From Pseudoclavibacter helvolus (GTDB taxonomy: Bacteria > Actinomycetota > Actinomycetes > Actinomycetales > Microbacteriaceae), in the NCBI RefSeq assembly GCF_014191305.1, contig NZ_JACHWJ010000004.1, positions 310,001 to 374,000 of the forward strand: a stretch of DNA of 64,000 nucleotides, written 5' to 3'. The stretch's first letter is position 1, and every line of letters starts with the position of its first letter. The notes beneath the pieces were generated by a model, which saw only the letters and a program-made list of their open reading frames with translations, was not told the DNA's origin and did not search any database. The position numbers were made by a program, and so were the translations under genes. Below are positions 1-64,000 of this stretch, piece by piece.

Positions 1-207
1 AGCACACGACGGGGGAGCGGCAGGTCTCGCACCGTTCGGAGTCGTCCCCGTCCCGCCCGCCGGCGCGGGAGTATAGTCCGCACTTGCACTCCACGGGAAG
101 ACCACCTAGAGTTGACGCTTGGTGTCTTTTGCGTTGCGATTTCGCGCGCGTCGTCACCGTCCATCCGCACGACCAGCGTGCATTCAATAGCAAACGACAG
201 TGAGGCT
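1..207. other. 5' flank and probable infA leader, no gene seen
   Basis: No convincing coding region is visible. The reading frame of infA stays open upstream to 112, but the conserved IF-1 protein begins at 208, so this stretch is read as leader. A TATAGT hexamer at 72-77 resembles a -10 box, but no good -35 box sits at the right distance. A TTGACG at 112-117 could be a -35 box, again without a clear partner. The promoter assignment is therefore tentative. Confidence 0.3.
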
Positions 208-429
208 ATGGCCAAGAAAGACGGCGTCATCGAGATCGAGGGTTCGGTTGTCGAGGCATTGCCAAACGCAATGTTCCGCGTAGAACTCTCGAACGGACAC
301 AAGGTTCTTGCTCACATCTCGGGCAAGATGCGTCAGCACTACATCCGTATCCTTCCTGAGGACCGCGTGATCGTGGAGTTGAGCCCGTACGACTTGACCC
401 GCGGCCGCATTGTCTACCGCTACAAGTAG
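208..429 (+). CDS. infA: Translation initiation factor IF-1
   Basis: The 73-aa product is a single S1/OB-fold domain, the usual full length for IF-1. IF-1 binds the 30S A site during initiation together with IF-2 and IF-3. The start is the ATG at 208, where the family N-terminus [12 protein letters not shown] begins; the frame is open further upstream but that part matches nothing. The conserved segments [12 protein letters not shown] and [13 protein letters not shown] are present. It heads the rpmJ-rpsM-rpsK-rpoA-rplQ cluster, as in most actinobacteria. Identification is certain by sequence and context. Confidence 0.98.
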
Positions 430-446
430 GCACGCTGTAAGGAACG

Positions 447-468
447 GCTGGGCATACGTATGCCCAGC
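447..468. promoter_or_regulatory. 22-bp perfect palindrome before rpmJ
   Basis: The sequence gctgggcata, then cgta, then tgcccagc reads the same on both strands across 447-468. It lies between the infA stop and the rpmJ ribosome-binding site. In RNA it would form a stable stem with almost no loop. It could be an attenuator or processing hairpin, or a dimeric-protein site; the sequence alone does not decide. No U-tract follows, so simple intrinsic termination is unlikely. Confidence 0.45.
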
Positions 469-498
469 ACGAGGCCAGCGATCACAGAAGGAACTTCA

Positions 499-612
499 AT
501 GAAGGTCAACCCCAGCGTCAAGAAGATCTGCGACAAGTGCAAGGTTATCCGCCGTCACGGTCGCGTCATGGTCATCTGCGAGAACCCGCGCCACAAGCAG
601 CGCCAGGGTTAA
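499..612 (+). CDS. rpmJ: 50S ribosomal protein L36
   Basis: This 37-aa protein starts [20 protein letters not shown] and ends [10 protein letters not shown], a canonical L36. The zinc-ribbon residues C11, C14, C27 and H32 are all present, so this is the zinc-binding (C+) form rather than the zinc-free paralogue induced under zinc limitation. An AGAAGGAA Shine-Dalgarno sequence lies just upstream of the ATG at 499. It sits between infA and rpsM as in other actinobacteria, separated from each by hairpin-forming spacers. Confidence 0.97.
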
Positions 613-618
613 TCGCTC

Positions 619-678
619 GGGGCTCCTCTCTCACGTGCAAGTTTGACGTGAGAGAAGCCCCTGGGTGCTCAGGCACCC
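619..678 (+). terminator. Hairpin pair between rpmJ and rpsM (terminator or attenuator)
   Basis: Two stems follow rpmJ. In the larger one, ggggct (619-624) pairs with agcccc (656-661) and ctctcacgt (628-636) with acgtgagag (646-654). The smaller one, gggtgc...gcaccc, lies at about 663-678. There is no run of T after the stems. A partial terminator separating infA-rpmJ from rpsM-rplQ is the simplest reading. An autoregulatory r-protein leader upstream of rpsM is the alternative. Confidence 0.5.
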
Positions 679-805
679 GACGTCACAACTGAATACGAAA
701 CAGCACCAGTAAGAACCGCCCGGAGTCAAAGCCAGGCGGGGACACCTTCGGACCGAGGCCGGGGCCCATCCGGTGCATCACACCTCAACCCACAGGAGAA
801 ATCCC

Positions 806-1180
806 ATGGCACGTCTCGCAGGCGTCGATCTCCCACGCGAAAAGCGCGTTGAGATCGCACTCACCTACATCTACGGCGTCGGCCGCACGAGCGCCCTCAA
901 GGCACTCGAGGACACCGGCATCGACGGCAACATCCGCGTCAAGAACCTCGACGACGAGCAGCTCGTTCAGCTCCGCGACTACATCGAAGGCAACTTCAAG
1001 GTAGAAGGTGACCTCCGCCGTGAGGTCGCAGCTGACATCCGCCGCAAGGTCGAAATCGGCAGCTACGAGGGTCTCCGCCACCGCCGCGGCCTTCCCGTGC
1101 GCGGCCAGCGCACGAAGACGAACGCTCGTACCCGCAAGGGCCCGAAGCGCACGGTCGCCGGCAAGAAGAAGGCACGCTAG
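806..1180 (+). CDS. rpsM: 30S ribosomal protein S13
   Basis: The 124-aa product begins [19 protein letters not shown] and carries the helix-two-turn-helix segment followed by the basic tail [18 protein letters not shown], as expected for S13 in the head of the 30S subunit. The ATG at 806 is chosen because it follows a strong CAGGAGAA Shine-Dalgarno (792-799) and gives the family length; the upstream in-frame ATG at 773 lacks conserved sequence. It is followed 42 bases later by rpsK. As in many actinobacteria, no rpsD lies between rpsK and rpoA. Confidence 0.97.
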
Positions 1181-1222
1181 TCGCCGCCGCGACAGCGCCC
1201 GCAGATTTCGTAGGAGAGAAAA

Positions 1223-1621
1223 TTGGCTACCCCAAAGAGCGCCGCTCGTAAGCCGCGCAAGAAGGACAAGAAGAACGTCGCAGTGGGCCAGGCTCACATC
1301 AAGTCGACCTTCAACAACACGATCGTGTCGATCACCGACCCGTCCGGCGCTGTCATCAGCTGGGCTTCCTCCGGTGGAGTCGGCTTCAAGGGCTCGCGCA
1401 AGTCGACCCCGTTCGCCGCGCAGCTCGCAGCCGAGGCCGCAGCTCGCCAGGCGCAGGAGCACGGCATGAAGAAGGTCGACGTCTTCGTCAAGGGACCGGG
1501 CTCCGGTCGCGAGACCGCGATCCGCTCGCTTCAGGCCGCAGGCCTCGAGGTCGGCTCGATCAACGACGTCACCCCACAGGCACACAACGGCTGCCGCCCC
1601 CCGAAGCGTCGCCGCGTCTAG
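1223..1621 (+). CDS. rpsK: 30S ribosomal protein S11
   Basis: The 132-aa protein is full-length S11. The family block begins at about residue 20, with [16 protein letters not shown], and the chain ends [11 protein letters not shown]. It starts with TTG at 1223, preceded by a TAGGAGAG Shine-Dalgarno at 1211-1218; no ATG or GTG gives a correct N-terminus. S11 sits on the 30S platform near the E site. The gene belongs to the rpsM-rpsK-rpoA-rplQ cluster. Confidence 0.97.
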
Positions 1622-1770
1622 CCTCTCGTCCGCTGCGAGGCTCTCCCGCAAGGGAGAGCCTTGTGGCGGATGTTCGGCGTCCCCGCTCGAACTCCACACC
1701 CGGTCGACGACGTGCGTCGGCTGAATCGCCAAGTGTCATATAGCGGACACTTTGCCGAAAGGAACCCATA

Positions 1771-2766
1771 GTGCTTATCGCACAGCGTCCAACGCTCACC
1801 GAGGAAAGCCTCTCCGAGAACCGCTCGAAGTTCACGATCGGACCACTCGAGCCCGGCTTCGGCTACACCCTCGGCAACTCACTGCGTCGCACCCTGCTGT
1901 CCTCCATCCCTGGAGCTGCAGTCACGAGCATCCGCCTCGACGGTGTCCTCCACAAGTTCACGACCATCCCTGGTGTGAAGGAAGACGTCACCGAGATCAT
2001 CCTCAACATCAAGCAGCTGGTCGTCTCCAGCGAGCACGATGAGCCGATCACGGCCTACCTCCGCAAGACCGGGGCTGGCGAAGTGACGGCTGCTGACATC
2101 TCTGCACCTGCCGGTGTCGAGGTGCACAACCCGGAGCTCGTCATCGCGACGCTCAACGACGATGCCAAGTTCGAGCTCGAACTCACCATCGAGCGTGGCC
2201 GTGGCTACGTGTCGGCGACCCAGAACCGCAACGAGTTCTCCGAGGCCGGTCAGGTCCCGATCGACTCGATCTACTCGCCGGTCCTCAAGGTCACCTACCG
2301 TGTCGACGCAACGCGTGCCGGTGAGCGTACCGACTTCGACAACCTCGTCGTGGACGTGGAGACGAAGCCGGCGATCTCGCCGCGCGACGCGATCGCTTCC
2401 GCCGGTCGTACGCTCGTCGAGCTCTTCAGCCTCGCCCGCGAGCTGAACGAGCAGGCTGAGGGCATCGAGATCGGCCCAGCGCCGGTCGACGCCGTCCTCA
2501 GCAACGAGCTGTCGATGCCGATCGAAGACCTCGACCTCTCCGTGCGCTCGTACAACTGCCTCAAGCGCGAGGGCATCAACACGGTTTCCGAGCTCGTGGC
2601 TCTCAGCGAGACCCAGCTCATGAACATCCGCAACTTCGGTCAGAAGTCGGTCGACGAGGTGCGCGACAAGCTCACCGAGCTCGGCCTCTCGCTCAAGGAC
2701 TCGGTTCCCGGGTTCGAGGGTGCTCACTTCTACGGTGCCGGCGACGACACCGGCGAGTACGTCTAA
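1771..2766 (+). CDS. rpoA: DNA-directed RNA polymerase subunit alpha
   Basis: The 331-aa product has the alpha N-terminal dimerisation domain (about 1-230, including [20 protein letters not shown]) and, after a linker, the alpha C-terminal domain (about 245-315, [20 protein letters not shown]) that contacts UP elements and activators. The start is a GTG at 1771 after an AAAGGA Shine-Dalgarno. The last 16 or so residues are a short acidic tail. The 149-base gap after rpsK contains no rpsD. Identification is secure. Confidence 0.98.
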
Positions 2767-2811
2767 ACAGACGTGCCCGCCAGACCGACTTCACACGAAA
2801 GAGAATGACGA

Positions 2812-3384
2812 ATGCCTAAGCCCAACAAGGGTCCTCGCCTCGGAGGCGGCCCCGCACACGAGCGCCTCATGCTCGCTACGCTCGCGGCGCAGCTGTACAC
2901 GCACAAGCGCATCCAGACGACGGAGACGAAGGCCAAGCGCCTCCGCCCGCTCGCTGAGCGCCTGATCACGTTCGCGAAGCGCGGCGACATCCACGCGCGC
3001 CGTCGCGTGCTGCAGATCGTGACCGACAAGACCGTCGTGCACGAGCTCTTCACGGAGATCGCACCGCAGATGGAAGGTCGCGATGGCGGGTACACCCGCA
3101 TCATCAAGACCGGCTACCGCAAGGGCGACAACGCCCCCATGGCAGTCATCGAGCTCGTCCTCGAGCCCGTCACCCCGAAGGCTTCTGCAGTGAAGACCGC
3201 GACCGCCGCGGCACCCGCTGAGCCCGAGGTCGCCGAGGTCGCGGCAGACGAGGTCGACGCAGCTGCTGGCGACACCGAGGCTTCCGAGCCCACGGTCGAC
3301 GGTGGCACGCAGCCTTCCGAGGCAGCCGACGCGGCAGAAGCTGCTGAGTCGGACGCCGACGAGAAGGCCGACGACGCCAAGTAG
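2812..3384 (+). CDS. rplQ: 50S ribosomal protein L17 with long acidic tail
   Basis: The first ~120 residues (starting [20 protein letters not shown]) are a complete L17. The remaining ~70 residues are an Ala/Glu/Asp-rich, low-complexity tail without predicted fold. Such tails are common on actinobacterial L17, which otherwise is about 120-130 aa. It starts 45 bases after rpoA with an AAGAGAATG-type spacing. A strong hairpin follows at 3401-3437, so this is probably the last gene of the alpha cluster before truA. Confidence 0.97.
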
Positions 3385-3400
3385 TCGAACCTGACACCCG

Positions 3401-3437
3401 AAGCCCCCGAGCAATCCAACGGACTGCTCGGGGGCTT
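3401..3437 (+). terminator. Terminator hairpin after rplQ
   Basis: aagcccccgagca (3401-3413) pairs perfectly with tgctcgggggctt (3425-3437) around an 11-base loop. A modest T-containing tail (cgtcgtgtcg) follows. It lies between rplQ and truA. Confidence 0.8.
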
Positions 3438-3499
3438 CGTCGTGTCGCTGGCTTCGTTGTTTCGCTGAAAATCAGGCTCTGGTAGGGAAGGATGTGCAC

Positions 3500-4423
3500 A
3501 TGGGGCATGGACGAAGCACGGCACGGTTCCGTCTGGACATCGCCTACGACGGGACTGCCTTCAGCGGGTGGGCCGCACAGCCAGAGCTGCGCACCGTCCA
3601 AGGCGCACTCGAAGACGCGATACGACTCGTCGCCCGTGACCTCCCGCCAGGGCCGCTCCTCACCGTGGCAGGGCGAACCGACGCCGGGGTCCACGCCGCG
3701 GCGCAGGTCGCTCACCTCGACCTCGATGACCTCGCCCTCGAGAACGTGCGACGTCGGTCAACCGACGACGTCGCAGACATCCTGCTCCGCCGAACCAACG
3801 GCGTGCTCGGTCGCGACAGCGACGTCGTCCTCTCGCGTGTATCGCAGGCCCCGGCCGGCTTCGACGCGCGCTTCTCCGCCGTCTCGCGAAGCTACGAGTT
3901 CCGGATCGCGGACCGACTCACGCCGCCGAATCCCATCGAGCGGCACAGAACCGCCGTCGTCACCCGCACCCTCGACCCCGCGCTGATGCAATCAGCGGCT
4001 GACAAGCTCATCGGCCTCCACGACTTTGCGGGTTTCTGCAGGCCGCGCCCGCACTCGACGACGATCCGCACCCTGCAGCGGTTCGACTGGATGAGAGACG
4101 AGCACGGTGTTCTCGTGGCGAAGCTCGAGGCGGATGCCTTCTGCCATTCGATGGTTAGGTCCCTGGTCGGGATGTGTGCCGAGGTCGGGGCCGGGCGCAT
4201 CCGGCTCGCCGATGTGCAAGTCCTGCTCCAAGCCGCCGAGCGCAGCAGTGCCTTCCCGGTCCTTTCGGCACGGGGTCTGACGCTCACCGGCGTCGGGTAC
4301 CCCGCCGACCACGAACTTCTGGGGCGCCAGCAGATCACCAGGGCCCAGCGACCCGCGCTCCGCCTCGTTGAGCCACTGTCGGGTCCGACGGCGATCGAGG
4401 CAGGATCTACACCTCTCGACTGA
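3500..4423 (+). CDS. truA: tRNA pseudouridine(38-40) synthase TruA
   Basis: TruA converts U38-U40 of the tRNA anticodon arm to pseudouridine. The motif AGRTDAGVHA holds the catalytic aspartate (D61 from this start), and RLDIAYDGTAFSGWAAQP is the typical N-terminus. About 307 aa, slightly longer than the E. coli enzyme. I chose the ATG at 3500, which lies 7 bases after a GGGAAGGA Shine-Dalgarno; a GTG at 3494 in the same frame is too close to it. truA commonly follows rplQ in actinobacteria. Confidence 0.95.
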   Translation: MGHGRSTARFRLDIAYDGTAFSGWAAQPELRTVQGALEDAIRLVARDLPPGPLLTVAGRTDAGVHAAAQVAHLDLDDLALENVRRRSTDDVADILLRRTNGVLGRDSDVVLSRVSQAPAGFDARFSAVSRSYEFRIADRLTPPNPIERHRTAVVTRTLDPALMQSAADKLIGLHDFAGFCRPRPHSTTIRTLQRFDWMRDEHGVLVAKLEADAFCHSMVRSLVGMCAEVGAGRIRLADVQVLLQAAERSSAFPVLSARGLTLTGVGYPADHELLGRQQITRAQRPALRLVEPLSGPTAIEAGSTPLD

Positions 4424-4457
4424 TTCACAGGATGGGTGTAGCAGTCAGACTGGAGGC

Positions 4458-4787
4458 ATGGTCGACTTCCTCAGCTACGCCGCGCTGGCATTGCCTGTCG
4501 TCGTGTTCATCCTGCTCAGCCTGACAGCGAAGCTCTGGCCGCGTGCCACCACCACGGGAGCCTGGGTCGCACTCGGAGTCGCCCTGCTTGTCGCCGCGTA
4601 CGGCGCGCTGAGCGCGATGATTCCGACGCTCGACCCGACGGCCCCAGACATCTTCCTCGGATCATTCTTCTTCTCTGCCTCGCTCATCGCCGGGGGAGTC
4701 GGCACGATGCTCATCGTGGGAGTGTTCGGTGCGGCTGCCCGGTTCAGAACGATCCGTGCACGACGCCTTGCCGCCATTTCGCTGTGA
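4458..4787 (+). CDS. Small membrane protein of unknown function
   Basis: The 109-aa product begins MVDFLSYAALALPVVVFILL and has three hydrophobic segments (about residues 4-24, 31-52 and 66-90), followed by a basic tail rich in Arg (RTIRARRLAA). No family is recognised. The ATG at 4458 directly follows a TGGAGG that is too close to act as a normal Shine-Dalgarno, so translation may be leaderless or coupled to truA, which ends 34 bases upstream. It precedes rplM. Function unknown; an integral membrane location is inferred. Confidence 0.7.
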   Translation: MVDFLSYAALALPVVVFILLSLTAKLWPRATTTGAWVALGVALLVAAYGALSAMIPTLDPTAPDIFLGSFFFSASLIAGGVGTMLIVGVFGAAARFRTIRARRLAAISL

Positions 4788-4979
4788 TATTGCGCACACG
4801 CTGTTGCTGACGTAAGCTACTCAAGTTGTCTGCACTTCGGTGTCGGCTTCGAAGTTGAGCCCTCGACTGTGACGTTCGTGGCTGAGCCTCCCCGGGACCT
4901 GGTTCTCGGAGCCTCCTCCGCAACCATCACGACAGAGCGGGATTCACGACCTCCTCATTTCGACGAAAGGTGCACATTC

Positions 4980-5423
4980 ATGCGCACGTACACACCAAAG
5001 GGCGGTGACATCACCCATGACTGGGTGGTCATCGACGCGACTGATGTCGTTCTCGGCCGTCTCGCAACCCACGCGGCAGCTCTGCTCCGCGGCAAGCACA
5101 AGGCAACCTTCGCTCAGCACGTTGACATGGGTGACTTCGTCATCGTCATCAACGCTGAGAAGGTCGCGCTGACGGGCTCCAAGCTTCAGAAGAAGCTCGC
5201 CTACCGCCACTCGGGTTACCCGGGCGGCCTCACGGCGACCTCCTACACGGAGATGCTCGAGAAGCACCCGACGCGCGCCGTTGAGAAGGCGATCCGCGGC
5301 ATGCTCCCCAAGAACACGCTCGGACGCGACCAGCTCAAGAAGCTCAAGGTCTACGCAGGTGCTGAGCACCCGCATGCAGCCCAGCAGCCGAAGCCGTACG
5401 TCTTCGACCAGGTTGCCCAGTAG
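4980..5423 (+). CDS. rplM: 50S ribosomal protein L13
   Basis: The 147-aa protein starts [20 protein letters not shown] and contains [17 protein letters not shown], both typical of L13. The ATG at 4980 follows a CGAAAGG Shine-Dalgarno; the open frame upstream to 4869 shows no conserved sequence and is taken as leader. The ~190-base leader (4788-4979) likely holds the promoter for rplM-rpsI. rpsI starts 26 bases downstream, the standard rplM-rpsI pair. Confidence 0.97.
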
Positions 5424-5449
5424 CGGCCCGAGCTAGGAAAGAGAACACA

Positions 5450-5935
5450 GTGGCAACCATTGCAGAGTCCATCGAGCAGCCGCAGAGCTACTCGACCGAA
5501 ACCCCAGAGGCAGAGGCAGCCGTTCAGGCTCCTCGTCCGGCGCTCACCGTTCCCGGTGCAGCCGTCGGCCGTCGCAAGCAGGCAATCGCCCGCGTGCGCC
5601 TCGTCCCGGGAACCGGCACCATCACGGTCAACGGCCGCGACATCGCCGACTACTTCCCGAACAAGCTGCACCAGCAGCTGATCAACGACCCGTTCACGAT
5701 CCTGAGCCTCGGTGGCGCGTACGACGTCATCGCGCGCATCTCGGGTGGCGGACCCTCGGGTCAGGCCGGCGCACTCCGCCTCGGCATCGCACGCGCTCTC
5801 AACGAGATCGACCGCGAGAACAACCGCCCGGAGCTCAAGAAGGCCGGCTTCCTCTCTCGTGACGCTCGCGTCAAGGAGCGCAAGAAGGCCGGACTCAAGA
5901 AGGCCCGTAAGGCGCCTCAGTACTCCAAGCGCTAA
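5450..5935 (+). CDS. rpsI: 30S ribosomal protein S9
   Basis: The 161-aa product has a ~35-residue variable N-terminus, then the S9 core [18 protein letters not shown] and the conserved basic C-terminal end [12 protein letters not shown], whose tail reaches the P-site tRNA. It starts with GTG at 5450 after an AGGAAAGAG Shine-Dalgarno. It is cotranscribed with rplM, and glmM begins 15 bases after its stop, suggesting the operon continues into glmM. Confidence 0.97.
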
Positions 5936-5950
5936 GTCCAGACATTTCGA

Positions 5951-7315
5951 ATGCCTAGGCTTTTCGGAACGGACGGGGTTCGTGGGCTTGCGAACGACCA
6001 CCTCACGGTCGAGCTTGCCCTCAGCCTCGCCCAGGCCGCTGCCATCGTGCTCGCGACATCTGCTCGCGAGCACGGGCGGCGGCCTCGTGCTGTTTTAGCC
6101 CGCGATCCGCGGGTCTCAGGTGAATTCATCTCGGCCGCCGTCGCAGCCGGGCTCGCCTCATCCGGTGTTGACGTGCTCGACGCCGGAGTCATCCCGACGC
6201 CGGCAGCGGCGTTTCTGACGGCGGAGATCGGTGCCGACTTCGGCGTCATGATCTCTGCCTCGCACAACCCGGCTCCGGACAACGGGATCAAGTTCTTCGC
6301 TCGCGGCGGGCGCAAGCTGGCCGACGATCTCGAGAACCAGATCGAGGCGCTCCTCGGTGGCGAGAAGCTCACGCCCACTGGTGCGGGTGTCGGCAGCATC
6401 GAGCGATTCGCCGATGCCGAAGACCGCTACGCCCTGCACCTGCTGCGGAGCCTGCCGCTCCGTGAGGACGGCACTTCGCCTCTTCGCGGACTGCATGTTG
6501 TGCTCGACTGCGCTCACGGCGCGGCGGCCGGGGTGTCGCCAGAGGTCTTCACAGATGCGGGCGCGCAGGTCACGGTTATAGGCAATGCGCCGAATGGGCT
6601 CAACATCAACGAGGGTGTCGGTTCGACGCACCTCGGTGAGCTGGCCCGCACCGTCACGGAGCTCGGTGCCGATCTCGGCATCGCCCACGACGGTGACGCG
6701 GACAGGTGCCTCGCGATCGATGCTGACGGGAACGTCGTCGATGGTGACCAGATCATGGCGATCCTCGCGGTCTCCATGCGCAGGCGCGGAGCGCTCCGCG
6801 AGGACACGCTCGTCGCAACCGTCATGTCGAACCTCGGCCTCAAGATCGCGATGCGCGAGGCTGGTATCCGCATGATCGAGACCAAGGTCGGCGACCGTTA
6901 CGTGCTCGAGGAACTCAACGAGCGTGGCCTTGCCCTTGGCGGGGAGCAGTCGGGGCACGTCATCCTCACCGACTACGCGACGACGGGTGACGGCATCCTG
7001 ACGGGGCTGCACATCGCGGCCGAGATGCGGCGCACGGGCAAGACCCTGGCCGAGCTCGCTTCCGTGATGCGCGTGTACCCGCAGGTGCTCATCAACGTGC
7101 CAGGCGTGCGCAAGGAAGACTGCGCCAGCGACGAACCGTTGCAGGCTGCAGTCGCCCAGGTCGCGAGTGAGCTCGGCGAGACCGGTCGAGTGCTGTTGCG
7201 CCCCTCGGGGACCGAGCCGCTCGTTCGCGTGATGATCGAGGCGGGGGAGCAGGAAACCGCGCAACGCCACGCCGAAGCGCTCGCCGCTGTCGTGCGTGAG
7301 CGTCTCGCGCTCTGA
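5951..7315 (+). CDS. glmM: Phosphoglucosamine mutase GlmM
   Basis: GlmM interconverts glucosamine-6-phosphate and glucosamine-1-phosphate on the way to UDP-GlcNAc for peptidoglycan. All four family signatures are present: the phosphoserine loop [15 protein letters not shown] (active Ser about 104), the metal loop DGDADR, the sugar-binding GGEQSGH, and the phosphate-binding [12 protein letters not shown]. The 454-aa length is normal. It starts at ATG 5951, 15 bases after rpsI. Its substrate comes from GlmS, encoded further along at 12468. A hairpin at 7341-7387 ends the unit. Confidence 0.97.
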
Positions 7316-7340
7316 AGAAGACTTCGCGGACCGAATCCAA

Positions 7341-7387
7341 GAACGGGGTTCTGCTACACCAGTCCCTGGTGTAGCGGAACCCCGTTC
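7341..7387 (+). terminator. Terminator hairpin after glmM
   Basis: A 20-base arm (gaacggggttctgctacacc) at 7341-7360 pairs with ggtgtagcggaaccccgttc at 7368-7387 around a 7-base loop, with a single interior mismatch. A short T-containing tail (tcgttctg) follows. Confidence 0.8.
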
Positions 7388-7582
7388 TCGTTCTGCGGGA
7401 GACACCTTGCATGCTCAGCTTGGCGGCGGGCACCCTCAGGAAGCATTTCGCGAGGTGAGCTCATCCCAGTGTGCGATCAAAACAAACACCGAGGCAAAGT
7501 TTTGGTGACAATCTCGCATCTGGGGCTTCCCGCGTGGATATGCTCAACACGCGGAAATCCCGCCAATCCTAAGGAGCTCTCC

Positions 7583-7840
7583 ATGATCGAACGCAAGATC
7601 ACCGTCGCCTCGGAGCACGGCCTTCACGCACGTCCCGCAGCGATCTTCGTGCAGGCAGCAACCGAAGCCGGCGTCCCTGTCACGATCGCAAAGGGCGACA
7701 AGAGCGTCAACGCGGCCAGCATCCTCGGAGTGCTCTCGCTTGGCGTTTCCAAGGGAGACGAGATCACCCTTTCCGTTGATGGCGACGAAGCTGTCGCCGA
7801 CCAGCTCGTGGCGCTCCTGGAGACCGACCACGACGCTTGA
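7583..7840 (+). CDS. ptsH: Phosphocarrier protein HPr
   Basis: HPr relays phosphate from PEP-phosphorylated Enzyme I to sugar-specific EIIA proteins. The 85-aa product has the active-site histidine H15 in SEHGLHARPA and a serine at position 46 (NAASILGV), the site of regulatory phosphorylation in Gram-positives. An AAGGAG Shine-Dalgarno (7571-7576) fixes the ATG at 7583; the upstream open frame (from 7469) is not part of the protein. No ptsI is nearby. It precedes the mannitol EII genes, which it would serve. Confidence 0.96.
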   Translation: MIERKITVASEHGLHARPAAIFVQAATEAGVPVTIAKGDKSVNAASILGVLSLGVSKGDEITLSVDGDEAVADQLVALLETDHDA

Positions 7841-7946
7841 GCCGCTGCGCGCACTCACGGCCGCTCGGCCAATTCTTGAAATCCGGGAACGGTCGCACTG
7901 ACCCTTCCCCTCCTATCCCCGCGCATGGGGATTGCTTGGAGCAACA

Positions 7947-9476
7947 ATGACTGCAGAAGCCACTACGGCAACCCAGCAGAAGGGCGCCCGCGTCGGGGTC
8001 CAGCGCTTCGGTGCCTTCCTCTCCGGCATGGTCATGCCGAATATCCCGGCGTTCATCGCCTGGGGCCTCATCACATCCCTGTTCATCCAGACCGGATGGT
8101 TGAACGAACTGTTCCCTGGCGGCGCCGAGATCTGGTCGCAGCTCGGCGGCTGGGCGCTCACGGAAGACGGTGAAGCGCCAACCGGCCTTGTCGGGCCGAT
8201 GATCACGTACCTCCTTCCGCTCCTGATCGCCTTCCAGGGCGGAAAGATGATCTACGACACGCGCGGCGGTGTCGTCGGTGCGATCGCCACGATGGGCGTC
8301 ATCGTGGGCGCAGGCATCCCGATGTTCATCGGTGCCATGATCATGGGGCCACTCGCGGCCTGGGTCATGAAGAAGGTCGACAGCATCTGGGATGGCAAGA
8401 TCCGTGCCGGCTTCGAGATGCTCGTCAACAACTTCTCGGCAGGCATCCTCGCGATGATCCTGGCTATCGCCGGATTCTTCACGATCGCTCCGATCATCAC
8501 GTGGCTCACCGAGCGTCTGGGTGAGGGCGTCGACTTCCTGGTCGAGGCTGGACTCCTGCCTCTCGCGAGCATCCTCATCGAGCCCGCGAAGATCCTCTTC
8601 CTCAACAACGCGATCAACCAGGGTGTGCTCACGCCACTTGGCGTCGCGCAGTCTGAGGAAGCCGGCAAGAGCATCCTGTTCCTGCTCGAGGCGAACCCGG
8701 GCCCCGGACTCGGCCTGCTTCTCGCGTTCTGCTTCTTCGGTGTCGGCGTCGCACGCGCCAGCGCTCCTGGCGCAGTCATCATCCAGTTCTTCGGCGGCAT
8801 CCACGAGATCTACTTCCCGTACGTGCTCGCCAAGCCTGCTCTGATTCTCGCCGTGATCGGTGGTGGCGCAACTGGCGTTCTCACGAACGTCATCTTCCAG
8901 TCGGGCCTCGTGGCTCCCGCCTCGCCCGGATCGATCTTCGCGATCCTCATCATGACCGCGCAGGGAAGCCACCTCGGTGTCATCCTCTCGGTCATCCTCT
9001 CTGCGGCGGTCACGTTCGCCATCGCAGCGGCCATCCTCCTCGCCTCGCGCAAGAAGGACCTCGCTGCAGAGGCGTCCGGAGCCAACAGCTTCGCCGACGC
9101 GGTTGCGCAGACCGAGGCCAACAAGGGCAAGAAGTCCGACGCGCTCTCGGGCCTCGCGACGCAGGCGTCTGGTGGTCTCGCGACCGACACGCGCCAGATC
9201 ACGAACATCGTGTTCGCGTGCGATGCCGGAATGGGTTCGAGCGCCATGGGCGCCTCGGTGCTTCGCAACAAGATCAAGAAGGCCGGAATCGAGGGCGTGA
9301 CGGTGAAGAACGTCTCCATCGCGAACCTCGACAACACGCCGGACCTGATCGTCACTCACCAGGACCTCACGGACCGGGCGAAGCTCAAGTCCCCAGAAGC
9401 CATCCACGTCTCCGTGGAAAACTTCATGAACAGCCCCCGGTACGAAGAAGTCGTGGCTCGACTCTCCAACCGCTGA
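7947..9476 (+). CDS. mtlA: PTS mannitol transporter EIICB
   Basis: This membrane permease takes up mannitol and releases mannitol-1-phosphate. The IIC domain (about residues 20-370) has many membrane segments and the substrate motif GGIHEIYF (about 283-290). The IIB domain begins near 420, with the phosphocysteine C425 in VFACDAGMGSSAMG. There is no fused IIA, which is the next gene. I chose ATG 7947 because GGAG lies five bases upstream; TTG 7932 would add only five residues. About 509 aa. EIICB-type MtlA with separate MtlF is usual in Gram-positives. Confidence 0.95.
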   Translation: MTAEATTATQQKGARVGVQRFGAFLSGMVMPNIPAFIAWGLITSLFIQTGWLNELFPGGAEIWSQLGGWALTEDGEAPTGLVGPMITYLLPLLIAFQGGKMIYDTRGGVVGAIATMGVIVGAGIPMFIGAMIMGPLAAWVMKKVDSIWDGKIRAGFEMLVNNFSAGILAMILAIAGFFTIAPIITWLTERLGEGVDFLVEAGLLPLASILIEPAKILFLNNAINQGVLTPLGVAQSEEAGKSILFLLEANPGPGLGLLLAFCFFGVGVARASAPGAVIIQFFGGIHEIYFPYVLAKPALILAVIGGGATGVLTNVIFQSGLVAPASPGSIFAILIMTAQGSHLGVILSVILSAAVTFAIAAAILLASRKKDLAAEASGANSFADAVAQTEANKGKKSDALSGLATQASGGLATDTRQITNIVFACDAGMGSSAMGASVLRNKIKKAGIEGVTVKNVSIANLDNTPDLIVTHQDLTDRAKLKSPEAIHVSVENFMNSPRYEEVVARLSNR

Positions 9477-9516
9477 GCTGCTGGAGAATCGGACACCCAA
9501 CGAAAGGAACCCTGAA

Positions 9517-9951
9517 GTGGCAGACGTACTGAGCCTTGACAGCATCCGTCTCGGCGGAACCGCGCGCACGCGCGAAGAAGCCATCACGGAGGCGGGTGAG
9601 CTGCTTGTCGCGGCTGGCGCCGTGACGCAGGACTACATCCAGGCGATGCACGATCGCGAGCAGAGCGTCTCGACGTTCATGGGCAACTACCTCGCCATCC
9701 CGCACGGAACGAACGAAGCCAAGGACACCATCCTGGGCTCCGCGCTCTCCGTCGTGCGGTACGACGAGCCGATCGACTGGGGCGGAAACGAGACCCGCTT
9801 CGTCATCGGTATCGCCGGCAAGGACGGCGGCCACCTCGAGATCCTCTCGAGCGTCGCAATCGTGTTCAGCGATGAGGACAATGTGGAGGCTCTCCTCAAG
9901 GCGGAGACACCGGAGGAGCTCGCGCAGCTCCTCGGGGACGTGAACGAGTAA
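9517..9951 (+). CDS. mtlF: PTS mannitol EIIA component
   Basis: The 144-aa protein accepts phosphate from HPr on H63 in the motif [12 protein letters not shown] and passes it to C425 of the EIICB. It starts with GTG at 9517 after an AAAGGA Shine-Dalgarno, 40 bases behind mtlA. Its TAA stop shares one base with the mtlD ATG (TAATG), so translation of the two is coupled. The family is PTS EIIA type 2 (fructose/mannitol). Context makes mannitol the likely substrate. Confidence 0.95.
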
Positions 9952-11090
9952 TGAAGGCAGTTCACATCGGAGCAGGCAACATCGGGCGCGGCTTCATCGG
10001 GCTTGTCCTGCATGAAGCCGGGTACGAGGTCGTCTACGCCGACGTCAACGCCGACCTGATCGGTGCGCTTCAGGCCGTCGACACCTACACGGTGCACGAG
10101 GTCGGACCGGCAGCCAAGAGCCACGTCGTGGATCGCTTTCGGGCGATCAACTCGGCGACGCACGAGGACGACGTCGTGCAGGAGATCGCAACTGCAGACA
10201 TCGTCACGTGTGCCGTCGGGCCGAACGTGCTCCGCTTCATCGCGCCCGTCATCCGCAAGGGCCTCGCGGCCCGCGCGGCTGACGCGCCGAAGCTGGCCGT
10301 CATGGCGTGCGAGAACGCGATCGGTGCCTCCGACACACTGAAGGGGCTTGTCCTCGACGGTGCTGAGGAGCTTGCGGACCGTGCTGTCTTCGCCAACACG
10401 GCCGTCGACCGCATCGTTCCGGAGCAGGCTGTGGAAGGTGTCGACGTCACCGTCGAGGACTTCTTCGAGTGGACGATCGACCGGACGCCGTTCGACGGCG
10501 CCGAGCCGAGCATCCCGAATGCCCACTTCGTGGACGACCTCAACCCGTACATCGAGCGCAAGCTCTTCACGGTGAACACGGGCCACGCGACGATCGCCTA
10601 CCACGGCTTCGTCGCGGGCGCCTCGAACATGCAGGATGCGCTTGCGCTTCCCGCGGTCGCGGCGGAGGTCGAAGCGGTGCTCGGCGAGACGAGCCGAGTA
10701 CTCGTGTCGCAGTTCGGGTTCTCGGAGGACGACCACGCTGAGTACGTCGCGACGACGCTCTCGCGGTTCGCGAACCGGGACTTGCCCGACCAGCCCGCAC
10801 GCGTCGGCCGCCAGCCGCTGCGCAAGCTCTCGGCGAAGGAGCGCTTCGTGCGCCCCGCGTCGGAAGCCGCAGCAGCTGGTCTGCCGTACGACGCGCTCGT
10901 GCGAGCCATCGGAGCTGCGCTTCGGTTCGACTTCGAGGGCGACCAGGAGAGCGTCGAACTTCAGCAGAAGCTCGCGACGCTCGACGCTGAGACGTTCACT
11001 CGCGAGGTCACCGGCCTCGAGAGCGGTGCGCTCTTCGCCGCCGTCGTCGCAGAGGTCGAGCAGGCGCAGGCGGCACGCACCGCCGCCTAG
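9951..11090 (+). CDS. mtlD: Mannitol-1-phosphate 5-dehydrogenase
   Basis: MtlD oxidises mannitol-1-phosphate to fructose-6-phosphate with NAD+, connecting the PTS uptake to glycolysis. The 379-aa product begins with an NAD-binding fold ([18 protein letters not shown]) and contains the family segment [12 protein letters not shown]. The start overlaps the mtlF stop by one base. With mtlA and mtlF this forms a complete mannitol unit, ended by a perfect hairpin. No mtlR-type regulator is seen beside it, so control by mannitol is not evident from this window. Confidence 0.96.
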
Positions 11091-11107
11091 GGTCCGCACC
11101 AATCACT

Positions 11108-11149
11108 GCAGGAAGCCCCTCCCGAGTTCGCTCGGGAGGGGCTTCCTGC
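11108..11149 (+). terminator. Perfect 19-bp terminator hairpin after mtlD
   Basis: The 19-base arm gcaggaagcccctcccgag (11108-11126) pairs without mismatch with 11131-11149 around a TTCG tetraloop. The sequence tail (cgtctgttg) is only weakly T-rich. Confidence 0.9.
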
Positions 11150-11222
11150 CGTCTGTTGCCCGGACGCTCGCCGGATGACGCTGGCCGGATGACGCTGGGG
11201 TGGCGTCGGTTGGCCGGTCAGT

Positions 11223-11288
11223 CTCGGGATGGGTTCCTCATCTCGGGATGGGGAGCAAGCCATCCCGAGATGAGGAACCCATCCCGAG
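11223..11288. repeat. Perfect 29-bp inverted repeat, first of a pair
   Basis: Positions 11223-11251 and 11260-11288 are exact reverse complements separated by eight bases. Each arm itself contains ctcgggatgg twice, so the element is a repeat within a repeat. It lies between the convergent mtlD and coaA genes, beyond the mtlD terminator. No reading frame is conserved across it. A bidirectional terminator or REP-like element is possible. Confidence 0.85.
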
Positions 11289-11341
11289 TCGAGCGGATGG
11301 GGCAATCGCCCCGCCGCGAGGTGTCAGGATGCGTTCGCTAC

Positions 11342-11407
11342 CTCGGGATGGGTTTCGCGCTTCGGGATGGCTTGCAACCCATCCGGAAGTGAGGAACCCA
11401 TCCGGAG
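11342..11407. repeat. Imperfect inverted repeat, second of a pair
   Basis: The left arm at 11342-11370 is a variant of the arm at 11223, and the right arm at 11378-11407 is a variant of 11260-11288 (cccgag replaced by ccggag). The loop is seven bases. The two hairpins therefore look like diverged tandem copies about 119 bases apart. The whole stretch 11150-11456 contains no gene that I can support. Confidence 0.75.
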
Positions 11408-11456
11408 TCGGGCGGATGGGCGGATGCGCGCGCCGAAGACCCCGGGGCTCCGACCG

Positions 11457-12407
11457 TCAGACCTTGCGGAGGAGGACGCTGCGCACCGTGTGGTCGCTGG
11501 CCTTGCGCAGCACCAGCTGTGCGCGCGACCGGGTCGGCATGACGTTCTCGCGTAGATTCGGGCCGTTGATGCGGGACCAGATGCTGCGAGCGTGCTCGAG
11601 CGCCTCGTCCGTGCTCAGATCGGCGAAGCGCCTGAAGTACGAGCGCGGGTTCGTGAACGCACCCCGCTGCAGCGACAGGAAGCGCTGCTCGTACCAGCGA
11701 GCGATGTCTTCGGAACGCGCGTCGACGTAGATCGAGAAGTCAAACATGTCGCTCACCGCGAGCGAGTGCGCCCGAGGTGGCTGGAGGACGTTGAGGCCCT
11801 CGACGATGAGGACGTCTGGCCGATTCACGACGATCTCCGCGTCCGGGACGATGTCGTAGCTCAGGTGCGAGTAGAACGGGGCCCGCGCCTCCGCGGCGCC
11901 GCTCTTGACCTTCGTGATGAAGCGCAGCAGCGCCCTCTGGTCGTAGGACTCCGGGAAGCCCTTGCGCTCCATGAGTCCGCGGCGTTCGAGTTCCGCGTTC
12001 GGGTACAGGAAGCCGTCGGTCGTGACGAGCTCGACCCTGGGGGTGTCCTCCCAGCGGCGGAGGAGCTCACGCAGCAGTCGGGACACGGTCGACTTGCCGA
12101 CGGCAACAGAGCCGGCCACGCCGATGACAAACGGGGTGGATGCGCTGCGCTCGCCGAGGAATCCGCTCGTGGCGCGGTGCAGTGAGCGCGCGTTCGAGAC
12201 GTACAGGTTGATGAGGCGCGAGAGCGGCACGTAGACGTCGCGGACTTCATCGAGGTCGAGGTGGTCGCCGAGCCCGCGGAGCCTGATGAGATCGGATTCG
12301 TCGAGCGACATCGGCGTGGAGGGGGCGAGGTCGGCCCAGTCCTGGCGGAGGATCTCGACGAAGGGCGAGTCTCCTCCGCTGCGCGGAATCTGACCAGTTG
12401 CGGACAT
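11457..12407 (-). CDS. coaA: Pantothenate kinase, type I
   Basis: CoaA phosphorylates pantothenate in the first committed step of coenzyme A synthesis. The 316-aa product has a P-loop [12 protein letters not shown] (K105) and the CoaA segments [14 protein letters not shown] and GLNVLQPP. It begins with ATG at 12407; the frame is open far upstream on this strand only because it runs antisense through glmS. It is divergent from glmS, with 60 bases between the two starts, so the promoters must be close or overlapping. Confidence 0.96.
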
Positions 12408-12467
12408 AGAACGCGAGTCTAGTGCGGTGTCCGGCCTCGCATGAGCGGTGCCCCTAAGATGGCCCGT

Positions 12468-14318
12468 ATGTGCGGAATTGTTGGTTACGTTGGTCCACGA
12501 GAGAGCCTCGACATCCTGATGGGCGGCCTCGCAAGACTTGAGTACCGGGGGTACGACTCCGCTGGTGTCGCGGTCATCGATGACGAGGGGCAGATCGAGA
12601 CTCGCAAGCGCGCGGGCAAGCTGAAGGTGTTGCGCGAAGATCTCGAGCGCCACCCGCTGGCCGACGGCCACACGGGCATCGGGCACACGAGGTGGGCGAC
12701 GCACGGCGGCCCCACGGACGCGAACGCGCACCCTCACCTCGCTGACGACGGCAAGCTCGCCGTCATTCACAACGGCATCATCGAGAACTTCGCCGAGCTC
12801 AAGGCCGAGCTGGTTGAGCTGGGCTACACCTTCCAGTCCGAGACCGACACGGAGGTCGCGGCCGTCATGATCGGCCACGTCTACCGCGAGGTCGGTAGCC
12901 TCGAGCAGGCGTTCCGAGCGGTCGTGCGCCGCCTCGACGGCGCCTTCACGCTGCTCGCGGTGCACGCAAACGAGCCAGGCCTCGTTGTCGGCGCGCGTCT
13001 CAACTCCCCGCTTGTCATCGGTCTCGGCGAGGGCGAGAACTTCCTCGGCTCCGACGTCGCAGCGTTCGTCGAGTACACGCCTCGCGCGCTGGCCGTCGGC
13101 CAGGAGCAGATCGTGCTCGTGCGTCCAGACTCGGTCGAGATCACCACCTTCGACGGTGAGCCGGCCACGGCTGAGGCATTCGAGGTCTCGTGGGATGCGT
13201 CCGCCGCCGAGAAGGGCGGCTGGCCGAGCTTCATGGCCAAGGAGATCGATGAGGACCCGGAGGCCGTGGCGAACACGCTCCGTGGCCGCATCGTCGAGGG
13301 CCGCGTGCACCTGCCCGACCTCGATTCGCTCGGGGATGACTTCTTCAACGACATCCACCGCATCATCATCGTCGCCTGTGGAACTGCCGCGTACTCGGCC
13401 CAGGTTGGCGCGTACGCCATGGAGAAGTGGGCCCGAGTGCCCGTGCAGGTCGAGCTGGCACACGAGTTCCGCTACCGCGACCCTGTCCTCGATTCCCGCA
13501 CGCTCATCGTCTCGATGAGCCAGTCGGGCGAGACCATGGATACCCTCATGGCGGTCCGCTACGCCATGTCGCGCGGTGCGAAGACGCTCTCGATCTGCAA
13601 CACGCAGGGTGCGACCATCCCGCGCGAATCCGACGCGGTCGTCTACACGCACGCTGGCCCAGAAGTGGCCGTCGCGTCGACGAAGGCGTTCCTCGCTCAG
13701 ATCACGGCGCTCTACTTGCTTGGCATCTACACGGCCACTGTGCGCGGCACGATGACCGACGAGCGTCGTGAGGAGCTCTTGACCGAGTTCCAGACCATCC
13801 CAGAGAAGGTTCGTACCGTGCTCGGCGTTCGTGAGCGCATCCACGAGCTCGCGAACTGGATGGCAGACACCCGTTCGGTGCTCTACCTGGGCCGCAACGT
13901 CGGCTACCCGATCGCGCTCGAAGGCGCGCTCAAGCTCAAGGAGATCGCGTACATCCACGCTGAGGGCTTCGCCGCCGGTGAGCTGAAGCACGGCCCGATC
14001 GCGCTCATCGAGCCAGGTCAGCCGGTCTTCGTCATCGTGCCGAGCCCTCGCCACGACGACACGCTGCACCCGAAGATCGTCTCCAACATTCAGGAGATCC
14101 GAGCACGCGGTGCCCGCGTCCTCGCGATCTGCGAGCTCGGCGACGCGGCGGTCCTGCCGTATGCGGACGAGGTCATCGCGGTTCCGCCGACCGAGCCCTT
14201 CTTCGAGCCGCTCCTTGCAGTCGTGCCGCTGCAGATCTTCGCGATCGAGCTTGCGACGGCGAAGGGTCTCGACGTGGACCAGCCGCGCAACCTGGCGAAG
14301 TCCGTCACCGTCGAGTAG
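12468..14318 (+). CDS. glmS: Glutamine-fructose-6-phosphate aminotransferase (isomerizing)
   Basis: GlmS makes glucosamine-6-phosphate from fructose-6-phosphate and glutamine. The mature enzyme needs an N-terminal cysteine nucleophile, so the start is the ATG at 12468 ([13 protein letters not shown]), not the upstream in-frame ATG at 12441. The glutaminase domain covers about 1-220 ([16 protein letters not shown]) and two SIS sugar-isomerase domains about 290-616 ([20 protein letters not shown], ending KSVTVE). 616 aa. The product feeds GlmM. The short upstream gap has no room for a glmS ribozyme. Confidence 0.97.
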
Positions 14319-14324
14319 TAGAGC

Positions 14325-14699
14325 GTGATCGTCGGGATCGGAGTCGACACTGTGGAGCTCGCGCGATTCGCGCGGGCTCTGCAGCGTGCACCTCGTCTGC
14401 GCGAACGCCTCTTCACTCCGGCGGAGCGCGAACGATCGCTCGCGTCCCTCGGCGCGCGATTCGCTGCGCGCGAGGCGGCCGTGAAGGCGCTCGGCGGAAT
14501 CGGGTCGCTCAGCTTCCTCGACTTCGAGGTTGAGAGCGGCCCGGCAGGGCGTCCGGAGTTCGCCCTGACGCCTGCGCTCCGCGCGCACCTGGCAGCTGTC
14601 GGGGTCGACCACCTGCACCTGTCGCTGACCCACGAGCGAACGACGGCAACCGCGTTTGTCATCGCCGAGCGGGCCGCTCCCGCGGGGTCTCGCTCGTGA
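14325..14699 (+). CDS. acpS: Holo-[acyl-carrier-protein] synthase
   Basis: AcpS transfers the phosphopantetheine arm of CoA to acyl carrier protein. The 124-aa product begins [15 protein letters not shown] (metal-binding Asp8) and has the second motif [13 protein letters not shown] with the conserved Glu/Lys. The start is GTG at 14325, six bases after glmS. Its TGA overlaps the GTG of the next gene (GTGA), so acpS and the alanine racemase are translationally coupled. The glmS-acpS-alr order is common in actinobacteria. Confidence 0.94.
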
Positions 14700-16567
14700 G
14701 CGGGCCCCGTATCGACGTCGACCTCGACGCCGTCCGTGCCAACGTGCGAGCCGTGGCGGAACTCACTGGCACGCCGCTCCTCGCCGTCGTCAAGGCGAAC
14801 GCCTACGGGCACGGCGCAAGCCAGGTGGCCAGGGCCGCTCTCGAGGGCGGCGCGGAGCGTCTCGGCGTCGTCGACCTCCGCGAGGCTCTTGCGCTTCGCG
14901 CGGACGGCTTCACGGAACCGATCCTGACGTGGATGCACGGGGCCCGCACCGACTGGCTCGCCGCTCTGGACGCGGACATCGAGCTTGGTATCTCGTCGCT
15001 TGCGCAGCTCGAGCTTCTCGACATCGGGTTGGGGCGGCTGGAGCACTCCGACCATTCCGTGGTTGTGCACCTCAAGCTCGATACGGGCCTCGGCCGCAAT
15101 GGCATCAGCGCGATCGAGTGGGAATCGGCCTTCACGAAGGCGGCCGAACTCGAGGCGCGAGGGCTCATCCGACTTGAGGGGCTGTTCAGCCATCTCGCCG
15201 GTGCCGGAGCGGCGGAGGACGCCGCCCAGCTGGCGTCATTCAAGCGCGCACTCGAGCTGGCTGCTCGCTGCGGCTTGACTACTTCTGTCCGCCACCTCGC
15301 AGCCACGGCGGGGTCGATGTCGCTGCCCGAGTCGCGCTTTGACCTCGTCCGCCTCGGAGTCTCCCTCTACGGGCTTTCCCCGTTCTCGGCGGGTACTGAG
15401 TGCCCTGTGGTGTTGCATCCGGCGCTCTCGCTGAGCGCGCCTATCCGCGAAGACCCGCGAGGGTTCAGGGTCGACCTCGGCCAGGCCGTCGGCCTGCCGC
15501 CGGTTGCTGCGGGCTCCGTCGAGCTCCTCGACGACACCGGGGCCGCGTGGCGTGTGGCATCCGTCGACTCCCTCGAGCTGCGAATCGAGCCCCTCGAGGG
15601 TGCCGCTGCTGCGTCCTCCCGACTCGATCAAAGCGAGGAACAGCCCCGCCTGCTGGTCATCGACGCTGCCGGCTCGGCAAGCGCTGACACGTGGGCGGCA
15701 GCAGCCGGGACCATCAACTACGAAGTCGTCACGCGGCTCAGCACGCGCATTCCTCGGCACTACTCTGGCGTCACCGCGCCGAGGGGGATGGGTCTGGCGC
15801 ACGCGCCGGCGCAGCGCGACGGCTGCGAGCTCGCGCTTGCGCCGCGCCGCGAGCTCACCGTCGACGTGGAGCTGCTGCGGACCCGCATGGGCGAGCGAGC
15901 TCGCGAGCTTGCAGGGGCACTTGCCGCAGGCATGGGGGCCCGCCACGCGGCCAGGGCCTTCAGTGTCGACGTCTCCGCGGACGCCTACGGGCACGGCGCC
16001 CACCTCGTGGCCGGATTGGCGCTCGAGTACGGGCTGCTCCCTCTCGTCGCCACGAAAGCCGACCTGGAGCACGTGGGTGAGGCGGACCGGCGTGCCACGC
16101 TTGTCGACCACGAGCGAACCAGCGACGCGGCGAGCCGTGCGGTCTACGGCTTCCACGACCCGAACGCGAGAGTCACGGTCTCCCTCACGAGCGAGCTCGC
16201 ACACGTCAAGCGGGTAACGGCTGGACACGGAGTCTCGTACGGCTACGACTGGATCGCTGAAGAGCCGACGACGCTCGGGCTCGTTCCGCTTGGTTACGCC
16301 GATGCGATTCCGCGCCGGGTGGCTGGCCGAGGCGAAGTTGTTGTCGGCGGCGAGCGGAGGCCCATCATCGGGCGTGTCGCGATGGATCAGGTGGTCATCG
16401 ACCTCCAGGACCAGGAGGCCTGGATCGGCATGCCGGTCTCGGTCTTCGGTTCGGAACCGCGCGACATCCACCTGCGTGAATGGGCCTCCTGGTCTGGCCT
16501 GGAGCCGCAGGCCTTCGTCGCCGCCTTCGGGCCGCGGATCGTGCGCCGGGAGCGGCACGCAGAATGA
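14696..16567 (+). CDS. alr: Alanine racemase, duplicated single-chain form
   Basis: Alr makes D-alanine for peptidoglycan using PLP. Normal enzymes are about 370 aa; this one is 623. Residues 1-230 form a full PLP barrel with lysine K33 ([10 protein letters not shown]) and GLFSHLAGA. Residues 231-355 should be the C-terminal domain but keep only its end ([11 protein letters not shown]) and lack SYG, GYAD and MDQ. Residues 385-480 resemble a shortened second barrel in which the lysine motif reads [10 protein letters not shown]. Residues 481-623 are a good C-terminal domain with catalytic Tyr515 (GVSYGYDW), GYAD and MDQ, but no TINYE. Alr sites form between two subunits, so this looks like a fused pseudo-dimer with one intact site. 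Starts GTG 14696, overlapping acpS. Confidence 0.85.
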
Positions 16568-16580
16568 GAGGCGGGTTCTG

Positions 16581-17159
16581 ATGAGGGATGAGACGACACC
16601 CGGTACTTCCGTCGAGCTCGCGACTGCCGACGACATGGTTCGGGCGGGCGAGCTCATCGGCGCGCAGCTGGCGGCAGGAGACGTCCTCGTGCTGACGGGA
16701 CCGCTCGGCGCTGGCAAGACCACGTTCGCGCGCGGACTCGGCGCCGCTCTCGGGGTGAGAGGCCCGGTAACGAGTCCCACGTTCGTGCTGGCCCGGACAC
16801 ATCCGTCGTTGGTCGGCGGCCCTGAGCTCATCCACGTCGACGCTTATCGCCTCGGAGACCCGGCGGAGCTCGACGACCTCGGCCTCGACCTTGGCGCGAG
16901 CGTGACGGTCGTGGAGTGGGGGAGTGAAGCCGTTCCGCTCATCACCGATCGCTGGCTCGAGGTCACGATCGACCGGTCGACGGCGCTGGCGACGTCTGTA
17001 GGAGACGACGAGGGCCCAGCCGACCAAGGGCTCGAGGACGACGACGAGCCGCTCGACCCACGTCGCCTGACGCTCACCGCGACGGGCGTCTTCGACCGGC
17101 CGCTGGAAGCATCGCTAGGGCGGGCGCTACGGGCAGAGTTCGGCCCCTCGCCCGCGTAG
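16581..17159 (+). CDS. tsaE: tRNA t6A biosynthesis ATPase TsaE
   Basis: TsaE is the ATPase that cycles the TsaB-TsaD complex during threonylcarbamoyl-adenosine formation at tRNA position 37. The P-loop GPLGAGKTTFARG (K46), the segment VTSPTFVLARTHPS and the VEWGSEAVP segment are family hallmarks. The 192-aa length is somewhat above the usual ~155; the extra is an acidic insert after residue ~135. The ATG at 16581 follows alr by 13 bases. The gene lies in the alr-tsaE-tsaB-rimI::tsaD run. Confidence 0.93.
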   Translation: MRDETTPGTSVELATADDMVRAGELIGAQLAAGDVLVLTGPLGAGKTTFARGLGAALGVRGPVTSPTFVLARTHPSLVGGPELIHVDAYRLGDPAELDDLGLDLGASVTVVEWGSEAVPLITDRWLEVTIDRSTALATSVGDDEGPADQGLEDDDEPLDPRRLTLTATGVFDRPLEASLGRALRAEFGPSPA

Positions 17160-17169
17160 AATCGCTCCC

Positions 17170-17778
17170 ATGCTCTTAGCGATCGATACGTCAGCTGGCA
17201 CGGATGTCGCGATCGTCACCCCGCACGGCCGTGTGTTGGCAGAACGACGCAGCGCGGACACTAGGCACCACGCCGAGGCTGTCGGCGGCGCGATCGCGGA
17301 GGTGCTCGCGGATGCTGGGCTCTCGCCGCAGCACATCTCTCAGGTTGTCGGCGGCATGGGCCCCGGCCCGTTCACGGGCCTCCGGGTGGGCGTCGCCGCG
17401 GCGCGGACGTTCGCGTTTGCACGTGGCGTGCGCTTCATCGCCATGCCGAGCCACGACGCGGCCGCCCACGAATGGCGGGCCGCGCATCCTGAGGCCGCAG
17501 GGGACCTCCTCGTCACGACCGATGCGCGGCGCGGCGAACTCGCCTGCTCTCGCTACGAGGAAGGGCTCCTCGTCGCGAGCTCCTGTGAACTGCACAGGCC
17601 GGACGCCGTCCCCGATTCCGCCAACCGCTTCGACACGAGGACGATCTCGGCGGCCCATCTTGCACTCGCCTGGCTCGACCGCGAGATCCACGGGCTCGAG
17701 GCCGAGGCCAACTCGATCATCTACCTGCGCGGCGCTGACGCCGTGCCGTCCAACGGGCCCAAGCGGGTGACGGGTTGA
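17170..17778 (+). CDS. tsaB: t6A biosynthesis protein TsaB
   Basis: TsaB is the inactive ASKHA-fold partner that dimerises with TsaD. The 202-aa protein starts [20 protein letters not shown] and has [20 protein letters not shown], both typical. It begins 10 bases after tsaE. Its TGA shares one base with the ATG of the rimI::tsaD gene (TGATG), implying coupled translation and close stoichiometry of the partners. Confidence 0.95.
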
Positions 17779-19358
17779 TGCGCGTCAACCTGCGGGATGC
17801 GGTCGACGACGACATCCCCTCGATGGTTCGGCTCGACGAGGCCGCGTTCCCGCTCGACCCATGGTCGCCATCCATGCTCGCTGGTGAGGTCAAGAGCCAG
17901 CACACGCGGTACGTCGTTGTGGAGGACACTTCGACGGGCGAGATCCTCGCGGCCGCGGGGGTCATGGCGCTCCAAGGTGGCGGCGAGGCCGACGTTCAGA
18001 CGATCGCCGTCGACGAGCGCCTGCGGCGAGGAGGCTGGGCCACTCGAATGCTGGCGGAGCTGTTCGCCTGGGCTGAGTCGCGCGGCGCGAAGCAAGTGTT
18101 CCTCGAGGTGCGCGAGAACGGCGAGGCAGCGCGCTCCCTGTACTCGGGCCTCGGGTTCGAGGAGATCGGGCGCCGGCCCAAGTACTACCCACGAGAGGGT
18201 GTGGATGCGATCGTGATGCGAGGACAGCTTCCAGGGGTGCGAACCTCCGCTGACGCGCGAGTAGCGGCGGGTGCAACGAGGGCACCGCTCGTGCTCGGCA
18301 TCGAGTCGTCCTGCGACGAAACCGGCGTCGGCATCGTTCGGGGCCGTGAGCTTCTGGCCAACGAGGTTGCCTCGTCCATGGACGAGCACGCCATCTTCGG
18401 CGGAGTTGTGCCCGAGATCGCTGCGCGCGCCCACGCCGACGCCATAGTGCCGACGATCGAAGCAGCTCTCGCGACGGCGGGAGTCAGGCTCGACGAGCTC
18501 GACGCGATTGCCGTCACGCAGGGGCCGGGTCTCGCTGGCGCGCTCATGGTCGGGACGGCCGCGGCCAAGGCCCTGCACGTGGCCACGGGCATCCCGCTCT
18601 ACACCGTCAACCACCTCGTGGGCCACGTGGCGGCGGACGTGCTGCGCGACGACGTCGGGCAGCTCAAGCTGCCAGCGGTCGCGTTGCTCGTCTCAGGCGG
18701 CCACACGTCGCTGTTGCACGTTCGGGATCTCGTCGACGACGTCGAGCTGCTCGGCGAGACGATCGACGACGCCGCAGGCGAGGCCTTCGACAAGGTTGCT
18801 CGCCTGCTGCGCCTGCCGTACCCGGGCGGGCCCGAGATCGACAAGGCCGCCGCTGGTGGCGACCCGAAGGCGATCCGCTTCCCGCGCGGCCTCACGAAGC
18901 CGAAAGACCTCGAGAAGCACCGCTACGATTTCTCGTTCTCCGGCCTCAAGACCGCCGTCGCTAGGTGGGTCGAGGCAAAGGAGGACGCGGGCGAGCCCGT
19001 GCCCGTGGCGGACGTGGCCGCGAGCTTCCGCGAGGCCGTCGCCGACGTGCTCACGGCGAAGGCCGTCGCTGCCTGCACCGCGCTCGGTGTGCCGCGCCTC
19101 GTCCTCGGGGGAGGCGTGGCGGCGAACGCCCGCGTGCGCGAGCTGGCGGAGGAACGCTGCGCAGCTGCCGGTATCGAGCTCCGCATCCCACCGCTCCGAC
19201 TCTGCACCGACAACGGAGCGATGATCGCCGCGGTCGGGGCGATGCTGGTCGCAGCAGGCAAGCCGCCGGCGCCGCTCGACTTCGCAGCGGACTCGACCCT
19301 GCCAGTGGCGACGCCGCAGGCATTGCACGCGGAAACAGCCATGGGGGAGCGCGCATGA
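17778..19358 (+). CDS. tsaD: RimI acetyltransferase / TsaD fusion
   Basis: A 526-aa two-domain protein. Residues 1-150 are a GNAT fold like RimI, which acetylates the N-terminus of S18 (acetyl-CoA loop [15 protein letters not shown], then [20 protein letters not shown]). Residues 171-526 are full-length TsaD ([16 protein letters not shown], metal histidines in [26 protein letters not shown]), the catalytic subunit that transfers threonylcarbamoyl to A37 of tRNA. In most bacteria the two are separate adjacent genes. No frameshift is needed to join them. Start ATG 17778; TTG 17775 is an alternative. Confidence 0.94.
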
Positions 19359-19879
19359 CCACGCCAGAGCAGCCGAAATTGCCGCCGCGGAAGCCCGTAG
19401 AGCTCCCGCCCATCGATCGCACCCCAGTGGACGACACCAGCAACGCCGCCTATTCTGCGCTCACCCCGCGCCCGCGCGCGGACATGGCTCCTTTCGAGCC
19501 GGACGCGTCTGCGGCGCCGGCGAAGTCCGCGTCCAGCAAGGGCGAGGTCGACCCGGCGGTTGCACACGTCCAGGCGACCGCAACGGCAACGGCGCCCGCC
19601 CGCCAGACGCCAGCTCCAGAGCCAACCGGCCTCGGCCTCAGCCGTGTCGCACTCGTCGCCTCCGTGGTCCTTTCGCTCGCGGCGGCCCTCGTTGCCCTCC
19701 TGCTCTCGGTATCGACAACACCCTCGCCGCTCTGGCCGCTCTACCTTGGGGCGAGCGTGGGCGCGGTTGCCGTGCTGTTGGCAGCGCTCGCTCGTCGCCA
19801 CCGAGGCTGGATCATCGCGCTCGTGCTCTCGGCGGCCGTTGTCGTCGGCTGTATCGCGTTCGCTTTCGTCGTCGCCTGA
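19355..19879 (+). CDS. Membrane protein with proline-rich N-terminus, unknown
   Basis: A 174-aa product. Residues 1-90 are hydrophilic and rich in Pro, Ala and Thr, without a recognised domain. Residues ~93-174 contain three hydrophobic helices ([38 protein letters not shown] and [19 protein letters not shown]). The ATG overlaps the tsaD stop (ATGA), so it is likely translated with tsaD. The topology resembles the three tandem genes downstream, but I see no clear sequence similarity. Function unknown. Confidence 0.75.
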
Positions 19880-20023
19880 ACCCGGCATGCGGCGAGGGAC
19901 GTCTTCGTGGTGTCGGCGAAGTCATCCTCCGGGATGACGGACCCATGGCCGGCGGTATGACGAAGCGCCAGGGTCGCCACCGTATCGTGGGGTGCATCCC
20001 AAGACCCCTCGAAAGGAGCGGAC

Positions 20024-20635
20024 ATGACCTGGTCAACACCGGATGGCTCTGGCGAGCGGATTCCCGCCCCCAGCGTGGACGCACGACCCGCTGGCGAGGT
20101 ACTGGACACACGCGTTGACGGTGGCAATGTTGGCGCGCCAGGCGCGCACGCACCCCTCTTCTCGACACCGAACTACCCAGAGCCCGCTCACTCCGAGGCC
20201 CCCAACCCCGACCCTCGGTTCCAGCCCGGCGGGCCCGCGCCGACCGGCTACGGGCAGGGTTTCGCGCAGTCAGGTCAGGCGGCACAGCCGCAACACCTCG
20301 CGTACCCGGTGGTGCCCTACCTTCCTGCCCCTTACACAGCGCCACGCGCATCAGGCGCCGGAGCGCTGACACTGAGTATCGTCGCGCTCTGCCTCAGCGG
20401 TGGCTCGTTTCTCGTCGCGCTCATCCCTGTCCTCCAGTTCGTGTGGTGGATGGTCGGTATCGCCGGAATCGTCTGCGGATTCATCGCACTCCGGCGCGAG
20501 CCGCGGGGCCGCGCCCTCGCCATCACGTCGATAGTGCTCGGATTCATCTCCGTCTTCGGGTTCCTGCTCCTCATCGTCTTGGCCCTGCTCTTCTTCGGCG
20601 GAATCGGTCTCCTCGGCGGCCTCAGCTCGTACTGA
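20024..20635 (+). CDS. DUF4190-like membrane protein, tandem paralogue 1
   Basis: 203 aa. A Pro/Gly/Gln-rich cytoplasmic region (1-105) is followed by two to three membrane helices (LSIVALCLSGGSFLVALIPV, MVGIAGIVCGFIALRR, ITSIVLGFISVFGFLLLIVL). The pattern of a hydrophobic hairpin with a GIAG...A.RR turn is that of DUF4190-type proteins. An AAAGGAG Shine-Dalgarno precedes ATG 20024. Two further genes of the same design follow. Function unknown; a membrane location is inferred. Confidence 0.8.
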   Translation: MTWSTPDGSGERIPAPSVDARPAGEVLDTRVDGGNVGAPGAHAPLFSTPNYPEPAHSEAPNPDPRFQPGGPAPTGYGQGFAQSGQAAQPQHLAYPVVPYLPAPYTAPRASGAGALTLSIVALCLSGGSFLVALIPVLQFVWWMVGIAGIVCGFIALRREPRGRALAITSIVLGFISVFGFLLLIVLALLFFGGIGLLGGLSSY

Positions 20636-20790
20636 GGACAGCACCAACTTTGAACCTTGTGTGACGGTTCCCAGCCAAACCCTGGGAACCTTGGAGATGG
20701 CGGACGCCGCACGGGCAGCGTCGCCTGCTCCACGCACGTGAACACCAACCCCAAACACCGCGAGATCGGTGAATCGGAAGGAGCTCCGCA

Positions 20791-21486
20791 ATGAGCGACA
20801 GCAACCAGGTCCCAGGCGACAAGCCGAAGCTTCCAGAAGAGGGAACCACCCCTCCCCAGTACGAGGCGCCTGCCGCTTACACGCCGCCCGCGGAGTCAGT
20901 CGACTACTCGGCTCCTGCAGCTTCCGGCACTGATTACACTCCGCCGGCTGCGTCGGGTACCGACTACTCGGCCCCGTCTGCGTCCGGAACGGATTACACC
21001 CCACCGGCCGCATCCGGATCGGTGAGCTACACGCCGCCGAGCGAGCCAGCCGCCGCGCCAAACGTGGCCCCGTACGGCCAGGCGCCGTCGGCAAGCCAAG
21101 CTCCGGCCGCCGGGGCACCGGCTTATGGCGCACCGCAGGCGGAGGGCCAGCAGCAGGGATACGGCGCGCCCCAGGGTTACGCGACTCCCGGCTATCCGGC
21201 GCCATCGACGGCACCCAAGCGAACGCTCAGCATCGTGGCGCTCTCGCTCGGCGGCGTGGGCGTGCTCCTCGGCTTGCTCGGACAGTTCTACCTGGGTCTT
21301 CCGCTCGGCATCGCGGGACTCGTGTGCGCAATCATGGCGAAGAAGCGCGAGCCACAGGCCGGCGGGCTCCGCGTCGCCGGGTTCTGGGTGTCGATCGGCT
21401 CGATCGTCATCTCCGCGATCGTCGGTATCATCACCATCATCGCCGCGGTGGTCCTCTTCGGCGAGATGTCCTCATACAGTTACTGA
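20791..21486 (+). CDS. DUF4190-like membrane protein, tandem paralogue 2
   Basis: 231 aa. The N-terminal ~145 residues are low-complexity and include repeated units of the form ASGTDYTPPA/ASGTDYSAPS (about residues 40-80), then a Gln/Gly/Tyr stretch. The C-terminal ~85 residues carry the same two-to-three-helix domain as the neighbours (LSIVALSLGGVGVLLGLLGQ, GIAGLVCAIMAKKREPQ, IVISAIVGIITIIAAVVLF). A GGAAGGAG Shine-Dalgarno precedes ATG 20791. A perfect palindrome follows at 21510-21539. Function unknown. Confidence 0.82.
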   Translation: MSDSNQVPGDKPKLPEEGTTPPQYEAPAAYTPPAESVDYSAPAASGTDYTPPAASGTDYSAPSASGTDYTPPAASGSVSYTPPSEPAAAPNVAPYGQAPSASQAPAAGAPAYGAPQAEGQQQGYGAPQGYATPGYPAPSTAPKRTLSIVALSLGGVGVLLGLLGQFYLGLPLGIAGLVCAIMAKKREPQAGGLRVAGFWVSIGSIVISAIVGIITIIAAVVLFGEMSSYSY

Positions 21487-21509
21487 TCACCAGCTGACAG
21501 AACCGCCGA

Positions 21510-21539
21510 GAGTGCGGGCGGATGCATCCGCCCGCACTC
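21510..21539. terminator. 30-bp perfect palindrome after paralogue 2
   Basis: The sequence gagtgcgggcggat (21510-21523) is followed by its exact reverse complement, ending at 21539, centred on gatgcatc. It lies 24 bases after a stop codon and 49 bases before the next start. It probably acts as a terminator or as an mRNA processing hairpin between the tandem genes. Confidence 0.7.
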
Positions 21540-21587
21540 TAAGCTTGATCAGCACCTGCAGGCTTGTCGACGACTGAGAAGGACACC

Positions 21588-22334
21588 ATGTCTGACCCGA
21601 ACGGCCCCCAGTACCCGCAGCAGCCTCAACAGGGAGGCCAGCCGCAGAACGGGCAGCCCCCTTATGGCGCGCACCAGCCCGGCCAAGCTCAGTTTGGCCA
21701 GCCCGGCTACGGGCAACCTCAGGCGCAGTACGGCCAGGACTCGCAACAGAACGGTCAGCCGTTCGGCCAGCAGCCCAACGGCTACGGCCAGCAACAGGGA
21801 TACGGTCAGGCCGAGGCAGGATATGGCCAGCAGCAGCCTGGCTACCCCGGCGGCTACGGCCAGCAGCAGGCTCCTTCGGCGCAGCAGGCCCCGGCCCAGC
21901 GGTCCTACGGTCAGCCGCAGCAGGATCACTACGGTCAGCCGCAGTACGGGGCCCCGCAGCAGGACCAGTACGTTCAGCCGCAGTACGGGGCCCCGCAGCA
22001 GGGGCAGTACGGTGCTCCGCAGCAGGCTCAGTACGGCCAGCAACCCGGCCAGCAGTTCGGGGTGCAGGGCTATGGCCAGCAGCCGAAGGCCCCAGCGCCC
22101 GTCCTCGGGATCATCGCGGTCGCGCTCGGAGCGCTCGCGCTGCTCCTGCTCCTTCTTCCAGGGTGGGCCTACATCGTCTCGCTCGTGTTCGGCCTCGGCG
22201 CCGTCGGGCTCGGCATCGCCGGGCTTCGGGCGCCCAAGGGCCTCGGCCGGACGCTGGGCATCGTCGGACTCGTGACGGGTGGCCTCGCGGTGCTCGTCGC
22301 GATCGCGACGCTCATCGTGGTGCTTGTCGTCTGA
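21588..22334 (+). CDS. DUF4190-like membrane protein, tandem paralogue 3
   Basis: 248 aa. Residues 1-~168 are a Gln/Gly/Tyr/Pro-rich, prion-like low-complexity region built of YGQQ, YGQPQ and QYGAPQQ units. The C-terminal ~75 residues form a hydrophobic domain ([60 protein letters not shown]). A GAGAAGGA Shine-Dalgarno sets ATG 21588. The third of three tandem genes with one architecture; likely arisen by duplication, with fast change in the N-termini. Function unknown. Confidence 0.82.
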
Positions 22335-22345
22335 CTCAGACCTTG

Positions 22346-22439
22346 TGACCGCGGTCAGCGTCCTTGACGATCTGACCGCGGTCAGTGTCCCTATCGATCT
22401 GACCGCGGTCAGTGTCCTTGACGATCTGACTCCGGTCAG
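22346..22439. repeat. 27-bp tandem repeat, four copies, each with a palindrome
   Basis: The 13-mer tgaccgcggtcag occurs at 22346, 22373 and 22400, and as tgactccggtcag at 22427, an exact 27-base period. The 12-mer tgaccgcggtca is a perfect palindrome. The 14-base spacers are near-identical (cgtccttgacgatc, tgtccctatcgatc, tgtccttgacgatc). The last copy overlaps the stop codon of the convergent methyltransferase gene. It could be an operator array, a terminator cluster or a minisatellite. Confidence 0.9.
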
Positions 22440-23626
22440 CTCAAGCGATCAGCCAGCACCGCCACCCGCCTGTCGCCGACCCTCGTGAGGATTAGCACGG
22501 CAGACTCGTCGCCCTTGAGCGCCAACTTTCGCCTGAACTCAGCGGGGTCGATGTCGACTCCACGCTTCTTGATCTCGAGAACCCCGATGCCCCGCCTCCG
22601 CAGCTCGCCCTTCAACGACGACGCGTGCAGCGGCAGCACCTCACGCACCGAGAAGGCGCTCGCGAACGGCGTCGGCGTGAACGTGTCCGAGGTCATCCAC
22701 GCGATGCTCTCGGAGATCATCGACGCCCCGAGAGAGCGCGCGAGGTCGCCGATGAGGCGAGCGCGGATGATCGCCGGATCTGGCTCGTAGAGCACGGCTC
22801 CCAGCGCGCCGAGGTCGGCATCCTGCGCCTCCTCGACAGTGGTCAGCTCAGCGGTGCCGTGCCTGCCGATCACGAGCGCAGACCGGCGGATGCCCGCCCT
22901 CGCTGCTCCGTGCATCCACACTGTCGCCTCGACGAGATCGCCGCCGGACGAGACCCACTGGGTTTCCGCGTCGTCAGGGAGATACGCGTGATCGATGCCA
23001 GGGCCGAGCTTGATTCCGGTCGGTCGCTCGCGTCCCGCCGTGAAGACGAAGTCGAGGGCGGGACTCCAGTCGGCCGGATCGAAATGCCGTGCCGTGCTTC
23101 CCCCGCTTGTTGTGCGCCTGGCCGGGTCGAACCAGAGAGCGTTGAAGCTGCCGAGGTCGACCTCCTCCGCTCGCCCGTGCTTCACCTGTGCGTTCGGGAA
23201 CGGCGCGAGGTTGTGGGCGGCGATCGCGGCCGTGACCTCGTCGAGGTCGTAGGCCGTGACCTCGAGGCCAAGCGAGGCAAACGCCATGGCGTCTGCGCCG
23301 ATGCCGCAGCCGAGGTCCGCGACGCTCACGGCACCCGCCTGCCTGAACCTGTTCGCGTGGTGTGCTGCGACTTGCAAGCGCGTCGCCTGCTGGAGACCGG
23401 CATCGGTGAAGAGCATCCGCTCGGCGAACGGGCCGAACTTCGCCACCGCACGGCGTCTGAGCTTCGACTGCGTCACGACGGCGGCAACAACCGCCGGTGA
23501 GCCGCCTGCCGCGCGCAGCTTCGTCACGAGGGCAAGCGCGTCGGCCGAGGATTCGACGGCGGGTGCGTCGTCGAGCAGCGTCATCGCCTCGGGGGTGAGG
23601 AGGGCCAGGAGTTCGTCGCGCTGCAC
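22436..23626 (-). CDS. SAM-dependent methyltransferase with THUMP-like C-terminus
   Basis: 396 aa. A class I methyltransferase core starts near residue 100 with the SAM-binding glycine motif [19 protein letters not shown] (102-120), followed by an acidic residue in VTAYDLDEV and a WFDPARR motif in place of DPPY. The C-terminal ~100 residues ([34 protein letters not shown]) match the THUMP-like domain found in this actinobacterial family. The substrate is unknown; an RNA is plausible but not shown. The gene is convergent with the DUF4190-like genes and its 3' end lies in the 27-bp repeat. Confidence 0.85.
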
Positions 23627-23701
23627 GTCACTACGCTACCGGCGTACGCCACGAGGCGTCACCGCGTTGCAGTCGCCGCCGCATCGCCCCTACACTCGGA
23701 G

Positions 23702-23728
23702 TTAGCACTCTCATGGGGAGGGTGCTAA
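23702..23728. promoter_or_regulatory. CIRCE element (HrcA operator) upstream of groES
   Basis: TTAGCACTC, nine bases, then GGGTGCTAA at 23702-23728. The consensus is TTAGCACTC-N9-GAGTGCTAA, so there is one mismatch in the right arm. The site lies 35 bases before the groES start, as expected for repression by HrcA and release on heat stress. Confidence 0.92.
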
Positions 23729-23763
23729 TTCTGAACTTCCTATCGCTGAGAAAGAGGTCAACC

Positions 23764-24057
23764 GTGTCGGTGAACATTCAGCCGCTCGAGGATCGCATCG
23801 TCATAAAGCAGGTCGAAGCCGAGCAGACCACGGCTTCGGGTCTTGTGATTCCGGACACCGCCAAGGAGAAGCCCCAGGAGGGTGAAGTTGTCGCAGTCGG
23901 CCCCGGCCGCATCGACGACAACGGCAACCGCGTGCCGCTCGACCTCGTGGTCGGCGACAAGGTCATCTACTCCAAGTACGGCGGAACCGAGGTCAAGTAC
24001 GGCGGCGAAGAGCTTCTTGTGCTCTCCGCTCGCGACATCCTCGCGAAGATCGTCTAG
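23764..24057 (+). CDS. groES: Co-chaperonin GroES
   Basis: The 97-aa lid protein of the GroEL chaperonin. It starts [20 protein letters not shown] and contains the mobile loop [18 protein letters not shown]. The GTG at 23764 follows an AAAGAGG Shine-Dalgarno. A CIRCE operator lies in the leader, so heat-shock control by HrcA is expected. groEL does not follow; a hairpin and rarD do. The partner chaperonin must be encoded elsewhere, as is often seen in actinobacteria with several groEL genes. Confidence 0.97.
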
Positions 24058-24107
24058 TCTCACGCTTCACTGAGACTGCCAGGTCCTCCGGGACCGAACG
24101 TCGCGGG

Positions 24108-24138
24108 ATGGCGCCCACCCTCCGGGGTTGGGCGCCAT
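24108..24138 (+). terminator. Terminator hairpin after groES
   Basis: atggcgcccaccc (24108-24120) pairs with ggttgggcgccat (24126-24138) with one mismatch, followed by tcgtgtttctgg. It separates groES from rarD. Confidence 0.75.
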
Positions 24139-24177
24139 TCGTGTTTCTGGATCTCGGCGCGGGCGTACCATCACGAG

Positions 24178-25116
24178 GTGACGGAATCTCCTCGGTCCGG
24201 CCTCTGGCTGGCGTTCAGCGCCTACGCGCTCTGGGGCTTCATGCCCCTCTACGTGGTGGCGACCGCGCCTACGACCCCAGTTGAGCTGATCGCCTGGCGC
24301 ATCATCCTGAGCGTCGTCTTCTGCCTGCTCGGCGTGCTCATCATGCGAGCCTGGCGGCCCTTCCGGGAGCTCATCTCGAAGAAGCGTGTTGTGCTTGGCC
24401 TCGGGGTCGCAGGCGTACTCGTCTCCGCGAACTGGCTCTTCTACGTGCAGGCCGTTGCGACGGGGCACACGCTCGATGCCGCGCTCGGCTACTTCTTGAA
24501 CCCGATTGTCTCCGTCGCGCTCGGGCTGGTCTTCCTCCGCGAGAGGCTGCGGCCATTGCAGTGGGTCGCGGTCGGTCTCTCGCTTGTCGCGGTTCTGGTC
24601 ATCTCGCTCGGTTACGGGCGCATCCCGTGGCTCGGCCTCGGCGTCGCGATGACCTTCGGCTTGTACGGGCTCGTCAAGAAGCGCGTTGGGGTGCAAGCGG
24701 ATGCGCTCTCGGGCCTCGCGGTCGAGACGACCCTGATCCTGCCCATCGGCGCGATCTGCCTCGTCTGGACGATCCTGTTCGGCGGAGGCATCACGTTCGG
24801 CACTGTCTCGCCGGCCAACACAGGCGTCCTGCTCTTCGCCGGAGTCGTCACGAGCGTTCCCCTGCTGCTCTTCGCCGCGGCAGCCAGGCGTCTGCGGCTC
24901 ATCGAGCTCGGACTCATGCAGTACATCGCGCCGATCCTGCAGTTCGTCCTCGCCGTCGCAGTCTTCTCCGAGCCCATGCCGCTGGAACGCTGGATCGGGT
25001 TTGCGATCGTCTGGGTCGCCCTCATCCTCTTCACGGTCGACCTCGTGCGGACGGCTAGACTTGGCGCCAAGATTCCCTCGGTCGCGGACGAACTCGGTCC
25101 GCCGACTCGAGGTTGA
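24178..25116 (+). CDS. rarD: RarD-type EamA family transporter
   Basis: 312 aa with about ten hydrophobic helices and the EamA/RarD signature (SGLWLAFSAYALWGFMPLYV, ELIAWRIILS, GYFLNPIVSVALGLVFLRER, MQYIAPILQF). It belongs to the drug/metabolite transporter superfamily; the substrate of RarD proteins is not established. The start is a GTG at 24178, placed just after a CACGAG. A small GC hairpin follows at 25139-25160. No obvious functional link to groES or guaB. Confidence 0.9.
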   Translation: MTESPRSGLWLAFSAYALWGFMPLYVVATAPTTPVELIAWRIILSVVFCLLGVLIMRAWRPFRELISKKRVVLGLGVAGVLVSANWLFYVQAVATGHTLDAALGYFLNPIVSVALGLVFLRERLRPLQWVAVGLSLVAVLVISLGYGRIPWLGLGVAMTFGLYGLVKKRVGVQADALSGLAVETTLILPIGAICLVWTILFGGGITFGTVSPANTGVLLFAGVVTSVPLLLFAAAARRLRLIELGLMQYIAPILQFVLAVAVFSEPMPLERWIGFAIVWVALILFTVDLVRTARLGAKIPSVADELGPPTRG

Positions 25117-26751
<1,635 letters not shown>

Positions 26752-26832
26752 CAGTCTGGACGGCGCGGCGCGTCGGGGTCTCCCCGCCGCCGCGCCGCAG
26801 CAGCGAGCACGGGGGAGGGCTAGGCTAGGCAC

Positions 26833-27957
26833 GTGACTGAGATCGAGATCGGCCGCGCAAAGCGAGCCCGCCGCGTGTACTCCTTCGACGATGTGGCCAT
26901 CGTGCCATCGCGGCGAACCCGTGACCCGGAGGATGTCTCCATCACGTGGAAGATCGACGCGTTCACGTTTGACATCCCGCTGCTGGCCGCCCCCATGGAT
27001 TCGGTGATGTCGCCGGAGACCGCGATCGGCTTCGGCAAGCTCGGCGGCCTCGGCGTGCTCGACCTCGAGGGCCTGTGGACGCGCTACGACGACCCGGCCC
27101 CGCTGCTCGCCCAGATCGCCGACCTGCCGGCGAAGCAGGCCACGGCCAAGCTCCAGGAGATCTACCGCGAGCCCGTCAAGGGCACGCTCATCAAGGAGCG
27201 CCTGCAGCAGATCCGCGAGGCAGGAGTGCCGGTCGCGGGTGCGCTGTCACCGCAGCGCACGCAGCAGTTCATGAACGACGTGCTCGAGGCGGGCACCGAC
27301 CTCTTCGTCATCCGCGGCACGACCGTGTCTGCAGAGCACGTCTCCCGCAACCAGGAGCCGCTCAACCTCAAGCAGTTCATCTACGAGCTCGACGTGCCCG
27401 TCATCGTGGGAGGGGCTGCGACCTACACGGCCGCTCTGCACCTCATGCGCACTGGCGCGGCCGGTGTGCTCGTCGGCTTCGGCGGGGGAGCTGCCTCGAC
27501 GACGCGTCGTGTGCTCGGCATCCACGCCCCCATGGCGACGGCCATCGCAGACGTCGCTGGCGCACGTCGCGACTACCTCGACGAGTCGGGCGGACGCTAC
27601 GTGCACGTCATCGCCGACGGTGGCATCGGCACGTCGGGCGACCTGGTGAAGGCAATTGCCTCCGGCGCTGACGCCGTGATGATCGGCGCGGCCCTCGCGC
27701 GGGCGACTGACGCACCCGGGCGCGGCTGGCACTGGGGCGCAGAGGCGCGCCACGAGAAGCTCCCGCGCGGCAACCGCGTGCAGGTCGGCCAGGTTGCACC
27801 CATGGCGGAAATCGTCGCGGGTCCCGCGGACAGCGCAGACGGCATCTCGAACCTCACGGGCGCGCTCCGTCACTCGATGGCGACCACCGGCTACTCGGAG
27901 CTCAAGGAGTTCCAGCGGGCCGAGATGGTTGTCGCTCCCTACACCCCGACGGCCTAG
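26833..27957 (+). CDS. GuaB3 family IMP dehydrogenase-related protein
   Basis: 374 aa, starting GTG 26833 after a short 81-base gap. The protein has the IMPDH/GMP reductase barrel (YSFDDVAIVPSRRTRDPEDV, LAAPMDSVMS, YVHVIADGGIGTSGD) but no CBS domains. Where GuaB has GPGSICTTR this protein has GFGGGAASTTR, so the catalytic cysteine is replaced by serine or shifted. This is in line with the actinobacterial GuaB3 group, which is distinct from GuaB and whose activity is debated; a GMP-reductase-like role has been shown for some relatives. I would not assume IMPDH activity. Confidence 0.9.
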   Translation: MTEIEIGRAKRARRVYSFDDVAIVPSRRTRDPEDVSITWKIDAFTFDIPLLAAPMDSVMSPETAIGFGKLGGLGVLDLEGLWTRYDDPAPLLAQIADLPAKQATAKLQEIYREPVKGTLIKERLQQIREAGVPVAGALSPQRTQQFMNDVLEAGTDLFVIRGTTVSAEHVSRNQEPLNLKQFIYELDVPVIVGGAATYTAALHLMRTGAAGVLVGFGGGAASTTRRVLGIHAPMATAIADVAGARRDYLDESGGRYVHVIADGGIGTSGDLVKAIASGADAVMIGAALARATDAPGRGWHWGAEARHEKLPRGNRVQVGQVAPMAEIVAGPADSADGISNLTGALRHSMATTGYSELKEFQRAEMVVAPYTPTA

Positions 27958-28046
27958 CCGCCCTCGCCGAGCCGCTGACGGCCCGGCCTAAGGTTGACCG
28001 TTCACACTTCCCCTTACAAGCAGCAACTGAGAATGAGGAGCAGGTT

Positions 28047-29891
28047 ATGGCGAACAGCGTCTCTCGAAGCGACAAGCTCGGCCCGCAGGAACGTGCAGCG
28101 GCGATCGAGTCCCTCAAGACCAAGAACCTCGACGTGCTCGTGGTCGGTGGCGGCGTCGTCGGCGCTGGTGCCGCGCTCGATGCCGTCACGCGCGGCCTCA
28201 GCGTTGGCATGGTCGAGGCGCGTGACTTCGCGTCCGGCACGTCCAGCCGCTCGTCGAAGCTCATCCACGGAGGCATCCGCTACCTCGAGCAGATGAACTT
28301 CGGGCTCGTGCGCGAGGCACTGCTCGAGCGTGGCCTGCTCCTACAGCGACTCGCCCCGCACCTCGTGAAGCCCATCCGCTTCCTATACCCGCTGAAGAAC
28401 CCGCTTGAGCGCTTCTACATCGGCGCTGGCATGCTCATGTACGACCTCTTCGCGAAGACGGGCGAGGTCAAGCCCGGCGTGCCGATGCACCGCCACTACA
28501 CGCGCAGCCAGGTCGCGAAGATGTCGCCCGGGCTTTCCAAGAACTCCTTCTCGGGCGGACTCACGTACTACGACGCGGGTGTCGACGACGCGCGCTTCGT
28601 CGCGGTCCTCGCTCGTACGGCCTCGTTCTACGGCGCGCACGTCGCGCCTCGCGTTCGCGTCGAAGGCTTCCTCAAGGTCGGCCAGCGCGTTGTCGGCGCC
28701 CAGGTCGTCGACCTTGAGACGGGCGAGCGCTTCGAGATCCGCGCCAAGCAGGTCGTCAACGCGACCGGCGTGTGGACCGACGACACGAACAAGATGGTCG
28801 GCGAGCGTGCATCCTTCCGGGTGCGCGCATCCAAGGGCGTCCACCTCGTCGTGCCTCGGGACCGCTTCCAGTCAGCCTCCGGTCTCCTGCTCCGCACGGA
28901 GAAGAGCGTGCTCTTCGTCATCCCGAACGGTCGCCACTGGATCATCGGCACGACCGACACCGACTGGAAGCTCGACAAGGCCCACCCTGCCGCGACGGCA
29001 GCCGATATCGACTACCTCCTCGGTCACGTCAACGACGTCCTCGCGGTGAAGCTCACGCGAGCCGACGTCGAGGGTGTGTACGCGGGTCTGCGTCCGCTAC
29101 TCTCCGGTGAGTCCGACGAGACCTCGAAGCTGTCCCGCGAGCACATGGTCGCGCACTCCGTGCCAGGCCTCGTGCTCATCGCAGGCGGCAAGTACACGAC
29201 GTACCGGATCATGGCGAAGGATGCGATCGACGCCGCAGCGGATGCCCTCGACGACAAGATCCCCGCCTCGACGACAAAGGACATCCCACTGCTCGGCGCC
29301 GTCGGCTACAAGGCCGCCTGGAACCGCCGAGGCAAGATCGCCCGCGCCTTCGGTCTGCACCGTGTGCGCATCGAGCACCTCCTGAACCGCTACGGCACGC
29401 TGACCGACGAGATCCTCGACCTCATCCGTCAGGACCCGAAGCTCGCGGAGCCGATGCCGGGTGCCGACGACTACCTGCAGGCCGAGATCACGTACGCGGC
29501 GACGCACGAGGGTGCGCTGCACCTCGACGACGTGCTCGCTCGCCGCACGCGCATCTCGATCGAGGCGTGGGACCGCGGCATCTCTGCGGCTCCCGTCGCT
29601 GCCCGCCTCATGGCCGACGCCCTCGGCTGGGACGAGGAGCGCACACAGCGCGAGATCGACACCTACGTCAAGCGCGTCGCGGCTGAGCTCGCGAGCCAGG
29701 AGCAGCCGGACGATGAGTCCGCAGACCGCATCCGACTCGAGGCCCCAGACATCGACTCGGTGCTCGGCCATGCTGGCGACAACACGCCATTCGGGACGGC
29801 CCCGGCCCTCCCGATGATCGAGGTCGACGAGACGGCCGACGTCGAGGCCGCAACTGCAAAGGCCGAGTCGAAGGACGCCCAGAAGTCGTAA
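28047..29891 (+). CDS. glpD: Aerobic glycerol-3-phosphate dehydrogenase
   Basis: The FAD enzyme GlpD oxidises glycerol-3-phosphate to dihydroxyacetone phosphate and feeds electrons to quinone at the membrane. 614 aa. The FAD-binding motif DVLVVGGGVVGAGAALDAV lies at about 29-47, followed by SRSSKLIHGGIRYLEQMNFG and the C-terminal DAO domain (from about residue 430). A GAGGAG Shine-Dalgarno precedes ATG 28047. The C-terminal ~50 residues are an acidic extension. Its stop shares one base with the next start (TAATG). Confidence 0.95.
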   Translation: MANSVSRSDKLGPQERAAAIESLKTKNLDVLVVGGGVVGAGAALDAVTRGLSVGMVEARDFASGTSSRSSKLIHGGIRYLEQMNFGLVREALLERGLLLQRLAPHLVKPIRFLYPLKNPLERFYIGAGMLMYDLFAKTGEVKPGVPMHRHYTRSQVAKMSPGLSKNSFSGGLTYYDAGVDDARFVAVLARTASFYGAHVAPRVRVEGFLKVGQRVVGAQVVDLETGERFEIRAKQVVNATGVWTDDTNKMVGERASFRVRASKGVHLVVPRDRFQSASGLLLRTEKSVLFVIPNGRHWIIGTTDTDWKLDKAHPAATAADIDYLLGHVNDVLAVKLTRADVEGVYAGLRPLLSGESDETSKLSREHMVAHSVPGLVLIAGGKYTTYRIMAKDAIDAAADALDDKIPASTTKDIPLLGAVGYKAAWNRRGKIARAFGLHRVRIEHLLNRYGTLTDEILDLIRQDPKLAEPMPGADDYLQAEITYAATHEGALHLDDVLARRTRISIEAWDRGISAAPVAARLMADALGWDEERTQREIDTYVKRVAAELASQEQPDDESADRIRLEAPDIDSVLGHAGDNTPFGTAPALPMIEVDETADVEAATAKAESKDAQKS

Positions 29892-30841
29892 TGTCCTCAG
29901 CTGCCCGCGCCCAGCCAGCGTCACCGTCGATGGCTCGAGTGCTTGTCCGCCCCAAATGGTTGGGTGTGCTTGCCCTCGCTCTGGTCATCGCGTCGATTTT
30001 CGCGTGGCTGGGTCGCTGGCAGCTGGAGTCGGCGTTCCTGTCGCTCGAACACGGCCAGAACGTCGCGCAGGACGCGACTCAGCCTCCAGTCGGTCTCGGT
30101 GAACTCGCGCAGCCGCAGGAGCGCGTCGCGGACGCGGCCGTCGGCCGTCAAGTGACGTTCGAGGGCGTCGTGGATGCACGAGACTTCGACGTCGTCGCCG
30201 ATCGCCTCCAGGGCGAGACGCTCGGGTACTGGGTTATCGGACACGTCGCCGTCACCGACGACGAAGCAGGCGCCTCCGCAGCCGCTGACCAGGCACCGGG
30301 GCTGGCCGTCGCGGTGGGGTGGACCCGCGACGAGGCCACGGCCCGCGAGCTCGCGACGCGACTGCAGAGCGCCGCGGGCGCAGGCGAACTCGAGCTCGCA
30401 GGGCGGCTCGAGTACGGGCAGGCGCCGCAGGTGAACCGCGGCGACGACCCGCAGGCACTCACCGCGATGGCGCCGACGCACCTGATCAACCGCTGGGCGG
30501 AGCCCGCGGCGGAGAACTACGGCGTGTACGTGAGCCTCGACGACGAGTCGATGCGGGCGGTCGTTGGCTCGACTTCCGGTACTGCCCAGATTGAGGCGAT
30601 CACCCCGCAGGCGCTCGAGGCGCCGCAGCTCAACTGGCTCAACATCTTCTACGCGATCGAGTGGGCGCTCTTCGCCGGCTTCGCAATCTTCATGTGGTGG
30701 CGCCTCGCGCGCGACGAGTTCGAGAAGGAACGCCGGGAGGCCTCCGAGGCGCCCAGCGTGCTCGCGGAGCAGTTCAAGCGCGACCGGTTGAAAGCCATGC
30801 TCGACGAGCGAACGAAGGGCGAGGCCGTTCGCCTAGACTAG
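29891..30841 (+). CDS. SURF1 family protein
   Basis: 316 aa with two membrane helices (about 24-42 and 244-262) bracketing an extracytoplasmic domain. The sequence WLGRWQLESAF after the first helix, the block RQVTFEGVVDARDF and the NWLNIFYAIEWALFAGFAIF end segment are typical of SURF1. SURF1 proteins help assemble the haem-copper cytochrome oxidase. The gene overlaps glpD by one base and precedes a DUF3817-like gene by five bases, suggesting one transcript; a functional link to glpD is respiration in general. Confidence 0.9.
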   Translation: MSSAARAQPASPSMARVLVRPKWLGVLALALVIASIFAWLGRWQLESAFLSLEHGQNVAQDATQPPVGLGELAQPQERVADAAVGRQVTFEGVVDARDFDVVADRLQGETLGYWVIGHVAVTDDEAGASAAADQAPGLAVAVGWTRDEATARELATRLQSAAGAGELELAGRLEYGQAPQVNRGDDPQALTAMAPTHLINRWAEPAAENYGVYVSLDDESMRAVVGSTSGTAQIEAITPQALEAPQLNWLNIFYAIEWALFAGFAIFMWWRLARDEFEKERREASEAPSVLAEQFKRDRLKAMLDERTKGEAVRLD

Positions 30842-30846
30842 AGGCC

Positions 30847-31386
30847 ATGCTTCACGACGCCCTGCTGAATGCCAATCCCGGTTTCCGACGGGCGCTCCGC
30901 TTCTACCAGGTGACGGCGTACGTGACCGGCATCCTGCTGCTCCTGCTCTGCGTGGAGATGTTCCTGAAGTACGTCTTCCACCTCGAGGTCGAGGCGTTCG
31001 GCCCGTTCGGGTTCATCGCGCTCGTGCAGGAAGGCACGACGACCGCACTCAACCTGAGCCTCTGGGTGCTCATCGTGCACGGCTGGTTCTATGTCGTGTA
31101 CCTCATCGCCTCCTACGTGCTGTGGCAGCAGATGCGCTGGCCGATTGTCTGGCTGATCGCGATGGCGGCTGGCGGCATCGTGCCGTTCCTGTCGTTCATC
31201 ACCGAGTGGTTCATGTCCCGCCGGGCGAAGCGCGACCTCGTGCTCCGCGAAGAGCAGCGACTCGCCGCGGACGGCGAGGAGCTGAAGCTCCGCGAGTTCG
31301 AGGCGAGCCTGAGCGAGTCGGAGCGCGAGCAGCTCGAGAGCGACGTACAGCAGTCGCTGGCCGAGCACGAGCGTCGCTCGAAGTAG
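30847..31386 (+). CDS. DUF3817-like integral membrane protein
   Basis: 179 aa. The N-terminal ~110 residues carry three membrane helices and the DUF3817 pattern ([56 protein letters not shown]). The C-terminal ~55 residues are charged and probably helical/coiled ([20 protein letters not shown]). It lies directly after the SURF1 gene and 52 bases before guaA. The function of this family is not known. Start ATG 30847; the frame is open upstream but only as a shadow of SURF1. Confidence 0.88.
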
Positions 31387-31438
31387 CGCATCACCCCAAC
31401 TTTCCAGCAGCATTCTCCGCACCACCCGAAAGGTGTCC

Positions 31439-33046
31439 ATGGCAACCACCGACCCGCAGGCCGTAGCTCCCGAGCAGTCGACAGATCAGCGCCCCGTGCT
31501 CGTCGTCGATTTCGGCGCACAGTACGCGCAGCTCATCGCTCGCCGCGTTCGCGAGGCGAGCGTCTACTCCGAGATCGTGCCGCACACGATCTCGGCCGAG
31601 GAAGTCGCCGGGAAGAACCCAGTCGGTATCATCCTGTCGGGTGGGCCGTCGAGCGTGTACGCCGAGGCGGCCCCGTCCCTCGACACCGGCATTCTCGAGC
31701 TCGGCGTTCCGACGCTTGGCATCTGCTACGGCTTCCAGGTCATGGCGACGCAACTCGGTGGCGAGGTCGCGAGGACGGGCCGCCGCGAGTACGGCTCCAC
31801 CGCCGTCAAGCTCGAGGCGGGCGAGTCGAGCCTGCTCGACGGCCAGCCAGGCGATCAGACGGTGTGGATGAGCCACGGCGATTACGTCGCCCGCGCGCCT
31901 GAGGGTTTCACGGTGCTTGCCACGACGGAGGACACGCCAGTGGCGGCGTTCCAGAACACCGAGCGTGGCCTGTACGGCGTCCAGTGGCACCCTGAGGTGC
32001 TGCACTCGGAGCACGGCCAGGCGCTCATCGAGGGCTTCCTGCACCGGGCCGCCGGCATCCCGAGCGACTGGACGCCCGCATCCGTCATCGACGAGCAGGT
32101 TGCGCGCATCCGCGAGCAGATCGGCGACGCGAAGGTCATCTGCGGCCTGTCCGGCGGTGTCGACTCCGCCGTCGCCGCGGCGCTCGTCTACAAGGCGGTG
32201 GGCGACCAGCTCACGTGCGTGTTCGTCGACCACGGCCTGCTCCGCCAGGACGAGCGGCGCCAGGTCGAGGAGGACTTCGTCGACGCGATTGGCGTGCGCC
32301 TCGTGACCGTGGATGCACGCGAGCAGTTCCTCACGGCGCTTGCGGGCATCACCGACCCGGAGGCCAAGCGCAAGACGATCGGCCGCGAGTTCATCCGCAG
32401 CTTCGAGCAGGCAGAGGTCGACCTGATCAAGGAGGCCCAGGAGTCGGGGGAGCGCATCCGCTTCCTCGTGCAAGGCACCCTCTACCCTGACGTCGTCGAG
32501 TCAGGTGGCGGCACCGGTACGGCGAACATCAAGAGCCACCACAACGTCGGTGGACTTCCGGAGGACATGCAGTTCGAGCTCGTCGAGCCGCTGCGCACGC
32601 TCTTCAAGGATGAGGTCCGCGCCGTCGGTCGCGAGCTCGGTGTGCCAGAGCCTATCGTGGCCCGTCAGCCGTTCCCCGGCCCTGGCCTCGGCATCCGGAT
32701 CATCGGCGAGGTCACCCAGGAGCGCCTCGACTTGCTCCGCGAGGCCGACGCCATCGTGCGCCAGGAGCTGACCGCTGCTGGCCTCGACACCGAGATCTGG
32801 CAGTGCCCGGTTGTGCTGCTCGCCGACGTGCGTTCGGTGGGTGTGCAGGGCGACGGCCGCACGTATGGTCACCCGATCGTGCTGCGCCCGGTCTCGAGCG
32901 AAGACGCCATGACGGCAGACTGGACGCGCTTGCCGTACGACCTGCTCGCCCGTATCTCGAACCGCATCACGAACGAAGTTGATGACGTGAACCGCGTGGT
33001 GCTCGACGTGACGTCGAAGCCGCCGGGAACCATCGAGTGGGAGTAG
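31439..33046 (+). CDS. guaA: GMP synthase (glutamine-hydrolyzing)
   Basis: GuaA aminates XMP to GMP with ATP and glutamine. 535 aa. The class I glutaminase domain (about 20-205) has the nucleophile C96 in LGICYGFQ and the histidine in [12 protein letters not shown]. The ATP-pyrophosphatase domain begins at [13 protein letters not shown] (about 240) and the dimerisation domain ends [11 protein letters not shown]. The ATG at 31439 lies six bases after GAAAGG; a GTG at 31433 is inside that Shine-Dalgarno. A perfect hairpin terminates it. Confidence 0.97.
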
Positions 33047-33065
33047 CGCTCAGCGAGTGCTGATT

Positions 33066-33098
33066 CGAACGGGGATGCACGATGTGCATCCCCGTTCG
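33066..33098 (+). terminator. Perfect 15-bp terminator hairpin after guaA
   Basis: cgaacggggatgcac (33066-33080) pairs exactly with gtgcatccccgttcg (33084-33098) around a 3-base loop. It marks the end of the core operon and the left edge of the accessory block. Confidence 0.88.
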
Positions 33099-33394
33099 TG
33101 CATTCTGTGCCAAACAACGTGAAATCTGCGCAGAGTCGTTGAGGGGTTCGGGCGGTCCCCGAACTTGCTTCGGTTGGCTCCGTGCCGCTGGCGGGCGGAG
33201 GCTGAAATGCTCCGGGCAAAAGTGCCCGGGCATAAATGCCTGGTAGTAGAGGTCAAAAACGGAGCAGGCGAAAGGTTTTCGGTTCTGAGAGTCGGGATTC
33301 CGGATTTCCGGATCGGGGATTTCCGGCGTCCGGAAGGACAAAAATCGCTGTTTGCCTGCCGAAAAGTGTCTAGTCAAGGTCGCTGGGTAGTGGC
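33099..33394 (+). promoter_or_regulatory. Long upstream region of the FHA gene with CCGGGCA motifs
   Basis: No gene is supported here; frames in it are broken or antisense. It contains ccgggca at 33212 and cccgggcat at 33225, partly palindromic (tgcccgggca), and a run of ttccgg repeats around 33300-33340. The composition is visibly less GC-rich than the flanking genes. CCGGGCAT also occurs twice in the promoter region of the opposing operon at 42153-42193, in the same orientation relative to transcription. A shared operator is possible. Confidence 0.4.
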
Positions 33395-34342
33395 ATGGTT
33401 GGGGTGTTCCAAGACTTGCAACTTCACCTCCCCGCTCAGAGAGTTCGCGACATGGCACCACGATTCCCCGCTGACCCGCTTCCCCAGGTACCCGCAGAGA
33501 CGGGACTGATTCCTGCCTTGCCCCGGGAAGACTCAACGTCTGGCCACCTCGTTGACCACGAACTGCTCCACGACGCCGCGAGCCAGCTCCTCGAGGTGAA
33601 TCCCGACCACGGCCTTTCCGTCGAGTATCAGGGGCAGTGGGTGGCTGTCATGCCCGGCGAGCGGATCGAGATCGGCCGGGACGCTGATATCCGTCTCGAC
33701 GCGAACCCGTTCCTGCACCGCAAGCTTCTTCGCATCGCGGCCAAGGATGGTCTCTGGTTCGTGTCGAACATCGGAACCCGCATGACGTTGAGTGTTGTCG
33801 ACGGGTCGGGGCGCGTTCAGGCGCGGCTTCTGCCTGGCGGACGCCTGCCTCTGGTCTTTGAGCGCACGAGCATCCACTTCTCGGCAGGTGAGCGCCAGTA
33901 CGAGGTGAAGGTGCACGCCGCCTCGCCGGTCTATATGGACCTCCCCGCTGGCGCCGGGATCGCCGCAGAATCGACCGGCCGAGAGCTCACGCACATCGCG
34001 CTGACGCCGGCTCAGCGTCTACTGCTGCTCGCCCTCTGCGAGTCGGTACTGCTCCGGGGAGAGAACGGCCTCGGTGACATTCCCACGAGTGCACGGGCGG
34101 CTGAACGGCTCGGCTGGACCGTCACGGCCTTCAACCGCAAGTTGGATAACGTCTGCGAGAAGCTCGACCGCATCGGCGTCGAGGGTCTGCGCGGCGGGGC
34201 ACGCTCCTACGCGACCAACCGGCGCGCACGCCTGGTCGACTACGCCGTGCGCAACAAGCTCGTCGGGGAAGACGAGCTGTACCTCCTGGATGTGGAACCG
34301 GAAGCTGGCTTCGAGGACCGGACGCTGCCGGTTCGTCGGTAG
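33395..34342 (+). CDS. FHA-domain protein with C-terminal helical domain
   Basis: 315 aa. Residues ~75-165 look like an FHA fold, a phosphothreonine-binding module (VMPGERIEIGRDADIRL, then NPFLHRKLLRI with the conserved His, and WFVSNIGTRM matching the N.G block). Residues ~195-290 are helical, with a segment (LGDIPTSARAAERLGWTVTA) that could be a winged helix-turn-helix. The start is uncertain: ATG 33395 or ATG 33452 (MAPRFPADPL); neither has a good Shine-Dalgarno. It faces the accessory minus-strand run and may sense phosphorylation for it, which is inference. No kinase is seen nearby. Confidence 0.75.
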   Translation: MVGVFQDLQLHLPAQRVRDMAPRFPADPLPQVPAETGLIPALPREDSTSGHLVDHELLHDAASQLLEVNPDHGLSVEYQGQWVAVMPGERIEIGRDADIRLDANPFLHRKLLRIAAKDGLWFVSNIGTRMTLSVVDGSGRVQARLLPGGRLPLVFERTSIHFSAGERQYEVKVHAASPVYMDLPAGAGIAAESTGRELTHIALTPAQRLLLLALCESVLLRGENGLGDIPTSARAAERLGWTVTAFNRKLDNVCEKLDRIGVEGLRGGARSYATNRRARLVDYAVRNKLVGEDELYLLDVEPEAGFEDRTLPVRR

Positions 34343-34383
34343 GGCACCTGAGCGAGTGTCGCGACGCGACTCTCCCGTCGGTC

Positions 34384-35236
34384 TCAGACTGACGGCGGCC
34401 AGAGTCGCCTGAGCAGCACTCGAGCCAGCACGTAGGAGATCACGAAGAGGATCAGGACGATGACGCCGTCGCAAGAAGCTCCTCCGCACCGTGTCCCTTC
34501 TGTGCTCTCGACGAACAGCAGCGAGGCGAACAGAGCGAGCCCGCCGAGCGCTGTCACAAGTTGGGGGGACAACAACAAGGCCGATGATGGTCGCGAGCCC
34601 GCCGAGGACGCCCAGCCAGACAGCCTCTGGCCCGATCTCGGACCACGACATTCCGAGCGGGGTCCAGAAGAATCGAAGAATCTCGAGGCCAGCGTAGGCT
34701 GCTAGGAAGCCCCGGAAACCGCTCAGCGCGGTGCCGTTCCCGTTGGAGTTGAGGCCGAATCTCAGGTTCACGGCGACGGACGCGAGGGCGACGAGGCCCA
34801 GGACCACCATCACGGTGATGGCCAGTGCCTGCTCGCGTGGGTCGCGGCACGAGAGAGAGCTTGCGCTGAACTGGATGAAGGCCGGAACGATCGCGACGAG
34901 CCCCACGAGGCCTTCCACAGTGGCACGGACGCGAGTGTTGATGCGGCTGAGGACGCTGCTCCGGAACACGAAGGCGTAGAAGCAGCCGAGGCAAGCAGCG
35001 GCGAGGAGCGACAGCGTCGTCCAGCCGAAGCTCGTGAAGATCGTCAGCACTGCCGCGCTCGTCGTTATTCCGCTCAGGAATGTGAAGAGGTTGGATTCGA
35101 GCAGCGAGTCGTCCGAGTAACGCTGGGCGAGGAGGCTTCGCGTTCCCGACTTTTCCTTGAGCACTCCTCTGAAGAGCAGCCAGTAGATGCCGCCCAGTGC
35201 AAGAAGCACGACGACGATGCCGAGGCCTTCACCCAT
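34384..35236 (-). pseudogene. Multi-pass membrane protein, probable frameshift in a C6 tract
   Basis: From ATG 35236 the product (MGEGLGIVVVLLALGGIYWL...) has about five hydrophobic helices, then at 34563-34568 (six G on the plus strand) the frame runs into hydrophilic sequence antisense to the FHA gene. One base fewer in that tract gives VVVPQLVTALGGLALFASLL and two more helices, ending RRLWPPSV at 34384, for about 283 aa. So either the gene is broken or the base call is wrong. Family unknown. It is last in the minus-strand accessory run, 38 bases before VanY's end-proximal neighbour region. Confidence 0.65.
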
Positions 35237-35274
35237 GATCAGCCCGGATGCTCACCGACAACCGCAAGTCGGCC

Positions 35275-36159
35275 CTAGACATAATTCGGTGCGGCAGGGA
35301 GAGCGAAGAACTCCTCGAGCGTCGCTGCGGGGCTCGCGTGGTAGGCGGCAGCCGCATCCACGCCGATGTAGCGGTAGTGCCAGGGTTCGAACTCGAAACC
35401 TGTGATGTGCGTCATGCCGGAGGGGTATCGGAGCACGAAGCCGGACTGCCATGCGTTCTCGGCGAGCCACTGGCCCGCCGGGATCTGTGACATGCAGTTG
35501 TCCTCGATGCCGCAGCGGCCTTCGCTGTCGACGATGTCCATGACGAGGCCAGTCTGGTGCTCACTGTGGCCGGGGCGCGCGCTCGTGAGGTCGGCGCCGT
35601 CCTGGCCAAGCGAAGACACGTATCCGCCGTACGTGCTCACCTGCGTGTCGTACGAGCGGTAGCCGCTCACACTCGAGAGCCCGTGGCCCGCGGCTTCCGC
35701 AGCGTCGTACAGTCGTCCGAGTGCTTCGGCCGCGTCTGCACGCATGAGCTCACCGCCTCGTGCCGCTACGAGATCGGCAGGGACATAGCTGGACCCTCCC
35801 GCGAGGGGTCTCGCCTTGTTCACGATGACGGTTGTGGAAGCTGCGCTATCGATGTCGAAGGAGCCAACGGCAGCGACGGGCGCGGGGATGGCTGGAGCGG
35901 CAGGAGTGGGTTCGGCGGCAGGCGGAACCACAGCGGCGTCCACGGCGGTCGGCGAGGGGGCAGCGGCACCAGTCACCTGCGGAGAATCTGCTTCTCCCGC
36001 GACCGGCTGTTTGTCAGGCTCACCGGCGCGGAGCAATCCGAAAGCGACCGTGCCTCCGAGCGCAAGGAGAAACACCAGGCTGGCACCGACGACCAGAATC
36101 AGGCGACGTCGACGAACGGCTGCGGATACACGGGGCCGGACACGAGCGTGGGCCGGCAT
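35275..36159 (-). CDS. VanY/M15-family D-alanyl-D-alanine carboxypeptidase
   Basis: 294 aa with an N-terminal signal-anchor helix (about 20-43), a Pro/Ala-rich linker (50-100) and an M15B peptidase domain (about 105-290). Zinc ligands H201 and D208 (GHSEHQTGLVMDIV) and H261 with catalytic E258 (FEPWHYRYIG) are present, as is SSVSGYRSYDTQ. Such enzymes trim the terminal D-Ala from peptidoglycan stems outside the membrane. ATG 36159 overlaps the upstream stop (TAATG), so it is coupled to the zinc-ribbon/DUF6636-like gene. No van resistance genes are nearby, so resistance is not implied. Confidence 0.88.
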   Translation of the reverse strand: MPAHARVRPRVSAAVRRRRLILVVGASLVFLLALGGTVAFGLLRAGEPDKQPVAGEADSPQVTGAAAPSPTAVDAAVVPPAAEPTPAAPAIPAPVAAVGSFDIDSAASTTVIVNKARPLAGGSSYVPADLVAARGGELMRADAAEALGRLYDAAEAAGHGLSSVSGYRSYDTQVSTYGGYVSSLGQDGADLTSARPGHSEHQTGLVMDIVDSEGRCGIEDNCMSQIPAGQWLAENAWQSGFVLRYPSGMTHITGFEFEPWHYRYIGVDAAAAYHASPAATLEEFFALPAAPNYV

Positions 36160-37067
36160 TAGAAGGTGCTCACGCCGGCGTCGTACTCCATGCGGAAGCC
36201 AGCCTCGTTCGCGTTGAGGCACGTGATGCCTGTCGTGTAGCTGATCGTGCAGGTCACTCCCGCGTGCGTGTAGGGGGTGTCATAGCGCAGTGTCTCCCCG
36301 CCCTTGATATTCTCCGCGAGGCAAGGGTAGGTCGTGCCCTTTCCGGTGAGCCCGATCACCATGCCGCTCGCCCCTGCCTTGCAAGCGGCAGCGGGGAGGG
36401 CGTAGTTCACGCTTGTCTGCTGGCAGATCACGCCGGGTGAGGCATTGTCGACCATGTGATACCGGCAGACGATGTTGCCTGACTCGCTACGAATTGTCAC
36501 CGACTGGACGCTCTGGTTCTGTGGTGCGGGCTGCGGCACGACCGGTGCCTGCGTGGCAGGGGCAGCTTCGGTGGGGATGGCCGGAGCCGCGATGGGCGCC
36601 AGGTCGCTCTGCGCTTCGGCCGGCGCTGCCGCTTCAGTCGTCTGCGCCTGCCCGGCGGGCGCCACAGCGACGCTCGGTTCGCTGTTCTGGTTCAGGAAGA
36701 AGGCGCCGACCCCGATTCCCGCGACAACGAGGAGGACAGCGGCAAGGGCCGAGGCGACGCCGATGACTACTGCCCGATTCGTGTTCGCGCCTGCACGTGC
36801 GGGGGCTGGTGCCGGCGCCTGGGGCATTTGGCCGGCGGCCGGAAGAGAAGACGGGGTCACGTAGCCTGCTGGCAGCGGAGAGAGGCTCGGCGCAGCCGGA
36901 TGAGCCGGCGGCTGAGGCGCCCCGATGATCGGCCCGGTCGTGTGCAGCCCCTCCGCGGACGTCTGCTGGACGCGGGCCCCGCAGCTCGCGCAGAACAGCG
37001 ATTCGTCTTTCAGTGGGTTGCCGCATTCGGTGCACGCGGCACCGTGGTGATCTGACACGATCGTCAC
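36159..37067 (-). CDS. Zinc-ribbon, single-pass membrane protein with DUF6636-like domain
   Basis: 302 aa in three parts. A cytoplasmic zinc ribbon has C12, C15, C26 and C29 (CTECGNPL, FCASCG). After a Pro-rich linker comes one membrane helix (99-125). After an Ala/Pro-rich stalk, the extracytoplasmic domain (about 190-302) has six cysteines and the pattern SESGNIVCRYHM...GVICQQ...TCTISYTTGITCLN, like DUF6636. Start is GTG 37067 after an AGAGAGG Shine-Dalgarno. It is coupled to the VanY gene. It could link a cytoplasmic signal to the envelope; function unknown. Confidence 0.82.
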   Translation of the reverse strand: MTIVSDHHGAACTECGNPLKDESLFCASCGARVQQTSAEGLHTTGPIIGAPQPPAHPAAPSLSPLPAGYVTPSSLPAAGQMPQAPAPAPARAGANTNRAVVIGVASALAAVLLVVAGIGVGAFFLNQNSEPSVAVAPAGQAQTTEAAAPAEAQSDLAPIAAPAIPTEAAPATQAPVVPQPAPQNQSVQSVTIRSESGNIVCRYHMVDNASPGVICQQTSVNYALPAAACKAGASGMVIGLTGKGTTYPCLAENIKGGETLRYDTPYTHAGVTCTISYTTGITCLNANEAGFRMEYDAGVSTF

Positions 37068-37143
37068 CTCTCTGACTCTCTGAATATGTGGTGCTGAAGG
37101 ATTGCAGGGCGGATGGGTTTCGTGGGCGTCAGCAGCATCAAGA

Positions 37144-38706
37144 TCACACGCCCGTCATGACGATTCGACGCGCGCTCGGCGCCGCGAAGCCCGTCTCATC
37201 GGATCGTTCATCCGCACCGGCGGGTACGGCCCGCTCCATGCCCCACGAGCGGATCGCCGCCACCTCCTCCGGGTTGGTGCGGCTGAACGGCATGACGTTG
37301 GCGAAAACCCGCTCCACGTAGGCAGAGTCTGGGAGGCCGACGGCACCTGCCAAGAAGTTGTCGGTCGCGATGTCGTGCACTGCCGCCTCGATGTCAGACC
37401 CGGAGAAGCCGCGAGTCAGCTCCACGAGCCTCGCGGACAACGACGCGTCCGGGAGCGAAGCGAGGTACTTCTGCGTGTACAGCTCGACGATCTCGCGGCG
37501 CTCGTCGTCCGTCGGTAGGTCGACGAAGAAGATCTCGTCGAAGCGGCCCTTGCGCAGCATTTCGGGCGGCAAGGAAGTCACATCGTTGGCCGTCGCCACG
37601 AGGAACACCTTTGAGGTGTTCTCCTGCAGCCAGTACAGGAACTGCCCAACCAGGCGCCGCGTGATACCGGAATCACCGTCGCCGGACGCGAACCCCTTCT
37701 CGATCTCATCCACCCACAGCACGCACGGAGACACCCGCTCGGCCGCTTCCAGAGCCTCTCGGAGTTGGCCTTCTGATTGCCCGACATACATGCCGAGCCC
37801 TGATCCCATGTCGAGTCGATAGAGCGGAAGCTGCCACTCCGACGCGATGGCCTTCGCAGAGAGCGACTTGCCGCATCCAGGGACACCAACGAGCAGGACG
37901 CCCTTGGGCGGATGGAGCGGCGTCGACGTGAGGTCTGCTCGGATGAGCTCCTTCTTTCTGCCCAGCCACGTGCGCAAGTTCGTCAGGCCTCCGACCTGGT
38001 AGTCGCCCGGCTTCAGGTTCACGCTCTCAATGCCGTTCAGGTCGCCAAAGACCTGCTCCTTGAACTTCGAGAGCTCGACGATGTCCTCGTTGTGCACGCT
38101 GCCTTTGGCAAGCAGCGTCGTGATGGCGTTGACGGCCTCCGTCTGAGTAACCCCGACCAGGATCTCTGACGCGCGGCGAATCTCGTCGGGCCCCCACTCG
38201 ATCGGCATGAGCGAACGGTGGTCGTCGGCGAGGTCGTTGATCACGTCGGCAAGTTCATCGACGTCGGGAAGATCGAGCGTGACGGTCATGCCGAGCCGCG
38301 AAAGCCCAGCCCAGATCGACGAAGACACGACGACGATGATGGAACCCTGCCTGGCCTCGGCGAGGCGCGCCATTTCGGCGAAATGACGTGAACTCGACGA
38401 CTCGGAATCGAGATCCTCGACATCCATGAAGATGAAGTTGCTGTGGTTGCGCGAGGTGAGCACGCTGGTTGCGTAGTCAAGCGCGCCTACAAGGGAACGG
38501 TCGTCCGAGATCGGCGACGGACTGCCGAGCTCGTGGAGGCCCGTTGTTCGTGAGTGAGTGAAGAACGCCATCGAGCGCATTTGGCTCGCTGCATGATTCA
38601 GCACGTCCATCGCCCGTCCTCGTTCGATCGACCGAACCGCGATGAAAGGCACCCTCGCCTTGATGTAGCGGAGGAGAATTTCGCTGGTCTCCAGTTGATT
38701 TGGCAT
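37144..38706 (-). CDS. Ycf46-like AAA+ ATPase
   Basis: 520 aa. Residues 1-190 match the Ycf46 N-terminal region (LLRYIKARVPFIAVRS; then IIVVVSSSIWAGLSRLGM). Residues 235-470 are a AAA+ module: Walker A GVPGCGKS (K280), pore-type loop GMYVGQSEG, Walker B VLWVDEIEKG (D333, E334), sensor-1 ATAND and arginine finger region RKGRFDEIF. All key residues are intact, so it should hydrolyse ATP. Ycf46 relatives are widespread but poorly understood. It is the likely motor of the accessory locus and lies between two genes of unknown function. Confidence 0.88.
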   Translation of the reverse strand: MPNQLETSEILLRYIKARVPFIAVRSIERGRAMDVLNHAASQMRSMAFFTHSRTTGLHELGSPSPISDDRSLVGALDYATSVLTSRNHSNFIFMDVEDLDSESSSSRHFAEMARLAEARQGSIIVVVSSSIWAGLSRLGMTVTLDLPDVDELADVINDLADDHRSLMPIEWGPDEIRRASEILVGVTQTEAVNAITTLLAKGSVHNEDIVELSKFKEQVFGDLNGIESVNLKPGDYQVGGLTNLRTWLGRKKELIRADLTSTPLHPPKGVLLVGVPGCGKSLSAKAIASEWQLPLYRLDMGSGLGMYVGQSEGQLREALEAAERVSPCVLWVDEIEKGFASGDGDSGITRRLVGQFLYWLQENTSKVFLVATANDVTSLPPEMLRKGRFDEIFFVDLPTDDERREIVELYTQKYLASLPDASLSARLVELTRGFSGSDIEAAVHDIATDNFLAGAVGLPDSAYVERVFANVMPFSRTNPEEVAAIRSWGMERAVPAGADERSDETGFAAPSARRIVMTGV

Positions 38707-38757
38707 GCGTGGCTCTCTGCTCGTTCTGTCGTCGTGGGGGTGCCGGGTTTCGGGCCG

Positions 38758-39372
38758 TCAGTCGAGAAGTACGCGGCGCCGGGGTGCTCGCTCGGTGAAC
38801 TCCGGCGGTGGTCCGCCGCCGATGACTCGCGGTACGTCGGGTGAGGTGGAGGCGCTGGTGATTCCCTGTTGAGCAATGAACGCGCTCAGCGGGAAACCTG
38901 GCTGTATCAGCACAACGAAGCTGTGCTGCTTGACCAGCTGCAGGAGCCGCTCCTGAGCGCCATCAGCGCGCGCCGTCCCGTCGCGTGGGCGCACGACCTC
39001 GGTCTCGAGCGTGCGCTGAATGTCCTCGATGTCTCGCGCTGCGGAGTCCCAGAGCGCATGTGAAACTTCACGGGGAAGGGCCGGATGCTTGGCGAGCTCC
39101 AGGCGCCGAGCGAGGAGCACGCGCAAGCTCACGAGTGCTCTGGCGCGTCCGTGGTCATCGAGGGCGCTGCCCAAGTCTCGAGTCAGTTGCGCCTGCCAGG
39201 TGCGCATCATGGTTGCGATCGCCGTATGCAGGTGCCCGAGGAGCCTGCGGTACGTGTCGGGTGTGAACGAGTCCACAGTGAGAGCGGGGAGTCCACCAAG
39301 ATCGGCGGTCGGGTCGAGGGCCCAGCGACGCAGACCATGTACCCAGGCCTCGTAGGTGCTTGTCGAAGACAT
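38758..39372 (-). CDS. Unknown protein of the AAA+ accessory locus
   Basis: 204 aa, mostly helical and charged, starting ATG 39372 (MSSTSTYEAWVHGLRRWAL). There is a Leu/Arg-rich central region (LVSLRVLLARRLELAKHPAL) and a Pro-rich C-terminus (IGGGPPPEFTERAPRRRVLL). No membrane helix or signal peptide is seen. No family is recognised. It starts 12 bases after the restored stop of the zinc-ribbon gene and ends 51 bases before the AAA+ gene, so it is very likely cotranscribed with them. Confidence 0.7.
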   Translation of the reverse strand: MSSTSTYEAWVHGLRRWALDPTADLGGLPALTVDSFTPDTYRRLLGHLHTAIATMMRTWQAQLTRDLGSALDDHGRARALVSLRVLLARRLELAKHPALPREVSHALWDSAARDIEDIQRTLETEVVRPRDGTARADGAQERLLQLVKQHSFVVLIQPGFPLSAFIAQQGITSASTSPDVPRVIGGGPPPEFTERAPRRRVLLD

Positions 39373-39384
39373 GGCGCGAGCAGA

Positions 39385-39791
39385 TCAGGCGTGTGGGCGG
39401 CGGACGTTGAGCTCGCCGGGAGGCAGCGGCTCCCAGGCGGGAAGATCACCGGCCATCTTCCGCTCACGCGACAGCTTGGGTTTCCTCTCGCCGAGGGGAC
39501 GAGAGCTGCTCCATGTTCGTGAGACCGTCAAAGCATCGACACCTTGCACGGGCGTCGGTGGTTCGATCGGGCGCCGCCCGGCGCGTCGGATTATCTGTGA
39601 GGGCTGTGAGGGCTGTGGGAGCTGCGGAGGCTGTGGGGCTCCGTGGGCGGCACCGCCTCGTGTTCGGCTGTCCCCTCGAGGGGCATGGAGATTGACCTTG
39701 CAGGCATCAGCGGAGCGCCGCAGCGCATGCAGAACCTCGACCCGTCAGCTTCGAGCTGAGCTTGGCAATTGCCGCAGACGAGTGTTGTCAC
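39385..39791 (-). pseudogene. Zinc-ribbon protein, probable frameshift near 39635
   Basis: The GTG at 39791 overlaps the upstream stop (GTGA). The first ~50 residues hold a zinc ribbon (CGNCQAQLEADGSRFCMRCG). That frame ends early at 39591. The next frame reads on without a stop from 39745 to 39385 with a plausible tail (QPPQLPQPSQPSQIIRRAG, then GDLPAWEPLPPGELNVRRPHA). One extra base in the G4 tract at 39635-39638 would join them into about 135 aa. As written the product is 66 aa. Either a real mutation or a base-call error; see the matching case at 34563. Confidence 0.6.
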
Positions 39792-41560
39792 CGTTCGCTC
39801 CTGATCTCGGTGTCTTGCAGCGATGGCCACGCGGCGATGAGGTCAAGCAAACTCGCCTCTCGCGCATCCTCTTCCTGGTAGTCGATCCCCGCGTCAACCC
39901 ATTCCGCGAGAGCGGACCTGTAGAGGTCGCGTGACACGGCAAGGGCCTGCTCGCGGGTGGCGAGGGCCGCTGCCACGAGTGCATCTGCCTTGCGCTTGAG
40001 GTTCCACACGTAGAGCGCGGAAATGCCGCCGACGATCAGCAGCGCAATAAAGAACCCTCCGATGCCCCAGATGGTGCCGATCAAGCCCGCCACGGCTGTC
40101 GCGATCGCCGGAGCCACGAAGCTCCGATTCTTGAACGAGACACTGTCGATGTAGCCCTTGACGGCCTGATCCCAGGCTGACGAAAGCGATGCCTCCGCCT
40201 CAGCCTGCTGCGTTCGGGTTGTCAAAGACCACGAGCCGAAGCCAAGCGTCGACGCGAAGTTGGAGTGCGCAGGGCCGAGCGCCAGTGTCACGACGTCAAG
40301 GTGCGCGGCACGGTACTCCGAGGTGAATCTTCCCAGCCCCGACTCGAAGTCTGACTTGCCAGCACCGACGGCCAGCTTCTGCGTGTTCTGACTAATGCCG
40401 AGAAGTTCGGGATGAATAGCCGAATGCGTGACAAGGGAGACCGCGTCGAGGGTGTCCTCGAGCGCTTCGATGTCAGCGTCGGCGGCCTCGCGCGCCCGAT
40501 CCAGGTCACCGCCAGAGCTCAGCACAGCCTCGTGGAAGACGATCTCGCGACGATGCGGGTGCTCCTCGGCGTCGTACTCGGTGACGAGGATCTCGAGCAG
40601 GTCATCCATCTGATCCTCGACCCGAAGCGATTGGTGGATGGGAGCCTTCAGCACCGAGTCGTACTTCTCGAACACGAACCCGACGGCTGACGCACGCTCG
40701 AGCACGTCCTTGACGACCGGCCACTCCGGGCAGATGGTGCTTAACGTGGGATAGGCGGCGTCATCGATGGTTCCGCGATGCACGCTCAACTCGCGATACC
40801 ACTTCTCCACCTGCTCGCGCACGATCGCCTGGTCGTCACGGAGCAGGCGCGACCACTCGCCCAACTGGGTGAACACCAGATCGCGGCCGGCCGGTCCGTA
40901 GGCCTCGTGTGCCACGCCCTCCAACACCACCGCGAACTCACGGTGCAGGGCTCGAGGGTCGAGCGAGGTGAAGTAGTGACGCAACCACCTCGTTGCGCCG
41001 TCGAGTCGAGCCTGGCGTCGGAGGACGAGTGCGAAGAACAGGCTCGCCTTCTGGCGATCCCTGGCGAATGTCTCTGCGACTGCCTTATCAGTGAGCTCAC
41101 GCTCGTCTCGAGACCAGGCGGCCAGGGCAACAAGCGCGGGTGCGAGCCAATAGCGAGGGCTCTGGATCATCAGCTCTTCGCTCACGTGCTGGACGGCCGC
41201 GTGACTCACCAGGCCAGCATCGAACGCTTGCAGCGTCCCGATCGACGAGCGTCGCACGACGTTGTAGTGGCCGAACTCGCGCTCCAGGTCGGCCTTGAGC
41301 GTGCCGAGTTTCGTCTCCGAGCGCTGCACGTTCGCCGTGCGCTCCGCCTGCAGGACAAACTCCGTGAACTGCTTCCGCAGCTCCAGCAGTTCGTGATTTG
41401 TGCTCTGCAGGTCCGCGGAAACGCGTCCGACGTCGCTCGCAACCCGGCCGACGCGCTCGTCGACCTCATTCACGCGCTCACCCACGAGCGCGACGAGACC
41501 CCCGACCGCCTCCACCTGTCTTGCGATGACCCCGAAGTTGTGGGCGTTTGTGTCCGTCAT
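39788..41560 (-). CDS. Large coiled-coil protein with C-terminal membrane hairpin
   Basis: 590 aa. Residues ~10-100 are a heptad-rich coiled coil (VEAVGGLVALVGERVNEVDE...). Residues ~110-470 are helical with no recognised domain. A strongly hydrophobic stretch at about 481-520 (VAPAIATAVAGLIGTIWGIG then FFIALLIVGGISALYVW) suggests two closely spaced membrane helices, followed by a basic, helical 70-residue tail. Both main parts would lie in the cytoplasm. It starts at ATG 41560 after an AGGAG-type site, 20 bases after the 157-aa gene. It is the largest protein of the locus and may be its scaffold; function unknown. Confidence 0.8.
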   Translation of the reverse strand: MTDTNAHNFGVIARQVEAVGGLVALVGERVNEVDERVGRVASDVGRVSADLQSTNHELLELRKQFTEFVLQAERTANVQRSETKLGTLKADLEREFGHYNVVRRSSIGTLQAFDAGLVSHAAVQHVSEELMIQSPRYWLAPALVALAAWSRDERELTDKAVAETFARDRQKASLFFALVLRRQARLDGATRWLRHYFTSLDPRALHREFAVVLEGVAHEAYGPAGRDLVFTQLGEWSRLLRDDQAIVREQVEKWYRELSVHRGTIDDAAYPTLSTICPEWPVVKDVLERASAVGFVFEKYDSVLKAPIHQSLRVEDQMDDLLEILVTEYDAEEHPHRREIVFHEAVLSSGGDLDRAREAADADIEALEDTLDAVSLVTHSAIHPELLGISQNTQKLAVGAGKSDFESGLGRFTSEYRAAHLDVVTLALGPAHSNFASTLGFGSWSLTTRTQQAEAEASLSSAWDQAVKGYIDSVSFKNRSFVAPAIATAVAGLIGTIWGIGGFFIALLIVGGISALYVWNLKRKADALVAAALATREQALAVSRDLYRSALAEWVDAGIDYQEEDAREASLLDLIAAWPSLQDTEIRSER

Positions 41561-41580
41561 AACACTCTCCTCGGTATCCG

Positions 41581-42054
41581 CTAGACCGCAGCGCGGCCAT
41601 CGGGTCGCACGGGCACAACGGTGCCGTCGTCGTACACTTCGATGTAGTCATAGGCGGCATTCGCTGCCAGGCGGCGCGCGCCGGCGAAGAACACGGGAAC
41701 CATTTCGGCAGCCGTGTAGTGCTCGCAGATGAAGCCGCCAAGCGACATGGAATGGTCGATATACGGCGAACCCAGGTAGCACCGCGAGAAGAGCCCAACC
41801 GGAAGGCCGCCGCCACGGGCGTCGTAGGCGTCACGGATCCAAGTCAGGGCCGCATCCACGGCTGCGCGATCCGGCTCGGTATCAAGCGCCGCGATGGCTG
41901 CCATCAAGTCCGCGTTGCGAGGCGCGCCACGGTTCTTCGCGAGGACGGACGGACTCACGTATGAGCTGCCGATGCGTCCCCGGGCCGCGAGCGACGCATC
42001 CGTCTGCCCCTCACCCAAGGAGACTCGCCTTCGCGACGAGAACAACTCTGCCAT
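41581..42054 (-). CDS. Unknown protein, first gene of the accessory run
   Basis: 157 aa, starting ATG 42054 (MAELFSSRRRVSLGEGQTDA). Soluble by composition. It has a helical segment (PDRAAVDAALTWIRDAYDAR) followed by a mixed region with GLFSRCYLGSPYIDHSMSLG, ending in a short beta-like repeat (YDYIEVYDDGTVVPVRPDG). No family is recognised. It is the promoter-proximal gene of the minus-strand run; upstream at 42153-42193 lie two copies of ggaatgcccgg 30 bases apart. Confidence 0.7.
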   Translation of the reverse strand: MAELFSSRRRVSLGEGQTDASLAARGRIGSSYVSPSVLAKNRGAPRNADLMAAIAALDTEPDRAAVDAALTWIRDAYDARGGGLPVGLFSRCYLGSPYIDHSMSLGGFICEHYTAAEMVPVFFAGARRLAANAAYDYIEVYDDGTVVPVRPDGRAAV

Positions 42055-42152
42055 GTCTGTGCTCCCCTTCTGACCTGAATAGTCAGGATTGAGGCACAGG
42101 AAATGGGCCCCGTGAATAGCCAGATTTCTCCAGCAATTTGACCGGATATCAA

Positions 42153-42193
42153 GGAATGCCCGGGTTCACTTAGGTCTTAGTCGGAATGCCCGG
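42153..42193 (-). promoter_or_regulatory. Two direct copies of CCGGGCATTCC, 30 bp apart
   Basis: On the plus strand ggaatgcccgg occurs at 42153-42163 and 42183-42193; read in the direction of the downstream gene this is CCGGGCATTCC. They lie 100-140 bases before ATG 42054. Related cccgggcat lies upstream of the FHA gene at 33225. A 30-base spacing places the sites on nearly the same helix face, as expected for an activator or repressor. The rest of 42055-42239 shows no gene. Confidence 0.45.
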
Positions 42194-42239
42194 ATCATTG
42201 CCGGGGGAAGCCGTTCGCCGTAGTTTTCGGCAGGAACGC

Positions 42240-42274
42240 AGAAAGGGCCGCCCCTTCACGGGGCGGCCCTTTCT
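42240..42274 (-). terminator. Perfect 15-bp terminator hairpin, probably orphaned from yccA
   Basis: agaaagggccgcccc (42240-42254) pairs exactly with ggggcggccctttct (42260-42274) around five bases. Read leftwards it follows the IS element and, before the insertion, would have followed the Bax-inhibitor-1 gene stop by about 18 bases. Confidence 0.85.
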
Positions 42275-42290
42275 GATCGTACGGTCTGCG

Positions 42291-43364
42291 CTAGTGTCGC
42301 GTTTCTGAAGTTGGTTGACGGTTCGCTTTCGCGAGGATCTCGTCGCTGGTCTTGGTCCAGACGAATGGGTGCTTTCGGTCGTTCCAGCCAGTGATGAACT
42401 GCCGGATCTTCGCGTTGAGGTCTTTCACCGAGGTGAAAATCCCGCGACGGATCGCTTGCCGGTCGATGATCCCGAACCACACCTCGACCAAGTTCAACCA
42501 CGACCCGGACGTCGGCGTGAAATGAACGTGGAAGCGGGGTCGTTTCTCGAGCCAGGTCTTGACCTCTGGCGTTTTGTGGGTGGCGTAGTTGTCCATCACG
42601 AGGTGCAGGTCCCGTTCCGGGTAGGCGCGGTCGAGTTGCCGGAGGAACGAGAGGAACTCTTGCCGGCGATGCTTGGGTTTGACCGCTCCGGTGACGTGTC
42701 CGGTCGCGACGTCTAATGCAGCGAACAGTGTGGTCGTGCCGTGGCGCTTGTAATCATGCGTGCGCTTCTCGGTGTCCCCGATCCGCATCGGCAGCATGGG
42801 TGCGGTCCGGTCAAGGGCCTGGATCTGGGACTTCTCGTCCACGCAGAGCACGATCGCGTTCTCGGGCGGCGCGAGATACAAGCCGACAACGTCGGTGACC
42901 TTCCCGACGAGCTCCGGGTCGGTCGAGAACTTGAACGTCTCCGACTTCCATGGCTGCACCCCGTACTCCCGCCACGCCCTGGCCACCGTCGCGTTCCCAA
43001 CCCCCAGGCGCTGCGCGAGCAGGCGCGAGGACCAATGTGTCACGCCGTACTTCTTCGGCGGGGCCGTCAAGGTCGCTGCCACGATCTCGGCATGATCGAG
43101 ATGCTTCGGCCGGCCAGAGCGCGGCGCATCGGAGAGCCCCGCAATTCCGGCCTCGGCATACCGTTTCCGCCACTTCCACACCGAGGTCGTCGTGGTCCCA
43201 ACCTCGGCCGCGATCCGCGAGTTCGCGACACCTTCCGAGGCGAGCAGCACGATCCGCGCTCGCATCGACAGGCCCGCACGAATACTCGTCGACCGAGCCC
43301 ACGACACCAACTCAACACGATCCACGTCAGGGAGTAGCAGAGCCGCAGCAGGAGAATTCGCCAT
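42291..43364 (-). CDS. IS630-family transposase
   Basis: 357 aa from ATG 43364 (MANSPAAALLLPDVDRVEL). Residues ~30-140 are helix-turn-helix DNA-binding domains (NSRIAAEVGTTTTSVWKWRK). The DDE catalytic triad is complete: D176 (LCVDEKSQIQ), D258 (HLVMDNYATHK) and E294 (SGSWLNLVEVWF). It is in one reading frame, unlike IS630 members that need a frameshift. Its TAG stop uses the TA of the target site. Probably functional. Confidence 0.92.
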   Translation of the reverse strand: MANSPAAALLLPDVDRVELVSWARSTSIRAGLSMRARIVLLASEGVANSRIAAEVGTTTTSVWKWRKRYAEAGIAGLSDAPRSGRPKHLDHAEIVAATLTAPPKKYGVTHWSSRLLAQRLGVGNATVARAWREYGVQPWKSETFKFSTDPELVGKVTDVVGLYLAPPENAIVLCVDEKSQIQALDRTAPMLPMRIGDTEKRTHDYKRHGTTTLFAALDVATGHVTGAVKPKHRRQEFLSFLRQLDRAYPERDLHLVMDNYATHKTPEVKTWLEKRPRFHVHFTPTSGSWLNLVEVWFGIIDRQAIRRGIFTSVKDLNAKIRQFITGWNDRKHPFVWTKTSDEILAKANRQPTSETRH

Positions 43365-43414
43365 TCCACATTCTCCCAAACACAAACCGTTTAGGAACTA
43401 ACGACACGCAGCAC
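42294..43414. mobile_element. IS630-family insertion sequence flanked by TA
   Basis: About 1.12 kb, holding one transposase gene. TA dinucleotides at 42292-42293 and 43415-43416 flank it, matching the TA target duplication of IS630/Tc1-type elements. The ends gtgtcgcgtttctg (left) and, reversed, gtgctgcgtgtcg (right) are only partly alike, so the exact termini are tentative. It appears intact because the transposase frame is complete. It lies between yccA and its likely terminator. Confidence 0.75.
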
Positions 43415-44268
43415 TAGTTGTTGCCGCGCAGGATAGCCAGCATGCGGATGATCTCCACGTAGATGAAGACGACAGTGGAGACGAGGCTGTACGCCCCGAT
43501 CCAGCCGTACTTGCGGGGGGCGCCACCCTCGACGCCGTTCTTGATGAGCTCGAAGTCCATGACGAGCATGTATGCGCCCATGAGGACTGCGAAGACGCCC
43601 AGGATCAGGCCGAGCGGAATACCGAAGACCTCCATGGAGCGGAGACCCCACGGCCCAGCTTCGCCGAAGTTGAAGCCGAAGAGCATCATCCCGAAGTTCA
43701 CGAGCGAGAACAGCAGGTAGCCGGCCATCGCGATGAGCACGATCTTCGTCATGCGCGGCGAGGTGCGGACCTTGCCGAACCGGAAGAGGACAAGCGTCAC
43801 GGCGACAACGGAGAACGTCGCGAGAACGGCCTGCATGGCGATACCCGAGAACTGGGCCTCGAGGATCGAGGAGAGGCCACCGACGAGAAGTCCTTCAGCG
43901 GCCGCGAAGGCGAAAATGAGCCCCGTCTTCGGCTCGCGCTGGAACGCCAGCACAAGCGAAAGAACAAGCGCGCCGATTGCGCCGACGATCATGAGCATGG
44001 GGACAAACCAGGCAACGGCCGCCGCGACGAGCACGATGCCGAAGAGGCCAGCTGTCTTCGCGATGGTGTCCTCGTAGGACATCCGCTCCATCTGGTCCGG
44101 CGTCGCAGGCGGCGCCTGGAACTGGGCGTTCAGCTGGTCAGCAGTGAGGGGCGCGGGAGGCTGCTGCCCGTAGGAGGAAGCGGTGGGCGCCTGGCCGAAT
44201 TGTTGGCCGTGCTGCCTGCGTGCCTCCCCGTTGAAGTAGGGGTTGCGTTCTAGCGCGGAATTCGCCAT
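43414..44268 (-). CDS. Bax inhibitor-1/YccA family membrane protein
   Basis: 284 aa. A hydrophilic Gln-rich N-terminus (1-65) precedes seven membrane helices (about 72-280) of the long BI-1/YccA family (SYEDTIAKTAGLFGIVLVAA, GVFAVLMGAYMLVMDFELIK, RKYGWIGAYSLVSTVVFIYV). Relatives are linked to calcium leak and protease control; the role in actinobacteria is not known. The IS630 element is inserted exactly at the TAG stop, which is kept by the TA duplication. Start ATG 44268. Confidence 0.92.
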   Translation of the reverse strand: MANSALERNPYFNGEARRQHGQQFGQAPTASSYGQQPPAPLTADQLNAQFQAPPATPDQMERMSYEDTIAKTAGLFGIVLVAAAVAWFVPMLMIVGAIGALVLSLVLAFQREPKTGLIFAFAAAEGLLVGGLSSILEAQFSGIAMQAVLATFSVVAVTLVLFRFGKVRTSPRMTKIVLIAMAGYLLFSLVNFGMMLFGFNFGEAGPWGLRSMEVFGIPLGLILGVFAVLMGAYMLVMDFELIKNGVEGGAPRKYGWIGAYSLVSTVVFIYVEIIRMLAILRGNN

Positions 44269-44376
44269 GGCTGTCCGTGGCTCCGTTCTTTCTCGAGGGT
44301 CAAGATGCCCGCCAGAGACGGGGTTCCCGGGATTCTAGCGAAAGAGTTCGTGAATAACGCCTGAAGGTGTGCGCCC

Positions 44377-44796
44377 TCAGCGGACGCCAGCGGAGCCCTT
44401 GACGCTCGGGCGGGCATCCCGGCCCGTGCCGAAGAACAGACGCGGGAGCAGCAGGAACGCACCGAGCACGATGGACGCGACGATCACAAAAGCGATCTCC
44501 GCGGTGTCGCCGATAGCAAGGCGCAGGAGCATGCCGCCGCCGACGGTCACGACCCAGACGAAGACGCCGGCGGAGAACGGGCGCCACGGCTTCCAGCGGA
44601 ACAGCGTCACGAGCACCCAAGCCACGAGCAGCCCGAGCACAAACGGCCAGCCGGTCGTCACGATGCCAGCCAGTGAGACGCCCTCGGCGTGGCTCATCCG
44701 CCCGATGATGGCGAACACCACCACGAGGAGGAGATCGACGAAGAGCGGGAGCGCGAAGCCGCCCCCAGCGCGATAGATAGAACGAATTCGCCGCAT
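44377..44796 (-). CDS. DUF3054-like membrane protein
   Basis: 139 aa with four membrane helices and the DUF3054 pattern (FALPLFVDLLLVVVFAIIGR, GWPFVLGLLVAWVLVTLFRW, WVVTVGGGMLLRLAIGD). The function of the family is unknown. It starts at ATG 44796, divergent from the glycerophosphodiester phosphodiesterase gene, with about 20-40 bases between the starts, so promoters overlap. A 108-base gap separates it from yccA. Confidence 0.85.
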   Translation of the reverse strand: MRRIRSIYRAGGGFALPLFVDLLLVVVFAIIGRMSHAEGVSLAGIVTTGWPFVLGLLVAWVLVTLFRWKPWRPFSAGVFVWVVTVGGGMLLRLAIGDTAEIAFVIVASIVLGAFLLLPRLFFGTGRDARPSVKGSAGVR

Positions 44797-44834
44797 GACA
44801 CCAACGCTACGCCGGGGTGCGGCAGACTACGCGC

Positions 44835-45863
44835 GTGAACGCGCCCAACCGACCCACCTCGCCCCTCCTCATCGGCCACCGGGGTGCCCCCGCCTACGTG
44901 CCCGAGCACACGACCGAGGGGTACCGTCTCGCCCTGCGCCAGGGCGCGGATGCGCTCGAGCCGGACGTCGTCCCGACCAGCGACGGTGTACTCCTGATCC
45001 GCCACGAGCCGATGCTCGGGACGAGCACCGACATCGGCGCTCGCTCAGTCGAGTTCGGGCCCGCGCGTGAGGCATCGACGCCAGAAGGGGTCGTCACGGA
45101 CTGGTTTGCGCACGACTACACGTGGGAGCAGCTGCGGTCGCTGCGTGCGGTGGAGCGCATCCCGAGCATCCGGCCTGCAAACGCGGCATACGACGGGGAG
45201 TTCCCGCTGCTGCGGCTCCGTGAGCTGGTGGAGTTCGTGGCTGGTGAACAGACCGCGGATGGTCGGCGCCGGCGCCCGCGCCTCGTGATCGAGCTCAAGC
45301 ACGCGAGCTGGTTCAGGAGTCTCGGATTCGACCTGGCGGAGCTGCTCGAACGAGAGCTCGACGGACTCTGGGGGTCGCCCGCGCTCGACGGCCTCGTCAT
45401 CGAGAGCTTCGAGGGGGAGGTGCTGCGCGACGTCCGGCGGCGAGGAGTCGCGGCCGGCGCGAGCCTGGTCTACCTCGTCGACAGCGAGGGCGCCCCGCAC
45501 GACCGAACTGCGCGGGAGGGAGCTGCCGCGCGGGACTATGCGAGCGACCTGACCGATTCGGGGCTGGATGCGGTCGCCGAGTGGGCGGACGGCATCAGCC
45601 CAAGCCACCTGCTGCTCGGGGTGACCGACGAAGCCAGCGCCGCGCATCCACACGCAGGCCGGGCGCTCGTCGAGCGCGCGCACGCCAGCGGGCTACAGGT
45701 GTTCACGTGGACCTTGCGGCCAGAGGACAACTTCCTGCCGCCCGCGCTCGCAGGACGCCCGGAGGAGTACTGGCGCGGCATCCTGCGCACGGGCGTCGAC
45801 GGAGTGTTCGCAGATGCGCCCGAGCGGGTCCGCGCGGTCATCGACGAAGCGATCTGGCGCTAG
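44835..45863 (+). CDS. Glycerophosphodiester phosphodiesterase
   Basis: 342 aa. The GDPD barrel motif LLIGHRGAPAYVPEHTTEGY opens with catalytic H15 and R16, then EPDVVPTSDG with the metal-binding acidic residues and H57 (IRHEPMLG). The end FTWTLRPEDNFLP and GVDGVFADAPE are also typical. It cleaves glycerophosphodiesters to glycerol-3-phosphate plus alcohol, which GlpD (28047) could use. No signal peptide is seen, so it is probably cytoplasmic. GTG 44835 is chosen; GTG 44817 adds six residues. Both lack a good Shine-Dalgarno. Confidence 0.9.
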   Translation: MNAPNRPTSPLLIGHRGAPAYVPEHTTEGYRLALRQGADALEPDVVPTSDGVLLIRHEPMLGTSTDIGARSVEFGPAREASTPEGVVTDWFAHDYTWEQLRSLRAVERIPSIRPANAAYDGEFPLLRLRELVEFVAGEQTADGRRRRPRLVIELKHASWFRSLGFDLAELLERELDGLWGSPALDGLVIESFEGEVLRDVRRRGVAAGASLVYLVDSEGAPHDRTAREGAAARDYASDLTDSGLDAVAEWADGISPSHLLLGVTDEASAAHPHAGRALVERAHASGLQVFTWTLRPEDNFLPPALAGRPEEYWRGILRTGVDGVFADAPERVRAVIDEAIWR

Positions 45864-45899
45864 GGACTCGTCCCGACGACACCCGGGCTCATCCGACGA

Positions 45900-45957
45900 C
45901 AGAAGTGCGAGAGATGCACGCTCCAGATCGAAGGAGCGTGCATCTCTCGCACTTCTG
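45900..45957. terminator. Perfect 25-bp hairpin between convergent genes
   Basis: Positions 45900-45924 pair exactly with 45933-45957 around an eight-base loop. The gene before it ends at 45863 (+) and the gene after it ends at 45993 (-). This is best read as a bidirectional terminator; no T tract is present on either side. Confidence 0.85.
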
Positions 45958-45992
45958 CCGCTCGAGTGTGTGCGCGAGCGGGCGCAGCGGGC

Positions 45993-46949
45993 CTAGGCCT
46001 TTGCGGAGACCCGGTCCAGGGTCTTCAGCTCGTCCGCGCTGAGCTGCAACGTGAACGCATCGGTGATGAGCGGCAGCTGCTCGGCCGTGCGAGCGCTCGC
46101 GATGGGCGCAACAACCCCGGGCTGAGCCGCGAGCCAGGCGAGCGCGACCGTCCCGGGCTGGGTGTCGTGCGCGTCGGCGATGCCGACGATCGCATCCACG
46201 ATCGCATAGCCGCGCTCGGTCCGGTACTGCTCGACCGAGCTTGCCCGTGCCGAGTCGACCTCAACGTCCTTGCGGTACTTGCCGGTGAGGAAGCCGTGCG
46301 CGAGCGCGAAGTACGGCACGACGCCGAGGCCGGCCTCGTGGGCAAGCGGAAGGAGCTCACCCTCGATGTCTCGCTCGAGGAGGTTGTACTCGGGCTGCAG
46401 GGCAGCGGGCTTGTGCAGGCCGCCGTTCTCGACAGCCGCCAGCCATTCGCGGAGACGCGCAGGCGAGTAGTTCGAGACGCCGATGGCCTTGATCTTGCCG
46501 GCGTCAACAAGTTCGGAGAACACGCCAGCGGTCTCCTCGATGGGCGTCTCCGGGTCGTCGCGGTGCGCGTAGTAGAGGTCGATCTGCTCGACGCCAAGAC
46601 GCTCGAGGCTGTCATCGACGGCAGCCCGGACATTGTCGGCGCCGAGCCCGGGACGCTTGGCGAACTGCGCAACCTTGGTCGCGATGACGAGGTCCTCGGG
46701 GCGGCCGCGCGAGCGGATCCACTCGCCGATGATCGTCTCCGACTCAGCGCCCGAGTTGCCTGGGATCCAGGCCGAGTAGACATCTGCGGTGTCGATGAAG
46801 TTGCCGCCAGCCTCGACGTACGCGTCGAGGATCGCGAACGACGCATCCCGGTCGGCCGTCCAGCCGAAGACGTTGCCGCCGAGTGCCACGGGGGAGACGG
46901 AGAGCGCCGCGCCGAGCGAGCGGCGGGCGGGGGAGAGCTGCGTGGTCAA
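45993..46949 (-). CDS. Aldo/keto reductase
   Basis: 318 aa. The AKR barrel has the catalytic Asp and Tyr in FIDTADVYSAW, Lys in LVIATKVAQFA and His in LYYAHRDDPET, and the cofactor segment GVSNYSPARLREWL. It reduces carbonyls with NADPH; the substrate is not predictable. The TTG at 46949 is chosen since it follows an AAAGGGA Shine-Dalgarno; the frame is open to 46991 but lacks a ribosome-binding site. It is divergent from pcrA with 58 bases between the starts. Confidence 0.9.
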   Translation of the reverse strand: MTTQLSPARRSLGAALSVSPVALGGNVFGWTADRDASFAILDAYVEAGGNFIDTADVYSAWIPGNSGAESETIIGEWIRSRGRPEDLVIATKVAQFAKRPGLGADNVRAAVDDSLERLGVEQIDLYYAHRDDPETPIEETAGVFSELVDAGKIKAIGVSNYSPARLREWLAAVENGGLHKPAALQPEYNLLERDIEGELLPLAHEAGLGVVPYFALAHGFLTGKYRKDVEVDSARASSVEQYRTERGYAIVDAIVGIADAHDTQPGTVALAWLAAQPGVVAPIASARTAEQLPLITDAFTLQLSADELKTLDRVSAKA

Positions 46950-47007
46950 GGTGATTCCCTTTCCGCGGCACCGCGATGTCGGTGGCCGCACCTACAATCA
47001 ACGAGTC

Positions 47008-49467
47008 ATGACGCTACTGCCACCAGTCTTCGATCCCTCTGAAAACGACCTCCTTGACGGACTCAATCCGCAACAGAAGGAAGCCGTTACGTACCGCGGC
47101 CCCGCCTTGCTTATTGTGGCCGGCGCTGGGTCGGGTAAAACGCGTGTGCTGACGCACCGCATCGCGGGCCTCATCGCCTCCCGCGAGGCCTGGCCGAGCC
47201 AGATCCTCGCGATCACCTTCACCAACAAGGCCGCTGCCGAGATGCGCGAGCGCATCCAGCACATCGTCGGCGGTGCTGCGGATGGCATGTGGATCTCGAC
47301 CTTCCACTCGGCCTGCGTTCGCATCCTGCGCCGCGAGGCCGACAAGTTCGGCTTCACGACGAGCTTCACGATCTACGACTCGGCCGACTCCAAGGCGCTC
47401 ATCAAGCGCATCGTCAAGTCGCTCGAGGCCGACGTGCTCGGGTTCACCGTCTCGAGCGTCCAGTCGCGCATCTCGAAGCTCAAGAACGAGCTCACCGACG
47501 TCGACGGCTTCGCGCGTCAGGCCAACATGAGCGACCCTCGCGACGCCATGTTCCTCGACATCTACCGGCAGTACACGCAGTCGCTGCGCCGCGCCAACGC
47601 CTTCGACTTCGACGACCTCATCTCGCAGACGGTGTGGATGCTCCGCGCATTCCCCGACGTCGCTGCCCAGTACCAGCGTCGGTTCCGCCACGTACTCGTC
47701 GACGAGTACCAGGACACGAACCACGCCCAGTACTCGCTCATCCGCGAGCTCACGAGGTCGGTCGAGCCGCAGCATGTGCCCTTCGACACCCGCATGGAGC
47801 TCGACGAGCGCGGCGGCATCCCCGGCGCCTCGCTCACCGTCGTCGGCGACTCCGATCAGTCGATCTACGCGTTCCGCGGCGCCGACATTCGCAACATCAG
47901 CGAGTTCGAGCGCGACTTCTCGAACGCGAAGGTGGTGCTGCTCGAGCAGAACTACCGCTCGACGCAGAACATCCTCTCGGCCGCCAACGCCGTGATCCGC
48001 AACAACTTCGACCGCGTCGACAAGAAGCTCTGGTCCGACGGCGGCGAAGGCGCGAAGATCGTCGGGTTCACCGGCTTCTCGGCGCACGACGAGGCGCAGT
48101 TCGTGGCGGACGAGATCCACAAGCTCCGCGACGCTGGCCAGAGCTACAACGACATGGCCGTCTTCTACCGCACCAACGCGCAGACGCGTGCGCTCGAGGA
48201 GATCTTCATCCGCTCCGCCGTGCCCTACCGGCTCGTCGGCGGCACGAAGTTCTACGAGCGCGCCGAGATCAAAGACCTCATCGCGTACCTCACGGCCCTC
48301 GTCAACCCGGCGGACGAGATGTCGACGCGACGCATCCTGAATTCCCCGAAGCGATCGATCGGCCCTGCCACCGAGACGGCCATCTGGGACTTCGCGAACC
48401 GCTACGACATCACCTTCCGCGACGCCATGCGGCGGGCCGGCGAGCTCGGGCTCGGCCCGAAGGTCACGGGCGCCATCGCCCAGCTCGCGAAGCTGCTGGA
48501 CGATGCCACGGCAGGCCTCGACATCGACTCGCCGACCGGACGCAAGACGGTGAGCCAGACGCTCAAGACCATCGTCAAGGGCACCGGGTACCTCGAGAAG
48601 CTGCTCCAGACGGGCAACCCGCAAGACGAGGCTCGCGCCGAGAACGTCGAGGAGCTGATCTCCGTCGCCGCCGAGTTCGACAAGAACAACGCGGGCGGCT
48701 CCGTCATCGACTTCCTCACCGACGTCGCGCTCGTCGCGGCCGCCGATGACCTCATCGACGAGTCAGGAGCCGTTGTGCTCATGACGCTGCACACCGCGAA
48801 GGGGCTCGAGTACGACTCGGTCTTCATCACGGGCGTCGAGGAAGAGCTCCTGCCGCACCGCATCGCCGCAGACGAGCCAGGCGGACCGGCGGAGGAGCGG
48901 CGACTCTTCTATGTCGGCATCACCCGAGCCCGCAAGCGCCTGCACCTCTCGCTTGCCATGATGCGCTCGCAGTTCGGTGAGACGGCGGCGTCGCTGCCGA
49001 GCCGCTACCTGCAGGAGATCCCGTCCGAGCTCATCGAGTGGAGAGTCTCGCCCGGCTCTGCCGGCGGCCGCGGCGGCTACGAGCAGCGCTCCGTCGGCTC
49101 CGCCCGCAAGCCGCTGGGCAGCGAGGGCTACGGAACGGCGGGCGGCTACGGCCGTGGCACGTCGGACGCCGGCAGCGCAGGCTTCTCGAGCGCCGTCCGA
49201 TTCCGCGACTCTGACGCCGGCCGCGAGACCGCGCCCAAGGCCAAGCCGAAGCAGAAGTGGATCAACGAGGTCACGGGACAGATGCGTGACAACAGCGGCA
49301 TGGAGCTCGTTGCAGGCGACCGCATCACGCACGTCGACTTCGGAGAGGGCACAGTTCGCGCCATTCTCGGCAGCGAGGCCAAGCGAATCGCGGAGGTCGA
49401 CTTCGACAGTGCAGGGCGCAAGAAGTTGCTCGTGAAACTCGCTCCGATCGAGAAGCTGACCAACTGA
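47008..49467 (+). CDS. pcrA: ATP-dependent DNA helicase PcrA/UvrD
   Basis: 819-aa superfamily 1 helicase that unwinds DNA 3' to 5' in repair and in clearing replication-transcription conflicts. Motif I AGAGSGKT (K44), motif Ia ITFTNKAAAEMRERI, motif II DEYQDTN, motif III GDSDQSIYAFRGAD, motif V LMTLHTAKGLEYDSV and motif VI VGITRARKRLHLS are all intact. The C-terminal ~60 residues form a Tudor-like fold (GDRITHVDFGEGTV) as in PcrA. The ATG at 47008 is where conservation begins; upstream open frame is antisense to the reductase. Confidence 0.96.
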   Translation: MTLLPPVFDPSENDLLDGLNPQQKEAVTYRGPALLIVAGAGSGKTRVLTHRIAGLIASREAWPSQILAITFTNKAAAEMRERIQHIVGGAADGMWISTFHSACVRILRREADKFGFTTSFTIYDSADSKALIKRIVKSLEADVLGFTVSSVQSRISKLKNELTDVDGFARQANMSDPRDAMFLDIYRQYTQSLRRANAFDFDDLISQTVWMLRAFPDVAAQYQRRFRHVLVDEYQDTNHAQYSLIRELTRSVEPQHVPFDTRMELDERGGIPGASLTVVGDSDQSIYAFRGADIRNISEFERDFSNAKVVLLEQNYRSTQNILSAANAVIRNNFDRVDKKLWSDGGEGAKIVGFTGFSAHDEAQFVADEIHKLRDAGQSYNDMAVFYRTNAQTRALEEIFIRSAVPYRLVGGTKFYERAEIKDLIAYLTALVNPADEMSTRRILNSPKRSIGPATETAIWDFANRYDITFRDAMRRAGELGLGPKVTGAIAQLAKLLDDATAGLDIDSPTGRKTVSQTLKTIVKGTGYLEKLLQTGNPQDEARAENVEELISVAAEFDKNNAGGSVIDFLTDVALVAAADDLIDESGAVVLMTLHTAKGLEYDSVFITGVEEELLPHRIAADEPGGPAEERRLFYVGITRARKRLHLSLAMMRSQFGETAASLPSRYLQEIPSELIEWRVSPGSAGGRGGYEQRSVGSARKPLGSEGYGTAGGYGRGTSDAGSAGFSSAVRFRDSDAGRETAPKAKPKQKWINEVTGQMRDNSGMELVAGDRITHVDFGEGTVRAILGSEAKRIAEVDFDSAGRKKLLVKLAPIEKLTN

Positions 49468-49632
49468 GGGCCGCGCGGGGACTAGGCTGGACGGCGGACG
49501 TGTTTTGCCGGGCGGCGGGCACACACTGCCTGCCGGCGATGCGGTCCGCTCTGCAAATTCTGAAGGCTCGAGCGCGAGAATCCGAAGGCTCGGGCGAACG
49601 AACGCGACGACGCGTCGCGGATGGGATGAAAC

Positions 49633-50802
49633 GTGGATCTCTTTGAGTACCAGGCGCGAGATGTATTCGACGCCCACGGTGTTCCAGTTCTCCAGGGACT
49701 CGTGGCCTACACGCCCGAGGAGGCCAAGGCTGCAGCCGAGAAGATCGGCGGCGTGACCGTCGTCAAGGCGCAGGTCAAGGTCGGCGGCCGCGGTAAGGCC
49801 GGCGGCGTCAAGCTCGCGAAGACCCCAGATGAGGCATTCACCGCAGCCGAGGCCATCCTTGGCCTCGACATCAAGGGCCACATCGTCGAGAAGGTCATGA
49901 TCGCGCAGGGCGCGGACATCGACCAGGAGTTCTACTTCTCCGTGCTCCTCGACCGCGCCAACCGCTCGTACCTCGCAATGGCGAGCGTCGAGGGTGGCAT
50001 GGAGATCGAGCAGCTCGCAGTCGAGAAGCCAGAGGCCCTCGCTCGCGTCGCAGTCGACCCCATCCGCGGCATCGACGCAGCCAAGGCCGAGGAGATCGCG
50101 CGCGCCGCGAACTTCCCGGAGGAGCTCGTCGGCAAGGTTGCTGACGTCTTCGTCAAGCTCTACGAGGTCTACAACCAGGAAGACGCGACGCTCGTCGAGG
50201 TCAACCCGCTGGTCCTCACCAAGGGCGGCGACATCGTCGCGCTCGACGGCAAGGTCACGATCGACGAGAACGCGGAGTTCCGTCACGCAGACCACGTCGC
50301 GCTCGCAGAAGCCGCAGGCGGACTCGACCCGCTCGAGATCAAGGCCAAGGCGCACGACCTCAACTACGTGAAGCTCGACGGTTCCGTCGGCATCATCGGC
50401 AACGGCGCAGGCCTCGTCATGTCGACGCTCGACGTCGTCGCTGGCGCAGGCGAGAAGCACGGCGGACAGAAGCCCGCCAACTTCCTCGACATCGGAGGCG
50501 GAGCATCCGCCGAGGTCATGGCAGCCGGCCTCGACGTCATCCTCGGTGACGAGCAGGTCAAGTCGGTCTTTGTGAACGTCTTTGGTGGCATCACCTCGTG
50601 CGACGCCGTCGCAAACGGCATCGTCGGCGCCCTCAACACGCTCGGCGACGCCGCCACGAAGCAGATCGTCGTGCGCATCGATGGCAACAACGTCGAGGAG
50701 GGTCGCCGCATCCTCGCCGAAGCGAACCACCCCCTCGTGACCGTCGTCGCCACCATGGACGAGGCAGCCGACAAGGCCGCCGAACTCGCAGCCCGCGCCT
50801 GA
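49633..50802 (+). CDS. sucC: Succinyl-CoA synthetase beta subunit
   Basis: 389 aa, the ATP-grasp subunit that binds nucleotide and succinate. It begins [20 protein letters not shown] and has [20 protein letters not shown] and the C-terminal [15 protein letters not shown]. With SucD it interconverts succinyl-CoA and succinate with ATP/GTP formation in the TCA cycle. Start is GTG 49633, preceded by GGGATGAA. The 165-base gap after pcrA contains no gene and probably holds the promoter. sucD follows after 32 bases. Confidence 0.97.
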
Positions 50803-50834
50803 GCCGCCCGAAGAAAAGCAGAGAAGGAACAACA

Positions 50835-51719
<885 letters not shown>

Positions 51720-51785
51720 CGAGTAGCCTGCCGCCGCCTGGCGGCACAGAACTCGCGCAGAGCAGCAGCTCTGCACACGACGAAG

Positions 51786-51822
51786 TGGGCTGCAGCCCCG
51801 TGGAAACACGGGCTGCAGCCCA
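51786..51822 (+). terminator. Terminator hairpin after sucCD
   Basis: A 17-base arm (tgggctgcagccccgtg, 51786-51802) pairs with cacgggctgcagccca (51807-51822) around a GAAA loop with a one-base bulge. It is followed by ttcgtttcc, a modest T-rich tail. Confidence 0.85.
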
Positions 51823-51911
51823 TTCGTTTCCGATCGAATCGCCCCCCCGCTTCGCTCCGAACGCTGAATTTCGCGCCAGCACCCCGCTAGCGCCCTGAGA
51901 TCCGAGACAGG

Positions 51912-53786
51912 ATGCACGTGCCTCGACCCGAGTCGGCCCCCGCACGACAGCACGGTCACCCCGGTGCCCCACAGGCGGCGCATCCCGGTGGTCGCCCTGG
52001 TGCGCATCCAGGCGGTCACCCCGGTAAAGGCCCTGGCGGTGCTTCCCTCCCGCTCGACGCGCGAGTGCTCGCGGCGACCCCAACGTCGCGGATCGCCGCG
52101 CCATTGGCGCTTGGCTGGCTGCAGGCCCTCGCTCTGGCGGGCGTCCTCCTCATCGTCGGGCGAGTGCTCGACGGAATCCTCGCCGGTGAGGCGCCGAGCC
52201 CAGGAACCCTGACGCTGCTCGCGGCGTTGGTCCTCGTAGCCGCTGCCGCCTCCGCGGTGTCGACGCTTCTCGTGCAGCGAGGCAAGAACAAGACCGAACG
52301 TGCGCTCCGCCGTCTCCTGGTGGGCGAGCTCTTCAACGTTGGGCCCCTCGCGCTCGGCCGGGACCGCACCGGCTCGCTTGTCAGCACTGCCACCGCATCC
52401 GTCGAGCGCGCATCCGCCTATCGGGCAGGGTTCCTCGGGCCGATCATCGCGTCACTGACGACGCCGCTTCTCGTACTGGCGGTCATCGCCGTCGCCATCG
52501 ACCCGCTCACCGCCGGGCTCCTCCTGCTGCTGGTGCCGCTCATCCCGCTCATCATCGTCGGGGTTCAGCGCGCGTTCCGTTCTTCGACCGGCGCGTACCG
52601 GCGCAGCGCGGCCCAGCTCTCTGCCGCATTCCTCAGCGCCATCCAGGGCCTCACCACGCTCAGCCTGAACCGAGCGACCACACGCACGGGCGACGAGCTC
52701 CGGGAGCGCGGCGAGCAGAACCGACGCCGTGTCATGCGGCTGCTCGCTGGCAATCAGGTACTGATCCTGGCCGTCGATGCGGTCTTCTCCCTCGCCATGA
52801 TCACGGGCGCGGCGGGCCTCGCCGTGTGGCGCCTCGGGGACGGGGCGATCACACCGGGTCAGGCGGCTGCCCTCGTGCTGCTGTCGACCCTGCTGACCGG
52901 GCCGGTCGACATCGTCGGCCAGTTCTTCTATATCGGCATGACCGGCCGCAATGCCGAGCGGGAGCTCAGCTCGGTGATCGCGACTCGACCGGCCCGGCCT
53001 GTTGCCACAAGAGGCGAGGGAGTCTCCTCGGGTGCAGGCGCCCGCCCGCCTGCCGCCCTTGAGCTGCGCGGCGTCACCGCCGGCTACGAGCGAGCGCAGG
53101 CCGTTCTCTCCGACTTCTCGCTGCGCGTCGAGACCGGCGAACGGGTTGTCATCACGGGGCCGAGCGGCTCGGGCAAATCGACGCTTCTGACACTGGCGCA
53201 GGGCCTGCTCCTTCCTCAGACGGGAAGCGTGCTGATCGGGGGAGCTGCCGCGGGGAGTCCAGATGCTCGCGCCGAGCTGGCCGTCGTCGAGCAGAGCACC
53301 TTCCTCTTCACCGGCACCATCGCGGAAAATCTGCGCGTCGCCAAGCCGGAAGCGAGCGACGCGGAACTCTGGGCCGCGCTCGACGCGGCCGAGTTGCGCG
53401 GCGACCTCGAGCGCGCACCGGATGGCCTCGAGACGCAGGTCGGCGAGAGTGGCCTTGCGATCTCCGGCGGTCAGGCGCAGCGCGTCGCGATTGCCCGCGC
53501 ATTCCTGCGGGACGCGAGCGTTCTCCTCCTCGACGAGCCGACCGCCCAGGTCGACCTGCGCTCAGAGCGTCTCATCACGAGTGCGCTCACGAGGCTGGCA
53601 GAAGGACGCACGGTTGTCATGGTTTCGCACCGACCGACGAGCATCCTCGCCGCCGACAGAGTCATCCGCCTTGGAGCCGCGGACTCGGACACCGGCCGCG
53701 CACAGCGAGGTGCGAAGCAACCTCGCGGCGCAGATCAGCCAACTGCAGCTGCAGCTCGGGCTGCCGGAACGGGGGAGCGCCTATGA
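51912..53786 (+). CDS. CydD-like ABC exporter half (permease-ATPase)
   Basis: 624 aa. A His/Gly/Pro-rich head (about residues 15-42, repeats of HPGG) precedes six membrane helices (about 60-330) and an ATPase domain: Walker A GPSGSGKST (K422), signature ISGGQAQRVAIARA, Walker B VLLLDEPTAQVD. It pairs with the next gene, whose start overlaps its stop (ATGA). Such pairs resemble CydDC, the thiol exporter needed for cytochrome bd, but no cydAB is present and other exporters look similar. The C-terminus has an extra basic tail of ~35 residues. Confidence 0.85.
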   Translation: MHVPRPESAPARQHGHPGAPQAAHPGGRPGAHPGGHPGKGPGGASLPLDARVLAATPTSRIAAPLALGWLQALALAGVLLIVGRVLDGILAGEAPSPGTLTLLAALVLVAAAASAVSTLLVQRGKNKTERALRRLLVGELFNVGPLALGRDRTGSLVSTATASVERASAYRAGFLGPIIASLTTPLLVLAVIAVAIDPLTAGLLLLLVPLIPLIIVGVQRAFRSSTGAYRRSAAQLSAAFLSAIQGLTTLSLNRATTRTGDELRERGEQNRRRVMRLLAGNQVLILAVDAVFSLAMITGAAGLAVWRLGDGAITPGQAAALVLLSTLLTGPVDIVGQFFYIGMTGRNAERELSSVIATRPARPVATRGEGVSSGAGARPPAALELRGVTAGYERAQAVLSDFSLRVETGERVVITGPSGSGKSTLLTLAQGLLLPQTGSVLIGGAAAGSPDARAELAVVEQSTFLFTGTIAENLRVAKPEASDAELWAALDAAELRGDLERAPDGLETQVGESGLAISGGQAQRVAIARAFLRDASVLLLDEPTAQVDLRSERLITSALTRLAEGRTVVMVSHRPTSILAADRVIRLGAADSDTGRAQRGAKQPRGADQPTAAAARAAGTGERL

Positions 53787-55642
53787 ACGCCGCACTTGCC
53801 GAGCCGAACGCGATGTCGGCTCCGGAGCTGGCCACCAGACCGCAGCTGGTCGCGTGGCTGCTGCGCCAGACGGCCCCGCTCCTCTGGCCGCTCGTGCTCG
53901 CAACCGTGTTGCGCGTCATCGGCCAACTCGCGGGGATCGCGATCCTCGTCGTCGCAATGCTCGGCGTTTCCGGAGCGCTCGCGCTGTGGCCGACCGTCTG
54001 GACGATGGTCGCGCTGGCGTTGTCCAAGGCGGTGCTGCGCTACCTCGAGCAGTTCAGCGGTCATTTCGTGGCGTTTGCGGCTCTCGCGCGCCTGCGGGAC
54101 CTCTTCTACGCCCGCCTCGCCCCGCAGGCTCCGGCCGCCACGGAGGGGGCCGGCAGTGGGGAGCTGAGCGAGCGTGCGACGCGGGACATCGACAGGGTCG
54201 AGGTGTTCTTCGCGCACACGGCGCCGCCGGCGATCTCGGCGGTGCTCGTGCCCGCCATCGCGCTGGCTTGGCTTGGCGCCACACAAGGCGCGGTTCTGGC
54301 CGTCGCGATCGCTCCCTTCGTGGTCCTGGTCGTGCTGGTCGTCCCCGCGGTCGGCGGGATGGTGAGCTGGCGCGCGTCCCAGCAGGCCGTCGCCGCGAAG
54401 GGCGTCGTCGCTCAGCACGTGAGCGACTCCGTGCAGGGGGTCCGCGAAGTCCTCGCCTTCGAGTACGGCGCGGCTCGCCTCGACGACATGGACGCTCGGA
54501 CCGAGACCGGAGCCCGATCCTCGTCGCTCGCCTCCCGCATCTCCGCCGTCCGAGGCGCGCTTGTTGTGCTCCTCCAGTGGGGCTCGGTGCTTGCGGCGCT
54601 TGTCGTCGGCGGCACGGGAGTTGTCAACGGCGAACTGAGCTGGGCGCAGCTGCTGGTTGCGCTTGCCGTCGCCGTTGGACTCTTCGTGCCGACTCGCGCG
54701 GTTGAGAGCTTCGTCACCGACCTGAACGCGTCGTTCGCCAGCGCCGCCCGCCTGTACGAGGTCATCGAGCGGTCTCCGCTCGTGACGGATGCGGACGCAC
54801 AGCCCATCGGACACGGTGAGTCTCGCCTTGACGTCGACGCGCGCCGAGCGCAGCCGGTGGCTTTGGCCTTCGAGGACGTCACCTTCTCTTACCCGGTGGG
54901 GCCGGACGCGGGCTCCGGGCCGAGCTCAGACTCGGCGCGGAGCGGCGCGCCTACCCGGGCCGTCCTCGAAGACATCTCCTTCGAACTGCGAGCGGGGGAG
55001 CACCTCACCGTCGTCGGCCCGTCCGGGAGCGGCAAGTCGACCATCGCGTCCCTCGCTCTCCGCTTCTGGGACCCGGATGGAGGCTCGGTGTCCCTGCGTC
55101 GTGGATCGGCCGGTCCGCTGGAGCTGCTGCCGCGCATCCCGCTCGACGAGCTGCGGACGCGGACGGCACTCGTCTCGCAGCGCCCGTACCTGAGCGACGG
55201 CACCGTTGGGCAGAATGTCGCGCTCGCGAGGCCGCACGCCAGCGACGAGGAGATCTTCGCCGCGCTGCGAGTGGCCGCCCTCGATGAGTGGGTGCGCGAG
55301 CAGCCGAAGGGCTTGGAGACCCCGGTCAGGGAGCGGGGCGGAGGACTGTCCGGTGGGCAGCGTCAGCGCGTCGCAATTGCTCGCGCCGTCCTCGCCGAAC
55401 CCGAGCTGCTCGTGTTGGACGAGGCGACGAGCGCGCTCGATGGCGCAACTGAGCGGACAGTCCGCGAACGACTCGCGGTGTGGGCGAGCGGGCGCAGCAT
55501 CCTCGAAATCAGTCACCGCCTCGACGCACTCGGCGACACGGATCGTGTGTTGGTCCTCGACGCGGGGGGCATCGTCGAGGTCGGCCCGCCTGAGCAGCTC
55601 CGCGACGCGGGCGGCGCGTTCCAGCATCTCCTCGAGCGCTGA
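53783..55642 (+). CDS. CydC-like ABC exporter half (permease-ATPase)
   Basis: 619 aa. Six membrane helices occupy about 25-305. The segment RYLEQFSGHFVAFAALARLR, just after the second helix, is like CydC. The ATPase domain has Walker A GPSGSGKST (K419), signature LSGGQRQRVAIARAVL and Walker B LLVLDEATSALD, all canonical. It overlaps the preceding half by four bases, so the two should form a heterodimer. The substrate is unknown; CydDC-type thiol export is the best guess. Confidence 0.85.
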   Translation: MNAALAEPNAMSAPELATRPQLVAWLLRQTAPLLWPLVLATVLRVIGQLAGIAILVVAMLGVSGALALWPTVWTMVALALSKAVLRYLEQFSGHFVAFAALARLRDLFYARLAPQAPAATEGAGSGELSERATRDIDRVEVFFAHTAPPAISAVLVPAIALAWLGATQGAVLAVAIAPFVVLVVLVVPAVGGMVSWRASQQAVAAKGVVAQHVSDSVQGVREVLAFEYGAARLDDMDARTETGARSSSLASRISAVRGALVVLLQWGSVLAALVVGGTGVVNGELSWAQLLVALAVAVGLFVPTRAVESFVTDLNASFASAARLYEVIERSPLVTDADAQPIGHGESRLDVDARRAQPVALAFEDVTFSYPVGPDAGSGPSSDSARSGAPTRAVLEDISFELRAGEHLTVVGPSGSGKSTIASLALRFWDPDGGSVSLRRGSAGPLELLPRIPLDELRTRTALVSQRPYLSDGTVGQNVALARPHASDEEIFAALRVAALDEWVREQPKGLETPVRERGGGLSGGQRQRVAIARAVLAEPELLVLDEATSALDGATERTVRERLAVWASGRSILEISHRLDALGDTDRVLVLDAGGIVEVGPPEQLRDAGGAFQHLLER

Positions 55643-55714
55643 GGCGCCAGGCGGCGTCGGCGTCCACAGGCAGCGCCTCCGCTCCGCAGGCGTGCCCATG
55701 CGTCTCCGGCTGGC

Positions 55715-55794
55715 CTGACCAACATGAGTGCAAATTCGCGCTGAATCGGGCTCGCGGCGTCGATTCGGGCCGACTCTGCACTGATGTTGGTCAG
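55715..55794. repeat. Long inverted repeat, first of a pair
   Basis: ctgaccaacatgagtgca (55715-55732) pairs with tgcactgatgttggtcag (55777-55794) with one mismatch; the 44-base loop contains further partial pairing. It lies in a 290-base stretch between convergent genes where I see no coding sequence. Confidence 0.75.
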
Positions 55795-55824
55795 CCGCGC
55801 GCTGGCTCGCCGCCGCCGGCGTGG

Positions 55825-55896
55825 CCAACTCCCGTGAGCGACTGCCCCGCACGGGCGTTTTCGTGCCTCCGCGGGGGAGTCGATCACGGAAGTTGG
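55825..55896. repeat. Long inverted repeat, second of a pair
   Basis: The arm at 55825-55850 (ccaactcccgtgagcgac...) pairs with 55871-55896 (...gtcgatcacggaagttgg) in about 22 of 26 positions. Its outer end, gttggtcag, repeats the outer end of the hairpin at 55715-55794, so the two may be related or share a function. Possible bidirectional terminator. Confidence 0.65.
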
Positions 55897-55932
55897 TCAG
55901 GCCGATTCGGCAACTGGACCGGAAACGGCAGC

Positions 55933-56241
55933 TCAGTCCGCGCTGTCCGCGCTGTGCTCGCGAAGCTCGAGCTCGATGAACGCGCCGATCATGGCGCGGT
56001 AGGTCACTTCGACGACCTCGGGCGACGCGTCGGCCGCGTCGGCCAGCGAGCGAACCTTGCCAATGACCTGCTCCACACGCGCCGGAGCCCGCACGGCACC
56101 TGTGTCCTGGCCCCGCTTCGCGACGGCCGCGCGCTCGACCCAACGCTGACGTTCGCCGATGAGGGCAACGATCTGGGTGTCCAGCGTGTCGATCGCGGCG
56201 CGGATGTCCGTCATCTCGTGCGGGCCTGTTGATCCAGTCAT
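55933..56241 (-). CDS. Chorismate mutase (AroQ type)
   Basis: 102 aa, all-helical, with the AroQ pattern IRAAIDTLDTQIVALIGERQRWVERAAVAKRGQ (Arg/Lys active-site residues) and VEVTYRAMIGAFIELELREH at the end. It converts chorismate to prephenate for phenylalanine and tyrosine synthesis. Start ATG 56241; ATG 56214 (MTDIRAAIDT) is also possible. It is divergent from the DUF6350 gene, with 32 bases between starts, and convergent with the ABC pair. No other aromatic genes are nearby. Confidence 0.88.
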   Translation of the reverse strand: MTGSTGPHEMTDIRAAIDTLDTQIVALIGERQRWVERAAVAKRGQDTGAVRAPARVEQVIGKVRSLADAADASPEVVEVTYRAMIGAFIELELREHSADSAD

Positions 56242-56273
56242 TCCGGCAGGTTAGCGGCTATCGTCGGGGTGCT

Positions 56274-57839
56274 ATGCCTCGCCCGATCACGTACCTGTAC
56301 TCCGCCGTCGATGCGTTTGTCGCGGCCGCGGTCGGCCTCGGCGTCCCACTCGTTGCTGTCGTCGCGGTGCAGCTGGCGACGGCGGGTTTCGGCAGCGACT
56401 TCCTGGCGGGCTTCCAGTACGCGGCCGCCATTTGGGCGCTTTCGCTCGGTGGCTTCGTGGGTGCGATGATCGATCCGAGCTCTGGACTCCTGCCAGCAGG
56501 CAGCGAGGCTGTCGCATTCACCCTCCGGGTCATGCCGCTGGGGCTCACGCTGATCACGGTGTGGCTGGCACGAGTGACCGGGGTCCGCATCCGTGCTGGT
56601 TCGGACGTCATCTGGCCAGGTCTCTTCTTCACGACCGCCGTGTTCGGGGCTTGCGCCGCCGGAGTCTCGGTCGCCGCGAGCGGTCGTGGCATCGACATCG
56701 GTGTGTGGCAGACCTCGATCGTCGGCGCCGTCATCTTCCTCGCCTCGGCATTTGTGGGTGCCAAGGGCTGGCAGGTTGCACCGATCGAATCTGCCGTCTC
56801 GGCGCTCGAGGAACGTGGGCGGGCCATGCTCACGCAGGGGCTTCGAGCAGCTGGCATCATGGTCGGCGGCGTACTGGGTGCAGGCGCGGTGCTGCTCGTC
56901 ATCGCTGTCGTGGTCGGGCTCGCGAGCATCCTCGCCTTGTTCCAGTCGCTTCCGCTCGACGGGACCAGCGCCATCGTTGTCGGTCTGAGCCAGCTGGTGG
57001 TCGCCGTGAACGGCGTCGTCTGGTCGGCAGCGTGGATGCTCAGTACCGGCTTCGCGATCGGCACGGGCTCGCAGGTCACCCCTTCCGAGACGCTCGTGGG
57101 TCCGATGCCGGTGCTTCCGCTCTTCGGCGCGATCCCCGCGTCGCCGCCGCTGCTCGCTATCTCGGTCATCGCCGTCCCGGTTCTGATCGGTCTGGTGGCG
57201 ATGGTCGGTGTTCGGATGCACGCCCCGGCCGGAGCTGCACGCGGGGTGTGGTCGCGCGTCTCGATCGCGCTTGCCGCCGCCGGTGTCGCCGCGGTAGCCA
57301 TCGGGGTGCTTGCCCTCGTGGCGGGTGGGTCGGCCGGGCCAGGTCGCCTTGCGGATGTCGGCCCGTTCCCCCTGCTCACTGGGGCGAGTGCGTTCGGGAC
57401 GCTCGCGCTTGGTGCCCTCGTCGGCGCGCTCGTGCCGCTTTCCGCGGAGCAGTTCGACGACGACGAATTCGGTGACGCTGAACGGCCCAACAGTCCTGGC
57501 GAAGCGCGGGATGGCCGTGGGGCTGAGGGAGAGCAAGCGAAGGTGGGCAAGTCACCGGTGCGCGAAGACGCAGCGGCGCCGAACCCACGCGCGAGCAAGC
57601 GCCGTTCGGCACGCGAGAGCTCCGACGAGCGACCCTGGGTCGCTGACGCCGTCTCGAAGCGCTTCGAGGATCCGGGTGAGGCTGAGCAAAAGCCGGGCAC
57701 CGCGCTCGAGATCCGGGCGGACGATCCGCCGGCAGAGCGCCAGACGTCCGAGATTCGCCGCGCGAAGCGGCTCAAGGTCGAGAACCCGCGGTACGACGAC
57801 GAGCCGGACATCTACGCCGACATCGACCTCGACGACTGA
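56274..57839 (+). CDS. DUF6350-like membrane protein
   Basis: 521 aa with about nine to ten membrane helices in the first ~395 residues (starting MPRPITYLYSAVDAFVAAAV) and a ~125-residue acidic/basic cytoplasmic tail that ends DDEPDIYADIDLDD. This layout, and its place immediately before purN-purH, match the DUF6350 family of actinobacteria. The function is unknown. ATG 56274 is used; the frame is open a little upstream (56229) without conservation. Confidence 0.85.
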   Translation: MPRPITYLYSAVDAFVAAAVGLGVPLVAVVAVQLATAGFGSDFLAGFQYAAAIWALSLGGFVGAMIDPSSGLLPAGSEAVAFTLRVMPLGLTLITVWLARVTGVRIRAGSDVIWPGLFFTTAVFGACAAGVSVAASGRGIDIGVWQTSIVGAVIFLASAFVGAKGWQVAPIESAVSALEERGRAMLTQGLRAAGIMVGGVLGAGAVLLVIAVVVGLASILALFQSLPLDGTSAIVVGLSQLVVAVNGVVWSAAWMLSTGFAIGTGSQVTPSETLVGPMPVLPLFGAIPASPPLLAISVIAVPVLIGLVAMVGVRMHAPAGAARGVWSRVSIALAAAGVAAVAIGVLALVAGGSAGPGRLADVGPFPLLTGASAFGTLALGALVGALVPLSAEQFDDDEFGDAERPNSPGEARDGRGAEGEQAKVGKSPVREDAAAPNPRASKRRSARESSDERPWVADAVSKRFEDPGEAEQKPGTALEIRADDPPAERQTSEIRRAKRLKVENPRYDDEPDIYADIDLDD

Positions 57840-57900
57840 GAGACCCATTGGATGTCCTCTCGAGAGACGACTCGATTGTCCACTCGACTAGACTGACCCG

Positions 57901-58509
57901 GTGCTCAAGGTAGTTGTCCTCATCTCCGGCGCGGGTTCGAACCTGCGTGCGCTGCTCGAGACACTCCGGATCTCCGCTGATTCCGAGTCGCCCATCGACG
58001 CCGAGGTCGTCGCGATCGGTGCGGATACGCAGGCTGCTGGCCTCGCGCTCGCGGAGGAGTTCCGCATCCCGTCGTTTGTAGTGCGGCCGAAGGACTTCGC
58101 CGACAGGACGGCTTGGGGTGCGGAGCTGCTCGCCCAGATTCAGCAATTCGAACCGGACCTGACCCTGCTCTCCGGGTTCATGAGGCTCGTGCCGCCAGCC
58201 GTGGTGGATGCACTTTCCCCGAGTCTGGTGAACACCCACCCCGCGTACCTGCCTGAGTTCCCCGGCGCCCACGCCGTGCGCGACGCTCTCGAGGCAGGCG
58301 TCCCCGAGACGGGCGCCTCCATCATCATCGTCGACAACGGTGTCGACACCGGACCGATCATCGATCGTGTCCGCATCCCCGTGCTCCCCGGTGACACCGA
58401 GGAGCTGCTGCACGGCCGCATCAAGGTCGCGGAGCGCCGTCTGCTGGAAGACACTGTCCGAGGCGTCGCCTCAGGCGAAATCGCACTCGAGGAAAGAGCC
58501 ACCGCATGA
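57901..58509 (+). CDS. purN: Phosphoribosylglycinamide formyltransferase
   Basis: PurN formylates GAR with 10-formyl-THF in purine synthesis. 202 aa. It has the nucleotide loop [15 protein letters not shown], the catalytic Asn-His in [16 protein letters not shown] and Asp in [14 protein letters not shown] at 57901 begins the conserved sequence. The TGA overlaps the purH ATG (ATGA), so the two are translated together. The preceding spacer holds GACTAGACTGACC, a possible -10. Confidence 0.96.
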
Positions 58510-60161
58510 GTACCCCCGCCTCCCACGGATCCTCCCACGGATCGCTGGCAACCCTCGAGCGCATCGAGCCGAAGCGCGCGCTTGTCTCCGTAAGCGACAA
58601 GAGCGGGCTCATCGAGCTCGCCGCCGGCCTCAAGGCCGCTGGCGTCGAGATCGTCTCGACGGGCTCGACGGCGAAGACCATCCGCGAGGCCGGCTACGAC
58701 GTCACCGACGTCCAGCAGGTCACCGGGTTCCCCGAGTCGCTCGACGGCCGCGTCAAGACCCTGCACCCAGGCGTGCACGCCGGCATCCTCGCGGACCGTC
58801 GCATCGACGACCACGTCCGTCAGCTCGAGGAGCTCGGCATCGCGCCGTTCGAGCTCATCGTGGTCAACCTGTACCCATTCGTTGAGACGGTCGCGTCTGG
58901 GGCGGATGCGCCTGCGATCATCGAGCAGATCGACATCGGCGGCCCCGCGCTTGTGCGTGCCTCTGCCAAGAACTTCGCGAACGCCACGATCGTGACGTCG
59001 CCGAGCGACTACACGAAGGTGCTCGAGGAGATTTCGGGCGGCGGCGTGACGCTGTCGACGCGCCGGGCGCTTGCCGCGGCCGCTTTCCAGCACACCTCGA
59101 GCTACGACCAGGCCGTCGGCGCGTGGTTCGTGTCGCACATCGCCGAGGTCGAGGCCGCAGGCCAGGCGGCCGTCGCCGATGATGCGTCCGAGGTGCTCCC
59201 GAGCTCGTTCACGATCGAGGGCACCCAGCTCGCGACGCTGCGCTACGGCGAGAACTCGCACCAGGTCGCCGCGGTCTACGGCCGCGATGGTGGGCGCGGC
59301 ATCGCCCAGGCGGAGCAGCTCCACGGCAAGGAGATGTCGTACAACAACTACGTCGACGCCGACGCAGCCCTGCGTGCAGCCTTCGATCACACGTCGCCCG
59401 CCGTCGCCATCATCAAGCACGCTAACCCCTGCGGCATCGCCGTTGCGCCCGAGGGCCTCGCGCCCGCTGAGGCCATCGCAGAGGCACACCGCCGCGCACA
59501 CGCCTGCGACCCGGTCAGCGCCTACGGTGGCGTCGTCGCCGCGAACCGCGAGGTCTCGCCCGAGATGGCGCAGACCCTCTCCAAGATCTTCACCGAGGTG
59601 GTCATCGCGCCGAGCTTCGCCCCCGAGGCGCTCGAGGTGCTCAGCGCCAAGAAGAACATCCGCCTGCTGCAGCTCCCGGCCGACCCTGCGCTCGAGGAAC
59701 GTGAGGTGCGCCAGATCTCCGGCGGTTTCCTCGTGCAGAGCGCCGACCGCTTTGAGGCTGACGCGTCGCTGCTCGAGGGCTGGACGCTCGTGGCGGGCGC
59801 CCCGGCGTCTGGCCAGACCGTTGATGACCTCGAGTTCGCCTGGCGTGCCTGCCGCGCCGTCAAGTCGAACGCGATCCTGCTCGCCTCCGAGGGTGCATCC
59901 GTCGGCGTCGGCATGGGCCAGGTCAACCGGGTCGACTCCTGCCACCTCGCCGTCTCGCGCGCGGGGGAGCGGGCCGCGGGCTCGGTTGCCGCGTCAGACG
60001 CGTTCTTCCCCTTCGCGGATGGCCTTGAGGTCTTGCTCGAGGCAGGCGTCAGCGCCGTCGTGCAGCCGGGAGGATCCATCCGCGACGAAGAGGTCATCGC
60101 GGCCGCCGAGAAGGCTGGCGTGACGATGTACTTCACCGGCGAGCGCCACTTCTTCCACTGA
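58506..60161 (+). CDS. purH: Bifunctional AICAR formyltransferase / IMP cyclohydrolase
   Basis: 551 aa, catalysing the last two steps to IMP. The N-terminal cyclohydrolase (about 15-215) starts [20 protein letters not shown] and has the [14 protein letters not shown] segment. The formyltransferase part contains [12 protein letters not shown] and [16 protein letters not shown], and the chain ends [12 protein letters not shown]-like ([13 protein letters not shown]). It overlaps purN by four bases. IMP so made feeds GuaB (25246). Confidence 0.97.
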
Positions 60162-60230
60162 TTCGCGCGGGCCAGCGCCGCCGGGCGCTGGCTTCAGCTC
60201 GCCCGCACACGACACCCACGAGAGCAGCAA

Positions 60231-61532
60231 TTGAGCACCAAGAACTCCCAGCCCGTCACCCACGTGAGCGAGCTCGACGGCGGAACGCGCTTCAACGCGG
60301 CGCTCGTCGCGGCCATGGGCGTCGCGTTGGCGACGCTCCTCACCTCGCTTGTGGTCATGAACGAGCGAGACCTGACAATGGTGCTCTCGCCGCTCACGAC
60401 GCTCACGGACACGTTCGACTTCTACTCGCTTTCGGTGCTCATCCTGCTGGTCCTCGTCACGCTTGTCGGTTGGCTCGGGTGGCTCCGCAACTGGTGGATC
60501 TCCGCGATCGCCGGCCTTGTAGTGACGGTTCTCGCCGGCACCGTCGGCTATGTGGTGCGGCTCGCGACGGGCGGCGCCGAGTTCACTGGTGAGACCTGGT
60601 CGGCGATCTTCACCGAGTTCTTCGGACTCAACTTCGTGTTCCTCGTGTCAGGGACGGTCTTCACAGCCCTCATCGGTCCGGCGCTGTTCCGCCGCCAGGT
60701 CGCTGACATGCTCCAGGATGTGTCGGGCCGCGTCGCGCACGCCGGAGAACTCCGCCGGTTCGCGGAGTCGAGCAGGAAGCTCGCGCTTGTGCGCATCCCC
60801 GCAGCCAACCCGCAGGACGCTCAGGTCACGTTCCAGGAGCGAGCCGAGGTCGACCGAGATCGCGCCAACGAGCAGTGGGAGTCCTACGTGGCGCTGCTCG
60901 ACGAGCACGGCTGGGAGACACGCGAGGTGCCAGCGGCTGAGACGATGCCGGACTCGGTCTTCACGGAAGACCAGGTTGTTGTGCTCGGTCAGGTCGCGAT
61001 CCTGGGCCGGAGTGGAGCAGCATCCCGTCGAGCCGAGCTGCCCGGCGTGCGCGCGTCCCTCTCCGAGACGGAATTCGTGACGATGGAGATCGAAGCGCCA
61101 GCCACACTCGACGGCGGCGACGTGCTGCTCGCGGGCGACACGGTCTACGTCGGGGCCTCGACCCGCACCAACGCTGAGGGCATCCGGGCGCTCCGAGAGA
61201 TCGCCCTCGACCTCGGCTACCGGGTGGTGGCGGTTCCTATCAAGGGTGCTCTGCACCTGAAGAGCGTCGCGACGGCGTTGCCAGACGGCACCGTCATCGC
61301 CTGGACGCCGGCGCTCGAGCAGCCTTCGCTCTTCGGCGGCTACATCGAGGCACCCGAACTGCTCGGCGCGAGCATCCTGCCACTCGACGCGGACACCGTC
61401 CTCGTCTCGGCAGCGGCCCCCGCGACCGCGAAGCTCGTGAAGCGCCTCGGCTACAACGTCGTCACCCTCGACCTCTCGGAGTTCGAGAAGCTCGAGGGCG
61501 GCGTCACCTGCCTGTCGGCCCGCGCCTACTAG
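60231..61532 (+). CDS. Membrane-anchored DDAH-like amidinohydrolase
   Basis: 433 aa. Residues 1-155 hold four membrane helices (about 22-43, 64-84, 88-110 and 126-150). Residues 185-433 are a complete dimethylarginine dimethylaminohydrolase-like fold: ALVRIPAANP, PDSVFTED (D241, E246), GAASRRAEL, LDGGDVLLAG, H342 (GALHLKSVAT) and C427 (GGVTCLSARAY). DDAH hydrolyses methylarginines to citrulline; related enzymes take arginine. The fusion to a membrane domain is unusual. Start is TTG 60231 after AGAGCAG. It is followed by a perfect hairpin. Confidence 0.85.
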   Translation: MSTKNSQPVTHVSELDGGTRFNAALVAAMGVALATLLTSLVVMNERDLTMVLSPLTTLTDTFDFYSLSVLILLVLVTLVGWLGWLRNWWISAIAGLVVTVLAGTVGYVVRLATGGAEFTGETWSAIFTEFFGLNFVFLVSGTVFTALIGPALFRRQVADMLQDVSGRVAHAGELRRFAESSRKLALVRIPAANPQDAQVTFQERAEVDRDRANEQWESYVALLDEHGWETREVPAAETMPDSVFTEDQVVVLGQVAILGRSGAASRRAELPGVRASLSETEFVTMEIEAPATLDGGDVLLAGDTVYVGASTRTNAEGIRALREIALDLGYRVVAVPIKGALHLKSVATALPDGTVIAWTPALEQPSLFGGYIEAPELLGASILPLDADTVLVSAAAPATAKLVKRLGYNVVTLDLSEFEKLEGGVTCLSARAY

Positions 61533-61574
61533 TCGGTCGCACGAGCAGTCGCTAGCGCATCCCCGATCGTTGCG

Positions 61575-61618
61575 CGGCGGTTCGCCCTCTTGCAGTCCTG
61601 CGAGAGGGCGAACCGCCG
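61575..61618. terminator. Perfect 16-bp hairpin between convergent genes
   Basis: cggcggttcgccctct (61575-61590) pairs exactly with agagggcgaaccgccg (61603-61618). It lies between the DDAH-like gene (+) and the GNAT gene (-), as a bidirectional terminator would. Confidence 0.85.
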
Positions 61619-61641
61619 GGCAGTGATCGTGGGGAAACGCT

Positions 61642-62118
61642 CTACAGCGAGCCGGTCCCGTGCTGGCTGAGCTCCCGCTCGCCGACGGTCTCGCCGTACT
61701 GGGTTTCCCCTGTGACGATGAAGCCGAGGCCACGGAAGAAGTCGCCAGGCCCGAGGTCGCCCTCTTCCCAGATGGTGGTCACCTTGTCGAAGCCGCGGCG
61801 CGCGGCCTCGTCGAGGATCGCGTTCACCGCGAACGACCCGATGCCGCGACGCTGGAAGTCGGCGTCGACGTTCATCCGCAGGATCGTGGCCCGGAAGAGC
61901 TCGTCTGGAGCATCCTCGTCAAAGTTCGCCATGATGAAGCCCACGACGCGACCGTCAAGGACAACAACCCTGGGCCACGACGTCGTCTGGTTGACGTAGG
62001 CCTCCGAGATGGAGTTCGAGACGGGCGCAACAAACGCCTCTTGGCCTGGTTTCAGTGTGAGCGTGTTGGCGGCGACGATGTTGTCGGCGGACAGCTCTTC
62101 GATATACAGCTCGCTCAT
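61642..62118 (-). CDS. GNAT family N-acetyltransferase
   Basis: 158 aa, starting MSELYIEELSADNIVAANTL at ATG 62118. The acetyl-CoA loop NVDADFQRRGIGSFAVNAIL and the following FFRGLGFIVTG mark a GNAT fold. The substrate is unknown. The frame is open further upstream to 62181, but this part overlaps the likely promoter of icd. It is divergent from icd. Confidence 0.85.
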   Translation of the reverse strand: MSELYIEELSADNIVAANTLTLKPGQEAFVAPVSNSISEAYVNQTTSWPRVVVLDGRVVGFIMANFDEDAPDELFRATILRMNVDADFQRRGIGSFAVNAILDEAARRGFDKVTTIWEEGDLGPGDFFRGLGFIVTGETQYGETVGERELSQHGTGSL

Positions 62119-62204
62119 GCATGCAGGGTAGCGGTCCGTCTGAGTATTTCTCCGAATGCGGCCCCGGTAGGCTGTAGGCAAACCGCGCGCAGAAGGAGAA
62201 CTTT

Positions 62205-63422
62205 ATGGCGAAGATCAAGGTCGAGGGAACGGTTGTCGAGCTCGACGGCGACGAGATGACCCGCATCATCTGGCAGAAGATCAAGGACACGCTCATCCAC
62301 CCGTATCTCGACGTGAACCTCGAGTACTACGACCTGGGCATTGAGAAGCGCGACGAGACGGACGACCAGATCACGGTCGACGCGGCTCACGCGATCCAGA
62401 AGCACGGCGTCGGCATCAAGTGCGCGACGATTACCCCAGACGAGGCACGCGTCGAGGAGTTCGGCCTCAAGCAGATGTGGCGCTCCCCGAATGGCACCAT
62501 CCGCAACATCCTCGGTGGCGTCATCTTCCGTGAGCCCATCATCATCTCGAACATCCCCCGCCTCGTACCTGGCTGGAACAAGCCCATCATCGTGGGACGC
62601 CACGCGTTCGGCGACCAGTACCGGGCTACCGACTTCCGCTTCGCGGGCGAGGGAAAGCTCACGGTCGAGTTCACGCCGGACGACGGCTCCGAGCCGCAGA
62701 AGTTCGAGGTCTTCCACTCCCCGGGCGACGGAATCGCCCAGGTGCAGTACAACCTCGACGCGTCCATCACTGACTTCGCTCGTGCGTCGCTCAACTACGG
62801 ACTCACGCGCGGCTACCCCGTGTACCTGTCGACGAAGAACACGATCCTGAAGAAGTACGACGGTCGCTTCAAGGACATCTTCCAGGAGATCTTCGAGGCC
62901 GAGTTCAAGGAGAAGTTCGACGCAGCGGGCATCACGTACGAGCACCGCCTCATCGACGACATGGTCGCCGCTTCGCTCAAGTGGGAGGGCGGCTACGTCT
63001 GGGCCTGCAAGAACTACGACGGCGACGTCCAGTCGGACACGGTCGCGCAGGGCTTCGGCTCGCTCGGGCTCATGACGAGCGTCCTCACGACTCCTGACGG
63101 CAAGGTCGTCGAGGCTGAGGCAGCGCACGGCACGGTCACGCGCCACTACCGCCAGCACCAGCAGGGCAAGCCCACGTCGACGAACCCGATCGCTTCGATC
63201 TACGCCTGGACGCGCGGCCTCGCGCACCGCGGCAAGCTCGACGGCAACCAGGAGCTCATCGACTTCACGCAGGCGCTCGAAGAGGTTGTCATCGAGACCG
63301 TTGAGTCGGGCAAGATGACGAAGGACCTCGCCGCGCTTGTCGGTGAGGGAACGCCGTACCAGACGACCGACGACTTCATGAACTCGATCGCCGAGAACCT
63401 CGCCGCTCGAGTTTCCGCGTAA
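62205..63422 (+). CDS. icd: NADP-dependent isocitrate dehydrogenase
   Basis: 405 aa, the homodimeric NADP-type enzyme of the eukaryote-like subfamily rather than the monomeric 80-kDa form found in many actinobacteria. It begins [20 protein letters not shown] and has [45 protein letters not shown] and [15 protein letters not shown]. It makes 2-oxoglutarate and NADPH. ATG 62205 follows an AGAAGGAGAA Shine-Dalgarno. A hairpin ends the gene before mdh. Confidence 0.96.
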
Positions 63423-63450
63423 GCGACGCTCGACGTCCCCAGGGACTGGT

Positions 63451-63488
63451 GAAGCCCCGCATCCTGCCTCGGCAGGGTACGGGGCTTC
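63451..63488 (+). terminator. Terminator hairpin after icd
   Basis: gaagccccg (63451-63459) pairs with cggggcttc (63480-63488), with a further inner stem cctgcc/ggcagg. The tail tgcgttggg is not T-rich. Confidence 0.75.
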
Positions 63489-63504
63489 TGCGTTGGGCGA
63501 ATAG

Positions 63505-64000
<496 letters not shown>

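Follow-up and report, generated by a model that had tools for sequence, protein, structure and literature searches.

Two alanine racemase copies on one chain with complementary active-site residues: a probable single-site enzyme at the housekeeping alr locus of Microbacteriaceae

Canonical alanine racemase (Alr; TIGR00492; PF01168 with PF00842; structures 1SFT, 1VFH, 1XFC and 2DY3) is a homodimer with two equivalent active sites, in which all residues are present on each chain. Strych and Benedik reportedly found in 2002 that mutant Alr subunits complement each other in mixed dimers. Published Alr structures, whose residue positions we converted to Geobacillus numbering, assign Lys39, Tyr43, Arg136, His166, Ser204, Arg219 and Tyr354 to the subunit that holds PLP (cis residues), and Tyr265', Tyr284', Arg290' and Arg309' to its partner (trans residues) (PMC3146814, PMC3245724); Arg309 is printed without a prime in PMC3245724, whereas PMC3146814 primes its equivalent. 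Catalysis is described as relying on two bases that act from opposite sides of the substrate, the PLP lysine and Tyr265' of the partner (PMC3146814), and dimerisation has been reported to be essential for Alr activity (PMC3245724).

The protein described here scored below the thresholds of two families in which Alr domains likewise lie within longer chains, VanT (NF033131; 189.6 versus 460 bits) and the MurF-Alr fusion (NF008897; 188 versus 804 bits). Each of these holds one Alr copy. The serine palmitoyltransferase pair SPT1/SPT2 differs from Alr in fold type. It is nevertheless similar in being a PLP enzyme with homodimeric relatives that turned heterodimer and in which one partner, like one half of the fused protein, lacks the PLP lysine; because this heterodimer presumably has a single active site, the principle has a precedent (PMC6148460). 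It differs in its reaction, in being eukaryotic and in consisting of separate chains, and neither half-barrel reduction nor fusion is described in the available part of the source (PMC6148460); the two halves in our window are fused, while separate genes occur in genus g77. Trypanosomatid deoxyhypusine synthase is also formed by a paralogue pair of which one member is catalytically dead and both are needed, but it is a heterotetramer encoded by separate genes and is presented as a case of activation by a dead paralogue and not as one of residue-by-residue partition (PMC3663545). Among the papers listed in searches of the openly licensed PMC literature, none deals with an Alr that is duplicated, split or heterodimeric, and we found no precedent there for such an arrangement in Alr or as a single chain.

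The window, by which we mean the entire 64,000-nucleotide stretch that was analysed, contains one open frame with a GTG start that encodes 623 aa and comprises two Alr copies, A and B (Table 1). It shares with canonical Alr the fold domains, the locus and the cis and trans residues, and presumably the reaction; it differs in carrying one residue set per half, in the truncation of its second barrel and in having both halves on one chain. Pfam Ala_racemase_N matched residues 8-229 (model positions 1-220 of 220; 188.9 bits, cut-off 24.1), and Ala_racemase_C matched residues 495-617 plus a second stretch (137.1 bits, cut-off 25). On their own, residues 231-356 matched positions 93-127 of Ala_racemase_C with 28 bits against the cut-off of 25. 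The chain bears the marks of the Alr sequence family (TIGR00492, both Pfam domains, the cis set in copy A and the trans set in copy B), at a length of 623 aa with two copies where a canonical single-copy enzyme has about 370 aa. To NCBIfam and Pfam the gene looks like any other alr, so the two-copy layout would go unnoticed in automatic annotation.

Table 1. Features of the fused racemase gene and its neighbours (positions in the window).
Feature	Position	Strand	Evidence
acpS (holo-ACP synthase), upstream neighbour	14325..14699	+	PF01648 above cut-off; stop overlaps racemase GTG by 4 nt
Fused two-copy alanine racemase	14696..16567	+	TIGR00492 alr, 281.5 bits, cut-off 168
Copy A barrel, residues 1-235, complete, cis PLP-site residues present	14696..15400	+	PF01168, 1-220/220
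Lys33, equivalent of PLP lysine Lys39	14792..14794	+	K in 17/17
Copy A C-terminal domain, residues 236-358; lacks SYG segment, GYAD and MDQ; TINYE kept	15401..15769	+	hhalign E 4.1e-21; motif counts
Tyr342, equivalent of Tyr354 (cis phosphate ligand, specificity gate)	15719..15721	+	Y in 17/17
Linker, residues 359-381	15770..15838	+	High dN/dS; pLDDT <50 at 360-382
Remnant of the copy B barrel, residues 382-490; Ser427 in place of the Lys in [10 protein letters not shown]	15839..16165	+	hhalign E 2.3e-8; Lys lost in 17/17
Copy B C-terminal domain, residues 491-617; SYG, GYAD and MDQ intact; Tyr354 equivalent gone	16166..16546	+	PF00842; residues in 17/17
Tyr515, equivalent of catalytic Tyr265'	16238..16240	+	Y in 17/17
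tsaE, downstream neighbour, marks the housekeeping alr locus	16581..17159	+	PF02367 above cut-off; synteny

Against the solved Alr chain 1vfh the protein aligned in three pieces, with residues 7-249 on 11-255, 492-586 on 247-341 and 324-358 on 343-377; as judged by this alignment, the three pieces together correspond to one Alr. Profile-profile comparison with hhalign accounted for the remaining parts: the C-domain of copy A matched canonical Alr C-domains, and the copy B remnant matched the first part of the barrel (Alr profile positions 4-77) with a probability of 95%. These matches show that residues 231-480 derive from Alr; the opposite would have refuted the reading of the first-pass annotation, which was made from the sequence alone. 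The description given there of a complete first barrel with Lys33, of a shortened second barrel with an altered lysine motif, of a TINYE motif in the middle of the chain (residues 339-343) that is missing at the end, and of an intact second C-terminal domain with Tyr515 and MDQ (563-565) also agrees with what we found.

The residue split was read in 17 aligned fused sequences, namely that of the window and 16 homologues, from two genera. Copy A keeps the equivalents of Lys39, Tyr43, Lys129, Arg136, His166, Arg219, Ile352 and Tyr354 in 17/17; at Asn203 it has Ala in all 17, and at Ser204 Thr in 16 and Ser in one. Copy B keeps Tyr265, Tyr284, Asp286, Arg290, Arg309, Met312, Asp313 and Gln314 in 17/17, of which Met312' is a residue that we take to belong to the trans set, and has lost Tyr354, the PLP lysine and over half of its barrel. 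Conversely, SY[GDN], GYAD-like and MDQ motifs were present in 0/17 copy A C-parts, and the lysine motif, the Arg136 motif and TI.YE in 0/17 copies B, so that neither copy carries both residue sets as a subunit of the canonical homodimer does. The claim that the first C-domain had been stripped of SYG, GYAD and MDQ thus holds for the motifs, although in the window the Asp of MDQ persists (SVDS). Among 78 single-copy Alr controls, the lysine motif was found in 78, SYG in 76, GYAD in 77, MDQ in 76, TI.YE in 71 and the Arg136 motif in 75. Since 66 of these 78 controls carry all six motifs on one chain while the complementary split is kept in 17/17 fused sequences, the split is not a matter of chance. 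The C-domains are the most telling part, because copy A dropped the trans motifs yet retains the cis residue Tyr354, and copy B shows the reverse. Judged from these counts, the C-domain is divided according to which residues the crystal structures place in cis and which in trans.

Separately, we observed that copy B retains Tyr43 despite the loss of the lysine (window 15968-15997, [10 protein letters not shown]) in 17/17 fused sequences; Tyr43 is also present in 21 of 24 B copies of a second Alr-like pair described below and in 6/6 B copies of genus g77.

Purifying selection acts on all four domains of the fused protein. In six pairs among five close genomes, dN/dS was 0.05-0.14 in the barrel and 0.14-0.22 in the C-domain of copy A; in copy B, the remnant gave 0.14-0.26 and the C-domain 0.03-0.09. 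For the linker, of which 19-23 codons were compared per pair, the ratio was near neutral at 0.37-1.27. The strongest constraint lies on the A barrel and the B C-domain, the two domains with the most catalytic residues.

An AlphaFold2 model was computed from an alignment of 29 rows (26 proteins of 24 among at least 80 named loci, together with the window protein and each of its halves) and had a mean pLDDT of 72.4 and a pTM of 0.74. For copy A, block means of pLDDT were mostly 82-97 in the barrel and 51-80 in the C-domain; they were 70-95 in the C-domain of copy B and 24-54 in the linker and B remnant, with most of the remnant below 50. With Foldseek, the model aligned to four C. glutamicum Alr chains over 366-367 columns (rmsd 3.0-3.9 A, TM 0.84-0.87), and to the other 46 chains listed over 623-637 columns at 16-18 A. 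When the separate halves were left out of the alignment, canonical rows covered the A barrel and the B C-domain, and residues of about 250-490 were uncovered. The model suggests that half A would take the fold of a complete Alr subunit, including a normally placed C-domain, and that the C-domain of B would lie at some other position.

The fused gene occupies the housekeeping alr locus. The order glmS-acpS-alr-tsaE flanks a single-copy alr in other genera of the family (L050-L053, L055), and one further locus (L054) has two Alr copies at this place. Downstream of the fused gene, tsaE is followed by tsaB and tsaD; reading by eye, we noted that a 527-aa frame at window positions 17775-19358 appears to join a RimI-like acetyltransferase to TsaD.

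Of 19 genomes (10 of genus g1 and 9 of g21), 18 encode the fused protein in a single open frame, and in the nineteenth, G007, both halves lie at contig ends. The architecture for which the first-pass annotation proposed a search is present elsewhere in the family, in genomes of at least two genera, g1 and g21; genus counts from our genome searches for fused and paired genes, which scored at most 3 and 7 candidates per genome, respectively, are lower bounds. Named relatives by sequence include, among the matches listed, Cryobacterium, Microbacterium, Curtobacterium and Microcella. At least 80 named loci had Alr matches; among the matches listed, 78 had one Alr frame and two had tandem frames (L082, L097) as judged by ORF layout, and the fused form appeared among none of the matches listed at 80 named loci, an absence that carries no weight.

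Across the 19 genomes of g1 and g21, the fused gene is the sole Ala_racemase_C gene in eight (G001, G009, G029, G108, G168, G217, G260 and G297), is accompanied by a second pair and no single-copy Alr in six (G000, G002, G003, G007, G328 and G378), and coexists with a single-copy Alr in five (G004, G005, G006, G008 and G354). Because it lies at the alr locus and is the only Ala_racemase_C gene in 8/19 genomes, the fused gene very probably makes the cell's D-alanine. A D-amino-acid transaminase (TIGR01121) above cut-off was found in 0/20 genomes tested, including the eight with a sole Ala_racemase_C gene. Weak aminotransferase matches occurred in 17/20 genomes, with none at all in G001, G328 and G378, and M. 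tuberculosis Rv0812 has been reported as a D-amino-acid transaminase that is also an aminodeoxychorismate lyase (PMC8105722). In view of these weak matches and of the Rv0812 precedent, G001 is the one of the eight genomes in which another source of D-alanine is best excluded. In some genomes the fused racemase is probably the only such source.

Other arrangements were found at the alr locus of related genera. Genus g77 repeats the split with two genes there, A followed by B (six loci read). Its A genes keep Lys39, Tyr43, Arg136, His166, Arg219 and Tyr354 in 6/6 and have lost Tyr265 and Met312 in 6/6, with Tyr284 kept, while its B genes have Thr for Lys, a short barrel, and Tyr265 plus Met312 in 6/6. 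The split also recurs in genus g50 (2/2 loci read), where copy A is followed in the same frame by a bare C-domain with Tyr265 and Met312. One of these frames (G058, L185:7686-10052) unites half A, a bare Alr C-domain and TsaE, as identified by Pfam, in 789 aa; TsaE may have an internal start in it. Six further g50 genomes have frames of 745-775 aa at that place, known by frame length. Among the nine g50 genomes sampled, the frames of 745-789 aa hold the only Alr_C matches in seven, and G335 and G385 add a single-copy Alr. Two Curtobacterium loci (L082:3938-6246 and L097:3830-6243) have two full-length tandem Alr genes at the alr locus, with MNA for MDQ in the first gene and TIGEE for TINYE in the second. 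We considered this tandem as an early intermediate and rejected it, as the barrel tree splits the copies; since the second falls in the second-pair clade and the first among housekeeping Alr, they are two different Alr types side by side.

We consider it highly likely that the fused protein is the cell's alanine racemase and that, as a pseudo-heterodimer on a single chain, it has one functional active site. Copy A would bind PLP on Lys33 in its complete barrel and supply the residues of its own site, including Tyr342, and copy B would lend the partner-site residues, that is, the second base Tyr515 (Tyr265'), the entryway around GYAD, the Arg and MDQ. Lys33 and Tyr515 would then act as the two bases on opposite sides of the substrate. 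A second site would be unable to form, since copy B lacks the lysine and most of the barrel, and the C-domain of copy A lacks the SYG segment. The reported need of Alr for dimerisation would explain why copy B must remain. As to origin, the housekeeping alr was probably duplicated at its own locus, followed by complementary loss and then fusion. We infer the dimer-like pairing of A with B, the racemase activity, the single site per chain and this order of events. The first-pass annotation had read the gene as a duplication followed by partition of the two active sites. Duplication and partition remain the best reading in the light of the cis/trans losses in 17/17, the purifying selection and the 8/19 genomes with a sole gene, but one site appears to have been kept and the other abolished, rather than two having been partitioned.

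The pairing could also take place between chains, with A of one chain meeting B of another in a swapped dimer that has two sites per chain dimer. The linker of 23 aa is fast-evolving and modelled with low confidence, and the separate A and B genes of g77 suggest that a link is unnecessary; the high local concentration of the two halves should, however, favour pairing within the chain, and we regard the swapped dimer as rather unlikely. It is very improbable that the fused protein racemises an amino acid other than alanine. The Ala at Asn203 in 17/17 and the Thr at Ser204 in 16/17 of the A halves might hint at another substrate, but Ala at the former place is common among single-copy relatives, the specificity gate Tyr354 and the trans entryway residues are kept in 17/17, and eight of the 19 genomes have only this Ala_racemase_C gene. 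We give hardly any credence to the idea that A works alone or as an A-A dimer, with copy B either decaying as a relic or serving regulation only. Copy B has indeed lost its lysine and most of its barrel; yet the SYG motif is absent from the A C-domain in 17/17, the trans residues of B are invariant, its C-domain has a dN/dS (0.03-0.09) as low as that of the A barrel, and in g50 the C-domain is the very portion of B that survives. Finally, although two-gene versions occur in another genus, an assembly or frameshift artefact joining two neighbouring genes is refuted by the homologues, with one open frame in 18/19 genomes of two genera and a conserved layout.

If the fused, single-site reading is right, the protein would be a clear-cut example from nature of how duplication, degeneration and complementation play out within one active site. 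The enzyme is very probably essential, and Alr is known as a target of antibiotics. Why one of two equivalent sites would be given up becomes testable with it, as does the question of whether fusion follows from the need to hold two non-redundant halves together. What the minimal partner domain is forms a further question, to which g50 suggests a bare C-domain as an answer. Such proteins would also provide natural one-site enzymes in which catalysis by Alr can be studied apart from subunit coupling. The analysis also points to a further, candidate racemase pair at a cell-wall locus.

This second Alr-like pair lies away from the alr locus, in the order B-A, and was found in many genera (a lower bound); we read 24 pairs from 15 genera. 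Its A copies have the Lys, Tyr43, Arg136, His166 and Arg219 in 24/24 and lack Tyr265 and Met312 in 24/24, and its B copies lack the Lys in 24/24 and have Tyr265 and Met312 in 24/24. At the position of Tyr354, a known specificity site (PMC3485190), the A copies carry Asp in 20 and Glu in four of 24. Near the pair (L166:8834-10695, on contig C1 of G000 at about 841.8-843.7 kb, and L167-L184) there is a gyrB/parE-like gene at 19/19 loci and gatD-murT at 14/19. In G003 (L023:1588-4083) the pair, in the order B-A, forms one open frame of 832 aa. As far as sequence can tell, the second pair may serve the cell wall by racemising an amino acid other than alanine.

We compared the histories of these partitions in two barrel trees, a careful one of 79 rows, which excluded L031 and L033 (repeats of other loci) and L034, L035, L191 and L192 (divergent single-copy Alr), and a quick one of 83 rows, which excluded L031 and L033. 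In the careful tree the fused A barrels form one clade (support 100/95), and the second-pair A barrels form a separate clade (100/99) that also contains unsplit Alr from Curtobacterium and g35. A single origin of all partitions, which would unite the fused A barrels with the split ones of the second pair in a clade, was rejected (AU p 6.8e-6), which argues for at least two independent partitions by the A barrels. Joining the fused A barrels with those of g50 (AU p 0.17) or g77 (AU p 0.41) was not rejected. In the tree of C-domains (92 columns, deep forks weak) neither a second-pair clade (p 0.063) nor a clade of fused gene and second pair (p 0.065) was rejected. By the A barrels, then, the second pair appears to have been partitioned independently of the fused gene; the short C-domain tree does not decide. 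At the order level we searched for the B model in 198 genomes, 184 of them outside the family, and outside the family none among the matches listed (E <=1e-30) covered the model from its first 27 positions, a threshold which weaker B-type genes would escape. At the phylum level (149 genomes, E <=1e-38), too, no match outside the family among those listed covered the B model from these first positions, and weaker genes would likewise escape.

We tentatively propose that the active site of Alr-type racemases was partitioned repeatedly within a single bacterial family; the A barrels point to at least two such events (in the housekeeping Alr and in the gatD-murT pair), and there may have been four. 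The lending half would have dwindled, first to a short remnant of the barrel and then to a bare C-domain, with the parts occurring as separate genes, as A-B fusions, as a B-A fusion and as a frame of A, C-domain and TsaE. The second pair would form a heterodimer that racemises some other amino acid, possibly the D-diamino acid found in B-type peptidoglycan.

A frame with a different order of parts was observed in G354, where 595 aa encoded at about 879.6-881.1 kb of contig C1 run from a C-domain through a barrel to a C-domain end.
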